Shown one piece after another: positions 1 to 42,290 of a stretch of 42,290 bases of DNA. The notes under the pieces were generated by a model. That model did not search any database. It had not been told where the DNA came from and saw only the letters and a program-made list of their open reading frames with translations. The position numbers and the translations under genes were made by a program. Source of the stretch: Phycisphaerae bacterium (GTDB lineage Bacteria > Planctomycetota > Phycisphaerae > Phycisphaerales > SM1A02). Numbering within the stretch: the first letter of the stretch is position 1; each line of letters begins with the position of its first letter. Where the stretch lies: assembly GCA_016873275.1 (NCBI GenBank), contig VGXO01000022.1, positions 1-42,290 on the forward strand, read 5' to 3'.

Positions 1-120
1 GCACGGCTCGCCTCCGCGCCCAAGCGGTCGGCGTCCCGGCGCATCTCGGCGGCGTGAGGCTGACGCCCGGCGCGCCCTTCGAGACTCGACGCGACGATCG
101 CGTGCGAGCACGAAGGCTCC

Positions 121-237
121 ACGCCTCTCCCGCGAGTCGCCACGCGAGGAGTTTGAGAGACCGGTAGCCTCGACGCCTCTCCCGCGAGTCGCCACGCGAG
201 GAGTTTGAGAGACCGGTAGCCTCGACGCCTCTCCCGC
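121..237. repeat. 52-bp tandem repeat, two full units plus a partial third
   Basis: Units run 121-172 and 173-224 and look identical. A third begins at 225 and diverges after about 28 bases into the double-hairpin element. Each unit starts ACGCCTCTCCCGCGAGTCGC and contains the 5' half of the first hairpin of that element, followed by GAGGAGTTTGAGAGACC and GGTAGCCTCG. The array therefore looks like partial duplications of the hairpin element. There are no variable spacers, so it is not a CRISPR array. Confidence 0.9.
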
Positions 238-303
238 GAGTCGCCACGCGACGAGCGGGAGAGGCCGCCTCGCGAACGCAGTTCGCGAGGCGGGTGAGGG
301 TGG
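227..303 (+). repeat. Double-hairpin dispersed repeat, copy A
   Basis: Two adjacent strong hairpins. The first pairs GCCTCTCCCGC (227-237) with GCGGGAGAGGC (255-265), with an inner GTCGC/GCGAC stem and CAC loop. The second pairs GCCTCGCGAAC (267-277) with GTTCGCGAGGC (281-291) around a GCA loop. The 76 bases 228-303 match the reverse complement of 28179-28254 with one mismatch (base 265) by eye. A REP/BIME- or MITE-like mobile intergenic element is the likely explanation; no transposase is in the window. Confidence 0.85.
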
Positions 304-375
304 CACGACCCGAGGCGATCGTCGCGGGGCGCGCTGATCGAGACATCGCCCGTCGATGCACCGCTCCGACCCGCA

Positions 376-458
376 CGTCGTGCTTCGGTCCTTGCCCCCA
401 CCGGGCTTCTCGCTCCCGCTCGAAGCCCGACTCCCCCGCATCGCTTCGCTCGCGGGAG
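376..458 (+). repeat. Secondary repeat blocks shared with copy B
   Basis: Bases 376-388 (CGTCGTGCTTCGG) and 425-458 (GCCCGACTCCCCCGC ... CGCGGGAG) recur in reverse complement at 28339-28351 and 28272-28305, the longer block with two differences in 34. The longer block is itself an imperfect hairpin (CTCCCCCGC/GCGGGAG). Block order relative to the double hairpin differs between the two loci, suggesting modular shuffling rather than one intact element. Confidence 0.75.
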
Positions 459-465
459 CGGTCCC

Positions 466-487
466 GACGTCACGCCACCGTGACGTC
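466..487 (-). terminator. Hairpin across the fbaB stop codon, possible terminator
   Basis: GACGTCACG (466-474) and CGTGACGTC (479-487) are perfect inverted repeats with a 4-nt loop. The fbaB stop codon (TGA, 470-472 on the minus strand) lies inside the distal arm. No T-run follows, so termination would be of the hairpin-only type or the structure may protect the mRNA 3' end. Confidence 0.45.
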
Positions 488-1546
488 CTTGCAGAGGTAG
501 ACGTCCTGGATGGCGTTGAGGAGCTTCACGCCCTCGGGCATCGGCTTCTGGAACGCCTTGCGACCGGAGATGAGCCCGATGCCGCCCGCCCGCTTGTTGA
601 TCACCGCGGTGCGGACCGCGTCGAGGACGTCGTGCGATCCTGACGCGCCGCCCGAGTTGATGAGACCGGCGCGACCGCCGAAGCCATTGAGGACCTGGTA
701 GCGGCAGAGGTCGATCGGGTGGTCGCTCGCGAGGTCGGTGTAGATCCGCTTGTCGAACTTCCCGTAGCTCGAGCTCCCCATGTTGAGCGCCTCGTAGCCG
801 CCGTTCAGCTCGGGCAGCTTCTGCTTCACGAAGTCCGCCTGGATCGTCGCGCCGAGGTGGTTCGCCTGCCCGGTGAGGTCCGCCGAGACGTGGTAGTCCT
901 TGCCGCCCGCCTTGAACGCGGGGTTCCGCAGGTAGCACCAGAGGACCGTCGCCATGCCGAGCTCATGCGCGTGGGCGAAGGCATGCGAGATCTCCACGAT
1001 CTGCCGGGTGCTCTCCTCGCTGCCGAAGTAGATGGTCGCGCCCACCGCGACCGCCCCGAGGTTCCACGCCTCCTCGACGGTCCCGAAGAGCACCTGGTCG
1101 AACCGGTTCGGGTAGGTCAGGAGCTCGTTGTGGTTGATCTTGCAGATGAAGGGGATGCGGTGGACGTACCTCCGCGCGACCGAGCCAAGCACGCCGAAGG
1201 TCGTCGCGACCGCGTTGCAGCCGCCCTCGATCGCGAGGCGCACGATGTTCTCGCCGTCGAAGTAGATCGGGTTCGGCACGAAGCTCGCCCCCGCGCTGTG
1301 CTCGATCCCCTGATCGACCGGCAGGATCGAGACGTAGCCGGTGCCGGCGAGGCGACCGTGGTTCAGGATCGCCGCGATCGAGCGCAGGACCTGCGGGCTG
1401 CGATCGGAGGGCATCCACACCCGGTCCATGAAGTCCGGTCCCGGCAGCGAGAGGAGCTTCTGGTCGACCTTCGCCTTGTGGCTAAGGAGCGAATCCGCCT
1501 CCTTGCCGAGGACGTCGCGGATGGGCGTGATGAGGTCGGTTGGCAT
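470..1546 (-). CDS. fbaB: Class I fructose-bisphosphate aldolase, FbaB/DhnA type
   Basis: Predicted to cleave fructose 1,6-bisphosphate reversibly into dihydroxyacetone phosphate and glyceraldehyde 3-phosphate by a Schiff-base mechanism, in the cytosol. The 358 residues match the usual ~350 of bacterial/archaeal FbaB over the whole length. Diagnostic segments are [10 protein letters not shown] (about 76-84), the [12 protein letters not shown] stretch (about 136-147) and [10 protein letters not shown] (about 237-246), whose Lys241 sits where the Schiff-base lysine lies in the family. The C-terminal INSGGASG and [11 protein letters not shown] stretches form the phosphate-binding part. The ATG at 1546 has a good AAGGAAGGA ribosome-binding site. 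A TAGCAT promoter-like box lies about 96 nt upstream. The gene stands alone and diverges from the cation antiporter gene. Confidence 0.95.
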
Positions 1547-1642
1547 GGGAGGTCCTTCCTTGCAGGCTTGAGGCGAGCGGCTTCCGGCGGCAGGACGTGC
1601 GAGGCGATCGCCGCCGGACGCCTTCGCCGGCGGCGGGGCGGC

Positions 1643-1648
1643 ATGCTA
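1643..1648 (-). promoter_or_regulatory. Putative -10 box TAGCAT for fbaB
   Basis: TAGCAT on the minus strand is followed by GCCGCCCCG, the same arrangement as other start-proximal boxes in this window. The predicted leader is about 90 nt and contains the ribosome-binding site. No clear -35 hexamer is visible. Confidence 0.45.
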
Positions 1649-1674
1649 ACCCACGCCCGGCGTCGCGCGCCCCG

Positions 1675-1680
1675 TATGCT
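1675..1680 (+). promoter_or_regulatory. Putative -10 box TATGCT for the cation antiporter
   Basis: TATGCT followed by CCGCCCC, 30 nt before the ATG at 1711. It is back-to-back with the fbaB box, giving a compact divergent promoter region. Confidence 0.5.
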
Positions 1681-1710
1681 CCGCCCCGTCGCCCTCCGGA
1701 ACCGCGCTCG

Positions 1711-2682
1711 ATGTGGTCGTCGCTCGTCCTCCTCCTCGTCTCGCTCGTCCTGCTGACCCTCGGCGCGGAGCTCCTCGTCCGCGGCGCCAGCATCCTTGCC
1801 CTGCGGGCGGGGGTCTCCTCGTTCTTCGTGGGGATGACCATCGTGGGGTTCGGGACGAGCACGCCGGAGCTCGCCACCTCGATCTTCGCCGCCCTCGACG
1901 GCTCGCCCGAGATCGCCGTCGGCAACGTGGTCGGCTCGAACATCGCGAACCTGACCGCGATCCTCGGCGCGATCGCCCTCGTCAGCCCCATCGCGGTCCG
2001 CGCCGGATCGATCACCCGCGAGGTGCTGCTGCTCGTCGCGGTGACCTCGCTCCCCTACGCCGCCCTCGCGACGCAGGGCATCCTCGATCGGACGATCGGG
2101 ATCGCGTTCCTGCTCGGGCTCCTCGGGTTCGTCTGGTGGAGCTACCGAACGAACCGGACCTCCGAGCCCGACGCCGACGCGCCCACGGTGCCGGCGGGCT
2201 GGCGAGGCGGCGTCGCGTGGAACGGCGTGCTCTGCCTCGGCGGGATCGCGGTGCTCGCCGGAAGCTCGAGGCTCCTCGTCGACTCCGCGGTCGAGCTCGC
2301 GACGCACTGGGGCGTCTCGGAGCTCGTGATCGGGCTCACCATCGTCGCGATGGGAACCTCCGCGCCCGAGCTCGTCACCAGCCTCGTCGCCCAGATCCGC
2401 GGTCGGAGCGACCTCGGGCTCGGCAACCTCGTGGGCTCGGGGATCTTCAACGTCCTCGGGATCCTCGGAGCGACGGCGCTCCTCCAGCCGACGCAGATCT
2501 CGCCGCAGATCTTCCGGTTCGACCTGCCGGTCGCGATCCTCGTCGCCGCGGCGATGCTGCCGATCATGCGATCCGGGCGAAGCATCAACCGCGCCGAGGG
2601 AATCGTGCTCCTCGCCGCCTTCGTCCTCTACACCGTCGCGCTCTACCAGGGCTGGCCTGCCGCCCTCGCCGCCGCCGGATGA
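1711..2682 (+). CDS. Sodium/calcium (CaCA superfamily) antiporter
   Basis: Inner-membrane exchanger of the YrbG/K+-dependent Na+/Ca2+ exchanger-like group, probably exporting Ca2+ against a Na+ or H+ gradient. The 323-residue protein is almost entirely hydrophobic with about ten membrane segments in two halves. Each half has the family's alpha repeat: GFGTSTPEL plus GNVVGSNIAN (about residues 46-80) and MGTSAPELVTS plus GNLVGSGIFNVLG (about 213-250). The acidic residue of the (S/T)PEL and APEL motifs is present in both halves. The ATG at 1711 is chosen because translation further upstream is arginine/proline-rich and unrelated to the family. Its 3' end faces mnmA across 16 bp. Confidence 0.93.
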   Translation: MWSSLVLLLVSLVLLTLGAELLVRGASILALRAGVSSFFVGMTIVGFGTSTPELATSIFAALDGSPEIAVGNVVGSNIANLTAILGAIALVSPIAVRAGSITREVLLLVAVTSLPYAALATQGILDRTIGIAFLLGLLGFVWWSYRTNRTSEPDADAPTVPAGWRGGVAWNGVLCLGGIAVLAGSSRLLVDSAVELATHWGVSELVIGLTIVAMGTSAPELVTSLVAQIRGRSDLGLGNLVGSGIFNVLGILGATALLQPTQISPQIFRFDLPVAILVAAAMLPIMRSGRSINRAEGIVLLAAFVLYTVALYQGWPAALAAAG

Positions 2683-2685
2683 TCC

Positions 2686-2698
2686 GCGGCGGAGCCGC
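2686..2698. terminator. Short hairpin between convergent genes
   Basis: GCGGC (2686-2690) and GCCGC (2694-2698) with a GGA loop occupy the gap between two converging stop codons. The stem is only 5 bp and has no T-run; it could act weakly in both directions. Confidence 0.25.
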
Positions 2699-3862
2699 TC
2701 ACGCCGTGACCGCGGGCCGCACCTCGTCGATCCATCCGCCGCCGAGGACCTCGTCGCCCGCGTAGCAGACGATCGCCTGGCCCGGGGCGAGCATCTCCGA
2801 GGGATGCTCGAAGCGGACCTCGAGCCGCGCGTCGCCTCCCTCGCCCTCGACGCGGACCCGCGCCGGCGCGACCTCGCCGTGCGCCCGCCACTGCACGGCG
2901 CAGGACCTCCACTCGCGCGGCGGCTCGCCCGCGGTCCAGTTCACGCCCCGGGCGATCGCGCCTCCGCAGACGAGCCGCTCGCGCGGTCCGACCACGACCT
3001 CGTTCCGGGTCGGATCCTTCGAGAGGACGAAGAGCGGCACGCCCGTGGCGAGCCCGAGCCCACGCCGCTGCCCGATCGTGAAGTGCTGGTGCCCCGGATG
3101 CTCGCCGAGCGTCCGACCCGCCTCGTCCACGACGCGGCCCGGCGCGACCGAGTCGGGCGCGCGGCGACGCAGGAGCCCCGCGTAGTCGCCCTCCGGAACG
3201 AAGCAGATCTCCTGCGAGTCCGGCTTGTCGAAGACGGGAAGCTCGAGCTCGCGGGCGAGCCGGCGCACCTCCGGCTTGCGGAGCCCGCCGATCGGAAGCA
3301 GCGTGCGGCGCAGCCGCTCGCCCGGCAGCCCGAAGAGGACGTAGCTCTGGTCCTTCGCCTCGTCGAGCCCGCGCCGAAGCCTCGCCTCGTCGCCCCGCCG
3401 CTCGATCCGGGCGTAGTGACCGCTCGCGACGAACGAGGCGCCGATCGACTCCGCGTGGTCGTGCAGGCGCCCGAACTTCAGCCAGTCGTTGCAGCGGACG
3501 CAGGGATTCGGCGTGCGACCCGCGGAGTACTCGCCCACGAAGTAGTCGATCACGCGGTCGAAGTCGCGGCGGAAGTTGAGGACGTAGAGCGGGATCCCGA
3601 GCCGCGCCGCGACGAGCCGCGCATCCTCCGCGTCGCCGACCGAGCAGCAGCCTCGACGCCTCGCCGCGGAGGTCCCGCACGCCGACGCCTCCTCCGCGGG
3701 GCGCATCCCCTCCGGCTCCTCCACCGTCCCGAGCCGCATGAAGCATCCGACCACCTCATGCCCCGCCTGCGTCAGGAGCGCGGCGGCGACCGAGGAGTCC
3801 ACGCCCCCGCTCATCGCGAGGAGCACCTTGGCGGGGCGACCTTCGGGCGTCATGCCGACCAC
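2699..3862 (-). CDS. mnmA: tRNA-specific 2-thiouridylase MnmA
   Basis: Adds the 2-thio group to wobble uridine 34 of Lys, Glu and Gln tRNAs, using ATP to adenylate the base and a relayed persulfide sulfur. The 387 residues contain the PP-loop SGGVDSS (about 18-24), the catalytic cysteine of TPNPCVRCN (Cys121) and the second cysteine of SQEICFVP (Cys220); their 99-residue separation is close to the E. coli enzyme. HFTIGQRRGLG and the C-terminal beta-barrel (EVRFEHP...APGQAIVCY) complete the family. The N-terminal part carries an ~20-residue insertion before CCS. Two starts are possible: GTG at 3862, only 6 nt after a TAGACT box and hence leaderless, or ATG at 3853. Diverges from the RNase HII-like gene. 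Confidence 0.95.
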   Translation of the reverse strand: MVGMTPEGRPAKVLLAMSGGVDSSVAAALLTQAGHEVVGCFMRLGTVEEPEGMRPAEEASACGTSAARRRGCCSVGDAEDARLVAARLGIPLYVLNFRRDFDRVIDYFVGEYSAGRTPNPCVRCNDWLKFGRLHDHAESIGASFVASGHYARIERRGDEARLRRGLDEAKDQSYVLFGLPGERLRRTLLPIGGLRKPEVRRLARELELPVFDKPDSQEICFVPEGDYAGLLRRRAPDSVAPGRVVDEAGRTLGEHPGHQHFTIGQRRGLGLATGVPLFVLSKDPTRNEVVVGPRERLVCGGAIARGVNWTAGEPPREWRSCAVQWRAHGEVAPARVRVEGEGGDARLEVRFEHPSEMLAPGQAIVCYAGDEVLGGGWIDEVRPAVTA

Positions 3863-3868
3863 GGGTCG

Positions 3869-3874
3869 AGTCTA
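3869..3874 (-). promoter_or_regulatory. Putative -10 box TAGACT for mnmA
   Basis: Six nt before the GTG at 3862 and 15 nt before the ATG at 3853. At a normal -10 to +1 distance transcription would begin at or next to the GTG. Confidence 0.5.
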
Positions 3875-3926
3875 CGGAGGCGCTGGGGATTTCTCGACGG
3901 ATTCCCGGCTTCGCCGCGGTCGGCGG

Positions 3927-3932
3927 TACCGT
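3927..3932 (+). promoter_or_regulatory. Putative -10 box TACCGT, leaderless start
   Basis: TACCGT, then GCCGCCC (7 nt), then the ATG at 3940. The spacing implies an mRNA that begins at or near its start codon, and argues for 3940 over the in-frame GTG at 3931, which overlaps the box. Confidence 0.5.
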
Positions 3933-3939
3933 GCCGCCC

Positions 3940-4914
3940 ATGCTCCTCTTCGCGGGGATCGATGAGGCGGGCTACGGCCCCATGCTCGGACCGCTCTGCG
4001 TGGCGGCGACGGCGTTCCGCATCGCCGACGCGGACCCTGCCGAGGGACCGCCGGACCTGTGGGATCGGCTCGCCTCGGTCGTCGCGCGGCGGGCGAGCGA
4101 CAAGCGGCGCCGCATCGCGGTCGCCGACAGCAAGACGCTCAAGTCGCCCAACGGCGGTCGCCAGCATCCGCTCCGCCACCTCGAGCGCGGGGTGCTCTCG
4201 ATGCTCGGGGCGATGGGTCCCCTTCCCGCGACCGACGAGGAGCTCCTCGACCGACTCTCGGTGGGATCCGAGCGGCTCCGCACGCGACCGTGGTACGCGG
4301 CGTCGCGATCGCTACCGGTGGCGGCGACCGCCGAGCGGCTCGGGATCGACGCGGCGAAGCTTGGTCGCGCGATGCGGACGGCGGGCGTCGAGCCGGTCGC
4401 GATGATGGCGGAGGCGATCGACGAGGAGGCGTTCAACCGCCTCTGCACCGCCGCCGGCAAGGCGCACGTGAACTTCGTCGCGGCGATGCGGCTCGTCGAC
4501 CGCCTCTGGCGCGAGCACCCCGAGGCGCACCCGCGGGTGATGATCGACCGCCACGGCGGACGCAGCGACTACGTCGAGCCGCTGCTGCGGGCGTTCCCCG
4601 GCGTGCAGCTCCGCGTGCTCGCCCAGGGCGATCGGGTCAGCCGCTACCGGCTCGAGCGGGATGGGTCGGAGATCACCCTGAGCTTCGAGGTCGAGTGCGA
4701 GGACCGCCACCTGCCCACCGCCCTCGCCTCGATGACCGCCAAGCTGGTCCGAGAACTGCTGATGGACCGCTTCAACCGCTTCTTCGGGGGTCTCGCCCCG
4801 GAGGTGAAGCCCACCGCGGGCTACGTCACGGACGCGCGGCGCTGGCTCGAGGAGATCGCCCCGACCCTCGAGCGTCGGGGGCTTCGACGGCAGGACCTCG
4901 TGCGCCTCGCCTGA
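3940..4914 (+). CDS. Ribonuclease HII/HIII-like protein, divergent
   Basis: Probably a type 2 RNase H that nicks RNA in RNA:DNA hybrids. The N-terminus FAGIDEAGYGPMLGPL has the DEAGxG signature that supplies the first Asp and Glu. ADSKTLKSP matches the DSK motif and VMIDRHGG gives a later Asp. ALASMTAKLVRELLMDR resembles the RNase HII ASxxAKVxRD element. In that last element the catalytic Asp position is Glu (VRE), giving a D-E-D-E set like RNase HIII rather than the D-E-D-D set of RNase HII. At 324 residues it is much longer than RnhB (~200), with an extra central stretch. It has no tail resembling the RNase HIII N-terminal TBP-like domain. Activity is inferred only. Confidence 0.75.
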   Translation: MLLFAGIDEAGYGPMLGPLCVAATAFRIADADPAEGPPDLWDRLASVVARRASDKRRRIAVADSKTLKSPNGGRQHPLRHLERGVLSMLGAMGPLPATDEELLDRLSVGSERLRTRPWYAASRSLPVAATAERLGIDAAKLGRAMRTAGVEPVAMMAEAIDEEAFNRLCTAAGKAHVNFVAAMRLVDRLWREHPEAHPRVMIDRHGGRSDYVEPLLRAFPGVQLRVLAQGDRVSRYRLERDGSEITLSFEVECEDRHLPTALASMTAKLVRELLMDRFNRFFGGLAPEVKPTAGYVTDARRWLEEIAPTLERRGLRRQDLVRLA

Positions 4915-4942
4915 TCCTCGGCTCGCGGCGCGGCGGCAACCC

Positions 4943-4970
4943 TTGACTCGCGCGGGGGCGGAGGTACGCT
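4943..4970 (+). promoter_or_regulatory. Candidate promoter TTGACT-N16-TACGCT upstream of fusA
   Basis: TTGACT (4943-4948) and TACGCT (4965-4970) are separated by 16 nt. This is one of the better -35/-10 pairs in the window. It would give fusA a leader of roughly 375 nt containing a TTCCGC/GCGGAA hairpin (4979-4996) and a possible small ORF. Confidence 0.45.
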
Positions 4971-5016
4971 CTCCGACTTTCCGCAAATCCGCGGAAGGCC
5001 CCGAGAAGCCGCAGCG

Positions 5017-5133
5017 ATGCCGTCCGAGAACGCCCGTTGCCCCGAGTGCAGGACCGAGCCCCCGGCGACCGCCGAGGGGTCGGATGCCGACTCGGATCCT
5101 GACCCTCTCGGCGCGTCCCCCGGCGCCGGCTGA
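5017..5133 (+). CDS. Possible 38-residue leader peptide with a CPEC motif
   Basis: ATG at 5017 to TGA at 5133 encodes MPSENARCPECRTE followed by an Ala/Gly/Pro/Asp tail. Most codons end in G or C, as in the true genes here, and a promoter-like pair lies about 47 nt upstream. The CxxC pair could bind a metal, and such starts occur in planctomycete zinc-ribbon proteins, so this may also be the remnant of a longer gene. There is no clear ribosome-binding site. Codon bias over 38 codons is weak evidence in GC-rich DNA. Confidence 0.25.
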   Translation: MPSENARCPECRTEPPATAEGSDADSDPDPLGASPGAG

Positions 5134-5349
5134 CCGCCTCCCTCGGGAGGTCGGATCGCCGGGGCCGTTCAATCTTCTCCGAGACTTTGCCCGACGGACG
5201 TCGAGCGGTAGGTCGGAGAAGTCGATCCAAGAACTTCCGGCGTGCGAACACGCCGCGTTTCCCGGGTCCTCGGGGCCCCTTCGTCCTTCTTCAGTCGCCC
5301 TCGCGACCGGCGGCGACGACCGATCCGGTCCACCACCAGAGTCCGAACC
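5134..5349 (+). other. fusA leader, no gene recognised
   Basis: Together with the upstream small ORF this makes a 435-bp gap before fusA. A short CCTCC/GGAGG hairpin lies near 5145-5155. I recognise no riboswitch. The sequence just before the fusA ATG has no good Shine-Dalgarno match. Confidence 0.4.
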
Positions 5350-7464
5350 ATGTCGACCGACCTCACCTTCGTCCGCAACATCGGGATCTGCGCCCACATC
5401 GACGCCGGCAAGACCACGGTCTCCGAGCGGGTCCTCTACTACACCGGCAAGAACTACAAGATGGGCGAGGTGCATGAAGGCACCGCGACCATGGACTTCC
5501 TCCAGGAGGAGCAGGAGCGCGGCATCACCATCCAGTCGGCCGCGACGACCTGCCCCTGGGAGACCGGCGGCAAGACCTACAAGATCAACCTGATCGACAC
5601 GCCGGGGCACGTCGACTTCACCATCGAGGTGGAGCGCTCGCTCCGCGTCCTCGACGGCGCGGTCGCGGTGTTCGACGGCAAGGAAGGCGTCGAGGCGCAG
5701 TCGGAGACGGTCTGGCGGCAGGCCGACCGCTACCGCGTCCCCCGCATCTGCCTCGTCAACAAGATGGACAAGCTCGGCGCGGACTTCGACTTCAGCTTCA
5801 AGTCGATCCGCGAGCGGCTCGGGGCGAACGCGATCGCGGTGCAGATCCCGATCGGTCAGGCCGACACCTTCGAGGGCCTCATCGACCTCGTCACCATGCG
5901 GGCGTTCTACTTCGACTCGACCGAGCTCGGCTCGAAGTTCGAGGAGCGGGACATCCCCGAGAAGATGAAGGACGTCGCGGAGCTCTGGCACCACGAGATG
6001 GTCGAGAAGGCGGCGGAGCTCGACGACGTGCTGATGGAGCGCTACCTCGAGAAGCCCGAGTCGATCACCCCCGACATGGTCAAGGCGGCGATCCGCAAGG
6101 GCACCATCGCCCGGCAGTGCTTCCCCGTCTTCTGCGGCTCCGCCCTCAAGTACGTCGGCATCCAGCGGGTGCTCGACGGCGTCGTCGACTACCTCCCCAA
6201 CCCGACCGAGGTTCCCGCGGTCGAGGGCGTCGATCCCAAGGAGCCGGAGACCAAGCTGTCGCGACCCCACGGCGACGATGCGCCGTTCTCGGCGCTGGTG
6301 TTCAAGGTCGTCTCCGACTCGCACGGCGACCTCACCTACATCCGCGTCTACTCCGGTCGCCTCGAGAAGGGCGCCCGCCTGCTCAATCCGGGCAACGGCA
6401 AGAAGGAGATCATCTCCCGCATCTTCGAGATGCACGCGAAGGACCGCGACGCCCTCGACTCGATCGGCGCCGGGCAGATCGTGGCGGTGATCGGCCCGAA
6501 GAACTCGATCACCGGCGACACCCTCTGCGACGCCGACAACCCGATCATCCTCGAGCGGATGGTCTTCCCCGAGCCGGTCATCTCGATGTCGATCGAGCCG
6601 AACTCCGCGGAGGACAAGAAGAAGCTCGGCGAGGCGCTCACCACGATCCGCCGCGAGGATCCCTCGTTCCGCTCGACCTACAACGACGAGACGGGCGAGA
6701 CCATCATCGCGGGCATGGGCGAGCTGCACCTCGAGATCATCAAGAACAAGCTCGTCCGCGACATGAAGGTGAACGTCACCGTCGGTCGCCCGCGGGTCAG
6801 CTACCGCGAGACGATCTCCGGCGCCGCCAACGACGTGCGTGGTCTCTTCAAGAAGCAGACCGGCGGTCGCGGTCAGTACGGCGACGCGGTGGTCAGCGTC
6901 TCCCCCTGCACCAAGGAGCAGGCGGAGGCGGATGGGCTCAAGATGGTCAATGGCGTCGTCTTCGTCGACAAGATCTCCGGCGGCGTCATCCCCCGCGAGT
7001 TCATCCCCTCGGTCGAGTACGGCGCGCGGCAGGCGGCCGCGAGCGGCGTGCTCGGCGGCTACCCGATGATCAACGTCAAGGTCGAGCTCGTCTTCGGCTC
7101 CTACCACGACGTCGACTCGAGCCAGGTCGCCTTCGAGCAGGCGGGCGCCCTCGCCTTCCGCCAGGCGTGCACCAAGGCGGGTCTCGCCCTCCTCGAGCCG
7201 ATCATGAAGCTCGTGGTCACCACGCCCGACGAGTTCTTCGGCAACGTCTCCGGCGACATCTCGAGCCGCCGCGGTCAGATCGTGGACTCCGAGATGCGCG
7301 GCAACGTGCGGCTCATCACCGCGGAAGTCCCGCTCTCCGAGCTCTTCGGCTACACCACCACGCTCCGCAGCATGACCCAGGGTCGCGCCACGAGCACGAT
7401 GGAGCCGCTCGAGTACCGCGTGATGCCCGACCGCCTCAAGGAAGCAGTCCTCGCCAAGGGCTGA
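5350..7464 (+). CDS. fusA: Elongation factor G
   Basis: GTPase that drives ribosomal translocation and, with RRF, ribosome recycling. The 704 residues are full length. Domain I has the P-loop AHIDAGKTT (about 15-23), the switch-[13 protein letters not shown] (G3) and NKMDKLG (G4). Domain II starts near PFSALVFKV. Domain III has RREDPSF and GMGELHLEI. Domain IV follows with VSYRET and GGQYGD-like [11 protein letters not shown], and domain V ends with the conserved [14 protein letters not shown]. Translation upstream of 5350 in the same frame is Arg-rich and not part of the family, so the ATG at 5350 is chosen. The gene is not in a str operon here: no rpsL, rpsG or tuf is adjacent. A strong terminator follows at 7493-7526. 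Confidence 0.98.
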
Positions 7465-7492
7465 TCGCGGTCGATCGACCTCGATTCCACCC

Positions 7493-7526
7493 GACGCCGA
7501 CCCCCGCAGGGTCGGCGTCCTTTTCT
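7493..7526 (+). terminator. Rho-independent terminator of fusA
   Basis: GACGCCGACCC (7493-7503) pairs perfectly with GGGTCGGCGTC (7509-7519) around CCGCA, followed by CTTTTCT. It is the clearest intrinsic terminator in the window. Confidence 0.95.
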
Positions 7527-7536
7527 ATGGCCGATC

Positions 7537-7584
7537 GCTCATCGGATGGCTCATCGGATGACTCATCGGATGACTTGGCGGATG
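7537..7584. repeat. 12-bp tandem repeat, four units
   Basis: Three near-identical units GCTCATCGGATG / GCTCATCGGATG / ACTCATCGGATG are followed by a degenerate ACTTGGCGGATG. The array starts 11 nt after the fusA terminator. From 7585 to 7788 I see no gene and no further structure that I can support. Confidence 0.9.
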
Positions 7585-7788
7585 GCACGCCCCGCCGCGG
7601 GCGCCGCAGGCTAACCGCCTCGAGGTTCCGTCTGACTGTTCACCGAGGACCGAAGATCCGTCGCGGCGCTCGTGTCGCACGGGGAGGCGAGACGACGCCG
7701 CATCCGCCGCGATCCACTGAGTCGATCGCCGACGCTGCTCGACGGGCTACCGCGCGGGTCGACGTCCGGGACTCCGCCCGACAGGACC

Positions 7789-7794
7789 TAGACT
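7789..7794 (+). promoter_or_regulatory. Putative -10 box TAGACT for the SpoIIE-type phosphatase gene
   Basis: TAGACT, then CCGCGTCCC (9 nt), then the ATG at 7804. Predicted leader is at most a few nt, and no ribosome-binding site fits. Confidence 0.5.
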
Positions 7795-7803
7795 CCGCGT
7801 CCC

Positions 7804-9546
7804 ATGCCCGACGCCCTCGCCGACGACGTCGCCTCGGCGCCCGAGTTCCGCGGAGAGTTCGAGCTCGACCTCGTCCGGAGGTTCCGCCGCCGCTTCGGCT
7901 GGATGTGCGGGGTCTACGCGATCGTGTCGATGCTGACGGTGGTGCTCTCCGTGGCGGCGGTGCTCCTCGCGCCGCTCGCCGACGCGATCCGACCGGCGCC
8001 CAAGAAGGAGGTCCCGTCGGCGTCGAGCGGGGTCGTCCCCGCGCCGCCCGGCGACCGCCTCTCGCCTCGCCCCGACGAGTTCGAGCGCGGCACGCGGTCG
8101 TTCCGCCTTGGACCGCTGCAGATCGCCGGCTCGCCGCCGTGGACCTCGACGCCCCTCGACCCCGCCGAGGAGCTCGCGGTGATCGAGGACGAGCTCGCCT
8201 CCGAGGCGTCGCGGCGACCTCTCGCGGAGGACTGGCTCGCCGGCGTGGTGATCGACGGCACCTCGGCGGCGGCTTCGTTCCTCGTGATCCTCTGGTTCTT
8301 CGCGCGGGTCCGTCCGCGGATCGAGCACCGCGCGGTCGCGCTCTCCGCCGCGACGCGCCTGATCCTGGTCCTCGTCTCGCTCTCGCTCCTCGGCGAGGTC
8401 GCGAAGTCGATCGTCTCGCTCGACCTCGAGCTCGCGCCCCTCCTCAGCGTCGCCCTCTGGCACTTCTCCGCCTGCCTGTTCCTCCCATGGACGGCGCGGG
8501 AGTCGCTGCGACCGATGATCCCCCTGCTCGTCGCGTGGGCGGTCTACCGCCTCGTGCTGGGAGGGACGGAGGGACTGGTCGTCGTGGAGACCGGCGTCGC
8601 TCCGGGGCTCGGCAGCTCGCTGGCGGGCGCCGCGCTCGAGATCCTCGCGAGTCCCCTGGTGCTGGTGCCCGGCATGCTCGTCTGCTGGATCCGCCAGTGG
8701 TGGCTTCGGCGGCGCTTCGGTCGAGAGTTCGCCGGCCGGCAGCTCCGGTCGCTGCGGCAGGAGATCAAGCAGGCGCGGCGCATCCACGACAGCCTCTTTC
8801 CGCAGCCCTTCGACGCCGACGGAGTCCGCTTCGACTACGCGTTCGTGCCCGCCCGCGACCTTGGCGGCGACTTCCTGCACCTCCTCCGCCGCGAGGACGG
8901 GTCGATCTTCCTCACCTTCCTCGACGTGACCGGTCACGGGCTCTCCGCCGCGATGACCGTGAACCGCCTGCACGGCGAGATCGAGCGCCTGCACGCGGAG
9001 CGTCCGGACATCTCGCCGGGCGAGATGCTCGCGGGGCTCAATCGCTACGTGCACCTCACGCTCCTGCGGCACTCGATCCTCGCGACCGGCGTGGCGGTGC
9101 GGCTCGACCCCGCGACCGGTCGCGCGACGCTCTCGAACGCCGGGCATCCGCCGGTCCTGCTCCGCGCCGCCGATGGTCGGATCCGCCAGTGCGAGGCGAA
9201 CGACCCGCTGCTCGGCGCGCAGCCGGCGGCGGAGTTCCACGGGGGCGAGCACCGGCTCGACCTCGCGAGCGGCGAGGTGATCCTCCTCTACACCGACGGC
9301 GCCTTCGAGGCGCGGGACCACTCGGGTCGGGAGCTCGGGCTCGACGGCTTCGAGAAGCTCTGCCGGCACCATCCTCCGCCGCCGCGCTGGCCGGCGTTCC
9401 TGCTCTCGATGGTCGAGGGATTCGAGGGACCGATCCGCGGCGACGACGTGCTGCTCGCGAGCCTCCAATGGACGCGGACTCGCCCGAAGGTCGATGACGG
9501 TCGCTCCCGCGGCGCCCGACGCCCCCTGCAGGAATCCACCGCATGA
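7804..9546 (+). CDS. Membrane-anchored SpoIIE/PP2C-type serine phosphatase
   Basis: Predicted membrane-bound protein phosphatase, probably acting on an anti-sigma-factor antagonist or similar Ser/Thr-phosphorylated partner. The 580 residues begin with one membrane segment (about 33-60), an extracytoplasmic Pro-rich stretch, then a cluster of about four to five further membrane segments (about 150-300). The cytoplasmic catalytic domain starts at RQEIKQARRIHDSLFP (about 318). It has ARDLGGDF, DVTGHGLSAAM (about 374), YTDGAFEARD (about 496) and DDVLLASL (about 546), which hold the metal-binding Asp residues of the PPM/SpoIIE family. There is no visible sensory PAS, GAF or HAMP domain; the membrane region may be the sensor. 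The stop overlaps the ribD ATG by 4 nt, an unusual pairing. Confidence 0.88.
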   Translation: MPDALADDVASAPEFRGEFELDLVRRFRRRFGWMCGVYAIVSMLTVVLSVAAVLLAPLADAIRPAPKKEVPSASSGVVPAPPGDRLSPRPDEFERGTRSFRLGPLQIAGSPPWTSTPLDPAEELAVIEDELASEASRRPLAEDWLAGVVIDGTSAAASFLVILWFFARVRPRIEHRAVALSAATRLILVLVSLSLLGEVAKSIVSLDLELAPLLSVALWHFSACLFLPWTARESLRPMIPLLVAWAVYRLVLGGTEGLVVVETGVAPGLGSSLAGAALEILASPLVLVPGMLVCWIRQWWLRRRFGREFAGRQLRSLRQEIKQARRIHDSLFPQPFDADGVRFDYAFVPARDLGGDFLHLLRREDGSIFLTFLDVTGHGLSAAMTVNRLHGEIERLHAERPDISPGEMLAGLNRYVHLTLLRHSILATGVAVRLDPATGRATLSNAGHPPVLLRAADGRIRQCEANDPLLGAQPAAEFHGGEHRLDLASGEVILLYTDGAFEARDHSGRELGLDGFEKLCRHHPPPPRWPAFLLSMVEGFEGPIRGDDVLLASLQWTRTRPKVDDGRSRGARRPLQESTA

Positions 9547-10694
9547 CCCATCGACGCGACGACCGCGACGCCGACCTCCTCCGCCTCGCGGTGCGCCTCG
9601 CCCTGCGCGGTCACGGTCTGGTCGAGCCCAATCCCATGGTGGGCGCGATCGTCCTCGACGCTTCGGGTCGGGTCGTCGGTCTCGGCCATCACCGGCGGAT
9701 CGGCGGTCCCCATGCCGAGGTCGAGGCGATCGCCGCGGCAGGCGAGCGGACCCGCGGCGGGACGATCCTCGTCACCCTCGAGCCGTGCAATCATCAGGGT
9801 CGGACGGGACCCTGCACCGAGGCGATCCTCGCGTCCGGCGTCGCGCGGGTGATCTACGGATCCTCCGATCCTCATCCGCAGGCGCAGGGGGGCGCCGCAC
9901 GGCTCCGCAAGGCGGGGCTCGACGTGCAGCAGCGCGCCGACGTCCCGGAGGTCCGCCTGCTCAACCGCGCCTTCATCCATCGCCTGCGGAGCGGTCGCCC
10001 CTGGGTCGTGGCGAAGTGGGCGCAGACCCTCGACGGAAAGATCACCGTGGGCGCGGGCGATGGGCGCTGGATCTCGAGCCTCCCGAGCCGCCGCCTCGTG
10101 CACCGCGAGCGGGGCTGCTGCGACGTGATCCTGACCGGGATCGGGACGGTGCTCGCGGATGATCCCCTCCTCAACGTCCGCGGCGTGAAGGCGCGGCGGC
10201 ACCCGATGCGGGTGGTGGTCGATCCGCGGCTTCAGATCCCCCTCGAGTCGCAGCTCGTCCGCACCGCGCGGGAGCAGCCGCTGCTCGTCGCCTGCGACGC
10301 GGAGGTGCTCGAGCGCGACGAGGACCTCGCGGAGCAGCTCCGCGCGGCGGGCGCGACGGTCCTCGGGCTCGCCTCCACCGGCGGCGAGCTTCCGCTCCGC
10401 GAGCTCCTCGAGCGGCTCGCCGGCGAGTTCGGGGCGTCGCGGGTCCTCGTCGAGGCGGGCGCCCGCATGCTCGGACGGCTCTTCCGCCACGGGCTCGTCA
10501 ACGAGGCGTGGGTCTTCGTCGCCCCGCGGGTCGCCGGTCGCGAGACGGGTCTCGCCGCCGTCGCGGGCGCGACCGAGGGCGGTCTGGGTCACAGCCTCAC
10601 GCTCTCGCTCGAGTCGATCCGCCGCCGCGGCGGCGACCTCGTCCTTGGCTACGGCGTGCCCGCGTCCGACGCCTCGAGCGGCGACAACCCGTAG
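9543..10694 (+). CDS. ribD: Bifunctional diaminohydroxyphosphoribosylaminopyrimidine deaminase / 5-amino-6-(5-phosphoribosylamino)uracil reductase
   Basis: Catalyses the second and third steps of riboflavin synthesis from GTP. The N-terminal deaminase has NPMVGAI, the zinc motifs PHAEVEAI (about 57-64) and EPCNHQGRTGPC (about 80-91) with the catalytic Glu after His. The C-terminal NADPH reductase (about 150-370) contains WAQTLDGKIT, GIGTVLADDPLLNVR and VEAGARMLG. At 383 residues it is the usual length for a two-domain RibD. Translation starts at ATG 9543 inside the end of the phosphatase gene (ATGA), so it is probably translationally coupled. The last 46 bases overlap the convergent DUF4340 gene. 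No other rib gene is in the window. Confidence 0.96.
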   Translation: MTHRRDDRDADLLRLAVRLALRGHGLVEPNPMVGAIVLDASGRVVGLGHHRRIGGPHAEVEAIAAAGERTRGGTILVTLEPCNHQGRTGPCTEAILASGVARVIYGSSDPHPQAQGGAARLRKAGLDVQQRADVPEVRLLNRAFIHRLRSGRPWVVAKWAQTLDGKITVGAGDGRWISSLPSRRLVHRERGCCDVILTGIGTVLADDPLLNVRGVKARRHPMRVVVDPRLQIPLESQLVRTAREQPLLVACDAEVLERDEDLAEQLRAAGATVLGLASTGGELPLRELLERLAGEFGASRVLVEAGARMLGRLFRHGLVNEAWVFVAPRVAGRETGLAAVAGATEGGLGHSLTLSLESIRRRGGDLVLGYGVPASDASSGDNP

Positions 10695-12091
10695 TCCTCG
10701 CCGCGGAGCCTCGGCTCGAGGCTCGCCGGAAAGACCCGCAGCACGTCGTCGCCGTCGTCGATCGCCCATCGACCATCCGCGGGATCTCGGGCGATCCGCA
10801 CGGCGCCGAGCGGGCGACCATCGAAGCCGCTCAGGATCACCAGCGCCGCGAGCCGCTCCTGCGGGAAGGGCGTCACCGCGACCTCCGGCGCCCGCGCCTC
10901 GGCGAGCTGCCCGAGAAGCGCCTCCGCCGCGCCGCGTCGGGCAGGCACCTCGTCCGCGACGTCGCCTCGCTCGTCGATCCGCTCGGCGACGAAGCCATCG
11001 AGCTCGCGGCGCAGGCGGAAGGTCTCCGCCGCGGTCCGCACCTCGATCGTGCGGACGTCCGCGGGCTGGACGTCGGTTCCCGTGGGATCGACGAGCGACG
11101 CGATCGGGCGACGCAGGATCGCCGTCGCCTCCTCGCCGACGAGCAGCACGCACGGTCGACCCGCGACCATCGCGAAGCGATCGGGGGAACCCGGACCAAA
11201 CGACCCGCCGAGCCGCACCTCCGCCCGCGCGAGCACCTCGCCGCCGTCGGGCGACGGCACCCGGCGCTCGAGGGAGATCACCTCCGCCGGCTGGTCGAGC
11301 CCGTAGCGGGCGAGGTCCTCCGGCTCGTCCTCGAAGTACGCCGAGCACTCCGCGCGACCAAGCGCCGCGAGCCACGCCTCGACCGCGTCGGCGTCGAGGC
11401 GGGTCGAGAAGGGCGACTCGAGCCGCCAGCGGGCGTTCTCGCGCACGAGCTCGATCGGTCGCGCCTGCCCCGCGCCGCCCACCTCGATCCGATCGATCGG
11501 CTCCTCCGCGACGGGAAGGAGCCGCTTGGAGCGCCACGTGCGGGGATCGCCGTCGAGGAGCCTCGCGTGGAGACCGGCGTCGACCGCATGCACGGCGTCG
11601 TCGCCGCCCCGGCGAAGCCAGGCGCGACCGGCGACGCTGCGGCGCCCGAGGTCAAGCGTCACCTCGCGGCGGGCGGCGTCCGGAGGCGCCGCGGGATCGC
11701 TCCACGCGAAGGTCACCCGACCGAGCGGCGGCTCGAGCCCGAGGTCGATCGGCTCGCCCTGCTCGTCGCGCGGTCGATCCGCTTCGTCGAGCCGGCGGCT
11801 CGAGCGGAGCGACTCCGCCACGACGGCGTGCTGGCGCATCGAGAAGGACTCGACCGGCACCTCGAAGGGCTCGACCTGCCGCCACGCGGCGCCCTCGCGG
11901 CGGAAGAGCCACGACGCGCCGTCGTCGCGCCGGAGCCGGATCTCGTCGATCCGCTCGACCGGCAGCGCTCCTCGGGCGAGCAGCAGGCGAGGTCCCTCCT
12001 CGACGGTCGGCGTGCCGCCCCGAGGAAGCCACGCGAGCGCCGAGAGCAGCGCCGCCACGAGGATCCAGACGCCCGTCGCCTTCGCGTTCAT
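10649..12091 (-). CDS. DUF4340 domain protein of a gliding-type ABC system
   Basis: Predicted 480-residue membrane-anchored protein with one N-terminal hydrophobic segment (about 7-22, WILVAALLSALAWLP) and a long beta-rich extracytoplasmic part. The repeated pattern 'I(D/E)RI/EIRL..., W.L..PF..., A.(A)..A.L..L' (for example IDRIEVGG, RWRLESPFSTRLDADAVEAWLAAL split over about 200-240) is typical of DUF4340, which commonly follows the permease and GldG-like genes. Its function is not established; a structural or regulatory role in the transporter is inferred. The ATG at 12091 overlaps the preceding stop by 4 nt. It is last in the operon and its 3' end overlaps ribD on the other strand by 46 bp. 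Confidence 0.82.
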   Translation of the reverse strand: MNAKATGVWILVAALLSALAWLPRGGTPTVEEGPRLLLARGALPVERIDEIRLRRDDGASWLFRREGAAWRQVEPFEVPVESFSMRQHAVVAESLRSSRRLDEADRPRDEQGEPIDLGLEPPLGRVTFAWSDPAAPPDAARREVTLDLGRRSVAGRAWLRRGGDDAVHAVDAGLHARLLDGDPRTWRSKRLLPVAEEPIDRIEVGGAGQARPIELVRENARWRLESPFSTRLDADAVEAWLAALGRAECSAYFEDEPEDLARYGLDQPAEVISLERRVPSPDGGEVLARAEVRLGGSFGPGSPDRFAMVAGRPCVLLVGEEATAILRRPIASLVDPTGTDVQPADVRTIEVRTAAETFRLRRELDGFVAERIDERGDVADEVPARRGAAEALLGQLAEARAPEVAVTPFPQERLAALVILSGFDGRPLGAVRIARDPADGRWAIDDGDDVLRVFPASLEPRLRGEDYGLSPLEASDAGTP

Positions 12092-14793
12092 CGGGCTCGA
12101 TCCCTCCGCGTCAGGACGATCCCGCCCGCGACGAGCGGCGCCACCGGCAGCACGACGAGGAGCCCCGCGATCCACCACGCCCGCGTCGAGGCGTCGAGTC
12201 CCGTCAGGCGGGAGACCTCGCGGCCGGCGCCGCCGGCCGCGATCCACGCGTCGAGCCCGGCGAGCCATGCGGCGCCGCTGCGGGCAAGCTCGCGGTTGCC
12301 CGGGTTCGCGAACGCGACCCGCTCCCCGCCAAGGGAGACCGTGCGGTCCGCGAGGCTCGTCAGCATCCAGCCGTTCGAGCCGACCACGATCGACCGCTGC
12401 ACGCGACCATCGGCAAGCGCCCGCTCCGCCGCGAGCGCGACCGGCAGCGGCTCGACCTGCCGCTTCGCCGCCGGCACCTCCGCGACGCCCCGCACGCGGC
12501 GCCAGTCCTCCTCGAGCCAGCGCGACTCCTTCGGCTCGAGCGATCCGAGCGCGACCGCGGTCACGCTCTCGCGCGGCGAGATCGGCACCGGATAGAAGAC
12601 GAGGAGGTCCTGTCCCGAGAGCGCCGCGCCGACCGGATGCGTCGAGGCGGAGGGCGCCGCGAGGTGGGTCGCCTGCGGTGCCGCGGGCGCATCCTCGCCC
12701 GGGGCGAGCTCGAGCAGCGTGCGCGAGGTGTCCGCCTCCACGCCGAGCGACGCCGCGAGCGCGACCCACGGATCCCGTCCGCCGAGCAGGGGCAGCACGC
12801 TCGGCGCGACGCTCAGCATGACCGGATGCCCCTCGCCGATCCGGCGCTCGACCTCCGCGAGGAGCGCCCGCTCGGCGTCGTCCGGCTCGAGCGAGCTCCG
12901 GCGGAGCGGCGGCACCACGAGGAAGACGACGGTGCGTCCCGCCTCGACCGCCGAAGGTGCTCCCCCTCGCGCCGACCACTCCCTTACCTCGAACCGCGCG
13001 GCGCGAAGCTCGTCGGCGATCGCGAGGAGGTCGCCGCCCTCGGTCGATCGGCGGAGCAGCGACGCCGGCTCCGCGTGGAGGACCACGACCACCGGCGGCG
13101 ACTCGACGCCGAGCGAGCGGATCGCCGCGGCGAGCAGCTGCTCCCCCCGGAAGCGGCGATCGAAGCGCACGGTCTCCTCGCCGCGGAAGGTCGAGCGCGG
13201 CAGCAGCTGCCAGCCGGGGATCGTCGCGGCGCCCTCGGGTCCCGAGACCACCGCCGCCTCCCCCGCCGCGACCGCCGTCGCGACCTCGCCGAGCCGCGAG
13301 GGCGGCAGCTGCTCGAGCCGTTCCATCGAGCGGCGGAGCCGCAGCGCCAGCGACCGCGCCGCGGCGTCCCGTGGCAGCGCCGCGGCGAGCTGGTCGGAAC
13401 GGAGCCGATGGTGCGCGACGAGGGCGCTCCGTGCGGACTCCCAGTCGGGGAATGGTCGCGAGGTCGAGGTCTCGACGAGCGACTCGATCTCGCGCTTCAG
13501 CGGCGGTCCCGTCGCGGCGACCTGCTCGAGGAGCGACTGCGCCGCGGCGAGCTCCGCGCGGCGGCGATCGTCGCCGCGCCCCTCGAGCGCCGCGGCCTGT
13601 GCCTTGAGCCGCGGCGCCTCGGCGGCGGCGAAGGAGACGAGCTCGTCGAGCCCGGCGAGTCCATCGGCGACCGCGTCCTCGTAGGTCCGAGACTCCTCGG
13701 CGTGGGAGGCGGCGAGCCGCTCGAGGAGCGACTCGTAGGCGGCGAGGTCGCGGGGGTCGGTCGGGTCGATGCGTCCGACGCGGATCCGCGGATTGACCTC
13801 CGCGAAGCGCCGCAGCACCTCGTCGATCTGCGCGAGGAGCGCCCGGTCGCCCTCCTCCGGGATCACGAGGAGCTCGATCGACCACTCGCCCGGCAGCGAC
13901 GCGAGGAGCTCCCGCGTCTCCGTCGAGAGGCTGTACGCCCGGGTGCGGGTGAGGTCCATGCGCACCCGCAGCTCCGGTCGCGAGGCGATCGCGACGACCG
14001 CGACCGCCGCGGCGCCGAGCGCGAGGACGCGGATCGCGCCGTGGAGGACGCGACCGAGCCTCGCGACGCCGAAGGGTCGGACCCGGCGAGGCGCCCCGAG
14101 GGCAAGCGCCGCGAGCGCGAGGAAGCACGCGATCGCCGCCGCGAAGTACGCGACGTTGGCGAGGTCGAGGAGCCCGATCACGAACGCGTCGAGGCGCCGC
14201 AGCGGATCGATCGCCTCGAGCGGCGCGGTCCACTCGGCGCCGAGCCAGCGAGGCAGGAGCTTCGCCGCGAGGACGAGCCCGAGCCAGGGGAACATCGCGC
14301 CGAGGTAGGCGAGGACCTGGCTCGACGCGAGGCTCGAGGCGAGGATCCCCATCGAGGCGATGGTGCTGCCGACGAGGAGCAGCCCGAGCAGACCGCAGGC
14401 GATCTCGCCGAAGTCCGGATCGCCGTGCCGCTCGAGCGGCACCGCGAGCACCGCGATCGGAAGCAGCACGACCGCGAGCACCCCGACCGCGGCGAGGAAC
14501 TTGCCGAGCACGATCGACCACTCGCCGAGGGGCGCCGCGCCGAGGACCTCGAGCGTCCCCTGCCGCCGCTCCTCCGCGACGCTCCGCATCGCGACCGCCG
14601 GCGCGAGCAGCAGCGTCGCCCACCCGAGCGCGACGAGCGCCGGGCGGAGGTTCGCGATCTCGCCCTCCTCGAAGCCGACCGCGACGAAGACGACCGCCGC
14701 GAGGAGCCCCGACGCCGAGGCGAGCACCCACGCCAGGGGCGTCGCGAACGCCGAGAGGAGGTCGCGCCGGGCGATCGCGAGGGTCATCCTCAT
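12088..14793 (-). CDS. Fused ABC-2 permease and GldG-like protein
   Basis: A 901-residue single polypeptide joining what are often two proteins. Residues ~1-245 form an ABC-2 type permease (GldF-like) with about six membrane segments and the RRDLLSAFATPLAWV start. After another membrane segment (about 265-285), the extracytoplasmic part starts at LRVRMDLTRTRAYSLS, the typical opening of GldG/'ABC-type uncharacterised transport' domains. It contains SLPGEWSIELL, coiled-coil-like Ala/Glu/Leu-rich stretches (about 370-480) and ends with a C-terminal membrane segment (about 873-893) and RRDRAR. In flavobacteria gldF and gldG support gliding and type IX secretion; outside that group the substrate is unknown. 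Both ends overlap neighbours by 4 nt, so stoichiometric expression with the ATPase and DUF4340 protein is likely. Confidence 0.87.
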   Translation of the reverse strand: MRMTLAIARRDLLSAFATPLAWVLASASGLLAAVVFVAVGFEEGEIANLRPALVALGWATLLLAPAVAMRSVAEERRQGTLEVLGAAPLGEWSIVLGKFLAAVGVLAVVLLPIAVLAVPLERHGDPDFGEIACGLLGLLLVGSTIASMGILASSLASSQVLAYLGAMFPWLGLVLAAKLLPRWLGAEWTAPLEAIDPLRRLDAFVIGLLDLANVAYFAAAIACFLALAALALGAPRRVRPFGVARLGRVLHGAIRVLALGAAAVAVVAIASRPELRVRMDLTRTRAYSLSTETRELLASLPGEWSIELLVIPEEGDRALLAQIDEVLRRFAEVNPRIRVGRIDPTDPRDLAAYESLLERLAASHAEESRTYEDAVADGLAGLDELVSFAAAEAPRLKAQAAALEGRGDDRRRAELAAAQSLLEQVAATGPPLKREIESLVETSTSRPFPDWESARSALVAHHRLRSDQLAAALPRDAAARSLALRLRRSMERLEQLPPSRLGEVATAVAAGEAAVVSGPEGAATIPGWQLLPRSTFRGEETVRFDRRFRGEQLLAAAIRSLGVESPPVVVVLHAEPASLLRRSTEGGDLLAIADELRAARFEVREWSARGGAPSAVEAGRTVVFLVVPPLRRSSLEPDDAERALLAEVERRIGEGHPVMLSVAPSVLPLLGGRDPWVALAASLGVEADTSRTLLELAPGEDAPAAPQATHLAAPSASTHPVGAALSGQDLLVFYPVPISPRESVTAVALGSLEPKESRWLEEDWRRVRGVAEVPAAKRQVEPLPVALAAERALADGRVQRSIVVGSNGWMLTSLADRTVSLGGERVAFANPGNRELARSGAAWLAGLDAWIAAGGAGREVSRLTGLDASTRAWWIAGLLVVLPVAPLVAGGIVLTRRDRAR

Positions 14794-15716
14794 CGGCGCT
14801 CCTCCCCGGCGAGGCGCATGAAGGTCTCCTCGAGCGACTCCTCGCGGCGCACGAGCTCGCGGAGGCGCCCTCCCGCCGCGCCGACCGCCGCCGCGATCGC
14901 CTCGCGCGGGTCGCCCTCCGCCGCGAGCACCTCGACGCGCCGCCATCCCGACTCGTCGGGCTCCGTCATCGGGCGGACCTGCCGGACGCCGGAGAGCACC
15001 GCGATCGCCTCGACCGCGGCGGCGCCGCGCACCTCGCACTCGATCCGCGCGGAGCCTCCGCGCCGCAGCGACTCCACGGTGCCCGAGGCGACGAGGCGTC
15101 CGCCGAGCATCAGGATCACCCGGTCGCAGATCGTCTCGACCTCGGCGAGGAGGTGGCTCGAGAGGAGCACCGTGCGACCTTGGGCGAACTCCCGCACGAG
15201 TCCGCGGAACTCCCGCACCTGGAAGGGGTCGAGTCCCTCCGTCGGCTCGTCGAGCAGGAGGACCGGCGGTCGACCGAGGATCGCCGCGGCGAGCCCGACC
15301 CGCTGGCGGAATCCCCGGCTGAGCGTGCCGATCAGGCGACGGCGCACCCCGCCGAGGGCGCAGGCGCCGCACGCCGCGTCGATCTCCGTCCGCATCGAGC
15401 CCGTGCGACCCGCGATGCGCCAGCGGAACCGCAGGTACTCCTCGACCCGCATCTCCGGATACGCCGGCGCCCCGTCCGGGAGGTAGCCGAGGCGGCGACG
15501 GGCGTCGCGCGAGCGGGCGATGGCGTCGAGCCCGTCGATCTCGAGCCGCCCGCCGTCCGGCGCAAGCAGCCCCGCGAGCATCCGGAGCGTGGTGGTCTTG
15601 CCGGCGCCGTTGGGACCGAGGAACCCGCAGACCGATCCGCGGGGAATCTCGAAGGAGAGGCGGTCGACCGCGACGACCTCGCCGAAGCGCTTCCGGAGCT
15701 CGTGGGCGACGATCAT
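14790..15716 (-). CDS. ABC transporter ATP-binding protein (GldA-like)
   Basis: Cytoplasmic ATPase of the ABC-2/GldA subgroup, 308 residues. Walker A is GPNGAGKT (about 34-41), the signature is LSRGFRQRVGLA (degenerate LSGGQ), Walker B is VLLLDEP with the following TEGLDP, and the H-loop is LLSSHLL. The last ~90 residues form the accessory domain common in this subgroup and end EETFMRLAGEE. It is first in the three-gene operon; its stop overlaps the start of the fused permease (ATGA). A TAGACT box lies 63 nt upstream, divergent from the receiver-protein promoter. Confidence 0.93.
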   Translation of the reverse strand: MIVAHELRKRFGEVVAVDRLSFEIPRGSVCGFLGPNGAGKTTTLRMLAGLLAPDGGRLEIDGLDAIARSRDARRRLGYLPDGAPAYPEMRVEEYLRFRWRIAGRTGSMRTEIDAACGACALGGVRRRLIGTLSRGFRQRVGLAAAILGRPPVLLLDEPTEGLDPFQVREFRGLVREFAQGRTVLLSSHLLAEVETICDRVILMLGGRLVASGTVESLRRGGSARIECEVRGAAAVEAIAVLSGVRQVRPMTEPDESGWRRVEVLAAEGDPREAIAAAVGAAGGRLRELVRREESLEETFMRLAGEERR

Positions 15717-15779
15717 CGAGCGGGCAAGGGGAACGAGGGAGGGAGCGGGAGCACGCGGCGTTCTCCCGCTCCGCGCGGC

Positions 15780-15785
15780 AGTCTA
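15780..15785 (-). promoter_or_regulatory. Putative -10 box TAGACT for the ABC operon
   Basis: TAGACT followed by GCCGCGCGG on the minus strand, with a predicted leader of about 57 nt. Confidence 0.4.
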
Positions 15786-15850
15786 CGTCTCGCGAGGATC
15801 CGCGTCGCCCCGGAGCACCGGCAGGATTGCGGTCCCGCGTCCGGCGTTCG

Positions 15851-15856
15851 TACACT
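15851..15856 (+). promoter_or_regulatory. Putative -10 box TACACT for the PAS-GAF-receiver gene
   Basis: TACACT followed by CCCGCC, identical in its hexamer to the box in front of the tRNA gene at 20863. The ATG at 15914 is 57 nt downstream. Confidence 0.45.
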
Positions 15857-15913
15857 CCCGCCACGCGACGCGGCGACCATGGCGGGTCGAGATCGCGCCT
15901 TGGCGACTTCTCG

Positions 15914-17542
15914 ATGGCGGCGGAACACCGTCGGCTCCTCATCTTTCCTGACCTCGCCTCGATCGAGTCGCTCGATCCCTCGGTCCGCTCGTCCCTCGAG
16001 TCGCGCTTCCGGCTCGCGGTCTCGGACGAGCCGCCGGGGCGGCGCGGTCTCGACGAGGGCGCCGCGATCGAGGTGGTGGGTCGCCTCGCCGAAGCCGTGG
16101 GGCTCGTCGACGCCCGCGGCGAGGTGCTCTGGATGAACCAGCGGCTCGCGGCGTCCTCGCCGCCGCTCCTCCGCGCGTTCGCCGACGCCTGCGTGCTCGG
16201 GCTGCGGGAGCTCCGCGCGACCGAGGGCGAGCCCGACGCGCCCGGCTCCATCCGCCATCCGGTCTCGGAGGACGGCTCGCAGTACGAGGTCATCGTCGCG
16301 GCGCTCCCGCACGACGGCGGTCGCGACCGCGCGATCGGGCTGATGCTCGACGTGACCGCCTCGCACCGCCTGCAGCAGCGGGTGGAGGTCGCCGATGCGG
16401 CGGGCGGCGAGCTGCTCGAGGTCGACGCGGGTCTGATCTCGCAGGCGGTGACCGCCCGGCTCGGTCGCCTCGAGGAGCGGATCGCCCGCGGGATCCGCGC
16501 GATCCTCGGCGAGGACTCGTTCGAGGTGCGTCTGCTCGATCCGAAGAGCAACCAGCTCGAGCTGGTGATGACCCGCGGCATCGATCCCCTGCCGATCGGT
16601 CAGCGCCTGCACGCCCGCGCCGAGGGACAGGGGATCTCGGGGCTCGTCGCCGCGACCGGGCAGGGCTACGTCTGCCGCGACGCATCAAGCGATCCGCACT
16701 ACCTCGCGGGGCTCTCCGGCGCCCGCAGCAGCGTCACCGTCCCGATCCGCCGCGGCGAGTCGGTGATCGGCACCCTCAACGTCGAGTCGACCGCGCCGCA
16801 GCGGTTCGACGAGGAGGATCGGCTCTGCCTCGAGCTCTACGCCCGCTACGTCGGGCTCGCGATGACGATCCTCGACATGCTCGTCGTCGAGCGGTGGACC
16901 ACCAACCGCGAGGTCTCGGGGCACGTCCTCTCGGAGCTGCGTCATCCGCTCGAGGCGCTGCGGGCGCTGCAGCTGCGGGTCGATGGCGCGACGGCGCCGC
17001 TCCCGCCCGCGGAGCTCGCGGCGGCGCTGCGGGAGGCGCTCGCCTCGATGGAGGCGAGCCTGCAGGCGTCGACCTCCGGACCACGATCGATCCTCGGCGC
17101 GGAGGAGTTCCTCCGCGAGTCGGTGCTCGACCGCAGCCTCGCCGGTCGCCGGGTCCTCGTCGCCGACGACGAGCCGCAGATCCGCCAGACCGTGCGGGCG
17201 GTGCTCGAGCGCCGCGGCTGCGAGGTCACGGTGTGCACCGACGGCGCCTCCGCCATCGCCGCGATCGAGGCGAGCGCCGCGCCGGGCGGGTCTTCCTTCG
17301 CGCTCGTGATCAGCGACGTGCGGATGCCTGACCGCAACGGCTACGAGGTCTTCCGCGCCGCGAAGAAGGCATCGAGCGATCTTCCGGTGATCCTGATGAC
17401 CGGCTTCGGCTACGACCCGCACCACTCGATCGTGCGCTCGAGCCAGGAGGGGCTCCACTGCTTCCTCTTCAAGCCCTTTCAGGTGGGGCAGCTCCTCGAC
17501 GAGGTCCACAAGGCGCTGGTCGGTCAGGTCCGTCCCGCCTGA
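15914..17542 (+). CDS. PAS-GAF-receiver protein with a kinase-like dimerisation helix but no kinase domain
   Basis: A 542-residue cytoplasmic signalling protein. About 45-155 resembles a PAS fold (VGLVDARGEVLWMN). About 175-330 is a GAF domain (ISGLVAATGQGYVCRDASSD split by family loops, then TVPIRRGESVIGTLNVES). About 335-400 resembles a HisKA dimerisation helix pair: in SELRHPLEALRAL the position of the usual phospho-accepting His is Ser. No HATPase_c N, G1 or G2 box follows. The C-terminus is a complete receiver domain with VADDEP, ISDVRMPD, MTGFG and FKPF, retaining the acidic pocket, phospho-acceptor Asp and Lys. It probably receives phosphate from another kinase; no effector domain is present. 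The ATG at 15914 is preferred because upstream translation is Arg-rich. Confidence 0.82.
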   Translation: MAAEHRRLLIFPDLASIESLDPSVRSSLESRFRLAVSDEPPGRRGLDEGAAIEVVGRLAEAVGLVDARGEVLWMNQRLAASSPPLLRAFADACVLGLRELRATEGEPDAPGSIRHPVSEDGSQYEVIVAALPHDGGRDRAIGLMLDVTASHRLQQRVEVADAAGGELLEVDAGLISQAVTARLGRLEERIARGIRAILGEDSFEVRLLDPKSNQLELVMTRGIDPLPIGQRLHARAEGQGISGLVAATGQGYVCRDASSDPHYLAGLSGARSSVTVPIRRGESVIGTLNVESTAPQRFDEEDRLCLELYARYVGLAMTILDMLVVERWTTNREVSGHVLSELRHPLEALRALQLRVDGATAPLPPAELAAALREALASMEASLQASTSGPRSILGAEEFLRESVLDRSLAGRRVLVADDEPQIRQTVRAVLERRGCEVTVCTDGASAIAAIEASAAPGGSSFALVISDVRMPDRNGYEVFRAAKKASSDLPVILMTGFGYDPHHSIVRSSQEGLHCFLFKPFQVGQLLDEVHKALVGQVRPA

Positions 17543-17560
17543 GAGGACGGCGCTGCCGCG

Positions 17561-18607
17561 TCACGCCCGCGTCGCGACCGCGAGGCGGTCATGACCCTCG
17601 TGATCGCGGGCGATCCGCACGTCGCGCCAAGGACCCGCCGCGAGCATCTCGCGCAGGGCGGGTCCTTGGTCGCATTGGACCTCGAGGAGGAGGAGCCCCC
17701 CGCCGACGAGACTCGCCGGCGCGTCCTTCACGAGCCGCCGGATCAGGTCGAGACCATCGCGACCGCCGCGGAGCGCGACCGTCGGCTCGTGGTCCCGCAC
17801 GTTGGGAGCGACCTTCGCCCACTCCGCGTCGCTGATGTAGGGAAGGTTCGACGCGAGGAGATCGAAGGGCTCCTCGCCCGCGACCGGCGCGAGGAGATCG
17901 CCACGCCGCAGCTCGACCGAGTCCGCGACGCCATGACGGGCGACGTTCCTCGCCGCGACCGCGAGCGCCTTCTCGCAGAGGTCGACCGCGGTGACGCGGA
18001 CAGGCGGAGGCGGGCTCGGCGCCTCGACGGCGGGCGGCATCGGCTCGGTGCCCTCGACCACGGCGCTCCGCCGCCTCTCGAATCGCTCGCTCACCCGCGT
18101 CCGCGGACGGGTCTCGGCGGCGAGCGACACCGCGATGCATCCGCTGCCGGTCCCGACGTCGAGCGCCCGCATCGCCCGGGAGAACGCCTGCGCCCGCCAC
18201 CAGCGGATCGCCTCCTCCACCAGCACCTCGGTCGAGGGACGCGGGATGAGCACCGCCGGTCCGACCTCGTAGGGTCGCGCGAGGAACCACGCCTTGCCGA
18301 GCAGGTACTGCACCGGTTCATGCCGCGCCGCGCGGGCGACGAGATCGCGGAGCCGCCCCCGCTCCTCGGGACTCGCCGGGCGCTCAGGTTCCATGTAGAG
18401 CCGCATCCGCTCGCAGCCGAGGACCGAGGCGAGGAGCAGCTCCGCCGCGACCCGCGGCGAGTCGATCCCCCGCTCGGCGAGATGCCGCTGGATCCACGAC
18501 AAGAGCGCCCGCGAGGTCCAGGTCGGTGGCGACGGCTCGCCCGCCGCGGACGGCGAGACCCCTGCATCGGATGGGCTCGCGGGGCTGTTGCTGCGGGAAG
18601 TCGCCAT
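17561..18607 (-). CDS. prmC: Peptide chain release factor N5-glutamine methyltransferase
   Basis: Methylates the Gln of the GGQ motif in release factors 1 and 2 using S-adenosylmethionine. The N-terminal helical domain (about 25-105) includes EPVQYLLGKAWF, the family's release-factor-binding stretch. The Rossmann domain begins at ALDVGTGSGCIAVSLA. The active-site motif is NLPY (SNLPYIS) instead of the common NPPY. Between motif I and the acidic VTAVDL strand there is an ~40-residue Pro/Arg/Glu-rich insertion, making the protein 348 rather than ~280 residues. The first ~25 residues are a Ser/Pro-rich tail. The ATG at 18607 is used because it follows a TACCCT box by 58 nt. No prfA is adjacent. 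Confidence 0.9.
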   Translation of the reverse strand: MATSRSNSPASPSDAGVSPSAAGEPSPPTWTSRALLSWIQRHLAERGIDSPRVAAELLLASVLGCERMRLYMEPERPASPEERGRLRDLVARAARHEPVQYLLGKAWFLARPYEVGPAVLIPRPSTEVLVEEAIRWWRAQAFSRAMRALDVGTGSGCIAVSLAAETRPRTRVSERFERRRSAVVEGTEPMPPAVEAPSPPPPVRVTAVDLCEKALAVAARNVARHGVADSVELRRGDLLAPVAGEEPFDLLASNLPYISDAEWAKVAPNVRDHEPTVALRGGRDGLDLIRRLVKDAPASLVGGGLLLLEVQCDQGPALREMLAAGPWRDVRIARDHEGHDRLAVATRA

Positions 18608-18665
18608 GGTCGGAGGGTCGGCTCGGCAGGACGAGGGACGCGGTCGACGCGCCGACCGGTGACGG

Positions 18666-18671
18666 AGGGTA
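18666..18671 (-). promoter_or_regulatory. Putative -10 box TACCCT for prmC
   Basis: TACCCT followed by CCGTC on the minus strand, 58 nt before the prmC ATG. Confidence 0.35.
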
Positions 18672-18725
18672 GCCGCCGGTCGCGGGCAGGGTCGCCAACG
18701 TGCCAAGTCGCCGACCGCCTGCCGT

Positions 18726-18731
18726 TATCAT
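18726..18731 (+). promoter_or_regulatory. Putative -10 box TATCAT for the 18856-20808 gene pair
   Basis: TATCAT followed by CCGCCGCC. The first clear start codon is 124 nt downstream, so the leader would be long unless an earlier start is used. Confidence 0.4.
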
Positions 18732-18855
18732 CCGCCGCCTTCGAACGATCGCCGCTCGCGAGGAGAGGCGAGGCGCCCTTCGTCGGTCCCTGTCCCGCGA
18801 CCGGCGGTCGCGCCGCCGAGACGCTCTTCACGCCGGATCCCGCGCGTTCACGTCC

Positions 18856-19314
18856 ATGACCCGCACCACCCCGCATCCCCTGCTCAACGAATCGCTCGCC
18901 GACGCGGCGCGCCGTCGCGGCGTCTTCGGCGAGGTCCAGCTCGAGGGATCGCGCCTCCGCTGCGCCGCCCGAGACTCCGCCGCCGAGGCGTTCTACGCCC
19001 TCGAGGTCGTCGAGGGCGGTCTCGCGGTGAGCCTCGCGACCGCGGACCGCTGGCTGAGCGAGTCGATCGAGTCCGACCTCATGCACCATGGAGATCCGCT
19101 GGAGGAACTCGTCTCCGAGGAGCTCGCGGAGCTCGGCGTCGAGGTCGATCCAGATTCGCTCGTGGTGCGCCACTACCGAAGCGACGACCGCCTCTACACC
19201 TTCCTGACGCCGCTTCCCGCAGGCGTCTCGGCGGACCTCGCCCTCACCTACCTCCTCGCCTACGAAGCCGCCTTCCGCGGACTCGGCGACATGACCGACG
19301 ACGGAGAGGAATAG
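18856..19314 (+). CDS. Hypothetical protein, possibly YbjN-like
   Basis: A 152-residue soluble, acidic protein with no signal peptide. The sequence is alpha/beta in character: LRCAARDSAAEAFYALEVVEGG, then a helix-rich DPLEELVSEELAELG, then RLYTFLTPLP, ending in LALTYLLAYEAAFRGLGDM. This pattern of strands followed by C-terminal helices resembles the YbjN/type III-chaperone-like fold, but I recognise no signature and the family call is weak. The ATG at 18856 is preferred over upstream in-frame starts because the upstream part is Arg-rich. The gene ends 9 bp before the glycosyltransferase, so the two are probably co-transcribed. Confidence 0.7.
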   Translation: MTRTTPHPLLNESLADAARRRGVFGEVQLEGSRLRCAARDSAAEAFYALEVVEGGLAVSLATADRWLSESIESDLMHHGDPLEELVSEELAELGVEVDPDSLVVRHYRSDDRLYTFLTPLPAGVSADLALTYLLAYEAAFRGLGDMTDDGEE

Positions 19315-19323
19315 CCACCCCCC

Positions 19324-20808
19324 ATGCCGGTCCGCGTGCTCATGCTCGGCTGGGAGTTCCCGCCCTTCATCACCGGAGGACTTGGGACGGCGTGCCACGG
19401 CCTGACCAAGGCGCTCGATCGCGCGGGGGTCCCGGTGACCTTCGTGCTGCCGCGACCGATCCCCCCGGAGAGTTCCTCGCACGTCTCGCTGGTGACGCCG
19501 GGACGCCTGCCGCTCCGCCAAGGGGGTCCCCCGAAGGCGCAGGAGCGCCGCGCCGCGTCGGCGCCATCGCCCGCCTCGAGCGCCGGCGAGTGGTGGCAGG
19601 AGCTCCAGTCGGCGTGGCTTGGTCCTCTCCTCGCGTGGTTCAAGCAGACGCGGTTCCTCGAGCTCCCCGCCTCGTTCGTCCCCGCCTACGCCTCCACGCC
19701 GGATCCGGTCTGGGAGCGGATCATCACCGAGGGCGGACTCTCCGCGACGAGGCTCGAGGCGCTTGCCCGCAGCGGCGCCTTCGGCGGTCAAGCGGTCGAT
19801 CAGGTCGACCTGACCATGATGCAGGTGCTGCCCGAGGCGGGACCGCCGGAGCGGCGCCGCAGCGCCTATGGACCGATCTCGGCGGACTACAGCGGCGACC
19901 TCGTCGCCGAGGCCGACCGCTACGCCCGCTTCTGCGTCGAGGCGACCCATGGCGTCGAGTTCGACGTGATCCACGCCCACGACTGGCTGACCTACCCGGC
20001 GGGACTCGCCCTCGCGAAGCTCTCGGGCAAGCCGCTCGTCGTGCACGTGCACGCGACCGAGTTCGACCGCTCCGGCGAGCACGTGAACCAGGCGATCTAC
20101 AACATCGAGCGCCGCGGCATGCACGGCGCCGCGCGGGTGATCACCGTCAGCATGCTCACCCGAAACATCGCGGTGAACCGCTACGCGGTCCGGCCCGACA
20201 AGGTCGACGTGGTCTACAACGGCGTGGACCTCGAGCCGTCCGCGGCGGGACTGCAGCCGATCGGCTCGACCGACAAGATCGTCCTCTACTTCGGCCGCAT
20301 CACGATGCAGAAGGGACCCGAGTACTTCATCGCCGCCGCGAAGCGGGTGCTCGAGGTGATGCCGGACGTCAAGTTCGTGGTCGCGGGCTCCGGCGACCTC
20401 GCCCAGCGGATGATCCAGATGGCCGCCGACCTCGGGATCGGCCACAAGGTGCTCTTCACCGGCTTCCTCCGCGGCAAGGACATCGCCCGCGTCTTCGCGA
20501 TCGCCGACCTCTACGTCATGCCGAGCGTCTCCGAGCCCTTCGGCATCGCCCCGCTCGAGGCGCTGAGCCACAACGTGCCGGTCCTGATCAGCAAGAGCTC
20601 CGGCGTGAGCGAGGTGCTCGTCAACGCCTTGAAGGTCGACTTCTGGGACGTCGACGACATGGCGAACAAGATCGTCGCGGTCCTGCGGCATCCGCCGCTC
20701 AGCCGCACGCTCATCGAGCACGGGCAGTTCGAGATCCGCGGGATCAACTGGGATGGCGCGGCGCTGAAGTGCGTGCGGACCTACGAGCGGGCGATCGCCG
20801 GACGGTAG
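19324..20808 (+). CDS. Glycosyltransferase of the glycogen synthase-like GT4/GT5 type
   Basis: A 494-residue GT-B enzyme, probably transferring a sugar from a nucleotide-sugar donor in the cytoplasm. The N-terminal half starts like glycogen synthase: MLGWEFPPFITGGLGTACHGLTKAL (split by GGLG, about 6-30), then HAHDWLTYPAG (about 218-228). The C-terminal half has VLYFGRITMQKGPEYF (about 320-335), GSGDL, and the nucleotide-binding EPFGIAPLEAL (about 402-412) with the E-x7-E pair. The central ~60-170 region is a long insertion compared with simple GT4 enzymes. Glycogen or another alpha-glucan is a plausible product, but the acceptor cannot be read from sequence. It sits 9 bp after the small hypothetical gene and 71 bp before the tRNA. 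Confidence 0.87.
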   Translation: MPVRVLMLGWEFPPFITGGLGTACHGLTKALDRAGVPVTFVLPRPIPPESSSHVSLVTPGRLPLRQGGPPKAQERRAASAPSPASSAGEWWQELQSAWLGPLLAWFKQTRFLELPASFVPAYASTPDPVWERIITEGGLSATRLEALARSGAFGGQAVDQVDLTMMQVLPEAGPPERRRSAYGPISADYSGDLVAEADRYARFCVEATHGVEFDVIHAHDWLTYPAGLALAKLSGKPLVVHVHATEFDRSGEHVNQAIYNIERRGMHGAARVITVSMLTRNIAVNRYAVRPDKVDVVYNGVDLEPSAAGLQPIGSTDKIVLYFGRITMQKGPEYFIAAAKRVLEVMPDVKFVVAGSGDLAQRMIQMAADLGIGHKVLFTGFLRGKDIARVFAIADLYVMPSVSEPFGIAPLEALSHNVPVLISKSSGVSEVLVNALKVDFWDVDDMANKIVAVLRHPPLSRTLIEHGQFEIRGINWDGAALKCVRTYERAIAGR

Positions 20809-20862
20809 CCAAGGCGCGAGGGCGCGTCGCCGGCGGGACGCCTCGCCGCTCCTGCCCGACGC

Positions 20863-20868
20863 TACACT
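20863..20868 (+). promoter_or_regulatory. -10 box TACACT of tRNA-Arg
   Basis: TACACT followed by CCGCC, with 11 nt between the box and the mature tRNA 5' end. This is the position expected for a promoter of a short tRNA precursor and supports reading the similar boxes in front of protein genes as promoters. Confidence 0.6.
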
Positions 20869-20879
20869 CCGCCTCCCCA

Positions 20880-20953
20880 GCGCGCGTAGCTCAATCGGAT
20901 AGAGCATCGGTCTTCGAAGCCGAGGGTTGGGGGTTCAAGTCCCTCCGCGCGCG
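20880..20953 (+). tRNA. tRNA-Arg (anticodon TCG)
   Basis: A complete cloverleaf. The acceptor stem pairs GCGCGCG (20880-20886) with CGCGCGC (20946-20952), with discriminator G at 20953. The D arm is GCTC/GAGC. The anticodon stem TCGGT/GCCGA holds loop CTTCGAA with anticodon TCG at 20914-20916, which reads CGA. The T arm is GGGGG/CCCTC with loop TTCAAGT. CCA is not encoded. It converges with the peroxidase-like gene. Confidence 0.97.
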
Positions 20954-21012
20954 TGTCCCCGATCTCCCCTCGACGCCGCCCGTCGGCGCCGCGGCGATCT
21001 TTCCGGCGATCC

Positions 21013-23577
21013 TCAGGGCGTCCACGCACCGAGCAGTATCGAGAGATCGGTTCCGTCGACGAACCCGCTCTCGTCGAGGTCGGCCGGCGATGGTCCCTTG
21101 CCCCAGGCTCCGAGGAGGACCGAAAGGTCGGCGCCGTCCACGCGGCGGTCCCCGGTGAGGTCCGCGACGACGCCTCGATCCTCGCACGCGTCGAGCACCC
21201 CATTGCCGTCGGCGTCGAGCGTGGGATCGCGGGCGATCATGCAGGGGTCGAGGCGACCATCGCGGTCGCAGTCGCCCTCGATCTCGGGCGACGCGAGGCG
21301 CTCCTCGAAGGACCGCAGCGGCGGCAGGCACTCGGCGTCGCGTCCACCCGCACCGACCGCCGGCAGCGTCTCGCCGTTCGGCAGCGGCAGTTCCGGATGA
21401 TCGAAGGGCGGCCGCTCGAGGCGGACCCGCTCGTCGGTCAGCGACTCCATGAACGCCACGATCGCGTCGACCTCGTGGTCGCGGAGCCCGAGCGTCACCA
21501 TCTCCGGCGCGAGGTCCGCGAGGTTCGCCTCGTGGAAGTCGCCCCCGCGGTCATAGAACTGCACCACGTCGCGAAGCGAGGCGTAGCCGCCGTGGTGGAA
21601 GAAGGGACCGGTCAGGGCGACGTTTCGGAGGGTCGGCGTCTTGAAGGCGCCCTCGACCGCGGCGTGGACCCCCGGCGGCACCGCCACCGACGAATCGAAC
21701 TCCGGCGTGGGCAATCCCGCCTGCACCCGCCGGGTCCAGGAGAGCGGCGTGCCGTTCGGCGCGAAGCCTCCCACGCCCGCGTCCTCGATCGTCGGTCGGA
21801 CGCCGAGGTTGTAGAAGCCCATGTCGTAGGCGCCGTCCGCGAGCACCTCGAGCGTCGCCCGATGCTCGTCGTCGATCATGAGCGCGTAGCGACCGACCGG
21901 AAGGAGATCGAGCGTGAAGCGAATCCAGGTGCCGCATCCTCCGCCCGCGAGCGGCGTGCGGCGCACCTCGATCACCAGCGTCCCGGTTCCCTCGTCCGCC
22001 TCGATGATCTCGTTCGCCACGAGGTCGCAGGCGCCGGTCGGAAGGTCGGGGAGGTCGCCGTCGAGGACCTCCTCCCCATCGTCCGGATCGTTCGATCCCG
22101 GCGCGAGGCGGATGAGCTCCACGTGCCGGTCGTCGATCGGGAAGGAGAGCCCGCGGATCGAGGGATCCCCGTCGGCGGGATGATTCGCGAAGACCACCGT
22201 CGCGAGGCGCGTGCCCGCCATCGCGAGCATCCGCTCGACGCCGCCGAGGGCGACGTAGGGCTGCGGACCCGGCGGCGGCGGCGTGACCACGCCGAGACCG
22301 GACCAGGTCGCGGAGGTGAAGAGCGGCGTCGAGTGGCAGTCGATGCAGCGGGCGATCGGAAGGTCCTCGAACTGCCCGACGTTCATGAAGAGGTCGAGTC
22401 CGAGCAGCGCCTGCTCGTCGAGGTGACCGCCGCCATCCTCAGGGAAGCCCGCCTCGGCGAAGCGGTCGTAGGGCGAGTCGTCGGAGACGAGCGTGCCCTC
22501 GTAGAGCTGGACCGCAAGCCCGAAGAAGAGCGAGAAGTTCGACTCGATCTGCGGCGTCCCCTCCGGGGTCGGATCGCTGCGTCGCCACTCCGGTCGGAAC
22601 GCCTGCTCGACGAGCTGCCGATAGGTCCGCGCGAGCCCGATGCCGCCCTCGGCGACGATCGGTCCGAGCACCGAGTCATCCGCGAGGACCCGCTGGGTGG
22701 CAAGCGCCCGCTCGTCGAGGATCCGCCGGGCGAGGCTCGACCAGTCGCGACCCTCGCACGCCATCTCCACCTGGTTGTTGACCGGACCCACCGCCTGCGA
22801 GGCGAGCCCCGCGAAGTCGAGCTGGAGCGCCACCTGCTCGAAGGACCCGGTCGCCGCATTCCATCGCCAGTTGCGGGCGAGGGGGTTCGTGGGTCCGAAG
22901 GGATCGACGCCGTTGAACCAGGGATTCGCGCGACCATCCCAGAACTGCCGCACGTTGAAGACGGCGTTGACCACCGTCGGCGGGTTCCGCCCGGTCACCT
23001 GCCGCACGTTGCCGTCGTCATCCTGGAAGACCGGATCGGGAACATCGACGCACAGCTCGTCGAGCGGGCGACCGGTGAGCTCGAGGAACACCCGCCGCAG
23101 CACGCCCTGGCTTCCGACCACGTCGTCCACGTTGCGGAGAAGCGGACTGAACCGCGAGTCGGGATCCGCGAACAGCACGGTCGGGAAGAACTCCTCGGAC
23201 TTCCACCCGCCCGGTCCGACGCCCGCGTCGAAGGTGCCGTTGAAGCCCGGATGCACCGTGTTCAGCGTGCGCGGATCGACGCCCGCCTGACCATGGCAGG
23301 TCGCGCAGGCGGTCGCGCGGTCGCTGCCGATCGCGACATCCCAGAAGAGCGCCTTCCCGAGCGCGACCGCGGCGTCGCGATCCTGCACGAACTCGTCGAG
23401 GCGAGTCGGCTCCGGAACCCAGATCGATCCGAGCGACGGAGGTGGCTCCAGAACCTCGCCCTTCCCTTGCGCATGGGACGCGTTCGCGAGCCAGAGCGCC
23501 ACGAGGATCGCGATCGGCTCAGGTCGAGGGATGCCTCGGCGGTCGTTGGAGTTTCGTGTCGTGGTCCGGTCTGTCAT
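21013..23577 (-). CDS. Secreted di-haem cytochrome c peroxidase-like protein with a C-terminal dockerin-like module
   Basis: An exported 854-residue protein of the MauG/cytochrome c peroxidase superfamily. A signal peptide (IAILVALWLANASHA, cleavage near residue 36) precedes the mature chain. The first haem site is CATCH (about 91-95) after ALGKALFWD, typical of the family; the second is CIDCH (about 410). The conserved tail of the family, TPTLRNVALTGPFFHHGGYASLRDVVQFY split over about 700-730, and VDAIVAFMESL follow. The last ~90 residues are Asp-rich Ca-binding repeats (DRDGRLDPC, DADGNGVLDAC) and two DLSxLLGAW modules. Substrate is unknown. The start is uncertain: ATG at 23577 is preferred, but the frame stays open to 23820 through a 15-bp repeat. 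Confidence 0.85.
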   Translation of the reverse strand: MTDRTTTRNSNDRRGIPRPEPIAILVALWLANASHAQGKGEVLEPPPSLGSIWVPEPTRLDEFVQDRDAAVALGKALFWDVAIGSDRATACATCHGQAGVDPRTLNTVHPGFNGTFDAGVGPGGWKSEEFFPTVLFADPDSRFSPLLRNVDDVVGSQGVLRRVFLELTGRPLDELCVDVPDPVFQDDDGNVRQVTGRNPPTVVNAVFNVRQFWDGRANPWFNGVDPFGPTNPLARNWRWNAATGSFEQVALQLDFAGLASQAVGPVNNQVEMACEGRDWSSLARRILDERALATQRVLADDSVLGPIVAEGGIGLARTYRQLVEQAFRPEWRRSDPTPEGTPQIESNFSLFFGLAVQLYEGTLVSDDSPYDRFAEAGFPEDGGGHLDEQALLGLDLFMNVGQFEDLPIARCIDCHSTPLFTSATWSGLGVVTPPPPGPQPYVALGGVERMLAMAGTRLATVVFANHPADGDPSIRGLSFPIDDRHVELIRLAPGSNDPDDGEEVLDGDLPDLPTGACDLVANEIIEADEGTGTLVIEVRRTPLAGGGCGTWIRFTLDLLPVGRYALMIDDEHRATLEVLADGAYDMGFYNLGVRPTIEDAGVGGFAPNGTPLSWTRRVQAGLPTPEFDSSVAVPPGVHAAVEGAFKTPTLRNVALTGPFFHHGGYASLRDVVQFYDRGGDFHEANLADLAPEMVTLGLRDHEVDAIVAFMESLTDERVRLERPPFDHPELPLPNGETLPAVGAGGRDAECLPPLRSFEERLASPEIEGDCDRDGRLDPCMIARDPTLDADGNGVLDACEDRGVVADLTGDRRVDGADLSVLLGAWGKGPSPADLDESGFVDGTDLSILLGAWTP

Positions 23578-23664
23578 GGTCCCGTCTCTGATGGTCCCGT
23601 CTGTGATGGGCCCGTCTGTGATGGGCCCGTCTGTGATGGGCCCGTCTGTGATGGATCCGTCGTC
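23576..23664. repeat. 15-bp tandem repeat at the start of the peroxidase-like gene
   Basis: Units begin at 23576, 23591, 23606, 23621 and 23636 with consensus ATGGGCCCGTCTGTG; the first two have ATGGTCCCG and the first also CTCTG. A sixth unit at 23651 is degenerate (ATGGATCCGTCGTC). The unit length is a multiple of three, so both strands stay open; read on the minus strand it would encode repeats of ITDGP. The 3' end of the array is the preferred ATG of the gene. Confidence 0.95.
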
Positions 23665-23904
23665 ATGGACGGTCTTGGGGAAGTCCGTCTTCGCACTGCG
23701 CTGTCGATCGAGGAGGGGGAGGAGGGGAAGACGGAAGAAGGGAATGAGCAGAAGGAAGAGGACGAAGATGGGATAGACCAACGCCGGGGCGGGAGCCGAC
23801 CACGGCACAACATGCCTCACGCCCTCGCCGGCACAAGGGACAGACGAAGAAAGGCGGGCATCGTTCGCCGATTCCTGACAATTTGGGTAGCGGCGCCGGA
23901 TTGT
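23578..23904 (-). other. Gap between ureohydrolase and peroxidase-like genes
   Basis: The 327 bp hold the 15-bp repeat, then a purine-rich stretch on the plus strand (23713-23770, pyrimidine-rich on the minus strand), then an inverted repeat at 23874-23909. The minus frame is open from 23820 and would add a hydrophobic leader, but base composition differs from the genes around it. I find no convincing promoter for the peroxidase-like gene. Confidence 0.5.
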
Positions 23905-23909
23905 TCAGG
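23874..23909 (-). terminator. Inverted repeat at the ureohydrolase stop codon
   Basis: CCTGACAAT (23874-23882) and ATTGTTCAGG (23900-23909) are inverted repeats with one bulged base, enclosing a GC-rich loop. The stop codon of the ureohydrolase gene (23905-23907) is in the outer arm. Terminator or mRNA end-protecting role is inferred. Confidence 0.4.
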
Positions 23910-24891
23910 TCATCCGCGCCGCCCCGCGGAGGAACCGCCAGAGCGTGAGCGCCGCGAGCCTCGCGGTGCGCCCCCCCTCGTCGTGAGGCGGGGAGCACTC
24001 GACGAGGTCGAGCGAACGCACCCGCGCGTCGCCGCCGAGTTGCTCCGCCGCGGACAGCCACGATGCCACGCAGACTCCCGCGACCGACGGGGCGCTCACG
24101 CCCGGCGCCGCCTGCGCGGCGACGGCGTCGAGGTCGAGGCTCGCCATGACCTCGACTCTCCCTCGCGGACCTGCGGACCATGGAGGCAGCGCCGAGAGAA
24201 GGTCGGACCGACCATGCTCGTCGCGAGGCAGCTCGTCCGCGAAGACCGCGGTCGCCCCCCGCTCGCGCATCCACGCGAGGTGCTCCGCCGCGACCGCCTG
24301 CGGCTGGAGCCCCGCGACCGCGTAGCCGACGCACGCCCCCGCGCCATGCTCGATCGCCTGACGGAAGGGCGAGCCGCTGTGGGCCTGGGGTCGCCCGTCG
24401 ATCACGCGGAGCGGACGGACGTCCGGGTGCGCGTCGAGGTTCGCGATGAACACGCGGCGGCGGGCGCCCGCATGCCCGAGGAAGGTGCCGAAGGCGGTCT
24501 CGTGACCGCCGCCGAGGACGATCACCCGCCGACCGGCGGCGAGATGCGGCGCGATCGCCTCGCCGAGGCGCTCCTGGTCCCGCTCGAGCGAGCCGCTCGG
24601 GAGGAGGTCGCCGAGATCGACGACCCGGGCAAGGCATGCGGTCATCGCCGTCGCGAGGCGCGGATCGACCGTCATGCGAAGGAGCCAGCGCCGGATCTCC
24701 GCCGGAGCCTCGGCGGCGCCGGGGCGTCCGCCGTTCCGCCGCACGCCATCATCCACGGGGAACCCGGCGATGACCAAGGAGGTCGCGCCGTCCACGCTCC
24801 GCCCGAGCAGGTCGCCGAGCCGCGGGTCGTCGGGCGGGGACGCCGGGCGATCGACGACGGCGGGACGGAATGGCTCGTTCGGAGGGCTCAT
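23905..24891 (-). CDS. Arginase/agmatinase-family ureohydrolase, formimidoylglutamase-like
   Basis: A 328-residue binuclear manganese hydrolase of the ureohydrolase fold. Metal-binding motifs are all present: GGGHETAFG (about 140-148), NLDAHPDVR (about 167-175, replacing the usual DAHxD) and SLDLDAV (about 246-252). GFPVDDGVRRNGGRPGA near residue 42-58 is the family's substrate-lid start. HSGSPFRQA is the form typical of formimidoylglutamases (HutG) and related enzymes, which hydrolyse the last step of one histidine-degradation route. No hut genes are adjacent, so agmatinase or guanidino-acid hydrolase activity remains possible. The ATG at 24891 lies 21 nt after a TATCCT box, divergent from the HD-GYP gene. 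Confidence 0.85.
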   Translation of the reverse strand: MSPPNEPFRPAVVDRPASPPDDPRLGDLLGRSVDGATSLVIAGFPVDDGVRRNGGRPGAAEAPAEIRRWLLRMTVDPRLATAMTACLARVVDLGDLLPSGSLERDQERLGEAIAPHLAAGRRVIVLGGGHETAFGTFLGHAGARRRVFIANLDAHPDVRPLRVIDGRPQAHSGSPFRQAIEHGAGACVGYAVAGLQPQAVAAEHLAWMRERGATAVFADELPRDEHGRSDLLSALPPWSAGPRGRVEVMASLDLDAVAAQAAPGVSAPSVAGVCVASWLSAAEQLGGDARVRSLDLVECSPPHDEGGRTARLAALTLWRFLRGAARMT

Positions 24892-24912
24892 GGGTCGGCG
24901 GGATTCCGGCGG

Positions 24913-24918
24913 AGGATA
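24913..24918 (-). promoter_or_regulatory. Putative -10 box TATCCT for the ureohydrolase
   Basis: TATCCT followed by CCGCCG on the minus strand, 21 nt before the ATG. Confidence 0.45.
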
Positions 24919-24948
24919 CGGCGAGGCGGACGGACCGCCTCCTGCCGA

Positions 24949-24954
24949 TAGCAT
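24949..24954 (+). promoter_or_regulatory. Putative -10 box TAGCAT for the HD-GYP gene
   Basis: TAGCAT followed by CCTCCGCC, 27 nt before the ATG at 24982; back-to-back with the ureohydrolase box. Confidence 0.45.
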
Positions 24955-24981
24955 CCTCCGCCCCCGTCCCCCGCCGACGCG

Positions 24982-26673
24982 ATGCCGAAGACCCGTGCCA
25001 TCGTCCTCCTCGTCGACGACCAAGCCATCATCGGCGAGGCGGTGCGGCGGATGCTCGCCGACGACCCGTCGGTCGAGTTCCACTTCGCGAGCCGCGGAAG
25101 CGAGGCGCTCGACGCCGCCCGCCGCACGCGACCGACGGTGATCCTCCAGGACCTCGTGATGCCGGAGACCGACGGGCTCGCGCTCCTCCGCCGCTACCGC
25201 GAGGAGGAGTCGCTCCGCGACGTCCCGGTCATCGTGCTCTCCGCGAAGGAGGAGGCGTCGACCAAGGCGGAGGCGTTCGCCCTCGGGGCGAGCGACTACC
25301 TCGTGAAGCTGCCCGATCCGGTCGAGCTCCGCGCGAGGATCCACCACCATTCCGCGGGCTTCGTCGCGGAGCGCGAGCGGACTCGGGCGTTCGCCGAGCT
25401 CGAGGCGATGGAGCGGGAGGTCCGCCAGAAGAACCGCCGGCTCGACGAGGCGAACCGCCGGCTCGAGGCGCTCAACGCGGACCTCGCCGAGGACGTGCGG
25501 GCGGGGCAGGACCGCCTGCACTCGATCGCCGAGGTGGGGAGCGAGCTCTCCCGCATCCAGGACCTCGACGTCCTCCTCGAGCGGATCCTCTCCGAGACCG
25601 GGCGATTCGCGGGCGACTCGGAGGGCGCGATCCTCATCCGCCAGGGCGATGCGCTCTCCCTGGCGCATCGACTCTCGGGCGGACGTGCCTCCGCGGTGCC
25701 AGGCGAGCCCCGCGTCGCGACCTCGATCGATGGCGCGAGCGGTCGCGCCGCGATGACCGGCGATCCGGTGCACGCGGAGGTCGACGCGGGGTCGGCGCCC
25801 CGCGAGGGACGCATCGCGGACCTCCGCGTCGAGGGGTTCGAGTCGACGCCGATCCGCTCGGTGCTCGCCCTTCCCTTGCGCACCGCGACGGCGGAGGTGC
25901 TCGGGGTGCTCCTCCTCGTCAACGCCGCGGGCGGCTTCCCCGACGCGGACCGGGCGATCCTCGTCCACTTCGCGAGCCTCGCGACGGTCGCCCTCGAGCG
26001 GGCGTCGCTGGTGCGGTCGATGATCCTCCGCATGATCGGGATGGCGGAGCTCCGCGATCCCACCGAGACCGGCGCGCACGTGCAGCGGGTCGCGGGCACC
26101 TCGATGATCCTCTTCGAGGAGTGGGCGCGGCGCCACCGCCTCGATCCAGCGGAGACCGAGCGCCGCCGCGACCTCCTGCGCATCGCCGCGATGCTCCACG
26201 ACGTCGGCAAGGTCGGCATCCCCGACGCGATCCTCAAGAAGCCCGGCAAGCTCGACGACGACGAGTACGCCCTGATGCAGCGGCACACCGTGATCGGGGC
26301 GCGGCTCTTCGCCGGACTCCGGACGGAGTTCGACGCCGCCGCGCGGGAGGTGGCGCTCTGCCATCACGAGCGTTGGGATGGCGGCGGCTATCCGGGCGCC
26401 GGCGAGCCGGAGGTGCTCGCGGACGCCCCGCTCGCGGCGCCGGTCCGCAGCGGTCGGCGCGGCGAGGAGATCCCGCTCTTTGCCCGCATCGTCGGGCTCG
26501 CCGACGTCTTCGACGCGCTCTCCTCGCGGCGGAGCTACAAGGAGGCATGGCCGGAGTCGAAGGTGCTCGAGGTCATCCGGCAGGAGTCCGGGCGCCACTT
26601 CGATCCGGAGCTCGTCGAGATCCTGCTCGATCGGATCGACGAGGTCCGCGCGGTGCGCGAGCGGTTCTCCTGA
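24982..26673 (+). CDS. Receiver-GAF-HD-GYP protein, probable cyclic-di-GMP phosphodiesterase
   Basis: A 563-residue cytoplasmic signalling enzyme. Residues ~6-122 are a receiver domain with LVDDQ, ILQDLVMPETDG (phospho-acceptor Asp), LSAKEE and an LVKLPD lysine. A coiled coil (about 130-185) leads to a GAF domain (about 190-345, ending VLALPLR...LGVLLLVNAAGG). The HD-GYP domain (about 350-555) has the MLHDVGKVGIPD metal site (about 402-413), the second His pair in CHHERWDGGGYPG (about 460-472) containing the GYP triplet, and ADVFDALSSRRSYK. Phosphorylation of the receiver would be expected to control cyclic-di-GMP hydrolysis. No diguanylate cyclase is in the window. The coiled-coil lipoprotein gene follows after 28 bp. 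Confidence 0.93.
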   Translation: MPKTRAIVLLVDDQAIIGEAVRRMLADDPSVEFHFASRGSEALDAARRTRPTVILQDLVMPETDGLALLRRYREEESLRDVPVIVLSAKEEASTKAEAFALGASDYLVKLPDPVELRARIHHHSAGFVAERERTRAFAELEAMEREVRQKNRRLDEANRRLEALNADLAEDVRAGQDRLHSIAEVGSELSRIQDLDVLLERILSETGRFAGDSEGAILIRQGDALSLAHRLSGGRASAVPGEPRVATSIDGASGRAAMTGDPVHAEVDAGSAPREGRIADLRVEGFESTPIRSVLALPLRTATAEVLGVLLLVNAAGGFPDADRAILVHFASLATVALERASLVRSMILRMIGMAELRDPTETGAHVQRVAGTSMILFEEWARRHRLDPAETERRRDLLRIAAMLHDVGKVGIPDAILKKPGKLDDDEYALMQRHTVIGARLFAGLRTEFDAAAREVALCHHERWDGGGYPGAGEPEVLADAPLAAPVRSGRRGEEIPLFARIVGLADVFDALSSRRSYKEAWPESKVLEVIRQESGRHFDPELVEILLDRIDEVRAVRERFS

Positions 26674-26688
26674 TCCGCGGGCGTCCCG

Positions 26689-26694
26689 TATCCT
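26689..26694 (+). promoter_or_regulatory. Putative -10 box TATCCT, leaderless start
   Basis: TATCCT, then CCCGCCC (7 nt), then the ATG at 26702. It suggests that the lipoprotein gene is transcribed on its own even though it closely follows the HD-GYP gene. Confidence 0.5.
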
Positions 26695-26701
26695 CCCGCC
26701 C

Positions 26702-28081
26702 ATGCGTCCAGCCCGCCGCGCCGCGGTGATCCTCGTCCTCGCCCCGCTTGGGCTGCTGCCCCCGGCGGGCTGCGCGTCGCGGGGTCCCTCCGCGGCGGAG
26801 CGCGCCGCGCAGGCAAGGTTCGACTCCGACGTCGAGGGCTTCGCCACGATCGCCCGCGACCTCGTCGACGCCGCGACGCTCGCGGAGCTGCCCACGAAGC
26901 CGCAGGCGGTCGTCGCGGCACGGCTCGCCGCGCGGCGCCGGCTGCTCGACCGCCTCGATCAGGCGGCGGCGCAGAAGAACCGCGCCGCGGCGATCCTCGA
27001 CCTGTGGTGGAACTTCGAGATGCTGCGGGCGTCCGCCGCGGATGGCGAGGTCAAGGCGATCTTCGGCAGCGACGCGCCCCTCATCGAGCGGACCGCGGGC
27101 GACCTGTGCGACCGGATCGAGCAGATCCTCGCCGACTACATCGAGCCGAACGACCTCGCGGAGGTCCGCGGCAAGGTGCTCTGGGCGGCGAAGGGCAAGG
27201 AGATCATCACCACCACGATCGACTCGGCCGCCCTCGGACCGACCACGGCGACGGGCGAGCGGGAGGGAGGCAACCCGCTGCTCGAGGCGATCTCGCTTCC
27301 CTTCTCGCCCTTCACCGCGGCGAAGAGCGTCGAGACCGGCGTCGCCGACATCGTCGACCAGGCGGAGAGCTTCAATGCCCAGTTCCGCCGCCTGCCCGAG
27401 CAGACCCGCCTGCAGGCGGAGAAGCTCCTCGAGTCCTTCTATCTCTCGCCCCTCGCGAAGTCGACGACGCAGACGCTCCAGGAGATCGGCACCGCGAGCC
27501 GCTCGCTCTCCGAGACCGCGGCGGCGCTGCCGAGCGCCCTCCGCGAGCAGGCGGAGACCCTGCTCTCGAACGCCGAGGAGACCCAGTCGTCCGCCCGCCA
27601 GACCCTCGCGGGCGTCCGCGAGACGCTCGACTCGGTGACGGGCACGCTCGCCGCGACTCGCACGACGACGACCGCGATCGACTCGAGCCTCGACCGCGCG
27701 ACCACGACCGCGGCGGCGTGGGAGGAGACCGCGAACGCCGTGCAGCGGATCCTCGACTCCGTCGAACGGATCCAGGGACCTCCCCCTCCGCCCGACGCGC
27801 CGCCCGCGCCGCCCTCGTTCACCTTCGACAAGCTCGACGGGAGCGCCGAGCGGATCGAGGCGGTCGCGACCCGGATCTCCCAGGTCCTCGCGCAGGTCCA
27901 GCAGCTCGTGGACGACCCCACCCTCTCGGCGGTCGAGGCAGCGGCGGGCCGCAGCGTCGAGCAGACCTCGCTCGCCGCGTCGGACCTCGTCGACCGGATC
28001 TTCTGGCGAAGCCTCGTCGTGGTCGGCGTCGCGGGCGCCTCGCTCGTCGCGTACGGGCTGATCCGCGCCCGGCGGACCTGA
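26702..28081 (+). CDS. Coiled-coil lipoprotein with a C-terminal membrane segment
   Basis: A 459-residue protein I do not recognise. It starts with a basic, hydrophobic signal peptide and a lipobox-like PAGC (Cys near residue 22), so it is probably lipid-modified. The N-terminal third is helical (KPQAVVAARLAARRRLLDRL). The region ~225-370 is rich in Ala, Ser, Thr, Glu in heptad-like spacing (ALREQAETLLSNAEETQSSA), like the coiled coils of chemoreceptors. A Pro-rich linker (QGPPPPPDAPPAPP) separates it from a second short coiled coil. Residues ~435-453 form a membrane segment ending in RARRT. Anchors at both ends are unusual. No enzymatic motif is visible. Confidence 0.8.
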   Translation: MRPARRAAVILVLAPLGLLPPAGCASRGPSAAERAAQARFDSDVEGFATIARDLVDAATLAELPTKPQAVVAARLAARRRLLDRLDQAAAQKNRAAAILDLWWNFEMLRASAADGEVKAIFGSDAPLIERTAGDLCDRIEQILADYIEPNDLAEVRGKVLWAAKGKEIITTTIDSAALGPTTATGEREGGNPLLEAISLPFSPFTAAKSVETGVADIVDQAESFNAQFRRLPEQTRLQAEKLLESFYLSPLAKSTTQTLQEIGTASRSLSETAAALPSALREQAETLLSNAEETQSSARQTLAGVRETLDSVTGTLAATRTTTTAIDSSLDRATTTAAAWEETANAVQRILDSVERIQGPPPPPDAPPAPPSFTFDKLDGSAERIEAVATRISQVLAQVQQLVDDPTLSAVEAAAGRSVEQTSLAASDLVDRIFWRSLVVVGVAGASLVAYGLIRARRT

Positions 28082-28178
28082 GCTCCGGAGGGATCCCGCC
28101 GCCCGCGCGGTTCGACCCGCGAGCGTGGACCGTCGACGTCGCGACGCGTCCGTGCTGCGACGAGCGTCTCGAGTCGCA

Positions 28179-28254
28179 CCACCCTCACCCGCCTCGCGAA
28201 CTGCGTTCGCGAGGCGACCTCTCCCGCTCGTCGCGTGGCGACTCGCGGGAGAGG
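28179..28254 (-). repeat. Double-hairpin dispersed repeat, copy B
   Basis: Inverted copy of 228-303, with 75 of 76 bases matching by eye. The two hairpins are GCCTCGCGAAC/GTTCGCGAGGC (28191-28201 and 28205-28215) and CCTCTCCCGC/GCGGGAGAGG (28218-28227 and 28245-28254). It lies in the 332-bp gap between the coiled-coil lipoprotein gene and the small convergent lipoprotein gene, in which I see no other gene. Confidence 0.88.
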
Positions 28255-28271
28255 TGGAGCGATCGGGCACT

Positions 28272-28351
28272 CTCCCGCGAGCGGAGCGACGCGGGGGAGT
28301 CGGGCTTGTCGTGATGCGACAAGTCCGGCGGGCGTGGTCCGAAGCACGACG
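28272..28351 (-). repeat. Secondary repeat blocks of copy B
   Basis: 28272-28305 and 28339-28351 are the inverted counterparts of 425-458 and 376-388. Between them is a further hairpin, CTTGTCG/CGACAAG (28305-28323). On the shared strand these blocks precede the double hairpin here but follow it at the left edge of the window. Confidence 0.7.
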
Positions 28352-28413
28352 AGCTGCAACGGGACGACGGTCCGAGTGACGAACTTCCGCGTCCCGATCC
28401 ACGAGCCTCCGCG

Positions 28414-28647
28414 TCAGTTCGGCACGGGACTTGGATCGTTCGCGAAGGGATCCTGATTCGCGTCGTCGCTCTGGATCACGTCCTCCTCCATGGTGCCGAC
28501 GTTCTCCGTCAGCCCATACGCCCCCTGTGGTCCGGGCTCGTTCTTCGTCTGGTCGCCCGATGGCGCGCCGGTCGAGCTGCATGCGGCGAGGGAGAAGAGG
28601 CACGCGCCGAGCGAGAGAAACGCGAGGGATCGCACCGAGCGGGTCAT
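28414..28647 (-). CDS. Small acidic lipoprotein, unknown function
   Basis: A 77-residue predicted lipoprotein. The signal peptide (MTRSVRSLAFLSLGACLF) ends in the lipobox LAAC, Cys23. The mature ~55 residues are hydrophilic and acidic, with MEEDVIQSDDANQDPF and a Pro-rich end (DPSPVPN), and show no known domain. Support for a real gene is good for its size: a CAGGAG ribosome-binding site 7 nt before the ATG and a TAGCAT box 26 nt upstream. It is monocistronic and converges on the larger lipoprotein gene across the repeat region. Confidence 0.8.
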   Translation of the reverse strand: MTRSVRSLAFLSLGACLFSLAACSSTGAPSGDQTKNEPGPQGAYGLTENVGTMEEDVIQSDDANQDPFANDPSPVPN

Positions 28648-28673
28648 GGCGGGCTCCTGAGGGACGGGAACGC

Positions 28674-28679
28674 ATGCTA
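28674..28679 (-). promoter_or_regulatory. Putative -10 box TAGCAT for the small lipoprotein
   Basis: TAGCAT on the minus strand, 26 nt before the ATG, with a ribosome-binding site inside the predicted leader. Confidence 0.5.
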
Positions 28680-28736
28680 GTCCCGCGTCGATCCCGGCGA
28701 GCAGCGTCCGCGCCGCCATGACGCGCGTCGAGCAGG

Positions 28737-28782
28737 AGAGCCAGAGAGCCGGAGAGCCAGAGAGCCGGAGAGCAGGAGCAGG
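28737..28782. repeat. 8-bp tandem repeat AGAGCC(A/G)G
   Basis: AGAGCCAG and AGAGCCGG alternate twice, followed by AGAGCAGG and AGCAGG. The array lies just downstream of the metal-transporter operon and upstream of the small lipoprotein gene. Confidence 0.9.
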
Positions 28783-28814
28783 CATCCCACCGCGGGATCT
28801 CGACCCGCGTCCGG

Positions 28815-30131
28815 CTAGGAGGCTCTCGGGATCGGTCGACCCTGCGGATCGAGGCTCGCCCCGGCGGGATCGGGCGGCTCGATGCCGAGCGACCGCAGGT
28901 GCTCGAGCACCATCGCGGTGTCGTGGACGTGGTCCGCGCGGAGCCCGAGGTCCTCGACGAGGTAGCGCTCCCACAGGCGATGGCTGCGGACGAGGCGCCG
29001 CCCCTCCTCGAGTCCGCGCGGCGTGAGGGCGCCCTCGCCCGCCGACCACCACCCTCTCCGCGCGCCGTGGGCTTCCGCCGCTCGACCCAGTCCCGGATCG
29101 AGCGACGGCGGCTCCGGGCGATCACGGCGGGCGCGACGGGCGAGCTCCTCGACCCGCCAGCGCCAGCCGAGGAGGTCCTCCGCCGCGGTCTGCACCGCGA
29201 CCTGCCGCCGCCGCCGAAGCCGAACGAGGATCCCGTGCTCGGGCGCCACGAGCGCCGCGATCGCGAGCATCGCGCCGAGCAGCGTCGCCATGCTGCCCGC
29301 CGAGGAGAGCGACTCGCCGCCGAGCGCCTCGGGCAGCACCGCGCCGAGGAGATGCCCGCCGATCGCGCCGAGGACGCCGATCGCCGCCGCCAGCACGACC
29401 TGCGTCGCGAGCCGGTCGGTCAGGAGCCTCGCCGCCGCCGCCGGCACGACGAGGAGCGCGACGACGAGCACCGTCCCCACCGCCTCGAAGGACGCGACCA
29501 CCGCCGCCGCGGTCGCGGTCGAGAGCCCCGCGTGGACGAGCGCCGGGCGGCGACCCGCGACCTGCATGAACTCCGGGTCGAAGGTCGCGGCGCGGAGCTC
29601 CTTGAAGAGCGCCGCCGCCGCGAGCACCACGAGGAGCGCGACGACGAGGAGCACGAGGAACGCGCGGGGAAGCGCCGCGAGCGACTCGAGCGAGAGGAGC
29701 GGACGATCGACCGGCGGGATCCAGAAGAGCGACTCGAGCGAGCCGGAGATGACGCAGTCGGGGTCGAGGTCCACCGCGCGGGCGCCGGAGCCCTCGAGGA
29801 GCAGGATGCCCGCGGCGAGGAAGGCGGTGAAGGTCGCGCCCATCGCGGCCTGCGGCTCGACGCCGCCTTGCCGAAGCCACGCGATCGCTCCGACCGCGAG
29901 GAGGGCGCTCGCCGCCGCGCCCGCGAACATCGCGCCGCCCGCGAGCCCGCCGCTCAGGAGGAGCCCGATCACGAGTCCAGGGAGCACCGCATGGGCGATC
30001 GAGTCGCCGAGGAGCCCCTCGCGCCGCAGGAGGAGGAACGTCCCCGGCACGGCGCAGGCGACCGCGGCGAGCGAGGCGGTCGCGATCGGGACGAGGTCGA
30101 GGGTCAGGAACTCGCCGAGCGGACCGGTCAT
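28815..30131 (-). CDS. Metal (Mn/Zn/Fe) ABC transporter permease 2 with C-terminal DtxR-like domain
   Basis: Inner-membrane subunit of a TroCD/MntCD/YtgCD-type importer, 438 residues. About eight membrane segments occupy residues ~10-300, starting GTFLLLRREGLLGDSIAHAVLPGLV (split at GLLGDS), the family's hallmark. The cytoplasmic C-terminal ~120 residues resemble the DtxR/MntR dimerisation domain: LVRSHRLWERYLVEDLGL, then HVHDTAMVLEHL. The His and Glu-His of MntR-type metal sites are kept, but the position matching B. subtilis MntR Glu99 appears to be Met. A recognisable winged helix is weak here. The ATG overlaps the stop of permease 1 (ATGA). It is last in the operon. Confidence 0.88.
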   Translation of the reverse strand: MTGPLGEFLTLDLVPIATASLAAVACAVPGTFLLLRREGLLGDSIAHAVLPGLVIGLLLSGGLAGGAMFAGAAASALLAVGAIAWLRQGGVEPQAAMGATFTAFLAAGILLLEGSGARAVDLDPDCVISGSLESLFWIPPVDRPLLSLESLAALPRAFLVLLVVALLVVLAAAALFKELRAATFDPEFMQVAGRRPALVHAGLSTATAAAVVASFEAVGTVLVVALLVVPAAAARLLTDRLATQVVLAAAIGVLGAIGGHLLGAVLPEALGGESLSSAGSMATLLGAMLAIAALVAPEHGILVRLRRRRQVAVQTAAEDLLGWRWRVEELARRARRDRPEPPSLDPGLGRAAEAHGARRGWWSAGEGALTPRGLEEGRRLVRSHRLWERYLVEDLGLRADHVHDTAMVLEHLRSLGIEPPDPAGASLDPQGRPIPRAS

Positions 30132-31444
30132 GATCGACCCCCGTCCGACGCGACCTCCTCGCCGAGCGACCGCTCGAGCTCGCGGACGATCTCGGGCGCG
30201 AGGAGGTGCTCGACCCGCTCCGCCGTCAGGTCGACATGGCTCGGCGCGACCTCGGCGAAGCGGACGAGATACGCCTTCCACAGGCGGTGGTTGCGCCGCA
30301 CCGCGAGCCCCCTCGCAAGCCCGCGTGGGGTCGGTCGGAGCGCGGTCGAGGGTCCCGCGACGAGTCCCTCCATCCGCGCCGCACGCAGGACGAGCGCGGC
30401 GGTCGCGCCCCCCCACCCCCGCTCGCGGGCGATCGAGGCGAGCGGCCAGCCGCGGTCATCCCGCTCGCTCAGCGCCTCGACGAGGTGATCGACCGCGATC
30501 CGCCGACGCAGCGAGATCCGCGTCGCCGCCGTCGCCAGCACGCCGCGCCGAGGCGCGAGGAGGGCGCTCGCGACGAGGATCGACGCGGCGACGAGGACGA
30601 TCATCGGTCCCGTCGGAAGCCGCGGCGCCGAGGCGGAGATCGCCGAGCCGATCCAGCCGCTCGCGCCGCCCACGAGCGCCGCGATCGGGACCATGCGTCC
30701 GATGCGGTCGCTCCAGAATCCCGCCGCCGCGGGCGGGATCACGAGGAGCCCGACCACGAGCAGCATGCCGACCGAGCCGAGCCCGGCGAGCACGACGAGA
30801 AGGATCAGCCCGAGCAGGATGGCATCGACCGCGCCAAGCGGACGACCGATGACCCGCCCGAACTCCTCGTCGAAGCAGAGGAGCCGCAGCTCCTTGAGGA
30901 GGAGGACCGCCGCGAGGACCGCGATCCCGGCGACGACCGCGAGGAGGACCACGTCCCCCGGGAGCATCGTCGCGGCGGCGCCGAAGATCGAGTCCTCGAG
31001 ACCCGCCGCCTCGCCGCGGGGATGCCGCGCGACGACGCCGAGGAGCACCATGCCGGCGCCGAAGAAGACCGAGAGCACCGTGCCGATCGCGGCGTCCTCG
31101 CCGAGCCGCGTCGCGCGGACGATCGCGCGGATCGCCAGGACGCCGAGCGCCGCGGCGAGCCCCGCGCCGAGGAGGAGTCCCGGCGACCATCGCCCCTCGA
31201 TGCCGAGCCAGCCCATCACGAGGAACGCCCCCGCGAGTCCCGGCAGCGTCGCGTGCGCCGCGGCGTCGGCGAGGAGCGCCCGGCGCCGCAGCAGCCCGAA
31301 GGTGCCGACCACCCCCGCCGCGATCCCGAGGAGCGTGGTGCCGAGGACCACGGTCGTCGCGTGGAACCCGCCCGAGAGGAGGAGCGCATCGAGGAGCCGC
31401 ACGCCCGCCGGCGCCTCCTCGACCGCCGCGAGGATCGCGATCAC
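30128..31444 (-). CDS. Metal (Mn/Zn/Fe) ABC transporter permease 1 with C-terminal DtxR-like domain
   Basis: A paralogue of the next gene, also 438 residues. The permease part (~20-305) has VGTFGLLRRRALLADAAAHATLPGLAG split as in the family (LLADAAAHA), and EDAAIGTVLSVFFGAG. The cytoplasmic tail is a fuller DtxR/MntR-like unit: a winged-helix-like stretch (about 312-370, ASIARERGWGGATAALVLRAARMEGLV) followed by VRRNHRLWKAYLVRFAEV and TAERVEHLL, where His, Glu and Glu-His match MntR metal ligands. The start is the GTG at 31444, overlapping the ATPase stop (GTGA). The following ATG overlaps its own stop. In chlamydial YtgC a similar tail is released as the repressor YtgR. Confidence 0.88.
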   Translation of the reverse strand: MIAILAAVEEAPAGVRLLDALLLSGGFHATTVVLGTTLLGIAAGVVGTFGLLRRRALLADAAAHATLPGLAGAFLVMGWLGIEGRWSPGLLLGAGLAAALGVLAIRAIVRATRLGEDAAIGTVLSVFFGAGMVLLGVVARHPRGEAAGLEDSIFGAAATMLPGDVVLLAVVAGIAVLAAVLLLKELRLLCFDEEFGRVIGRPLGAVDAILLGLILLVVLAGLGSVGMLLVVGLLVIPPAAAGFWSDRIGRMVPIAALVGGASGWIGSAISASAPRLPTGPMIVLVAASILVASALLAPRRGVLATAATRISLRRRIAVDHLVEALSERDDRGWPLASIARERGWGGATAALVLRAARMEGLVAGPSTALRPTPRGLARGLAVRRNHRLWKAYLVRFAEVAPSHVDLTAERVEHLLAPEIVRELERSLGEEVASDGGRS

Positions 31445-32256
31445 CGCAGTCCCCCCTCCGCCCGCGCGATCGCCTGACCCGCGGAGTCGAGGAGCGTCAG
31501 GCGACCGCCGAAGGTTCGCTCGAGGTTCGCCGGCGTGAACGCCTGCGCGATCGGTCCCGCCGCGACCACCCGCATGTTGACGAGGAGGACCGAGTCGAAG
31601 TGCTCGCGGACGGTCGCGAGGTCGTGATGGACGCAGAGCACCGTGCCTCCGCGGGCGCGGATCGAGGCGAGGAGCTCGACGATCACCCGCGCCGTCGCGG
31701 CGTCCACCCCGGCGAAGGGCTCGTCCATCAGGGAGAGCTCCGCCTCCTGGGCGAGCGCCCGCGCGATGAAGACCCGCTGCTGCTGCCCGCCGGAGAGCCG
31801 CCCGATCGGACGGTGGGCGAGCTCCGCGAGCCCGACTCGCTCGAGGCATGCCATCGCCACCGCGCGGTCCGCGCGACCGACGCGGCGGAGGAGCCCAAGC
31901 GACGGATACCGCCCCATGCACGCGACCTCGAGGGCGGTGATCGGAAACTCCCAGTCGACGCTCTCCCGCTGCGGCACGTAGGCGACCCGGCGCCGCTGCT
32001 CGCGGTAGGGTCGCCCCCAGAACTCGACGGTGCCGCTCGCCCGCGGCAGCAGGTCCACGCACGCCTTGAGGAGCGTGCTCTTCCCGGCGCCGTTGGGTCC
32101 GACGATCGCGACGAGCGAGCCGATCGGCGCATCGAAGTCGATGTCCCAGAGCACCGGCTTCCGCCGGTACGCGACGGTCATCGCGTGGATCGAGAGCGGG
32201 CTCGCGGGCGAGTGCTCGGGACGGTCGCGGAGGCGGCTCGAGGGATGCTCGCTCAT
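31441..32256 (-). CDS. Metal (Mn/Zn/Fe) ABC transporter ATP-binding protein
   Basis: Cytoplasmic ATPase of the cation importer, 271 residues. Walker A is GPNGAGKST (about 53-61), the Q-loop lies in YVPQRESVDWEFP, characteristic of the MntB/TroB/YtgB group. The signature is LSGGQQQRVFIARAL, Walker B with switch is LSLMDEPFAGVD and the H-loop is VHHDL. The first ~20 residues are a Ser/Pro-rich extension. The ATG at 32256 overlaps the stop of the binding-protein gene by 4 nt, and its own stop overlaps the permease 1 GTG. Confidence 0.94.
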   Translation of the reverse strand: MSEHPSSRLRDRPEHSPASPLSIHAMTVAYRRKPVLWDIDFDAPIGSLVAIVGPNGAGKSTLLKACVDLLPRASGTVEFWGRPYREQRRRVAYVPQRESVDWEFPITALEVACMGRYPSLGLLRRVGRADRAVAMACLERVGLAELAHRPIGRLSGGQQQRVFIARALAQEAELSLMDEPFAGVDAATARVIVELLASIRARGGTVLCVHHDLATVREHFDSVLLVNMRVVAAGPIAQAFTPANLERTFGGRLTLLDSAGQAIARAEGGLR

Positions 32257-33257
32257 CGCGGCGCCTCCGCCTCGAGGATCGCCGCGTCGCCGCCGAGCCC
32301 CTCGACGACGACCCGCAGGTCGTGGCGGATCATGCCGAGCACCGTGTCCGCGCCTCGACCGGCAGGACCGAGCGCATCGGCATGCAGCGTCCCGCCGAGC
32401 GAGGCGCTCCCGCCCCGCGCCCGCACCCCCGCGAGCATCGCCTCGACCGCCCGCGGCGAGATCGTGCTCTCGAGGAAGACCGCGGGCACGCGGCGCTCGA
32501 CGAGCACCTCGACGAGGCGCTCGAGGTCGGCGATCCCCGCCTCCGAGGCGGTCGAGAGCCCCTGCAGCGCCATGACCTCGAGACCGAAGGATCGTCCGAA
32601 GTAGCCGAAGGCGTCGTGGGCGGTGACCACGAGCCGCTGCGGCATCGGGATCGTCGCGACCGCGGCGAGACCCTCGGCGTGGAGCGCCTCGAGCCCGCGG
32701 GCGGTCGTCTCCGCCCGCCCCCGGAACTCGTCGGCGCCCGCGGGATCGAGCCCCGCGAGGCGATCGCCGAGACCGCGGGCGGTGGTCGCCCAGAGGAGCG
32801 GATCCATCCAGAGATGCGGATCCGCCACCTCCGGCGCCGCCGGATCGCGCCGCAGGCTCTCGGAGGGCACGAGGTCGCCGAGCCACCACACCCTTCGCCC
32901 CGACTCCTCGAGGCGGCGGAGCACCGGCGCGAGCCGCGCCTCGAGGCCGAGCCCGTGCGCGATCACGAGGTCCGCCCGGAGCATGCGACGGAGGTCGGAG
33001 CGGCCGGGGCGATGAAGATGGGGATCGACCCCCTCGCCCATCAACGCGATCACCTCGAGGCGGTCGCCGCCGACCTGCCGGAGGAGGTCCGCCGCCATGC
33101 CGGTCGTGACGACGACCCGGACCTTCGTCGCGAGTTCCGGCGGCGGGGCATCGAGCGTCGCGGCACCCGCCGTCGTCTCCCCCGCGGCGATCAGCAGGAC
33201 CAGCCCGCCGATCGCGCGAAGCACTCGACGTCGAAGGCAGTCGATCGGGACCTGCAC
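32253..33257 (-). CDS. Metal ABC transporter substrate-binding protein, TroA-like
   Basis: Periplasmic metal-binding protein, 334 residues. A signal peptide (RRRVLRAIGGLVLLIAAGETTAGAA, split at the hydrophobic core) precedes a cluster A-I fold. Likely metal ligands are the His in GEGVDPHLHRP, the His in VADPHLWMDP, the His in VTAHDAFGYFGRSFGLE and an Asp near LHADALGP. A third-ligand His is the TroA/ZnuA form, whereas manganese-specific PsaA-type proteins have Glu there. The protein alone thus suggests zinc or mixed specificity, while the adjacent mntR suggests manganese. The GTG at 33257 is chosen because it places the signal peptide at the N-terminus and lies 41 nt after a TACATT box. Confidence 0.92.
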   Translation of the reverse strand: MQVPIDCLRRRVLRAIGGLVLLIAAGETTAGAATLDAPPPELATKVRVVVTTGMAADLLRQVGGDRLEVIALMGEGVDPHLHRPGRSDLRRMLRADLVIAHGLGLEARLAPVLRRLEESGRRVWWLGDLVPSESLRRDPAAPEVADPHLWMDPLLWATTARGLGDRLAGLDPAGADEFRGRAETTARGLEALHAEGLAAVATIPMPQRLVVTAHDAFGYFGRSFGLEVMALQGLSTASEAGIADLERLVEVLVERRVPAVFLESTISPRAVEAMLAGVRARGGSASLGGTLHADALGPAGRGADTVLGMIRHDLRVVVEGLGGDAAILEAEAPR

Positions 33258-33298
33258 GGCGGCTCCGGGACGCCCGCCGGGGTCGGCGGGACCGCCCA

Positions 33299-33315
33299 AA
33301 TGTAGCCTCGGCTAC
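33299..33315 (-). promoter_or_regulatory. Probable MntR operator overlapping the -10 box of the transporter genes
   Basis: GTAGCCGAGGCTAC (33302-33315 on the minus strand) is a perfect palindrome with a 2-nt centre. It overlaps TACATT (33299-33304), a -10-like box 41 nt before the GTG of the binding-protein gene. The TAG inside the palindrome is also the mntR stop codon. DtxR/MntR-family operators are similar palindromes, so repression by promoter occlusion is the natural reading. Confidence 0.55.
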
Positions 33316-33785
33316 TTCCGGAGTCGACCCGGGCGGGATCCCCCCGCGAACGCCTCCATCAGACGGAGGGTCCGCGGACCCACGTGATGCTCGATCCCCT
33401 CCGCCTCGCGGTCGGCGGTGCGGTCGTCGAGCCCCAGCGCAAGGAGGAAGGACTTCACGATCTCATGCCGCCGCGCCGAGGCGCGGGCGAGACGCCCTCC
33501 CGCCGGGGTCAGCCGGACCGGTTGCCCCCGCGAGGTCGTCACCAGCCCGAGCCGCGCGAGCCGGGCGATCGTCTTCACCACGGTGACGTGGCTGACCCCG
33601 AAGCGGCGGGCAAGGTCCGTCACCCGCGCCTCCCCCTGCGACGCGGCGATCTCGGCGATCGCCTCGCAGTAGTCCTCCGCGACCTCGTCGGCGTGGTCCG
33701 CGCGGACCTGACGATGCCGCAGCGGCGCGCGGACCTCGCCGCGGCTCGGGGAGGAGGGCGAGGACGTGGCGCGTCGACGGTCCAT
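33312..33785 (-). CDS. mntR: Manganese-responsive DtxR-family regulator MntR
   Basis: A 157-residue metal-dependent repressor. Residues ~35-90 form a winged helix with VTDLARRFGVSHVTVVKTIARL. The C-terminal dimerisation/metal domain has RRHEIVKSFLLALGLDD and REAEGIEHHVG. Asp and Glu of AEDYCE, His of RRHE and Glu/Glu-His of EGIEHH fit the metal ligands of B. subtilis MntR (Asp8, Glu11, His77, Glu99, Glu102, His103). There is no SH3-like third domain, as in MntR rather than DtxR/IdeR. The overall sequence resembles the enterobacterial MntR form with its N-terminal extension. The gene leads the transporter operon and ends inside the putative operator. Confidence 0.9.
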   Translation of the reverse strand: MDRRRATSSPSSPSRGEVRAPLRHRQVRADHADEVAEDYCEAIAEIAASQGEARVTDLARRFGVSHVTVVKTIARLARLGLVTTSRGQPVRLTPAGGRLARASARRHEIVKSFLLALGLDDRTADREAEGIEHHVGPRTLRLMEAFAGGSRPGRLRK

Positions 33786-33799
33786 GGCGGGTCGGCGGA

Positions 33800-33805
33800 A
33801 GGGTA
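33800..33805 (-). promoter_or_regulatory. Putative -10 box TACCCT for mntR
   Basis: TACCCT followed by TCCGCCG on the minus strand, 14 nt before the mntR ATG. I see no palindrome here like that upstream of the binding-protein gene. Confidence 0.45.
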
Positions 33806-33844
33806 GCGGGCGCGGCGTCCTTCCTGCAGGGACCAGCCACGACG

Positions 33845-33874
33845 ACCGGGCGAGGTCGCGAGACCTCGCCCGGT
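33845..33874 (-). terminator. Strong hairpin downstream of the 33935-34741 gene
   Basis: ACCGGGCGAGGTC (33845-33857) and GACCTCGCCCGGT (33862-33874) form a perfect 13-bp stem with a GCGA loop (plus strand). It lies between the mntR promoter and the 3' end of the dockerin-like gene. There is no T-run, so the terminator call rests on stem strength and position. Confidence 0.6.
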
Positions 33875-33934
33875 GCGTTCGTGCCGCCGCGGCGCGGACG
33901 CGCGGCGAGGAGTCCTCGTTCGATCAGCCTGACG

Positions 33935-34741
33935 TCACGGGCACTCGTATCCCCACGCGCCAAGCAGGATCGAGAGGTCGCGCCCATCGACGTTCCCCGA
34001 CCCGTCGAGATCCCCCGCCGGATCGTCGGTGCCCCACATCGAGAGGAGCGCCGAGAGGTCGTCGCCGCCGACCGTCCCGCCGCCGGCGACATCGAGGTCG
34101 CAGGCGAGGAGCCAGCGTGCCTGTCGCTCGGCGAGCTCGTGGTCCTCCTCGGAGAGCCCGAGGTTGAAGACGACGTAGCACGGCTCGCTCGGCGCGCGGA
34201 ACGGCGACTCGCCCACGAACGCGAGCTGCAGCACGTAGATTCCCTCGATCGGATCGGTGCCGCCCGGACCAATCAGCGTGTAATCGAAGTGGTCATGCAG
34301 GCTGCCGTCCGGCTCGGTGCCGAAGGCGAATCCCGGCGCCGGTCCGTCGCCCGAGGTCGCCTCGGCGGGACCGAAGCCAAGCTGCATCGCGTCGCCCGCC
34401 ACGAGGAACCCCGCCCCGTCCCAACGAAGCACCGGTCCGGTGAAGGCGAACGCGAACGTCGCGCCGATCGTCTGCTTCGACGCGAGGATCTGGAATCCGG
34501 GCTCGACCGCGGAGAAGGGAAACGCCGGGTCCTCGCCGAGCTCGGCGCCGAAGACCCGCTCCTCCTCGGAGACCGGCTCGCCGGGATCTCCCTCGGTGAT
34601 CGACCCCGTCACGATCCGGTCCTCCACGATCCGGACCCAGAGGTCGAGGTGCGGCTCCTTCTTCCCGTCGGCGAGAAGGCTGGCGGAGAGGGACGCCGCG
34701 GCGGACGCCGCGAGCACGACTTGCCAAGACGAACGAATCAT
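33935..34741 (-). CDS. Secreted protein with C-terminal dockerin-like module
   Basis: A 268-residue exported protein of unknown function. The signal peptide is about 22 residues (VVLAASAAASLSASLLA). The body is beta-rich: DLWVRIVEDRIVTGSITEG, then FHFDYT-like HDHFDYTLIGPGG and IYVLQLAF. The C-terminal ~60 residues are two Ca-binding-type repeats, CDLDVAGGGTVGGDDLSALLSMWG and GDLDGSGNVDGRDLSILLGAWG, each described here only in part. It is a paralogue of the next gene: both share the order of a 'vxGx(I/F)' start, an ExxFGAxxGxxP-like middle, an (H)xHxxxT(L) strand and a 'GIYV' strand. An AAGGAA ribosome-binding site precedes the ATG at 34741. Confidence 0.82.
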   Translation of the reverse strand: MIRSSWQVVLAASAAASLSASLLADGKKEPHLDLWVRIVEDRIVTGSITEGDPGEPVSEEERVFGAELGEDPAFPFSAVEPGFQILASKQTIGATFAFAFTGPVLRWDGAGFLVAGDAMQLGFGPAEATSGDGPAPGFAFGTEPDGSLHDHFDYTLIGPGGTDPIEGIYVLQLAFVGESPFRAPSEPCYVVFNLGLSEEDHELAERQARWLLACDLDVAGGGTVGGDDLSALLSMWGTDDPAGDLDGSGNVDGRDLSILLGAWGYECP

Positions 34742-34772
34742 GCACGATTCCTTGTCGCCCCGAGGGCGGATG

Positions 34773-34791
34773 GACGCGGAGACGCCGCGTC
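34773..34791 (-). terminator. Hairpin between the two dockerin-like genes
   Basis: GACGCGG (34773-34779) and CCGCGTC (34785-34791) with a 5-nt loop; a second smaller CGCCC/GGGCG hairpin lies just beside it. It could end the upstream transcript or limit read-through. Confidence 0.4.
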
Positions 34792-34836
34792 GGGTTGGGT
34801 TCAGGCACTCACGCGAAGTCAGGCAAGGACGTGGAG

Positions 34837-35673
34837 TCACGGTCCGCACGCCCCGCCCCATGACGAGAGGAGCACCGCGAGATCGCTGCCCCCGACGACG
34901 CCGTCGCCGTCGAGGTCAGGCGAGGGACCGCCCCAGCCGGCGAGCAGCACCGCGAGGTCCCCGCCGCCGACGACGCCGTCGCCGTCGAGGTCGCCGGGAC
35001 AGGGCGGCACGAGAAGGTGCTCGGCGATCCACTCGATCGCCTGCTGCCGCGCGAGCGAGCCGGCGCCGAAGTCGAACGCGATGAAGAACGGCTCGCTCCG
35101 CTCGACCGAGGGATCGGTCGAGTACATCTCGAGCTCGATCACGTAGATCCCCGCGGGCGGCGCCGGGACGCCCACGCCCTCGAGCGTGAAGTTCAGATGA
35201 CGGTGGAAGCCGCCGTTCGACTGGACCGCGAGGTCGAAGCCGGCGAGGGGCTCCGAGGCGATCGTTCGGGAGAGCGTGAGGAAGGAGACGACGAGCTGCG
35301 CATCCGGCGCCGGGGCGAGACCGTCGCCGACGAAGCGGCGAAGACCCGCGAGGGCGTCGAAGCCGACCCGCGTGCCCGGCGCGAAGGTGCCGGGCAGCGC
35401 GTCGAAGCCGGGATTCGCGGTGAAGCCCGCGAAGCCGCTGTCCCCGAAGGTGCCTCCGAAGACGCGTTCGGGGACGACCTCGCCGGAGCCGGGGGAGAAG
35501 ATCCCCGTCTCGATCGCCCCCTTCGGCACCGCGAGGACGATGTCGCCTTGATGGAGCTGCGCGGAGGCGACGGAGGTCGCGGCGACCAGGATCGCGGCGG
35601 TCGCCGCCGTTCGGAGACGAGAGGTCGTGCCAGGCGAGGAAGGTGTTCCGAGGATTCCGTGATCGCGGTTCAT
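34837..35673 (-). CDS. Secreted protein with C-terminal dockerin-like module, paralogue of the next gene downstream
   Basis: A 278-residue exported protein of unknown function. The signal peptide is long (about 40 residues; hydrophobic core TAATAAILVAATSVASA) and ends before QLHQGDIVLAVPKG. The body contains ERVFGGTFGDSGFAGFTANPGF, a region with HRHLNFTLEGVG and GIYVIELEMYS. It ends with two repeats: GDLDGDGVVGGGDLAVLLAGWG and PDLDGDGVVGGSDLAVLLSSWG (each partly quoted). The Asp pattern fits EF-hand-like Ca binding. The ATG at 35673 overlaps the stop of the pseudopilin gene (ATGA), so the two are translationally coupled. Confidence 0.83.
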   Translation of the reverse strand: MNRDHGILGTPSSPGTTSRLRTAATAAILVAATSVASAQLHQGDIVLAVPKGAIETGIFSPGSGEVVPERVFGGTFGDSGFAGFTANPGFDALPGTFAPGTRVGFDALAGLRRFVGDGLAPAPDAQLVVSFLTLSRTIASEPLAGFDLAVQSNGGFHRHLNFTLEGVGVPAPPAGIYVIELEMYSTDPSVERSEPFFIAFDFGAGSLARQQAIEWIAEHLLVPPCPGDLDGDGVVGGGDLAVLLAGWGGPSPDLDGDGVVGGSDLAVLLSSWGGACGP

Positions 35674-36482
35674 GGCTGGGGGTTCTCCGGCGGCGCCGCG
35701 ACGAGGAGGTCGAAGGCGCCGCTGCACGAGGGATCGAAGCGGTTGAGGTCGGCGTCCCGGTAGACCGCGGCGAAGGAGAGCGTCGCGACGTGCCCGTCGA
35801 GGAAGGCGTAGTTGCTGCGGGCGCCAGGGCTCGCGGGCGATCCGCCGACGAGGGCGGTCGCGCACTGCCCCGAGGCGACCGCGGGCGCCTGCTCGGCGGA
35901 GCCCCACTCCTCGACGTGCACGTGGTCCGCGGCGGCGAACTCGCCCGACTCCGCCATCAGCAGGAAGTGGACGGTGCCCGCGGGCGCCGGCACGAGCGAG
36001 AGGCGGTCGGTGATGCGCGCCGGATCGATCGCGCCCCACGGCGAGAACTCGCGGCAGAGATGGTTGTTGAGCCCGTAGCTCGTGAGCCGGTAGCGGTTGC
36101 CGGGGAGCGGCTCGCCCTCCTCCTTCCAGTGGCGGCTACGGTCGAGCGGCGAGCGGAGCGCGAGCGGCGAGCCCGCGTAGTCGGCGAGCGTCGTCACGAA
36201 GGACGCCTCGCCATCGAGCGGAATCGAGCCGTGCGGAAGGCGGGCATCGACGAAGAGCCCGCGGTGGTCGGTCGCATAGTTCGCGGAGGCGATCGCGAGC
36301 TGCCGGAGGTTCGCGAGGTCCGCGGTCGCCTTCGCGGCGCGACGCACGGGAGCGATGGCGGTCGAGACGAGTCCGACGAGCACCGCGACCACCGCGAGGA
36401 CGACGAGGAGCTCGACGAGCGAGAAGCCTCGGGCACGCCTCGACGTTCGAGGCGAGAAGAAACGGGGGGATGAAGGCGCCAT
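35670..36482 (-). CDS. Type II secretion-like pseudopilin of the planctomycete DUF1559-related type
   Basis: A 270-residue protein with a class III signal: basic leader, then RGFSLVELLVVLAVVAVLVG (about 18-37), with Gly-Phe cleavage and Glu at mature position 5 as required by prepilin peptidase. The rest has RRAAKATADLANLRQL, the standard helical extension, then LTSYGLNNHLC and FLDGHVATLSFA near the C-terminus, matching the late H-x-x-DG-like motif of planctomycete pseudopilins with the order DGH. It may be part of an extracellular fibre or secretion apparatus; no assembly genes are near. AGGAG repeats precede the ATG at 36482. Confidence 0.87.
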   Translation of the reverse strand: MAPSSPRFFSPRTSRRARGFSLVELLVVLAVVAVLVGLVSTAIAPVRRAAKATADLANLRQLAIASANYATDHRGLFVDARLPHGSIPLDGEASFVTTLADYAGSPLALRSPLDRSRHWKEEGEPLPGNRYRLTSYGLNNHLCREFSPWGAIDPARITDRLSLVPAPAGTVHFLLMAESGEFAAADHVHVEEWGSAEQAPAVASGQCATALVGGSPASPGARSNYAFLDGHVATLSFAAVYRDADLNRFDPSCSGAFDLLVAAPPENPQP

Positions 36483-36829
36483 CGACGACTCCGGACTCCT
36501 GACTCCTGAACCACTCCAGACCGACTGCTGCGCGGCTCCCGACCGACTCCGGCAGGAAGACGCTGGCGGAGCGCCGCAACGTGCGCGACTTCACGCGTCG
36601 CGGGAACACGGACGACGAGGGGTTGTGGCGGGACGCCGCCTCAGGGACCCGCCTATCGCTCGGAGCGAAGTCGCGCACTCCCCTCGATGCGAGTGGGACG
36701 AGACGCCACGACGCGCTGGCGATCACGCGAGGCGTTCCTCGGATCGATACGAGGGGGCGCCTGGAACTCGTGCAGGGCGCACGAGCGACGACCGCCGGCA
36801 TCGCCGGAGAGGAACGGAGGCGGGAGTGA
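36483..36829. other. 347-bp gap, no gene recognised
   Basis: Nearest the pseudopilin start the minus strand repeats GGAGTC-like words, which supply its ribosome-binding site. The rest has no convincing gene on either strand, no terminator with a T-run and no RNA structure I can name. Short open frames here are Arg-rich and have no domain. Confidence 0.45.
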
Positions 36830-37249
36830 TCAGAACGGGGGTGGACGGGCCCGCTCGACCTCGGGCGAGCCGATCGAGAAACGATCAACCTCGCGAGAGG
36901 GCACGGCGACCACGACCATGACGCCCGGGGCATCGTCCTCGCTCGAGGAGGCGGCGCCGATCGACGCCGCGAGCAGGTCGCAGTCGCGGCAGTCGCCATC
37001 GCCGGGCGAGGAAGGCGAGTTCGGCGTCGAGGACGTCGTGCGCGTGGAGGGCGTGGACTCTTGGTCGACCTCGCGGGTCGAGCCGCGCCGGCTCCCACAT
37101 GACCCGTGCCCGCCGCAGTCGCCCGAGTGCGCAGAGCCGTCGAAGGACGCCCCATGGGCGACGACCTCGTGACCTAGCCGCAGACCCGCCACCCCCGCCG
37201 CGAGCAGCGGCAGCAGGAGGATCGAGAGCATGGGTCGGAGTCGAGGCAT
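36830..37249 (-). CDS. Small His/Cys-rich exported protein, possible metal binder
   Basis: A 139-residue protein I do not recognise beyond its general type. The N-terminal hydrophobic segment (SILLLPLLAAGVAGL, about 9-23) is a signal peptide or anchor. The next ~30 residues are rich in His and Cys: GHEVVAHG, SAHSGDCGGHGSCGS. After a Ser/Thr/Pro-rich linker comes GDCRDCDLL, a CxxC in the style of DUF2946-like small metal-associated proteins. The tail returns to beta character (GVMVVVAVPSREVDRF). A copper, zinc or other soft-metal role is inference. It has the best promoter in the window (TTGACA, 17 nt, TAGGTT) and starts only 10 nt after the -10 box. Confidence 0.75.
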   Translation of the reverse strand: MPRLRPMLSILLLPLLAAGVAGLRLGHEVVAHGASFDGSAHSGDCGGHGSCGSRRGSTREVDQESTPSTRTTSSTPNSPSSPGDGDCRDCDLLAASIGAASSSEDDAPGVMVVVAVPSREVDRFSIGSPEVERARPPPF

Positions 37250-37259
37250 GGGGTCGTTG

Positions 37260-37288
37260 AACCTAGGAGACGGTGCGCCGCCTGTCAA
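37260..37288 (-). promoter_or_regulatory. Sigma-70-type promoter TTGACA-N17-TAGGTT
   Basis: On the minus strand TTGACA (37288-37283) is followed after exactly 17 nt by TAGGTT (37265-37260), then 10 nt to the ATG at 37249. A perfect -35 with optimal spacing identifies the start-proximal TAnnnT as a genuine -10 element. Confidence 0.8.
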
Positions 37289-37346
37289 GGTTCGCGCCGC
37301 CTCGCCGGGCGGATTCGCCCGAGTCGTGCCCCTCGTCCGCGAGACC

Positions 37347-38333
37347 TCACGTCGCGCGGAGGAACTCGTCGATGCGGGCGATCACCTCGCGCGGACGGTC
37401 GCCATGCAGCGTGTGCCCGGCGTCGGGCACCACCTCGACCGTGCCGCGCGGAAGGAGCGCCGCGAAGACCTCCGCGGCGCTCGGATCGAGGATCGCGTCC
37501 TCGCCGCCCCAAAGGACGAGCGTCCTCGCCTGCACCCGCGGAAGCTCCGTGCGGAGCCCGTCGAGAAGCAGCGCTCCGATCGCGTCCACCACCGCCTCCT
37601 GGGCGGCCTGACGCGAGCGAAGGTCGCGGGCGAGCGCCGCACGGACGACCCACGGAATGGAGGGCGGACGAACGAAGTTGAGCCCGATGACCCGGTCGAG
37701 GTCCGCGACGGTGCGGATCTCGAGCGGGTTGCGGTCGGACTCGACCTCCCGCATGAACGCGTTCACCCGCGGCGCGCGGATCCCCGCAGGACCAAGCAGC
37801 ACGACGCGCCGCGCGAGCTCAGGTCGCCGCGCCGCGAGCCACGCCGCGATCGCGCCGCCCATGCTCGCGCCGAGGAGGTCGACCGGCTCGCGGGCGACTG
37901 CCTTGAGCCACGACTCGATCAGGGCGAGGTATGCCTCGCCCGACGCCCCGAGCGAGCCCGCACGGACCTCCGCGAAGCTCGGCCGACCCGGCGGACGCTT
38001 GGCGAACGCCGCGGGCAGCCGATGCTCGCCGAAGCCCGGTAGATCGAGGGCGACCACGCGGCGACTTCCGCGGAGTCCGGCGACAAGCGAGAGCATCGTC
38101 TCCTTGCGCACGCCGAGCCCGTGGATCACGACGAGCGTCGGCGCTTCATCGGCGCCGCCGCGCATCGTCGCGGAGAGCGTCGGCCACCCCCCGAGTCGAT
38201 CGCGACGGAGACCGAGGAGACGCGGCACGATCCGAAGCGACGCCGCGAGGATCAGCGTCGGCGCGAACCAAAGACCAGCACCGAGACCGAGCACCGCGGC
38301 GACGAGCCCGATGACCCACGCAGCTTCCGGCAT
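37347..38333 (-). CDS. Alpha/beta hydrolase with an N-terminal membrane anchor
   Basis: A 328-residue hydrolase. Residues ~5-33 are hydrophobic (one or two membrane passes), so the enzyme is probably membrane-tethered. The fold begins at TLVVIHGLGVRKET (oxyanion-hole HG). The nucleophile is Ser in LLGASMGGAIA (about 155), the acid is Asp in GGEDAILDP (about 274) and the base is His in DAGHTLHGDRP (about 307). The cap region contains RVNAFMREVESDRNP. Substrate cannot be told: esterase, lipase or a C-C hydrolase are possible. The ATG at 38333 lies 6 nt after a TAGCCT box. Confidence 0.9.
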   Translation of the reverse strand: MPEAAWVIGLVAAVLGLGAGLWFAPTLILAASLRIVPRLLGLRRDRLGGWPTLSATMRGGADEAPTLVVIHGLGVRKETMLSLVAGLRGSRRVVALDLPGFGEHRLPAAFAKRPPGRPSFAEVRAGSLGASGEAYLALIESWLKAVAREPVDLLGASMGGAIAAWLAARRPELARRVVLLGPAGIRAPRVNAFMREVESDRNPLEIRTVADLDRVIGLNFVRPPSIPWVVRAALARDLRSRQAAQEAVVDAIGALLLDGLRTELPRVQARTLVLWGGEDAILDPSAAEVFAALLPRGTVEVVPDAGHTLHGDRPREVIARIDEFLRAT

Positions 38334-38339
38334 CGCCGC

Positions 38340-38345
38340 AGGCTA
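38340..38345 (-). promoter_or_regulatory. Putative -10 box TAGCCT, leaderless start
   Basis: TAGCCT, then GCGGCG (6 nt), then the ATG of the hydrolase gene, just past the terminator of the upstream gene. Confidence 0.45.
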
Positions 38346-38352
38346 TCGAACG

Positions 38353-38389
38353 CTCAAAAGAGCAACGGGACCCCGAAGCCGGGGTCCCG
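38353..38389 (-). terminator. Rho-independent terminator of the PEP-CTERM-like gene
   Basis: On the minus strand CGGGACCCCG and CGGGGTCCCG form a perfect 10-bp stem (38366-38375 with 38380-38389) around GCTT, followed by TTGCTCTTTT. Confidence 0.9.
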
Positions 38390-38426
38390 TCGCGATTGAA
38401 CCGGTCCGAGACCGGGGGGTGCCGAA

Positions 38427-39356
38427 TCAGGCGCTGCGGCGACGACCACGGGCAAGACCCGCGATCGCGAGGAGCGCCACCGCGCCCGGGGCGGGCACGG
38501 TCACGGTGAAGAACTGATCCCCCGCGAAGTTGTTCAGGTTGATGCCGGCGAGGTTGCCGGTGTAGTTGCCGTTGCCGTCGCCGCCGAGGTTGCCCTGGAA
38601 GGCGGGGAGGCTGCCGAGGAACTGGTTGCTCGCGTAGTCGTGTCCGCCGCCGTTGATGAAGGCGCAGATGCGGATCGTCGAGCCGGTCGGGTTGAGCCAC
38701 GACAGGGCGAGCGAGAACTCCATGCCCGTCGCCGCGGTGAGCGGATCCACCAGCGCACCGCCGGGGTTGCCATCCACGCCGAGGACGTTCGAGTTGTTGA
38801 TCGCCGCCCAGACCAGCCCGCCGGCGTAGCCGCCGCCGCTGAGGGCGCCACCGCTCTGACCATCGTTGCTGCCGGCATAGCCACCCACGCCCGCGACGAG
38901 GTCACCGGCATCGACGTAGTAGCCGTAGGGCCCGCCGCCGCCGTTGGCGATGATGTAGTGGGTGGCGTTGAAGCCGGCGTCGAAGGTGAAGCCGGTGTAC
39001 TGACCGGGCAAGCCAGCGCCGCCCGAGATCGTGTTCTGACCGGCGCCGGAGCCGTTGTCGATGAAGATCACCAGCTTGTTGAAGTTCGCCTCGAGGTTGC
39101 CGGTGAAGAGCAGGTTCGTGAAGGCGGCTCCGGAGTAGGTGGCGGTGTAGGAGAACGCCGCGTCAAGCTCCGAACCGTTGGCATACTGCAGGTTGCCGCT
39201 GTTGGAGTTGCCGAAGCCGGTGTTCACTCCTTGCTGAGCGATCGCGCTTCCGTAGGAGGCGTTCCACGCTCCGTTGAGCGACTGACCACCCGCCATGCCA
39301 AGGGATGCGGACGCAGCAGCGCCGATGATCGAGGTCGCACGCAGGACTCGGTTCAT
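38427..39356 (-). CDS. Exported PEP-CTERM-like protein, Gly/Asn-rich
   Basis: A 309-residue secreted protein of unknown function. The signal peptide (ATSIIGAAASASLGMAGG) precedes a low-complexity body rich in Gly, Asn, Ala and Tyr (QTISGGAGLPG-like and DGQSGGALSGGGYAGG stretches) with predicted beta strands. The C-terminus follows the exosortase-tag plan: VPAPG, a hydrophobic segment AVALLAIAGLA, then GRRRRS-like basic residues. This variant tag (VPAPG for VPEP) is common in Phycisphaerae. A surface or extracellular role with cleavage by an exosortase is inferred; no exosortase gene is in the window. Codon use is less extreme than in neighbours because of many Asn and Tyr codons. A GGAGAAAGAG stretch serves as ribosome-binding site. 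Confidence 0.88.
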   Translation of the reverse strand: MNRVLRATSIIGAAASASLGMAGGQSLNGAWNASYGSAIAQQGVNTGFGNSNSGNLQYANGSELDAAFSYTATYSGAAFTNLLFTGNLEANFNKLVIFIDNGSGAGQNTISGGAGLPGQYTGFTFDAGFNATHYIIANGGGGPYGYYVDAGDLVAGVGGYAGSNDGQSGGALSGGGYAGGLVWAAINNSNVLGVDGNPGGALVDPLTAATGMEFSLALSWLNPTGSTIRICAFINGGGHDYASNQFLGSLPAFQGNLGGDGNGNYTGNLAGINLNNFAGDQFFTVTVPAPGAVALLAIAGLARGRRRSA

Positions 39357-39448
39357 GATCTCTTTCTCCGAAGGCTGAAGGGACGACACGACCTCCGCGG
39401 CAAGCCCGCGGATCGCTCCCCCTTTCCCAGACTCTGCCTCCGGGGTCG

Positions 39449-39476
39449 AAGGTAGATCAAAACCAGCGTCGGGCAA
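39449..39476 (-). promoter_or_regulatory. Candidate promoter TTGCCC-N16-TACCTT for the PEP-CTERM-like gene
   Basis: On the minus strand TTGCCC (39476-39471) and TACCTT (39454-39449) are 16 nt apart, giving a leader of about 85 nt with a ribosome-binding site. Confidence 0.5.
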
Positions 39477-39512
39477 GCGGAAACCACCGCCATGTGGAGA
39501 TTTGCCGCCCAG

Positions 39513-39518
39513 TAGCAT
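39513..39518 (+). promoter_or_regulatory. Putative -10 box TAGCAT for the EamA transporter
   Basis: TAGCAT followed by CCGCGG, 33 nt before the ATG at 39552; an in-frame TTG at 39537 is an alternative start. Confidence 0.45.
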
Positions 39519-39551
39519 CCGCGGTTCCCCGACGCCTTGATTCTCGACGAG

Positions 39552-40607
39552 ATGTCCACCCGCCAACGCCTCCTCCTTGTCCTGCTGGCGTTTGCGGCGC
39601 TCTACGTCATCTGGGGCTCGACCTACCTCGCGATGAAGGTCGCGATCGCCGAGCTTCCCCCCCTGCTGATGGCGGGCAGCCGGTTCGTCGTCGCCGGAGG
39701 GATCCTTCTGGGGTGCCTGGCGGCGTTCGGAAGGGTCCGGGCGTCCGACCTGCTTCGCCCGCTCCACTGGCGCTCGGCGTTCCTGATCGGCGGCGGGTTG
39801 ATGCTCTTCGGGAACGCCTTCGTCGCGTTGAGCCTTGCGCGGGTGCCGACCGGCGTCGCGGCGCTGATGGTCGCGACGACCCCGATGTGGCTCGTCGGTC
39901 TCGATTGGCTCAGCGGTCGAAGCGGTCGCCCGGCGCCGCAGGTGATCCTCGGGATCTTCGTGGGTCTCGGGGGGATCGGCGTCCTCTCCGGCGTCCTCAC
40001 GCCGGGCGCCGGACTTGACGTCGATCCGTGGGGCGTGCTGGGTCTCCTCCTCGCGACGCTCGGCTGGGCGGTCGGCTCGATCTACTCACGGCATGCGCCG
40101 CTTCCGAAGTCGATCCTCGTCGCGACCGCGATGGAGATGCTCGCGGGCGGCGTCCTGGTCCTCCTGCTCGGTGCATGCCTCGAGGACTGGTCGGGCTTCA
40201 CGCCGGCGAACGCCTCGTGGTCGGCCTACGCCGCGTGGGGCTACCTCATCGTGTTCGGCTCGCTCATCGGCTTCACGGCGTACCTCTGGCTTCTGCGGGA
40301 GGTCTCCGCCGCGAAGGTCGCGACCTACGCCTACGTCAACCCGATCGTGGCGGTGTGGCTGGGATGGGGCTACCTCGGCGAGCCGGTCGGCGTCCGCACC
40401 TTCGTCGCGGCTGGACTGATCCTCGCGGCGGTCCTCCTCATCAACCTCTACCGACGACCTCCGAAGGATGCGCCGGCGACCGAGCCGGTCGCGTCGATCG
40501 ACGCTCCTGCCGCGGAGGAACAGGTGCTCGAGGAGGAGCACCACGCCGCCGAGGTCCATGCGTCGCGCGGGACCGAGCCGACCTCGGTCAACCCCACGAC
40601 GCGCTGA
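39552..40607 (+). CDS. EamA/DMT-family transporter
   Basis: Inner-membrane drug/metabolite transporter superfamily protein of the YedA/RhaT-like group, 351 residues. Ten membrane segments are arranged as two EamA repeats. The first starts VIWGSTYLAMKVAI with the family's WGS/T motif and continues RFVVAGGIL; the second has GWAVGSIYSRH and ATYAYVNPIVAVWLGWGYLGEP, the hallmark end of EamA proteins. Substrate is unknown; exporters of amino acids or related metabolites are typical. The last ~45 residues are a hydrophilic, Glu/Ala/His-rich cytoplasmic tail (EEQVLEEEHHAAEVHA) not usual for the family. Confidence 0.93.
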   Translation: MSTRQRLLLVLLAFAALYVIWGSTYLAMKVAIAELPPLLMAGSRFVVAGGILLGCLAAFGRVRASDLLRPLHWRSAFLIGGGLMLFGNAFVALSLARVPTGVAALMVATTPMWLVGLDWLSGRSGRPAPQVILGIFVGLGGIGVLSGVLTPGAGLDVDPWGVLGLLLATLGWAVGSIYSRHAPLPKSILVATAMEMLAGGVLVLLLGACLEDWSGFTPANASWSAYAAWGYLIVFGSLIGFTAYLWLLREVSAAKVATYAYVNPIVAVWLGWGYLGEPVGVRTFVAAGLILAAVLLINLYRRPPKDAPATEPVASIDAPAAEEQVLEEEHHAAEVHASRGTEPTSVNPTTR

Positions 40608-40644
40608 GCGTGGCGGCCGCGTCGAGCGCGGTGGTCCGCCGCCG

Positions 40645-40650
40645 TACCAT
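40645..40650 (+). promoter_or_regulatory. Putative -10 box TACCAT, leaderless start
   Basis: TACCAT, then CGCGCTG (7 nt), then the ATG at 40658. No ribosome-binding site is visible. Confidence 0.5.
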
Positions 40651-40657
40651 CGCGCTG

Positions 40658-41257
40658 ATGAGCTCACTCGACTTCCCGCTGACGACCGCCCACGCCGCCC
40701 GCGAGGTTCTTCGCGAGTGGATCTCGAGCGACGCCCTGCGCGGGCACTGCGAGGGCGTCGCGGCATGCATGGAGGGCCATGCCCGGCGCCTCGCCCCGAG
40801 CGAGGTCGAGCGCTGGACGATCGCGGGATTGCTCCATGACCTCGACTACGAGCGGCATCCGACCCCGGCGGAGCATCCGCGGGTCGGCGTCGAGTTCCTC
40901 CGCTCGCGGGGCGTCGACGAGGAGATTCTCGAGGCGATCCTCGGTCATGCCGAGCACGCCGGCACGCTGCGTCGCACGCCGATGGCGAAGGTCCTCTTCG
41001 CGGTGGACGAGCTCAGCGGCTTCATCACCGCCTGCGCCCGCGTGCGCCCGAGCCGCTTCGACGACCTCGAGCCGCGCAGCATCCGGAAGAAGCTCAAGGA
41101 CAAGGCGTTCGCCGCCGGGGTCAGCCGCGAGGACGTCGCCAAGGGCATCGCCGAGATGACGTCGGCGTTCGACCTCGACGAGGATGCGCACCTCGCCGCG
41201 TGCATCGCGGCGCTCCGCGAGGCGGCGCCACGGCTCGGACTCGCTCCCGCGGGCTGA
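40658..41257 (+). CDS. HD-domain hydrolase
   Basis: A 199-residue soluble protein of the HD superfamily. Metal-binding residues are in RGHCEGVAACMEGHARRL (first His), AGLLHDLDYER (His-Asp pair, about 58-68), AEHPRVGVEFL and ILGHAEHAG (about 100). The FAVDELSGFITACARVRP stretch holds the last conserved Asp. Such stand-alone HD proteins are usually phosphohydrolases of nucleotides or related metabolites; the substrate here is not known. The final ~40 residues (DVAKGIAEMTSAFDLDEDAHLAACI) are helical. Confidence 0.88.
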   Translation: MSSLDFPLTTAHAAREVLREWISSDALRGHCEGVAACMEGHARRLAPSEVERWTIAGLLHDLDYERHPTPAEHPRVGVEFLRSRGVDEEILEAILGHAEHAGTLRRTPMAKVLFAVDELSGFITACARVRPSRFDDLEPRSIRKKLKDKAFAAGVSREDVAKGIAEMTSAFDLDEDAHLAACIAALREAAPRLGLAPAG

Positions 41258-41306
41258 GCGGGCGCCGTCGTCGCGGGACCGTCGGCCTCGCGACCTCGCC
41301 AGAGGC

Positions 41307-42290
41307 TCAGATCGCGAAGTACTTCGCCTCGGGGTGGTGGACGATCATCGCGCTCGTCGACTGCTCGGGATCGATCTGCCAGTTCTCGGTGAGCGTGCAG
41401 CCGATGCGGGCGGGATCGAGCAGGCGGAAGAGCTTCTCCTGGTCGCTCATCTCCGGGCACGCCGGATAGCCGAAGCTGTAGCGGCTGCCGCGGTAGGTCT
41501 GGGTGAAGAGGTCGCGGATCCGCGGCGCGTCGTCGCCGCCGATCCCGAGCTCCATCCGCATCCGCTTGTGCCAGAGCTCCGCCAGCGCCTCCGCCGTCTC
41601 GACGCCGAAGCCGTGGAGGTAGAGGTAGTCCTGGTAGCGGTTCGCCTCGAAGAGCGCCCTCGCGCGGCGCGACGCCTCGTCGCCGACGGTGACGCAGTGG
41701 AAGCCGACCACGTCGCGCTCGCCGGCGTCGATCGGGCGGAGGAAGTCCGCGATGCAGAGCCGCTGCCGCGAGGTCTGGCGAGGGAAGGAGAACCGCTCGA
41801 TCTCCCGCGCCGGGTCCTTCGGGTCGAAGATCACGAGGTCGTTGCCCTCGCTCGCGCAGGGGAAGTAGCCGTAGACGACCTTCGGGGCGAGGAACTTCTC
41901 CGCGATCGCCTCCTGCTTGAGGCGCTCGAAGGTGGGCTCGGCGACCTCGGCGATCTTCCGCTCGTAGGTCGCGTCGTCGTCCGCCTGCTTGCGGAATCCC
42001 CACTGCCCGCGGAAGAGGGCGATCGTGTTGATGAAGGGGAACACCTGCTCGAGCGGCAGTCCCTCGACCACGCGGCTCCCGAGGAAGGGCGCGACCGGCA
42101 CCGGCACGTCGCGGCGGACCGAGGAGGTCTCGACCGTCGCGGCCGCGACCGCCGCCGGCGGGCAGGCGCGGCTCCGGGCGATCACCTCGCCCGCCGCCGC
42201 CCGCTTCGCGAGGCGGGCATCGACCTCCGCGTCGAGCTCGCCGAATCGCCCGGTGACGAGGTGCTCGCAGACGCGGAGACCCTCGAAGGC
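41307..42290 (-). CDS. metH: Cobalamin-dependent methionine synthase, C-terminal activation domain (partial)
   Basis: The 3' portion of metH; its start lies beyond the right edge. The visible 327 codons encode the reactivation domain that binds S-adenosylmethionine and remethylates oxidised cob(II)alamin with electrons from flavodoxin or a reductase. Signatures are FINTIALFRGQWGFRK at about visible residues 83-98, VVGFHCVTVGDEASRRARALF, and YRGSRYSFGYPACPE (SAM-binding RxxxGYPACP form). It ends LTENWQIDPEQSTSAMIVHHPEAKYFAI, quoted here only as the family's typical end, immediately after AKYFAI. The rest of the enzyme (homocysteine, folate and B12 domains) is outside the window. It could be a separate activation-domain gene, but this cannot be judged here. 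Confidence 0.93.
   Translation of the reverse strand, partial: AFEGLRVCEHLVTGRFGELDAEVDARLAKRAAAGEVIARSRACPPAAVAAATVETSSVRRDVPVPVAPFLGSRVVEGLPLEQVFPFINTIALFRGQWGFRKQADDDATYERKIAEVAEPTFERLKQEAIAEKFLAPKVVYGYFPCASEGNDLVIFDPKDPAREIERFSFPRQTSRQRLCIADFLRPIDAGERDVVGFHCVTVGDEASRRARALFEANRYQDYLYLHGFGVETAEALAELWHKRMRMELGIGGDDAPRIRDLFTQTYRGSRYSFGYPACPEMSDQEKLFRLLDPARIGCTLTENWQIDPEQSTSAMIVHHPEAKYFAI

Follow-up and report, generated by a model that had tools for sequence, protein, structure and literature searches.

Organization of the metal-import operon

The window, that is, the whole stretch of 42,290 nucleotides analysed here, carries on its minus strand (33785-28815) an operon in the order mntR, binding protein, ATPase, permease 1 and permease 2, with 4-nt overlaps joining successive genes from the binding protein through permease 2. 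The same order and overlaps had been read in the first-pass annotation, and the coordinates hold. The features of the locus are:

33312..33785, minus strand: mntR, free MntR of 157 aa, E. coli MntR subfamily (PF02742 and PF01325)
32253..33257, minus strand: ZnuA/TroA-type metal-binding protein (PF01297, 202 bits)
31441..32256, minus strand: ABC ATPase (PF00005, 98.6 bits)
30128..31444, minus strand: permease 1 (PF00950 and PF02742), ABC-3 membrane domain at residues ~27-297 and DtxR/MntR-like tail at ~310-438
28815..30131, minus strand: permease 2 (PF00950 and PF02742), ABC-3 membrane domain followed by a DtxR-like tail at ~311-438
33302..33315, no strand assigned: putative MntR operator GTAGC-N4-GCTAC, the sole exact match in the genome; the same palindrome occurs at other short-MntR operons

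For the binding protein, a GTG start at 33257 was assumed, TTG at 33299 being the alternative. The components of a Mn-type ABC-3 importer are complete, with PF01297, PF00005 and PF00950 all exceeding the Pfam cut-offs. The top NCBIfam model for the ATPase is MntA (226.6 bits, cut-off 400), the AztC and MntC scores of the binding protein are both under cut-off, and among the matches listed no NCBIfam transporter model is at cut-off, the zinc (Azt) scores being about equal to the manganese scores. The operon probably encodes a manganese-type (possibly Mn/Fe) ABC importer, MntR being the sole pointer to the metal. Promoter and terminator scans found neither element.

The free MntR and its putative operator

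The window MntR narrowly passes the NCBIfam MntR equivalog NF008273 (154.6 bits, cut-off 153), and its top PDB match is 2h09, E. coli MntR (98.4 bits). It holds all six metal ligands (D38, E41, H107, E129, E132 and H133); ligand positions follow B. subtilis MntR numbering, from which the window MntR is offset by 30 in a gap-free alignment.

The GTAGC-N4-GCTAC site sits between mntR and the binding-protein gene, overlapping the mntR stop codon, ~45 nt upstream of the GTG start. Its exact form occurs in the whole genome at this one site, read on both strands, and the reversed control pattern 26 times per strand. In 41 genomes we found 12 sites of the longer form TGTAGC-N4-GCTACA, vs 47 for the reversed control, and nine of the 12 lie within ~310 bp of the PF02742 match of a free regulator. 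Eight of these nine regulators read as short MntR (the sequence of the ninth, in G022, was not read); the remaining three sites are located elsewhere (G011, ~1.2 kb off; G024:C13; G034:2904824). The window site is without the first T of the longer form and hence outside the 12.

DtxR/MntR-like tails of both permeases

Fe_dep_repr_C (PF02742, cut-off 27) matches MntR with 41.7, permease 1 with 44.0 and permease 2 with 48.0 bits, and these are all three matches in the 3.23-Mb genome, so that the three DtxR/MntR-like domains of the first-pass annotation are all recovered. Only MntR of the three is also matched by the winged helix-turn-helix family PF01325. Chance or artefact as the source of the tails was ruled out: the scores exceed the Pfam cut-off and the domains recur across genomes.

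Tail 1 carries H320 (position 8), H386 (77), E409 (99), E412 (102) and H413 (103), among them the His, Glu and Glu-His ligands recognized earlier; it has K390 at a site where 54 of 60 tail-1 rows have Glu. Tail 2 carries D319 (8), H384 (77), E388, H403, M407 (99), E410 (102) and H411 (103). The Met that had been suspected in tail 2 is thus real, and Met99 is found in 20 of the 55 tail-2 rows, the window permease included (four of the 55 are half-tails). All five positions hold potential ligands in both window tails, the changes being His8 in tail 1 and Met99 in tail 2; across the rows, position 8 is mostly His in tail 1 and Asp in tail 2. The first-pass annotation had offered two roles for the tails, a gate on transport that senses cytosolic metal directly or a multi-layer repressor system. 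We counted in favour of a gate the prevalence of His77 (56/60 tail-1 and 50/55 tail-2 rows), Glu102 (57/60 and 51/55) and His103 (59/60 and 55/55).

Comparison of predicted structures with those of MntR and DtxR, suggested as a check in the first-pass annotation, confirms at the level of prediction that both tails adopt the two-domain DtxR/MntR fold, i.e., a winged helix plus a metal/dimer domain. In AlphaFold models of the single chains, tail 1 (304-430) superimposes on 2h09 with Z 13.1 (rmsd 3.0, 123 aligned) and tail 2 (316-438) on 5zr6 with Z 14.1 (rmsd 2.3, 114 aligned). Mean pLDDT is 89.9 for permease 1 (model me7145c1bb412), with low values of 51-77 at residues 391-438, which include ligands 99-103, and 92.3 for permease 2 (m6cda49f77f95). 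The second HTH helix is absent from the tail 2 model.

Conservation of the metal-binding and DNA-reading halves

A matched set comprised 16 operons that have both tails as well as a short MntR, and each group was aligned by itself. Here the pairwise identity of the HTH plus wing averages (95% bootstrap interval in brackets) 0.55 (0.49-0.61) in MntR, 0.26 (0.22-0.31) in tail 1 and 0.24 (0.20-0.29) in tail 2; for the metal/dimer half the values are 0.51, 0.54 and 0.49, respectively. The recognition helix, located in the tails by eye on the window sequences, gives 0.64 in MntR, 0.27 in tail 1 and 0.19 in tail 2. A conserved DNA-recognition helix, the mark of a DtxR/MntR repressor, is therefore found in neither tail. 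Misalignment as the cause was rejected, as the contrast persists with each group aligned alone. A second matched set of 11 loci with a long regulator gave a weaker contrast (tail 2: HTH 0.27, metal half 0.33), which counts against a gate, as does an R-[S/G/T]-W motif present in 33/60 tail-1 rows, 4/55 tail-2 rows and 0/67 free regulators; the motif implies some function in part of the tail-1 HTH region. With the metal site of the tails conserved and their DNA-reading part not, the importer is likely to monitor the metal inside the cell and to close in response, leaving control of the genes to the separate MntR.

These values bear on two ways in which the tails might still repress. One or both could, like YtgR, be cleaved off and, in addition to MntR, repress this operon or others in response to metal: YtgR is cut from YtgC and, according to the cited texts, its 139 C-terminal residues act as a repressor that depends on the operator (PMC5599777, PMC6504234, PMC7755916). 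The two-domain DtxR fold that the window tails retain in the models would suit such a role. Alternatively, the tails might bind DNA uncleaved, as membrane-bound repressors or as weak non-specific binders; a review of YtgC allows that the uncleaved protein might repress (PMC5599777), and several tail-1 HTH regions look arginine-rich (judged by eye, uncounted). Both proposals have to face the loss of recognition-helix conservation in the tails, when the MntR of the same operons keeps it.

Spacer and junction

In 86 of 88 rows, 22 residues separate the Pro that ends the membrane domain from ligand position 8 (41/43 permease-1 rows, with 21 in the other two, and 45/45 permease-2 rows); this constancy was counted in favour of a gate. 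The distance from ligand 8 to 77 varies in the tails (58-89 residues in permease 1, 54-80 in permease 2), whereas in free regulators it is nearly constant (69 in 24/25 short MntRs, 68-72 in 35/42 other rows). The junction is modelled with high confidence as a short turn plus helix, with no sign of a loose linker. Both the variable interior and the near-invariant junction speak against release of the tails, and we consider it more likely that they are sensors that stay attached to the transporter than repressors set free from it.

The tails could also be metal chaperones or stores that receive metal at the exit of the pore and pass it on, to MntR or to another protein, or they could do no more than buffer it. 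Conserved ligands without conserved DNA contacts would be expected of such proteins, and so would a pair of paralogous sites that differ in their ligands (mostly His vs Asp at position 8); the fixed spacer and the retained dimer-type half would then have no explanation.

Operator type across loci

Two palindromes, A and B, were discovered by scanning before they were counted, which makes the following numbers post hoc; two sequence motifs served to type regulators as short or long. Among 21 binding-protein loci near a short MntR, palindrome A was found in 13 and B in none, and among 19 near a long DtxR (one of which, L054, is a contig-end fragment typed long by default), A in none and B in 11. 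The association of regulator with operator type (Fisher p = 4e-7, ≤2 mismatches allowed) was counted for a gate; that both palindromes are absent ahead of the binding protein in 16 of the 40 loci that have a regulator nearby was counted against it. At several short-MntR loci (e.g., L039, L050, L056, L059 and L062), palindrome A precedes mntR instead of the binding protein. The tail-less operons L078 and L077 still carry palindromes A and B, respectively. Operator type thus tracks the free regulator and not the permease tails.

This pattern weighs against cleaved tails acting on the same operators, as does the presence of a single MntR-type palindrome in the window genome, although the tails might use another site; taken together, we regard additional cleaved repressors as unlikely. 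For tails that bind DNA from the membrane, the independence of the operators from the tails adds to the lost recognition helix, and we give this proposal the least credence of all.

Occurrence and phylogeny of the double fusion

Both permeases are tailed in 22 of 29 assembled two-permease operons in the window genome and 40 relatives, as counted by eye from match tables (G018 and G031 from the tables alone; the permease-2 tail of G024, one of the 22, is under the Pfam cut-off). Split or truncated loci (G002, G005, G010) and the single-permease G033 were left out of this count. Three of the 29 pairs keep one tail and four none, with both permeases still present, which was counted against a gate, and in six loci of the phylum permease 2 has an HTH-like part without the metal half. 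Two full tails are therefore not obligatory. The same numbers touch the proposal that the tails are modules for joining the two unlike permeases or stabilizing their complex, with a structural metal. The dimer-type half is conserved as much as that of MntR, and the 22 pairs have tails on both partners, as one would expect of such modules; yet the seven pairs lacking one or both tails persist, and we hold this role to be very improbable.

Outside the assembled pairs, 19 of 20 complete ABC-3 permeases in the 41 genomes are without a PF02742 match, the exception being the lone tailed permease of G033, located beside a metal-binding protein and an ATPase gene. The same domain also occurs joined to ABC ATPases (L108, L121, L123) and, in systems with a single permease such as L104, to that permease. 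All three observations were counted for a gate. Metal chaperones or stores leave the fusions to ATPases unexplained, and together with the spacer this makes them, in our estimate, slightly less probable than cleaved repressors.

Within the order the double fusion is common, and it turns up again in other parts of the phylum. Our literature search found no description of the two-paralogue double-tailed arrangement, in line with the earlier suggestion that it may be under-described; single permease-DtxR fusions are known (Chlamydia YtgCR), and the doubled one is not rare.

In the domain tree (midpoint root; bootstrap not fully settled), 45 of 53 tail-1 rows group alone (99/99), as do 49 of 51 tail-2 rows (98/95), which was counted for a gate, and all 25 short MntRs form one group with 28 of 29 other free regulators (53 rows, 100/97). 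The main tail groups leave out eight tail-1 and two tail-2 rows, a point against. Recent copying of MntR onto the permeases is unsupported, as the tree puts tails and free regulators in separate supported groups. Duplicates (L044, L045) and tails of ≤80 residues, two half-tails among them, were dropped from the rows; the tree additionally drops rows of <90 residues and four half-tails. The permease reference list (49+49, of which 42 and 44 were carried on) drops L039 (unread letters), incomplete membrane domains and tails of <100 or >180 residues.

A proposed two-level model of control

We propose, with a probability of about 0.6 for the account as a whole, that MntR represses the genes and that the tails trans-inhibit transport without being DNA-binding repressors. 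At the transcription level, metal-loaded MntR would bind GTAGC-N4-GCTAC before the binding-protein gene and repress the transporter genes. The two permeases would pair as membrane subunits, each with its cytosolic DtxR/MntR-like domain on a turn plus helix of fixed length. Cytosolic metal would fill the tail sites, upon which the tails may change shape or pair and hold the transporter closed; they would not serve as DNA-binding repressors. In this scheme we infer MntR binding to the palindrome, metal on the tails, tail pairing and the inhibition of transport.

Of the two roles put forward in the first-pass annotation, the gate is thus favoured by the HTH loss, the fixed spacer and the operator pattern, while a layer of repression by the tails has lost ground. 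With more doubt than confidence, we further suggest that the two tails might come together as a heterodimer beneath the transporter, an MntR-like module in which each half has ligands of its own and which closes on cytosolic Mn. A repressor fold would then gate the pump whose genes are repressed by its free relative MntR, and one sensor fold would control both synthesis and activity. An operon with two tails and a separate MntR keeps the role of repressor and that of a possible gate apart, so that each can be tested by itself.

Comparison with known systems

The window free regulator matches the E. coli MntR equivalog and structure, and we saw no important difference between them. The predicted membrane parts of the permeases share the fold of the PsaBC/MntBC manganese importers (on 7kyp, Z 33.1 for permease 1 and 30.3 for permease 2), whose solved permease chains, 258-290 residues long, are too short for a DtxR-like tail. 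To our knowledge, neither Chlamydia YtgD nor the permeases of Treponema TroABCDR have tails, and the regulatory domains of MetNI and ModABC are not DtxR-like in fold. PsaBC/MntBC are described as homodimeric (PMC11779740), vs two different permeases here. Treponema TroABCDR shares with the window operon a metal ABC importer and a DtxR-type regulator within the operon, as far as the cited account goes (PMC2628430).

A precedent for the proposed mode of action is provided by MetNI and ModABC, where binding of the transported substrate to cytosolic tail domains is reported to shut the transporter (PMC10710835); by analogy, the window tails may block the cycle likewise. The regulatory domain described there resides on the ATPase, whereas the DtxR fold of the window is on the permeases, a difference that counts against a gate. 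Porphyromonas PgMntR, with twin FeoA domains, is likewise a DtxR-type protein joined to a transport-related domain, but is presented in its source as a predicted free repressor. Proteins with PF02742 plus FeoA were also seen in six scanned loci.

Permease-DtxR fusions have been recorded in 11 phyla (Thompson et al., 2012, as cited in PMC5599777). The one studied case that our literature search found, Chlamydia YtgCR (CT069, ytgABCD), reads as a cleaved repressor. As in the window operon, a DtxR-like domain forms the C-terminus of an ABC-3 permease encoded among genes for metal import; YtgR shows that a permease tail of this kind can act as a repressor, which counts against a gate. The likeness to YtgR drawn in the first-pass annotation stands for the fusion. 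However, Chlamydia is described as having no other identified iron-dependent regulator than YtgR (PMC6504234), whereas the window has a full MntR with a likely operator; here, moreover, both permeases carry the fusion, and conservation of the DNA-reading helix is lost. Should most tails of this kind prove to gate transport, YtgR would be the exception, and feedback acting directly on activity would extend to a whole class of metal importers.

The operon and its free regulator

The first-pass annotation had described a five-gene metal-import operon (mntR, binding protein, ATPase and two permeases), and we found its genes as described. The DtxR/MntR-like domains that it placed in the free MntR and both permeases were likewise recovered as Pfam Fe_dep_repr_C, which has only these three matches genome-wide, while the N-terminal DNA-binding family was matched in MntR and in neither permease (Pfam scan of the operon proteins). 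The transported metal would be Mn, since the free regulator passes the NCBIfam MntR equivalog, though narrowly (154.6 bits, cut-off 153), and its best solved relative is E. coli MntR (2h09). For the transporter subunits, matches to Mn and Zn models among the NCBIfam models shown all fall below cut-off. The region adjoining mntR includes:

33846-33873: perfect inverted repeat between mntR and the next upstream gene, 12-base arms (CCGGGCGAGGTC), 4-base loop, without a run of T; may mark where the upstream transcript stops
33935-34861 (-): protein with C-terminal dockerin-like DxDGxG/V repeats by reading of the sequence; no match in the Pfam scan
34837-36039 (-): protein with the same type of repeats, likewise by reading

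Putative operators

One putative operator was located within the operon:

33302-33315: palindrome GTAGC-N4-GCTAC, placed where mntR ends and some 45 nt ahead of the GTG start codon of the binding-protein gene

The pattern has a single exact match in the genome; its reversed version has 26 per strand. A survey with at most 2 mismatches covered 300 bp at each of 63 binding-protein loci, after removal of two duplicates. Near a short MntR (n = 21), 13 loci carry GTAGC-N4-GCTAC, none the other type and 8 neither; near a long DtxR (n = 19), 11 carry TTTTGA-N4-TCAAAA or GTTTGA-N4-TCAAAC, none GTAGC-N4-GCTAC and 8 neither, a split for which the Fisher value overstates certainty because the species are related, hence non-independent, and the motifs were selected post hoc. 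The 23 loci with no regulator found nearby divide into 8 with GTAGC-N4-GCTAC, 6 with the other type and 9 with neither. GTAGC-N4-GCTAC occurs 22 times in the 18,900 upstream bases; over the full 800,101 bases of these loci the count is 47. The surveyed Planctomycetota mnt operons show two operator classes, TGTAGC-N4-GCTACA and TTTTGA-N4-TCAAAA, divided by regulator type and usable for regulon prediction. The two tail-less operons of the set (L077, L078) retain these operators.

Distribution of tailed permeases

The double-tail fusion is real. In this genome and 40 relatives, counted by eye from tables, both permeases are tailed in 22 of 29 assembled two-permease operons, permease 1 alone in two (G017, G037), permease 2 alone in one (G021) and neither in four (G003, G018, G019, G031). 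A PF02742 match is lacking from 19 of the 20 complete ABC-3 permeases outside these pairs; the one that has it is the single permease of G033. PF02742 is present in 90 of 148 genomes of the phylum sample. Loci read from that sample, together with L042 and L043 (tail on permease 2 only), were picked because the domain or permease 2 was matched in them and are uninformative on frequency; they place double tails in other families too (e.g., L088-L094, L102, L116, L124) and include systems whose only permease bears a longer tail (L097, L104, L105, L111, L114, L115). Six permease-2 half-tails keep the winged-helix-like part without the metal half, four of them with an FGW motif:

L098: 4744-5922
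L099: 4626-5801
L100: 1515-2744
L101: 5194-6384
L109: 4374-5552
L112: 5584-8052

An operon with MntR and both tails also lies on a contig labelled Bdellovibrionales (L035), through either horizontal transfer or misbinning.

Structure and conservation of the tails

AlphaFold2 models were built from alignments of 43 (permease 1) and 45 rows (permease 2), with mean pLDDT of 89.9 and 92.3; it drops to 51-77 over the C-terminal 48 residues of permease 1, which include ligands 99-103. In their predicted membrane parts the permeases match PsaBC (7kyp), with Z 33.1 for permease 1 and 30.3 for permease 2. The fold proposed for the tails was borne out, as the models match DtxR/MntR/IdeR structures across the winged-helix and metal/dimer domains (among rows shown, tail 1 has Z 11.4-13.1 and tail 2 has Z 10.6-14.1). 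The second HTH helix is present in the tail 1 model (335-342) and missing from that of tail 2, where a loop joins helices 301-332 and 346-358.

Two roles had been offered for the tails, transport gating or a multi-layer repressor system. If they repressed specific DNA sites, constraint comparable to that on MntR would be expected on the helix that reads the DNA. No such constraint is seen in the 16 loci that combine a short MntR with two tails, where the metal/dimer half is conserved equally to that of MntR. A further 11 loci have a different regulator, in most cases a long DtxR; there the pattern holds for tail 1 (HTH 0.28 and metal half 0.45, against 0.46 and 0.54 for the free regulator) and is weaker for tail 2 (0.27 and 0.33). 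A distinct R-[S/G/T]-W motif is kept at the start of the third HTH helix in 33 of 60 aligned tail-1 rows, so this region has probably gained another contact.

In 86 of the 88 rows aligned for the two paralogues, 22 residues separate the Pro that closes the membrane domain from ligand position 8 (B. subtilis MntR numbering), and the spacing counted by eye in the two single-permease sequences checked (L097, L104) is also 22; the stretch from ligand 8 to ligand 77 varies by up to 31 residues. The feature kept is a rigid link to the metal site and not HTH length. Ligands differ between the tails: position 8 is His in 39/60 tail 1 and Asp in 47/55 tail 2, position 98 Asp (45/60) and His (50/55), and position 99 Asp (42/60) and Glu (21/55) or Met (20/55). 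We consider gating the better supported option, with a probability of roughly 0.6.

The sensor domain on other proteins

Three ABC ATPases, LolD/MacB-like by sequence reading, have a C-terminal Fe_dep_repr_C, with a Cys where DtxR has C102 and CPHG...CC at the end, and so carry the same sensor domain on another transporter type:

L121: 4465-5568 (+)
L123: 5238-6344 (-)
L108: 5942-7843 (-)

Proteins joining Fe_dep_repr_C to one or more FeoA domains, their DNA-binding part weak or unrecognised, may be a parallel case tied to ferrous iron uptake:

L052: 2747-3793
L061: 6119-7588
L065: 4667-5818
L066: 6601-7689
L107: 3743-5431
L122: 5301-6338

Comparison with known systems

A literature search, with most subscription journals outside its scope, returned no description of the doubled-tail arrangement and no paper on DtxR domains as transport gates. 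Orthologous permease fusions are reported in 11 phyla in a review (PMC5599777), where the protease and stimulus of YtgR cleavage are given as not known. The doubled fusion is a variant of this known fusion, widespread in Planctomycetota. Chlamydia YtgC has one such tail, YtgR, which is cleaved and acts as a repressor according to PMC5599777, PMC7755916 and PMC6504234, whereas the operon described here has tails on both permeases.
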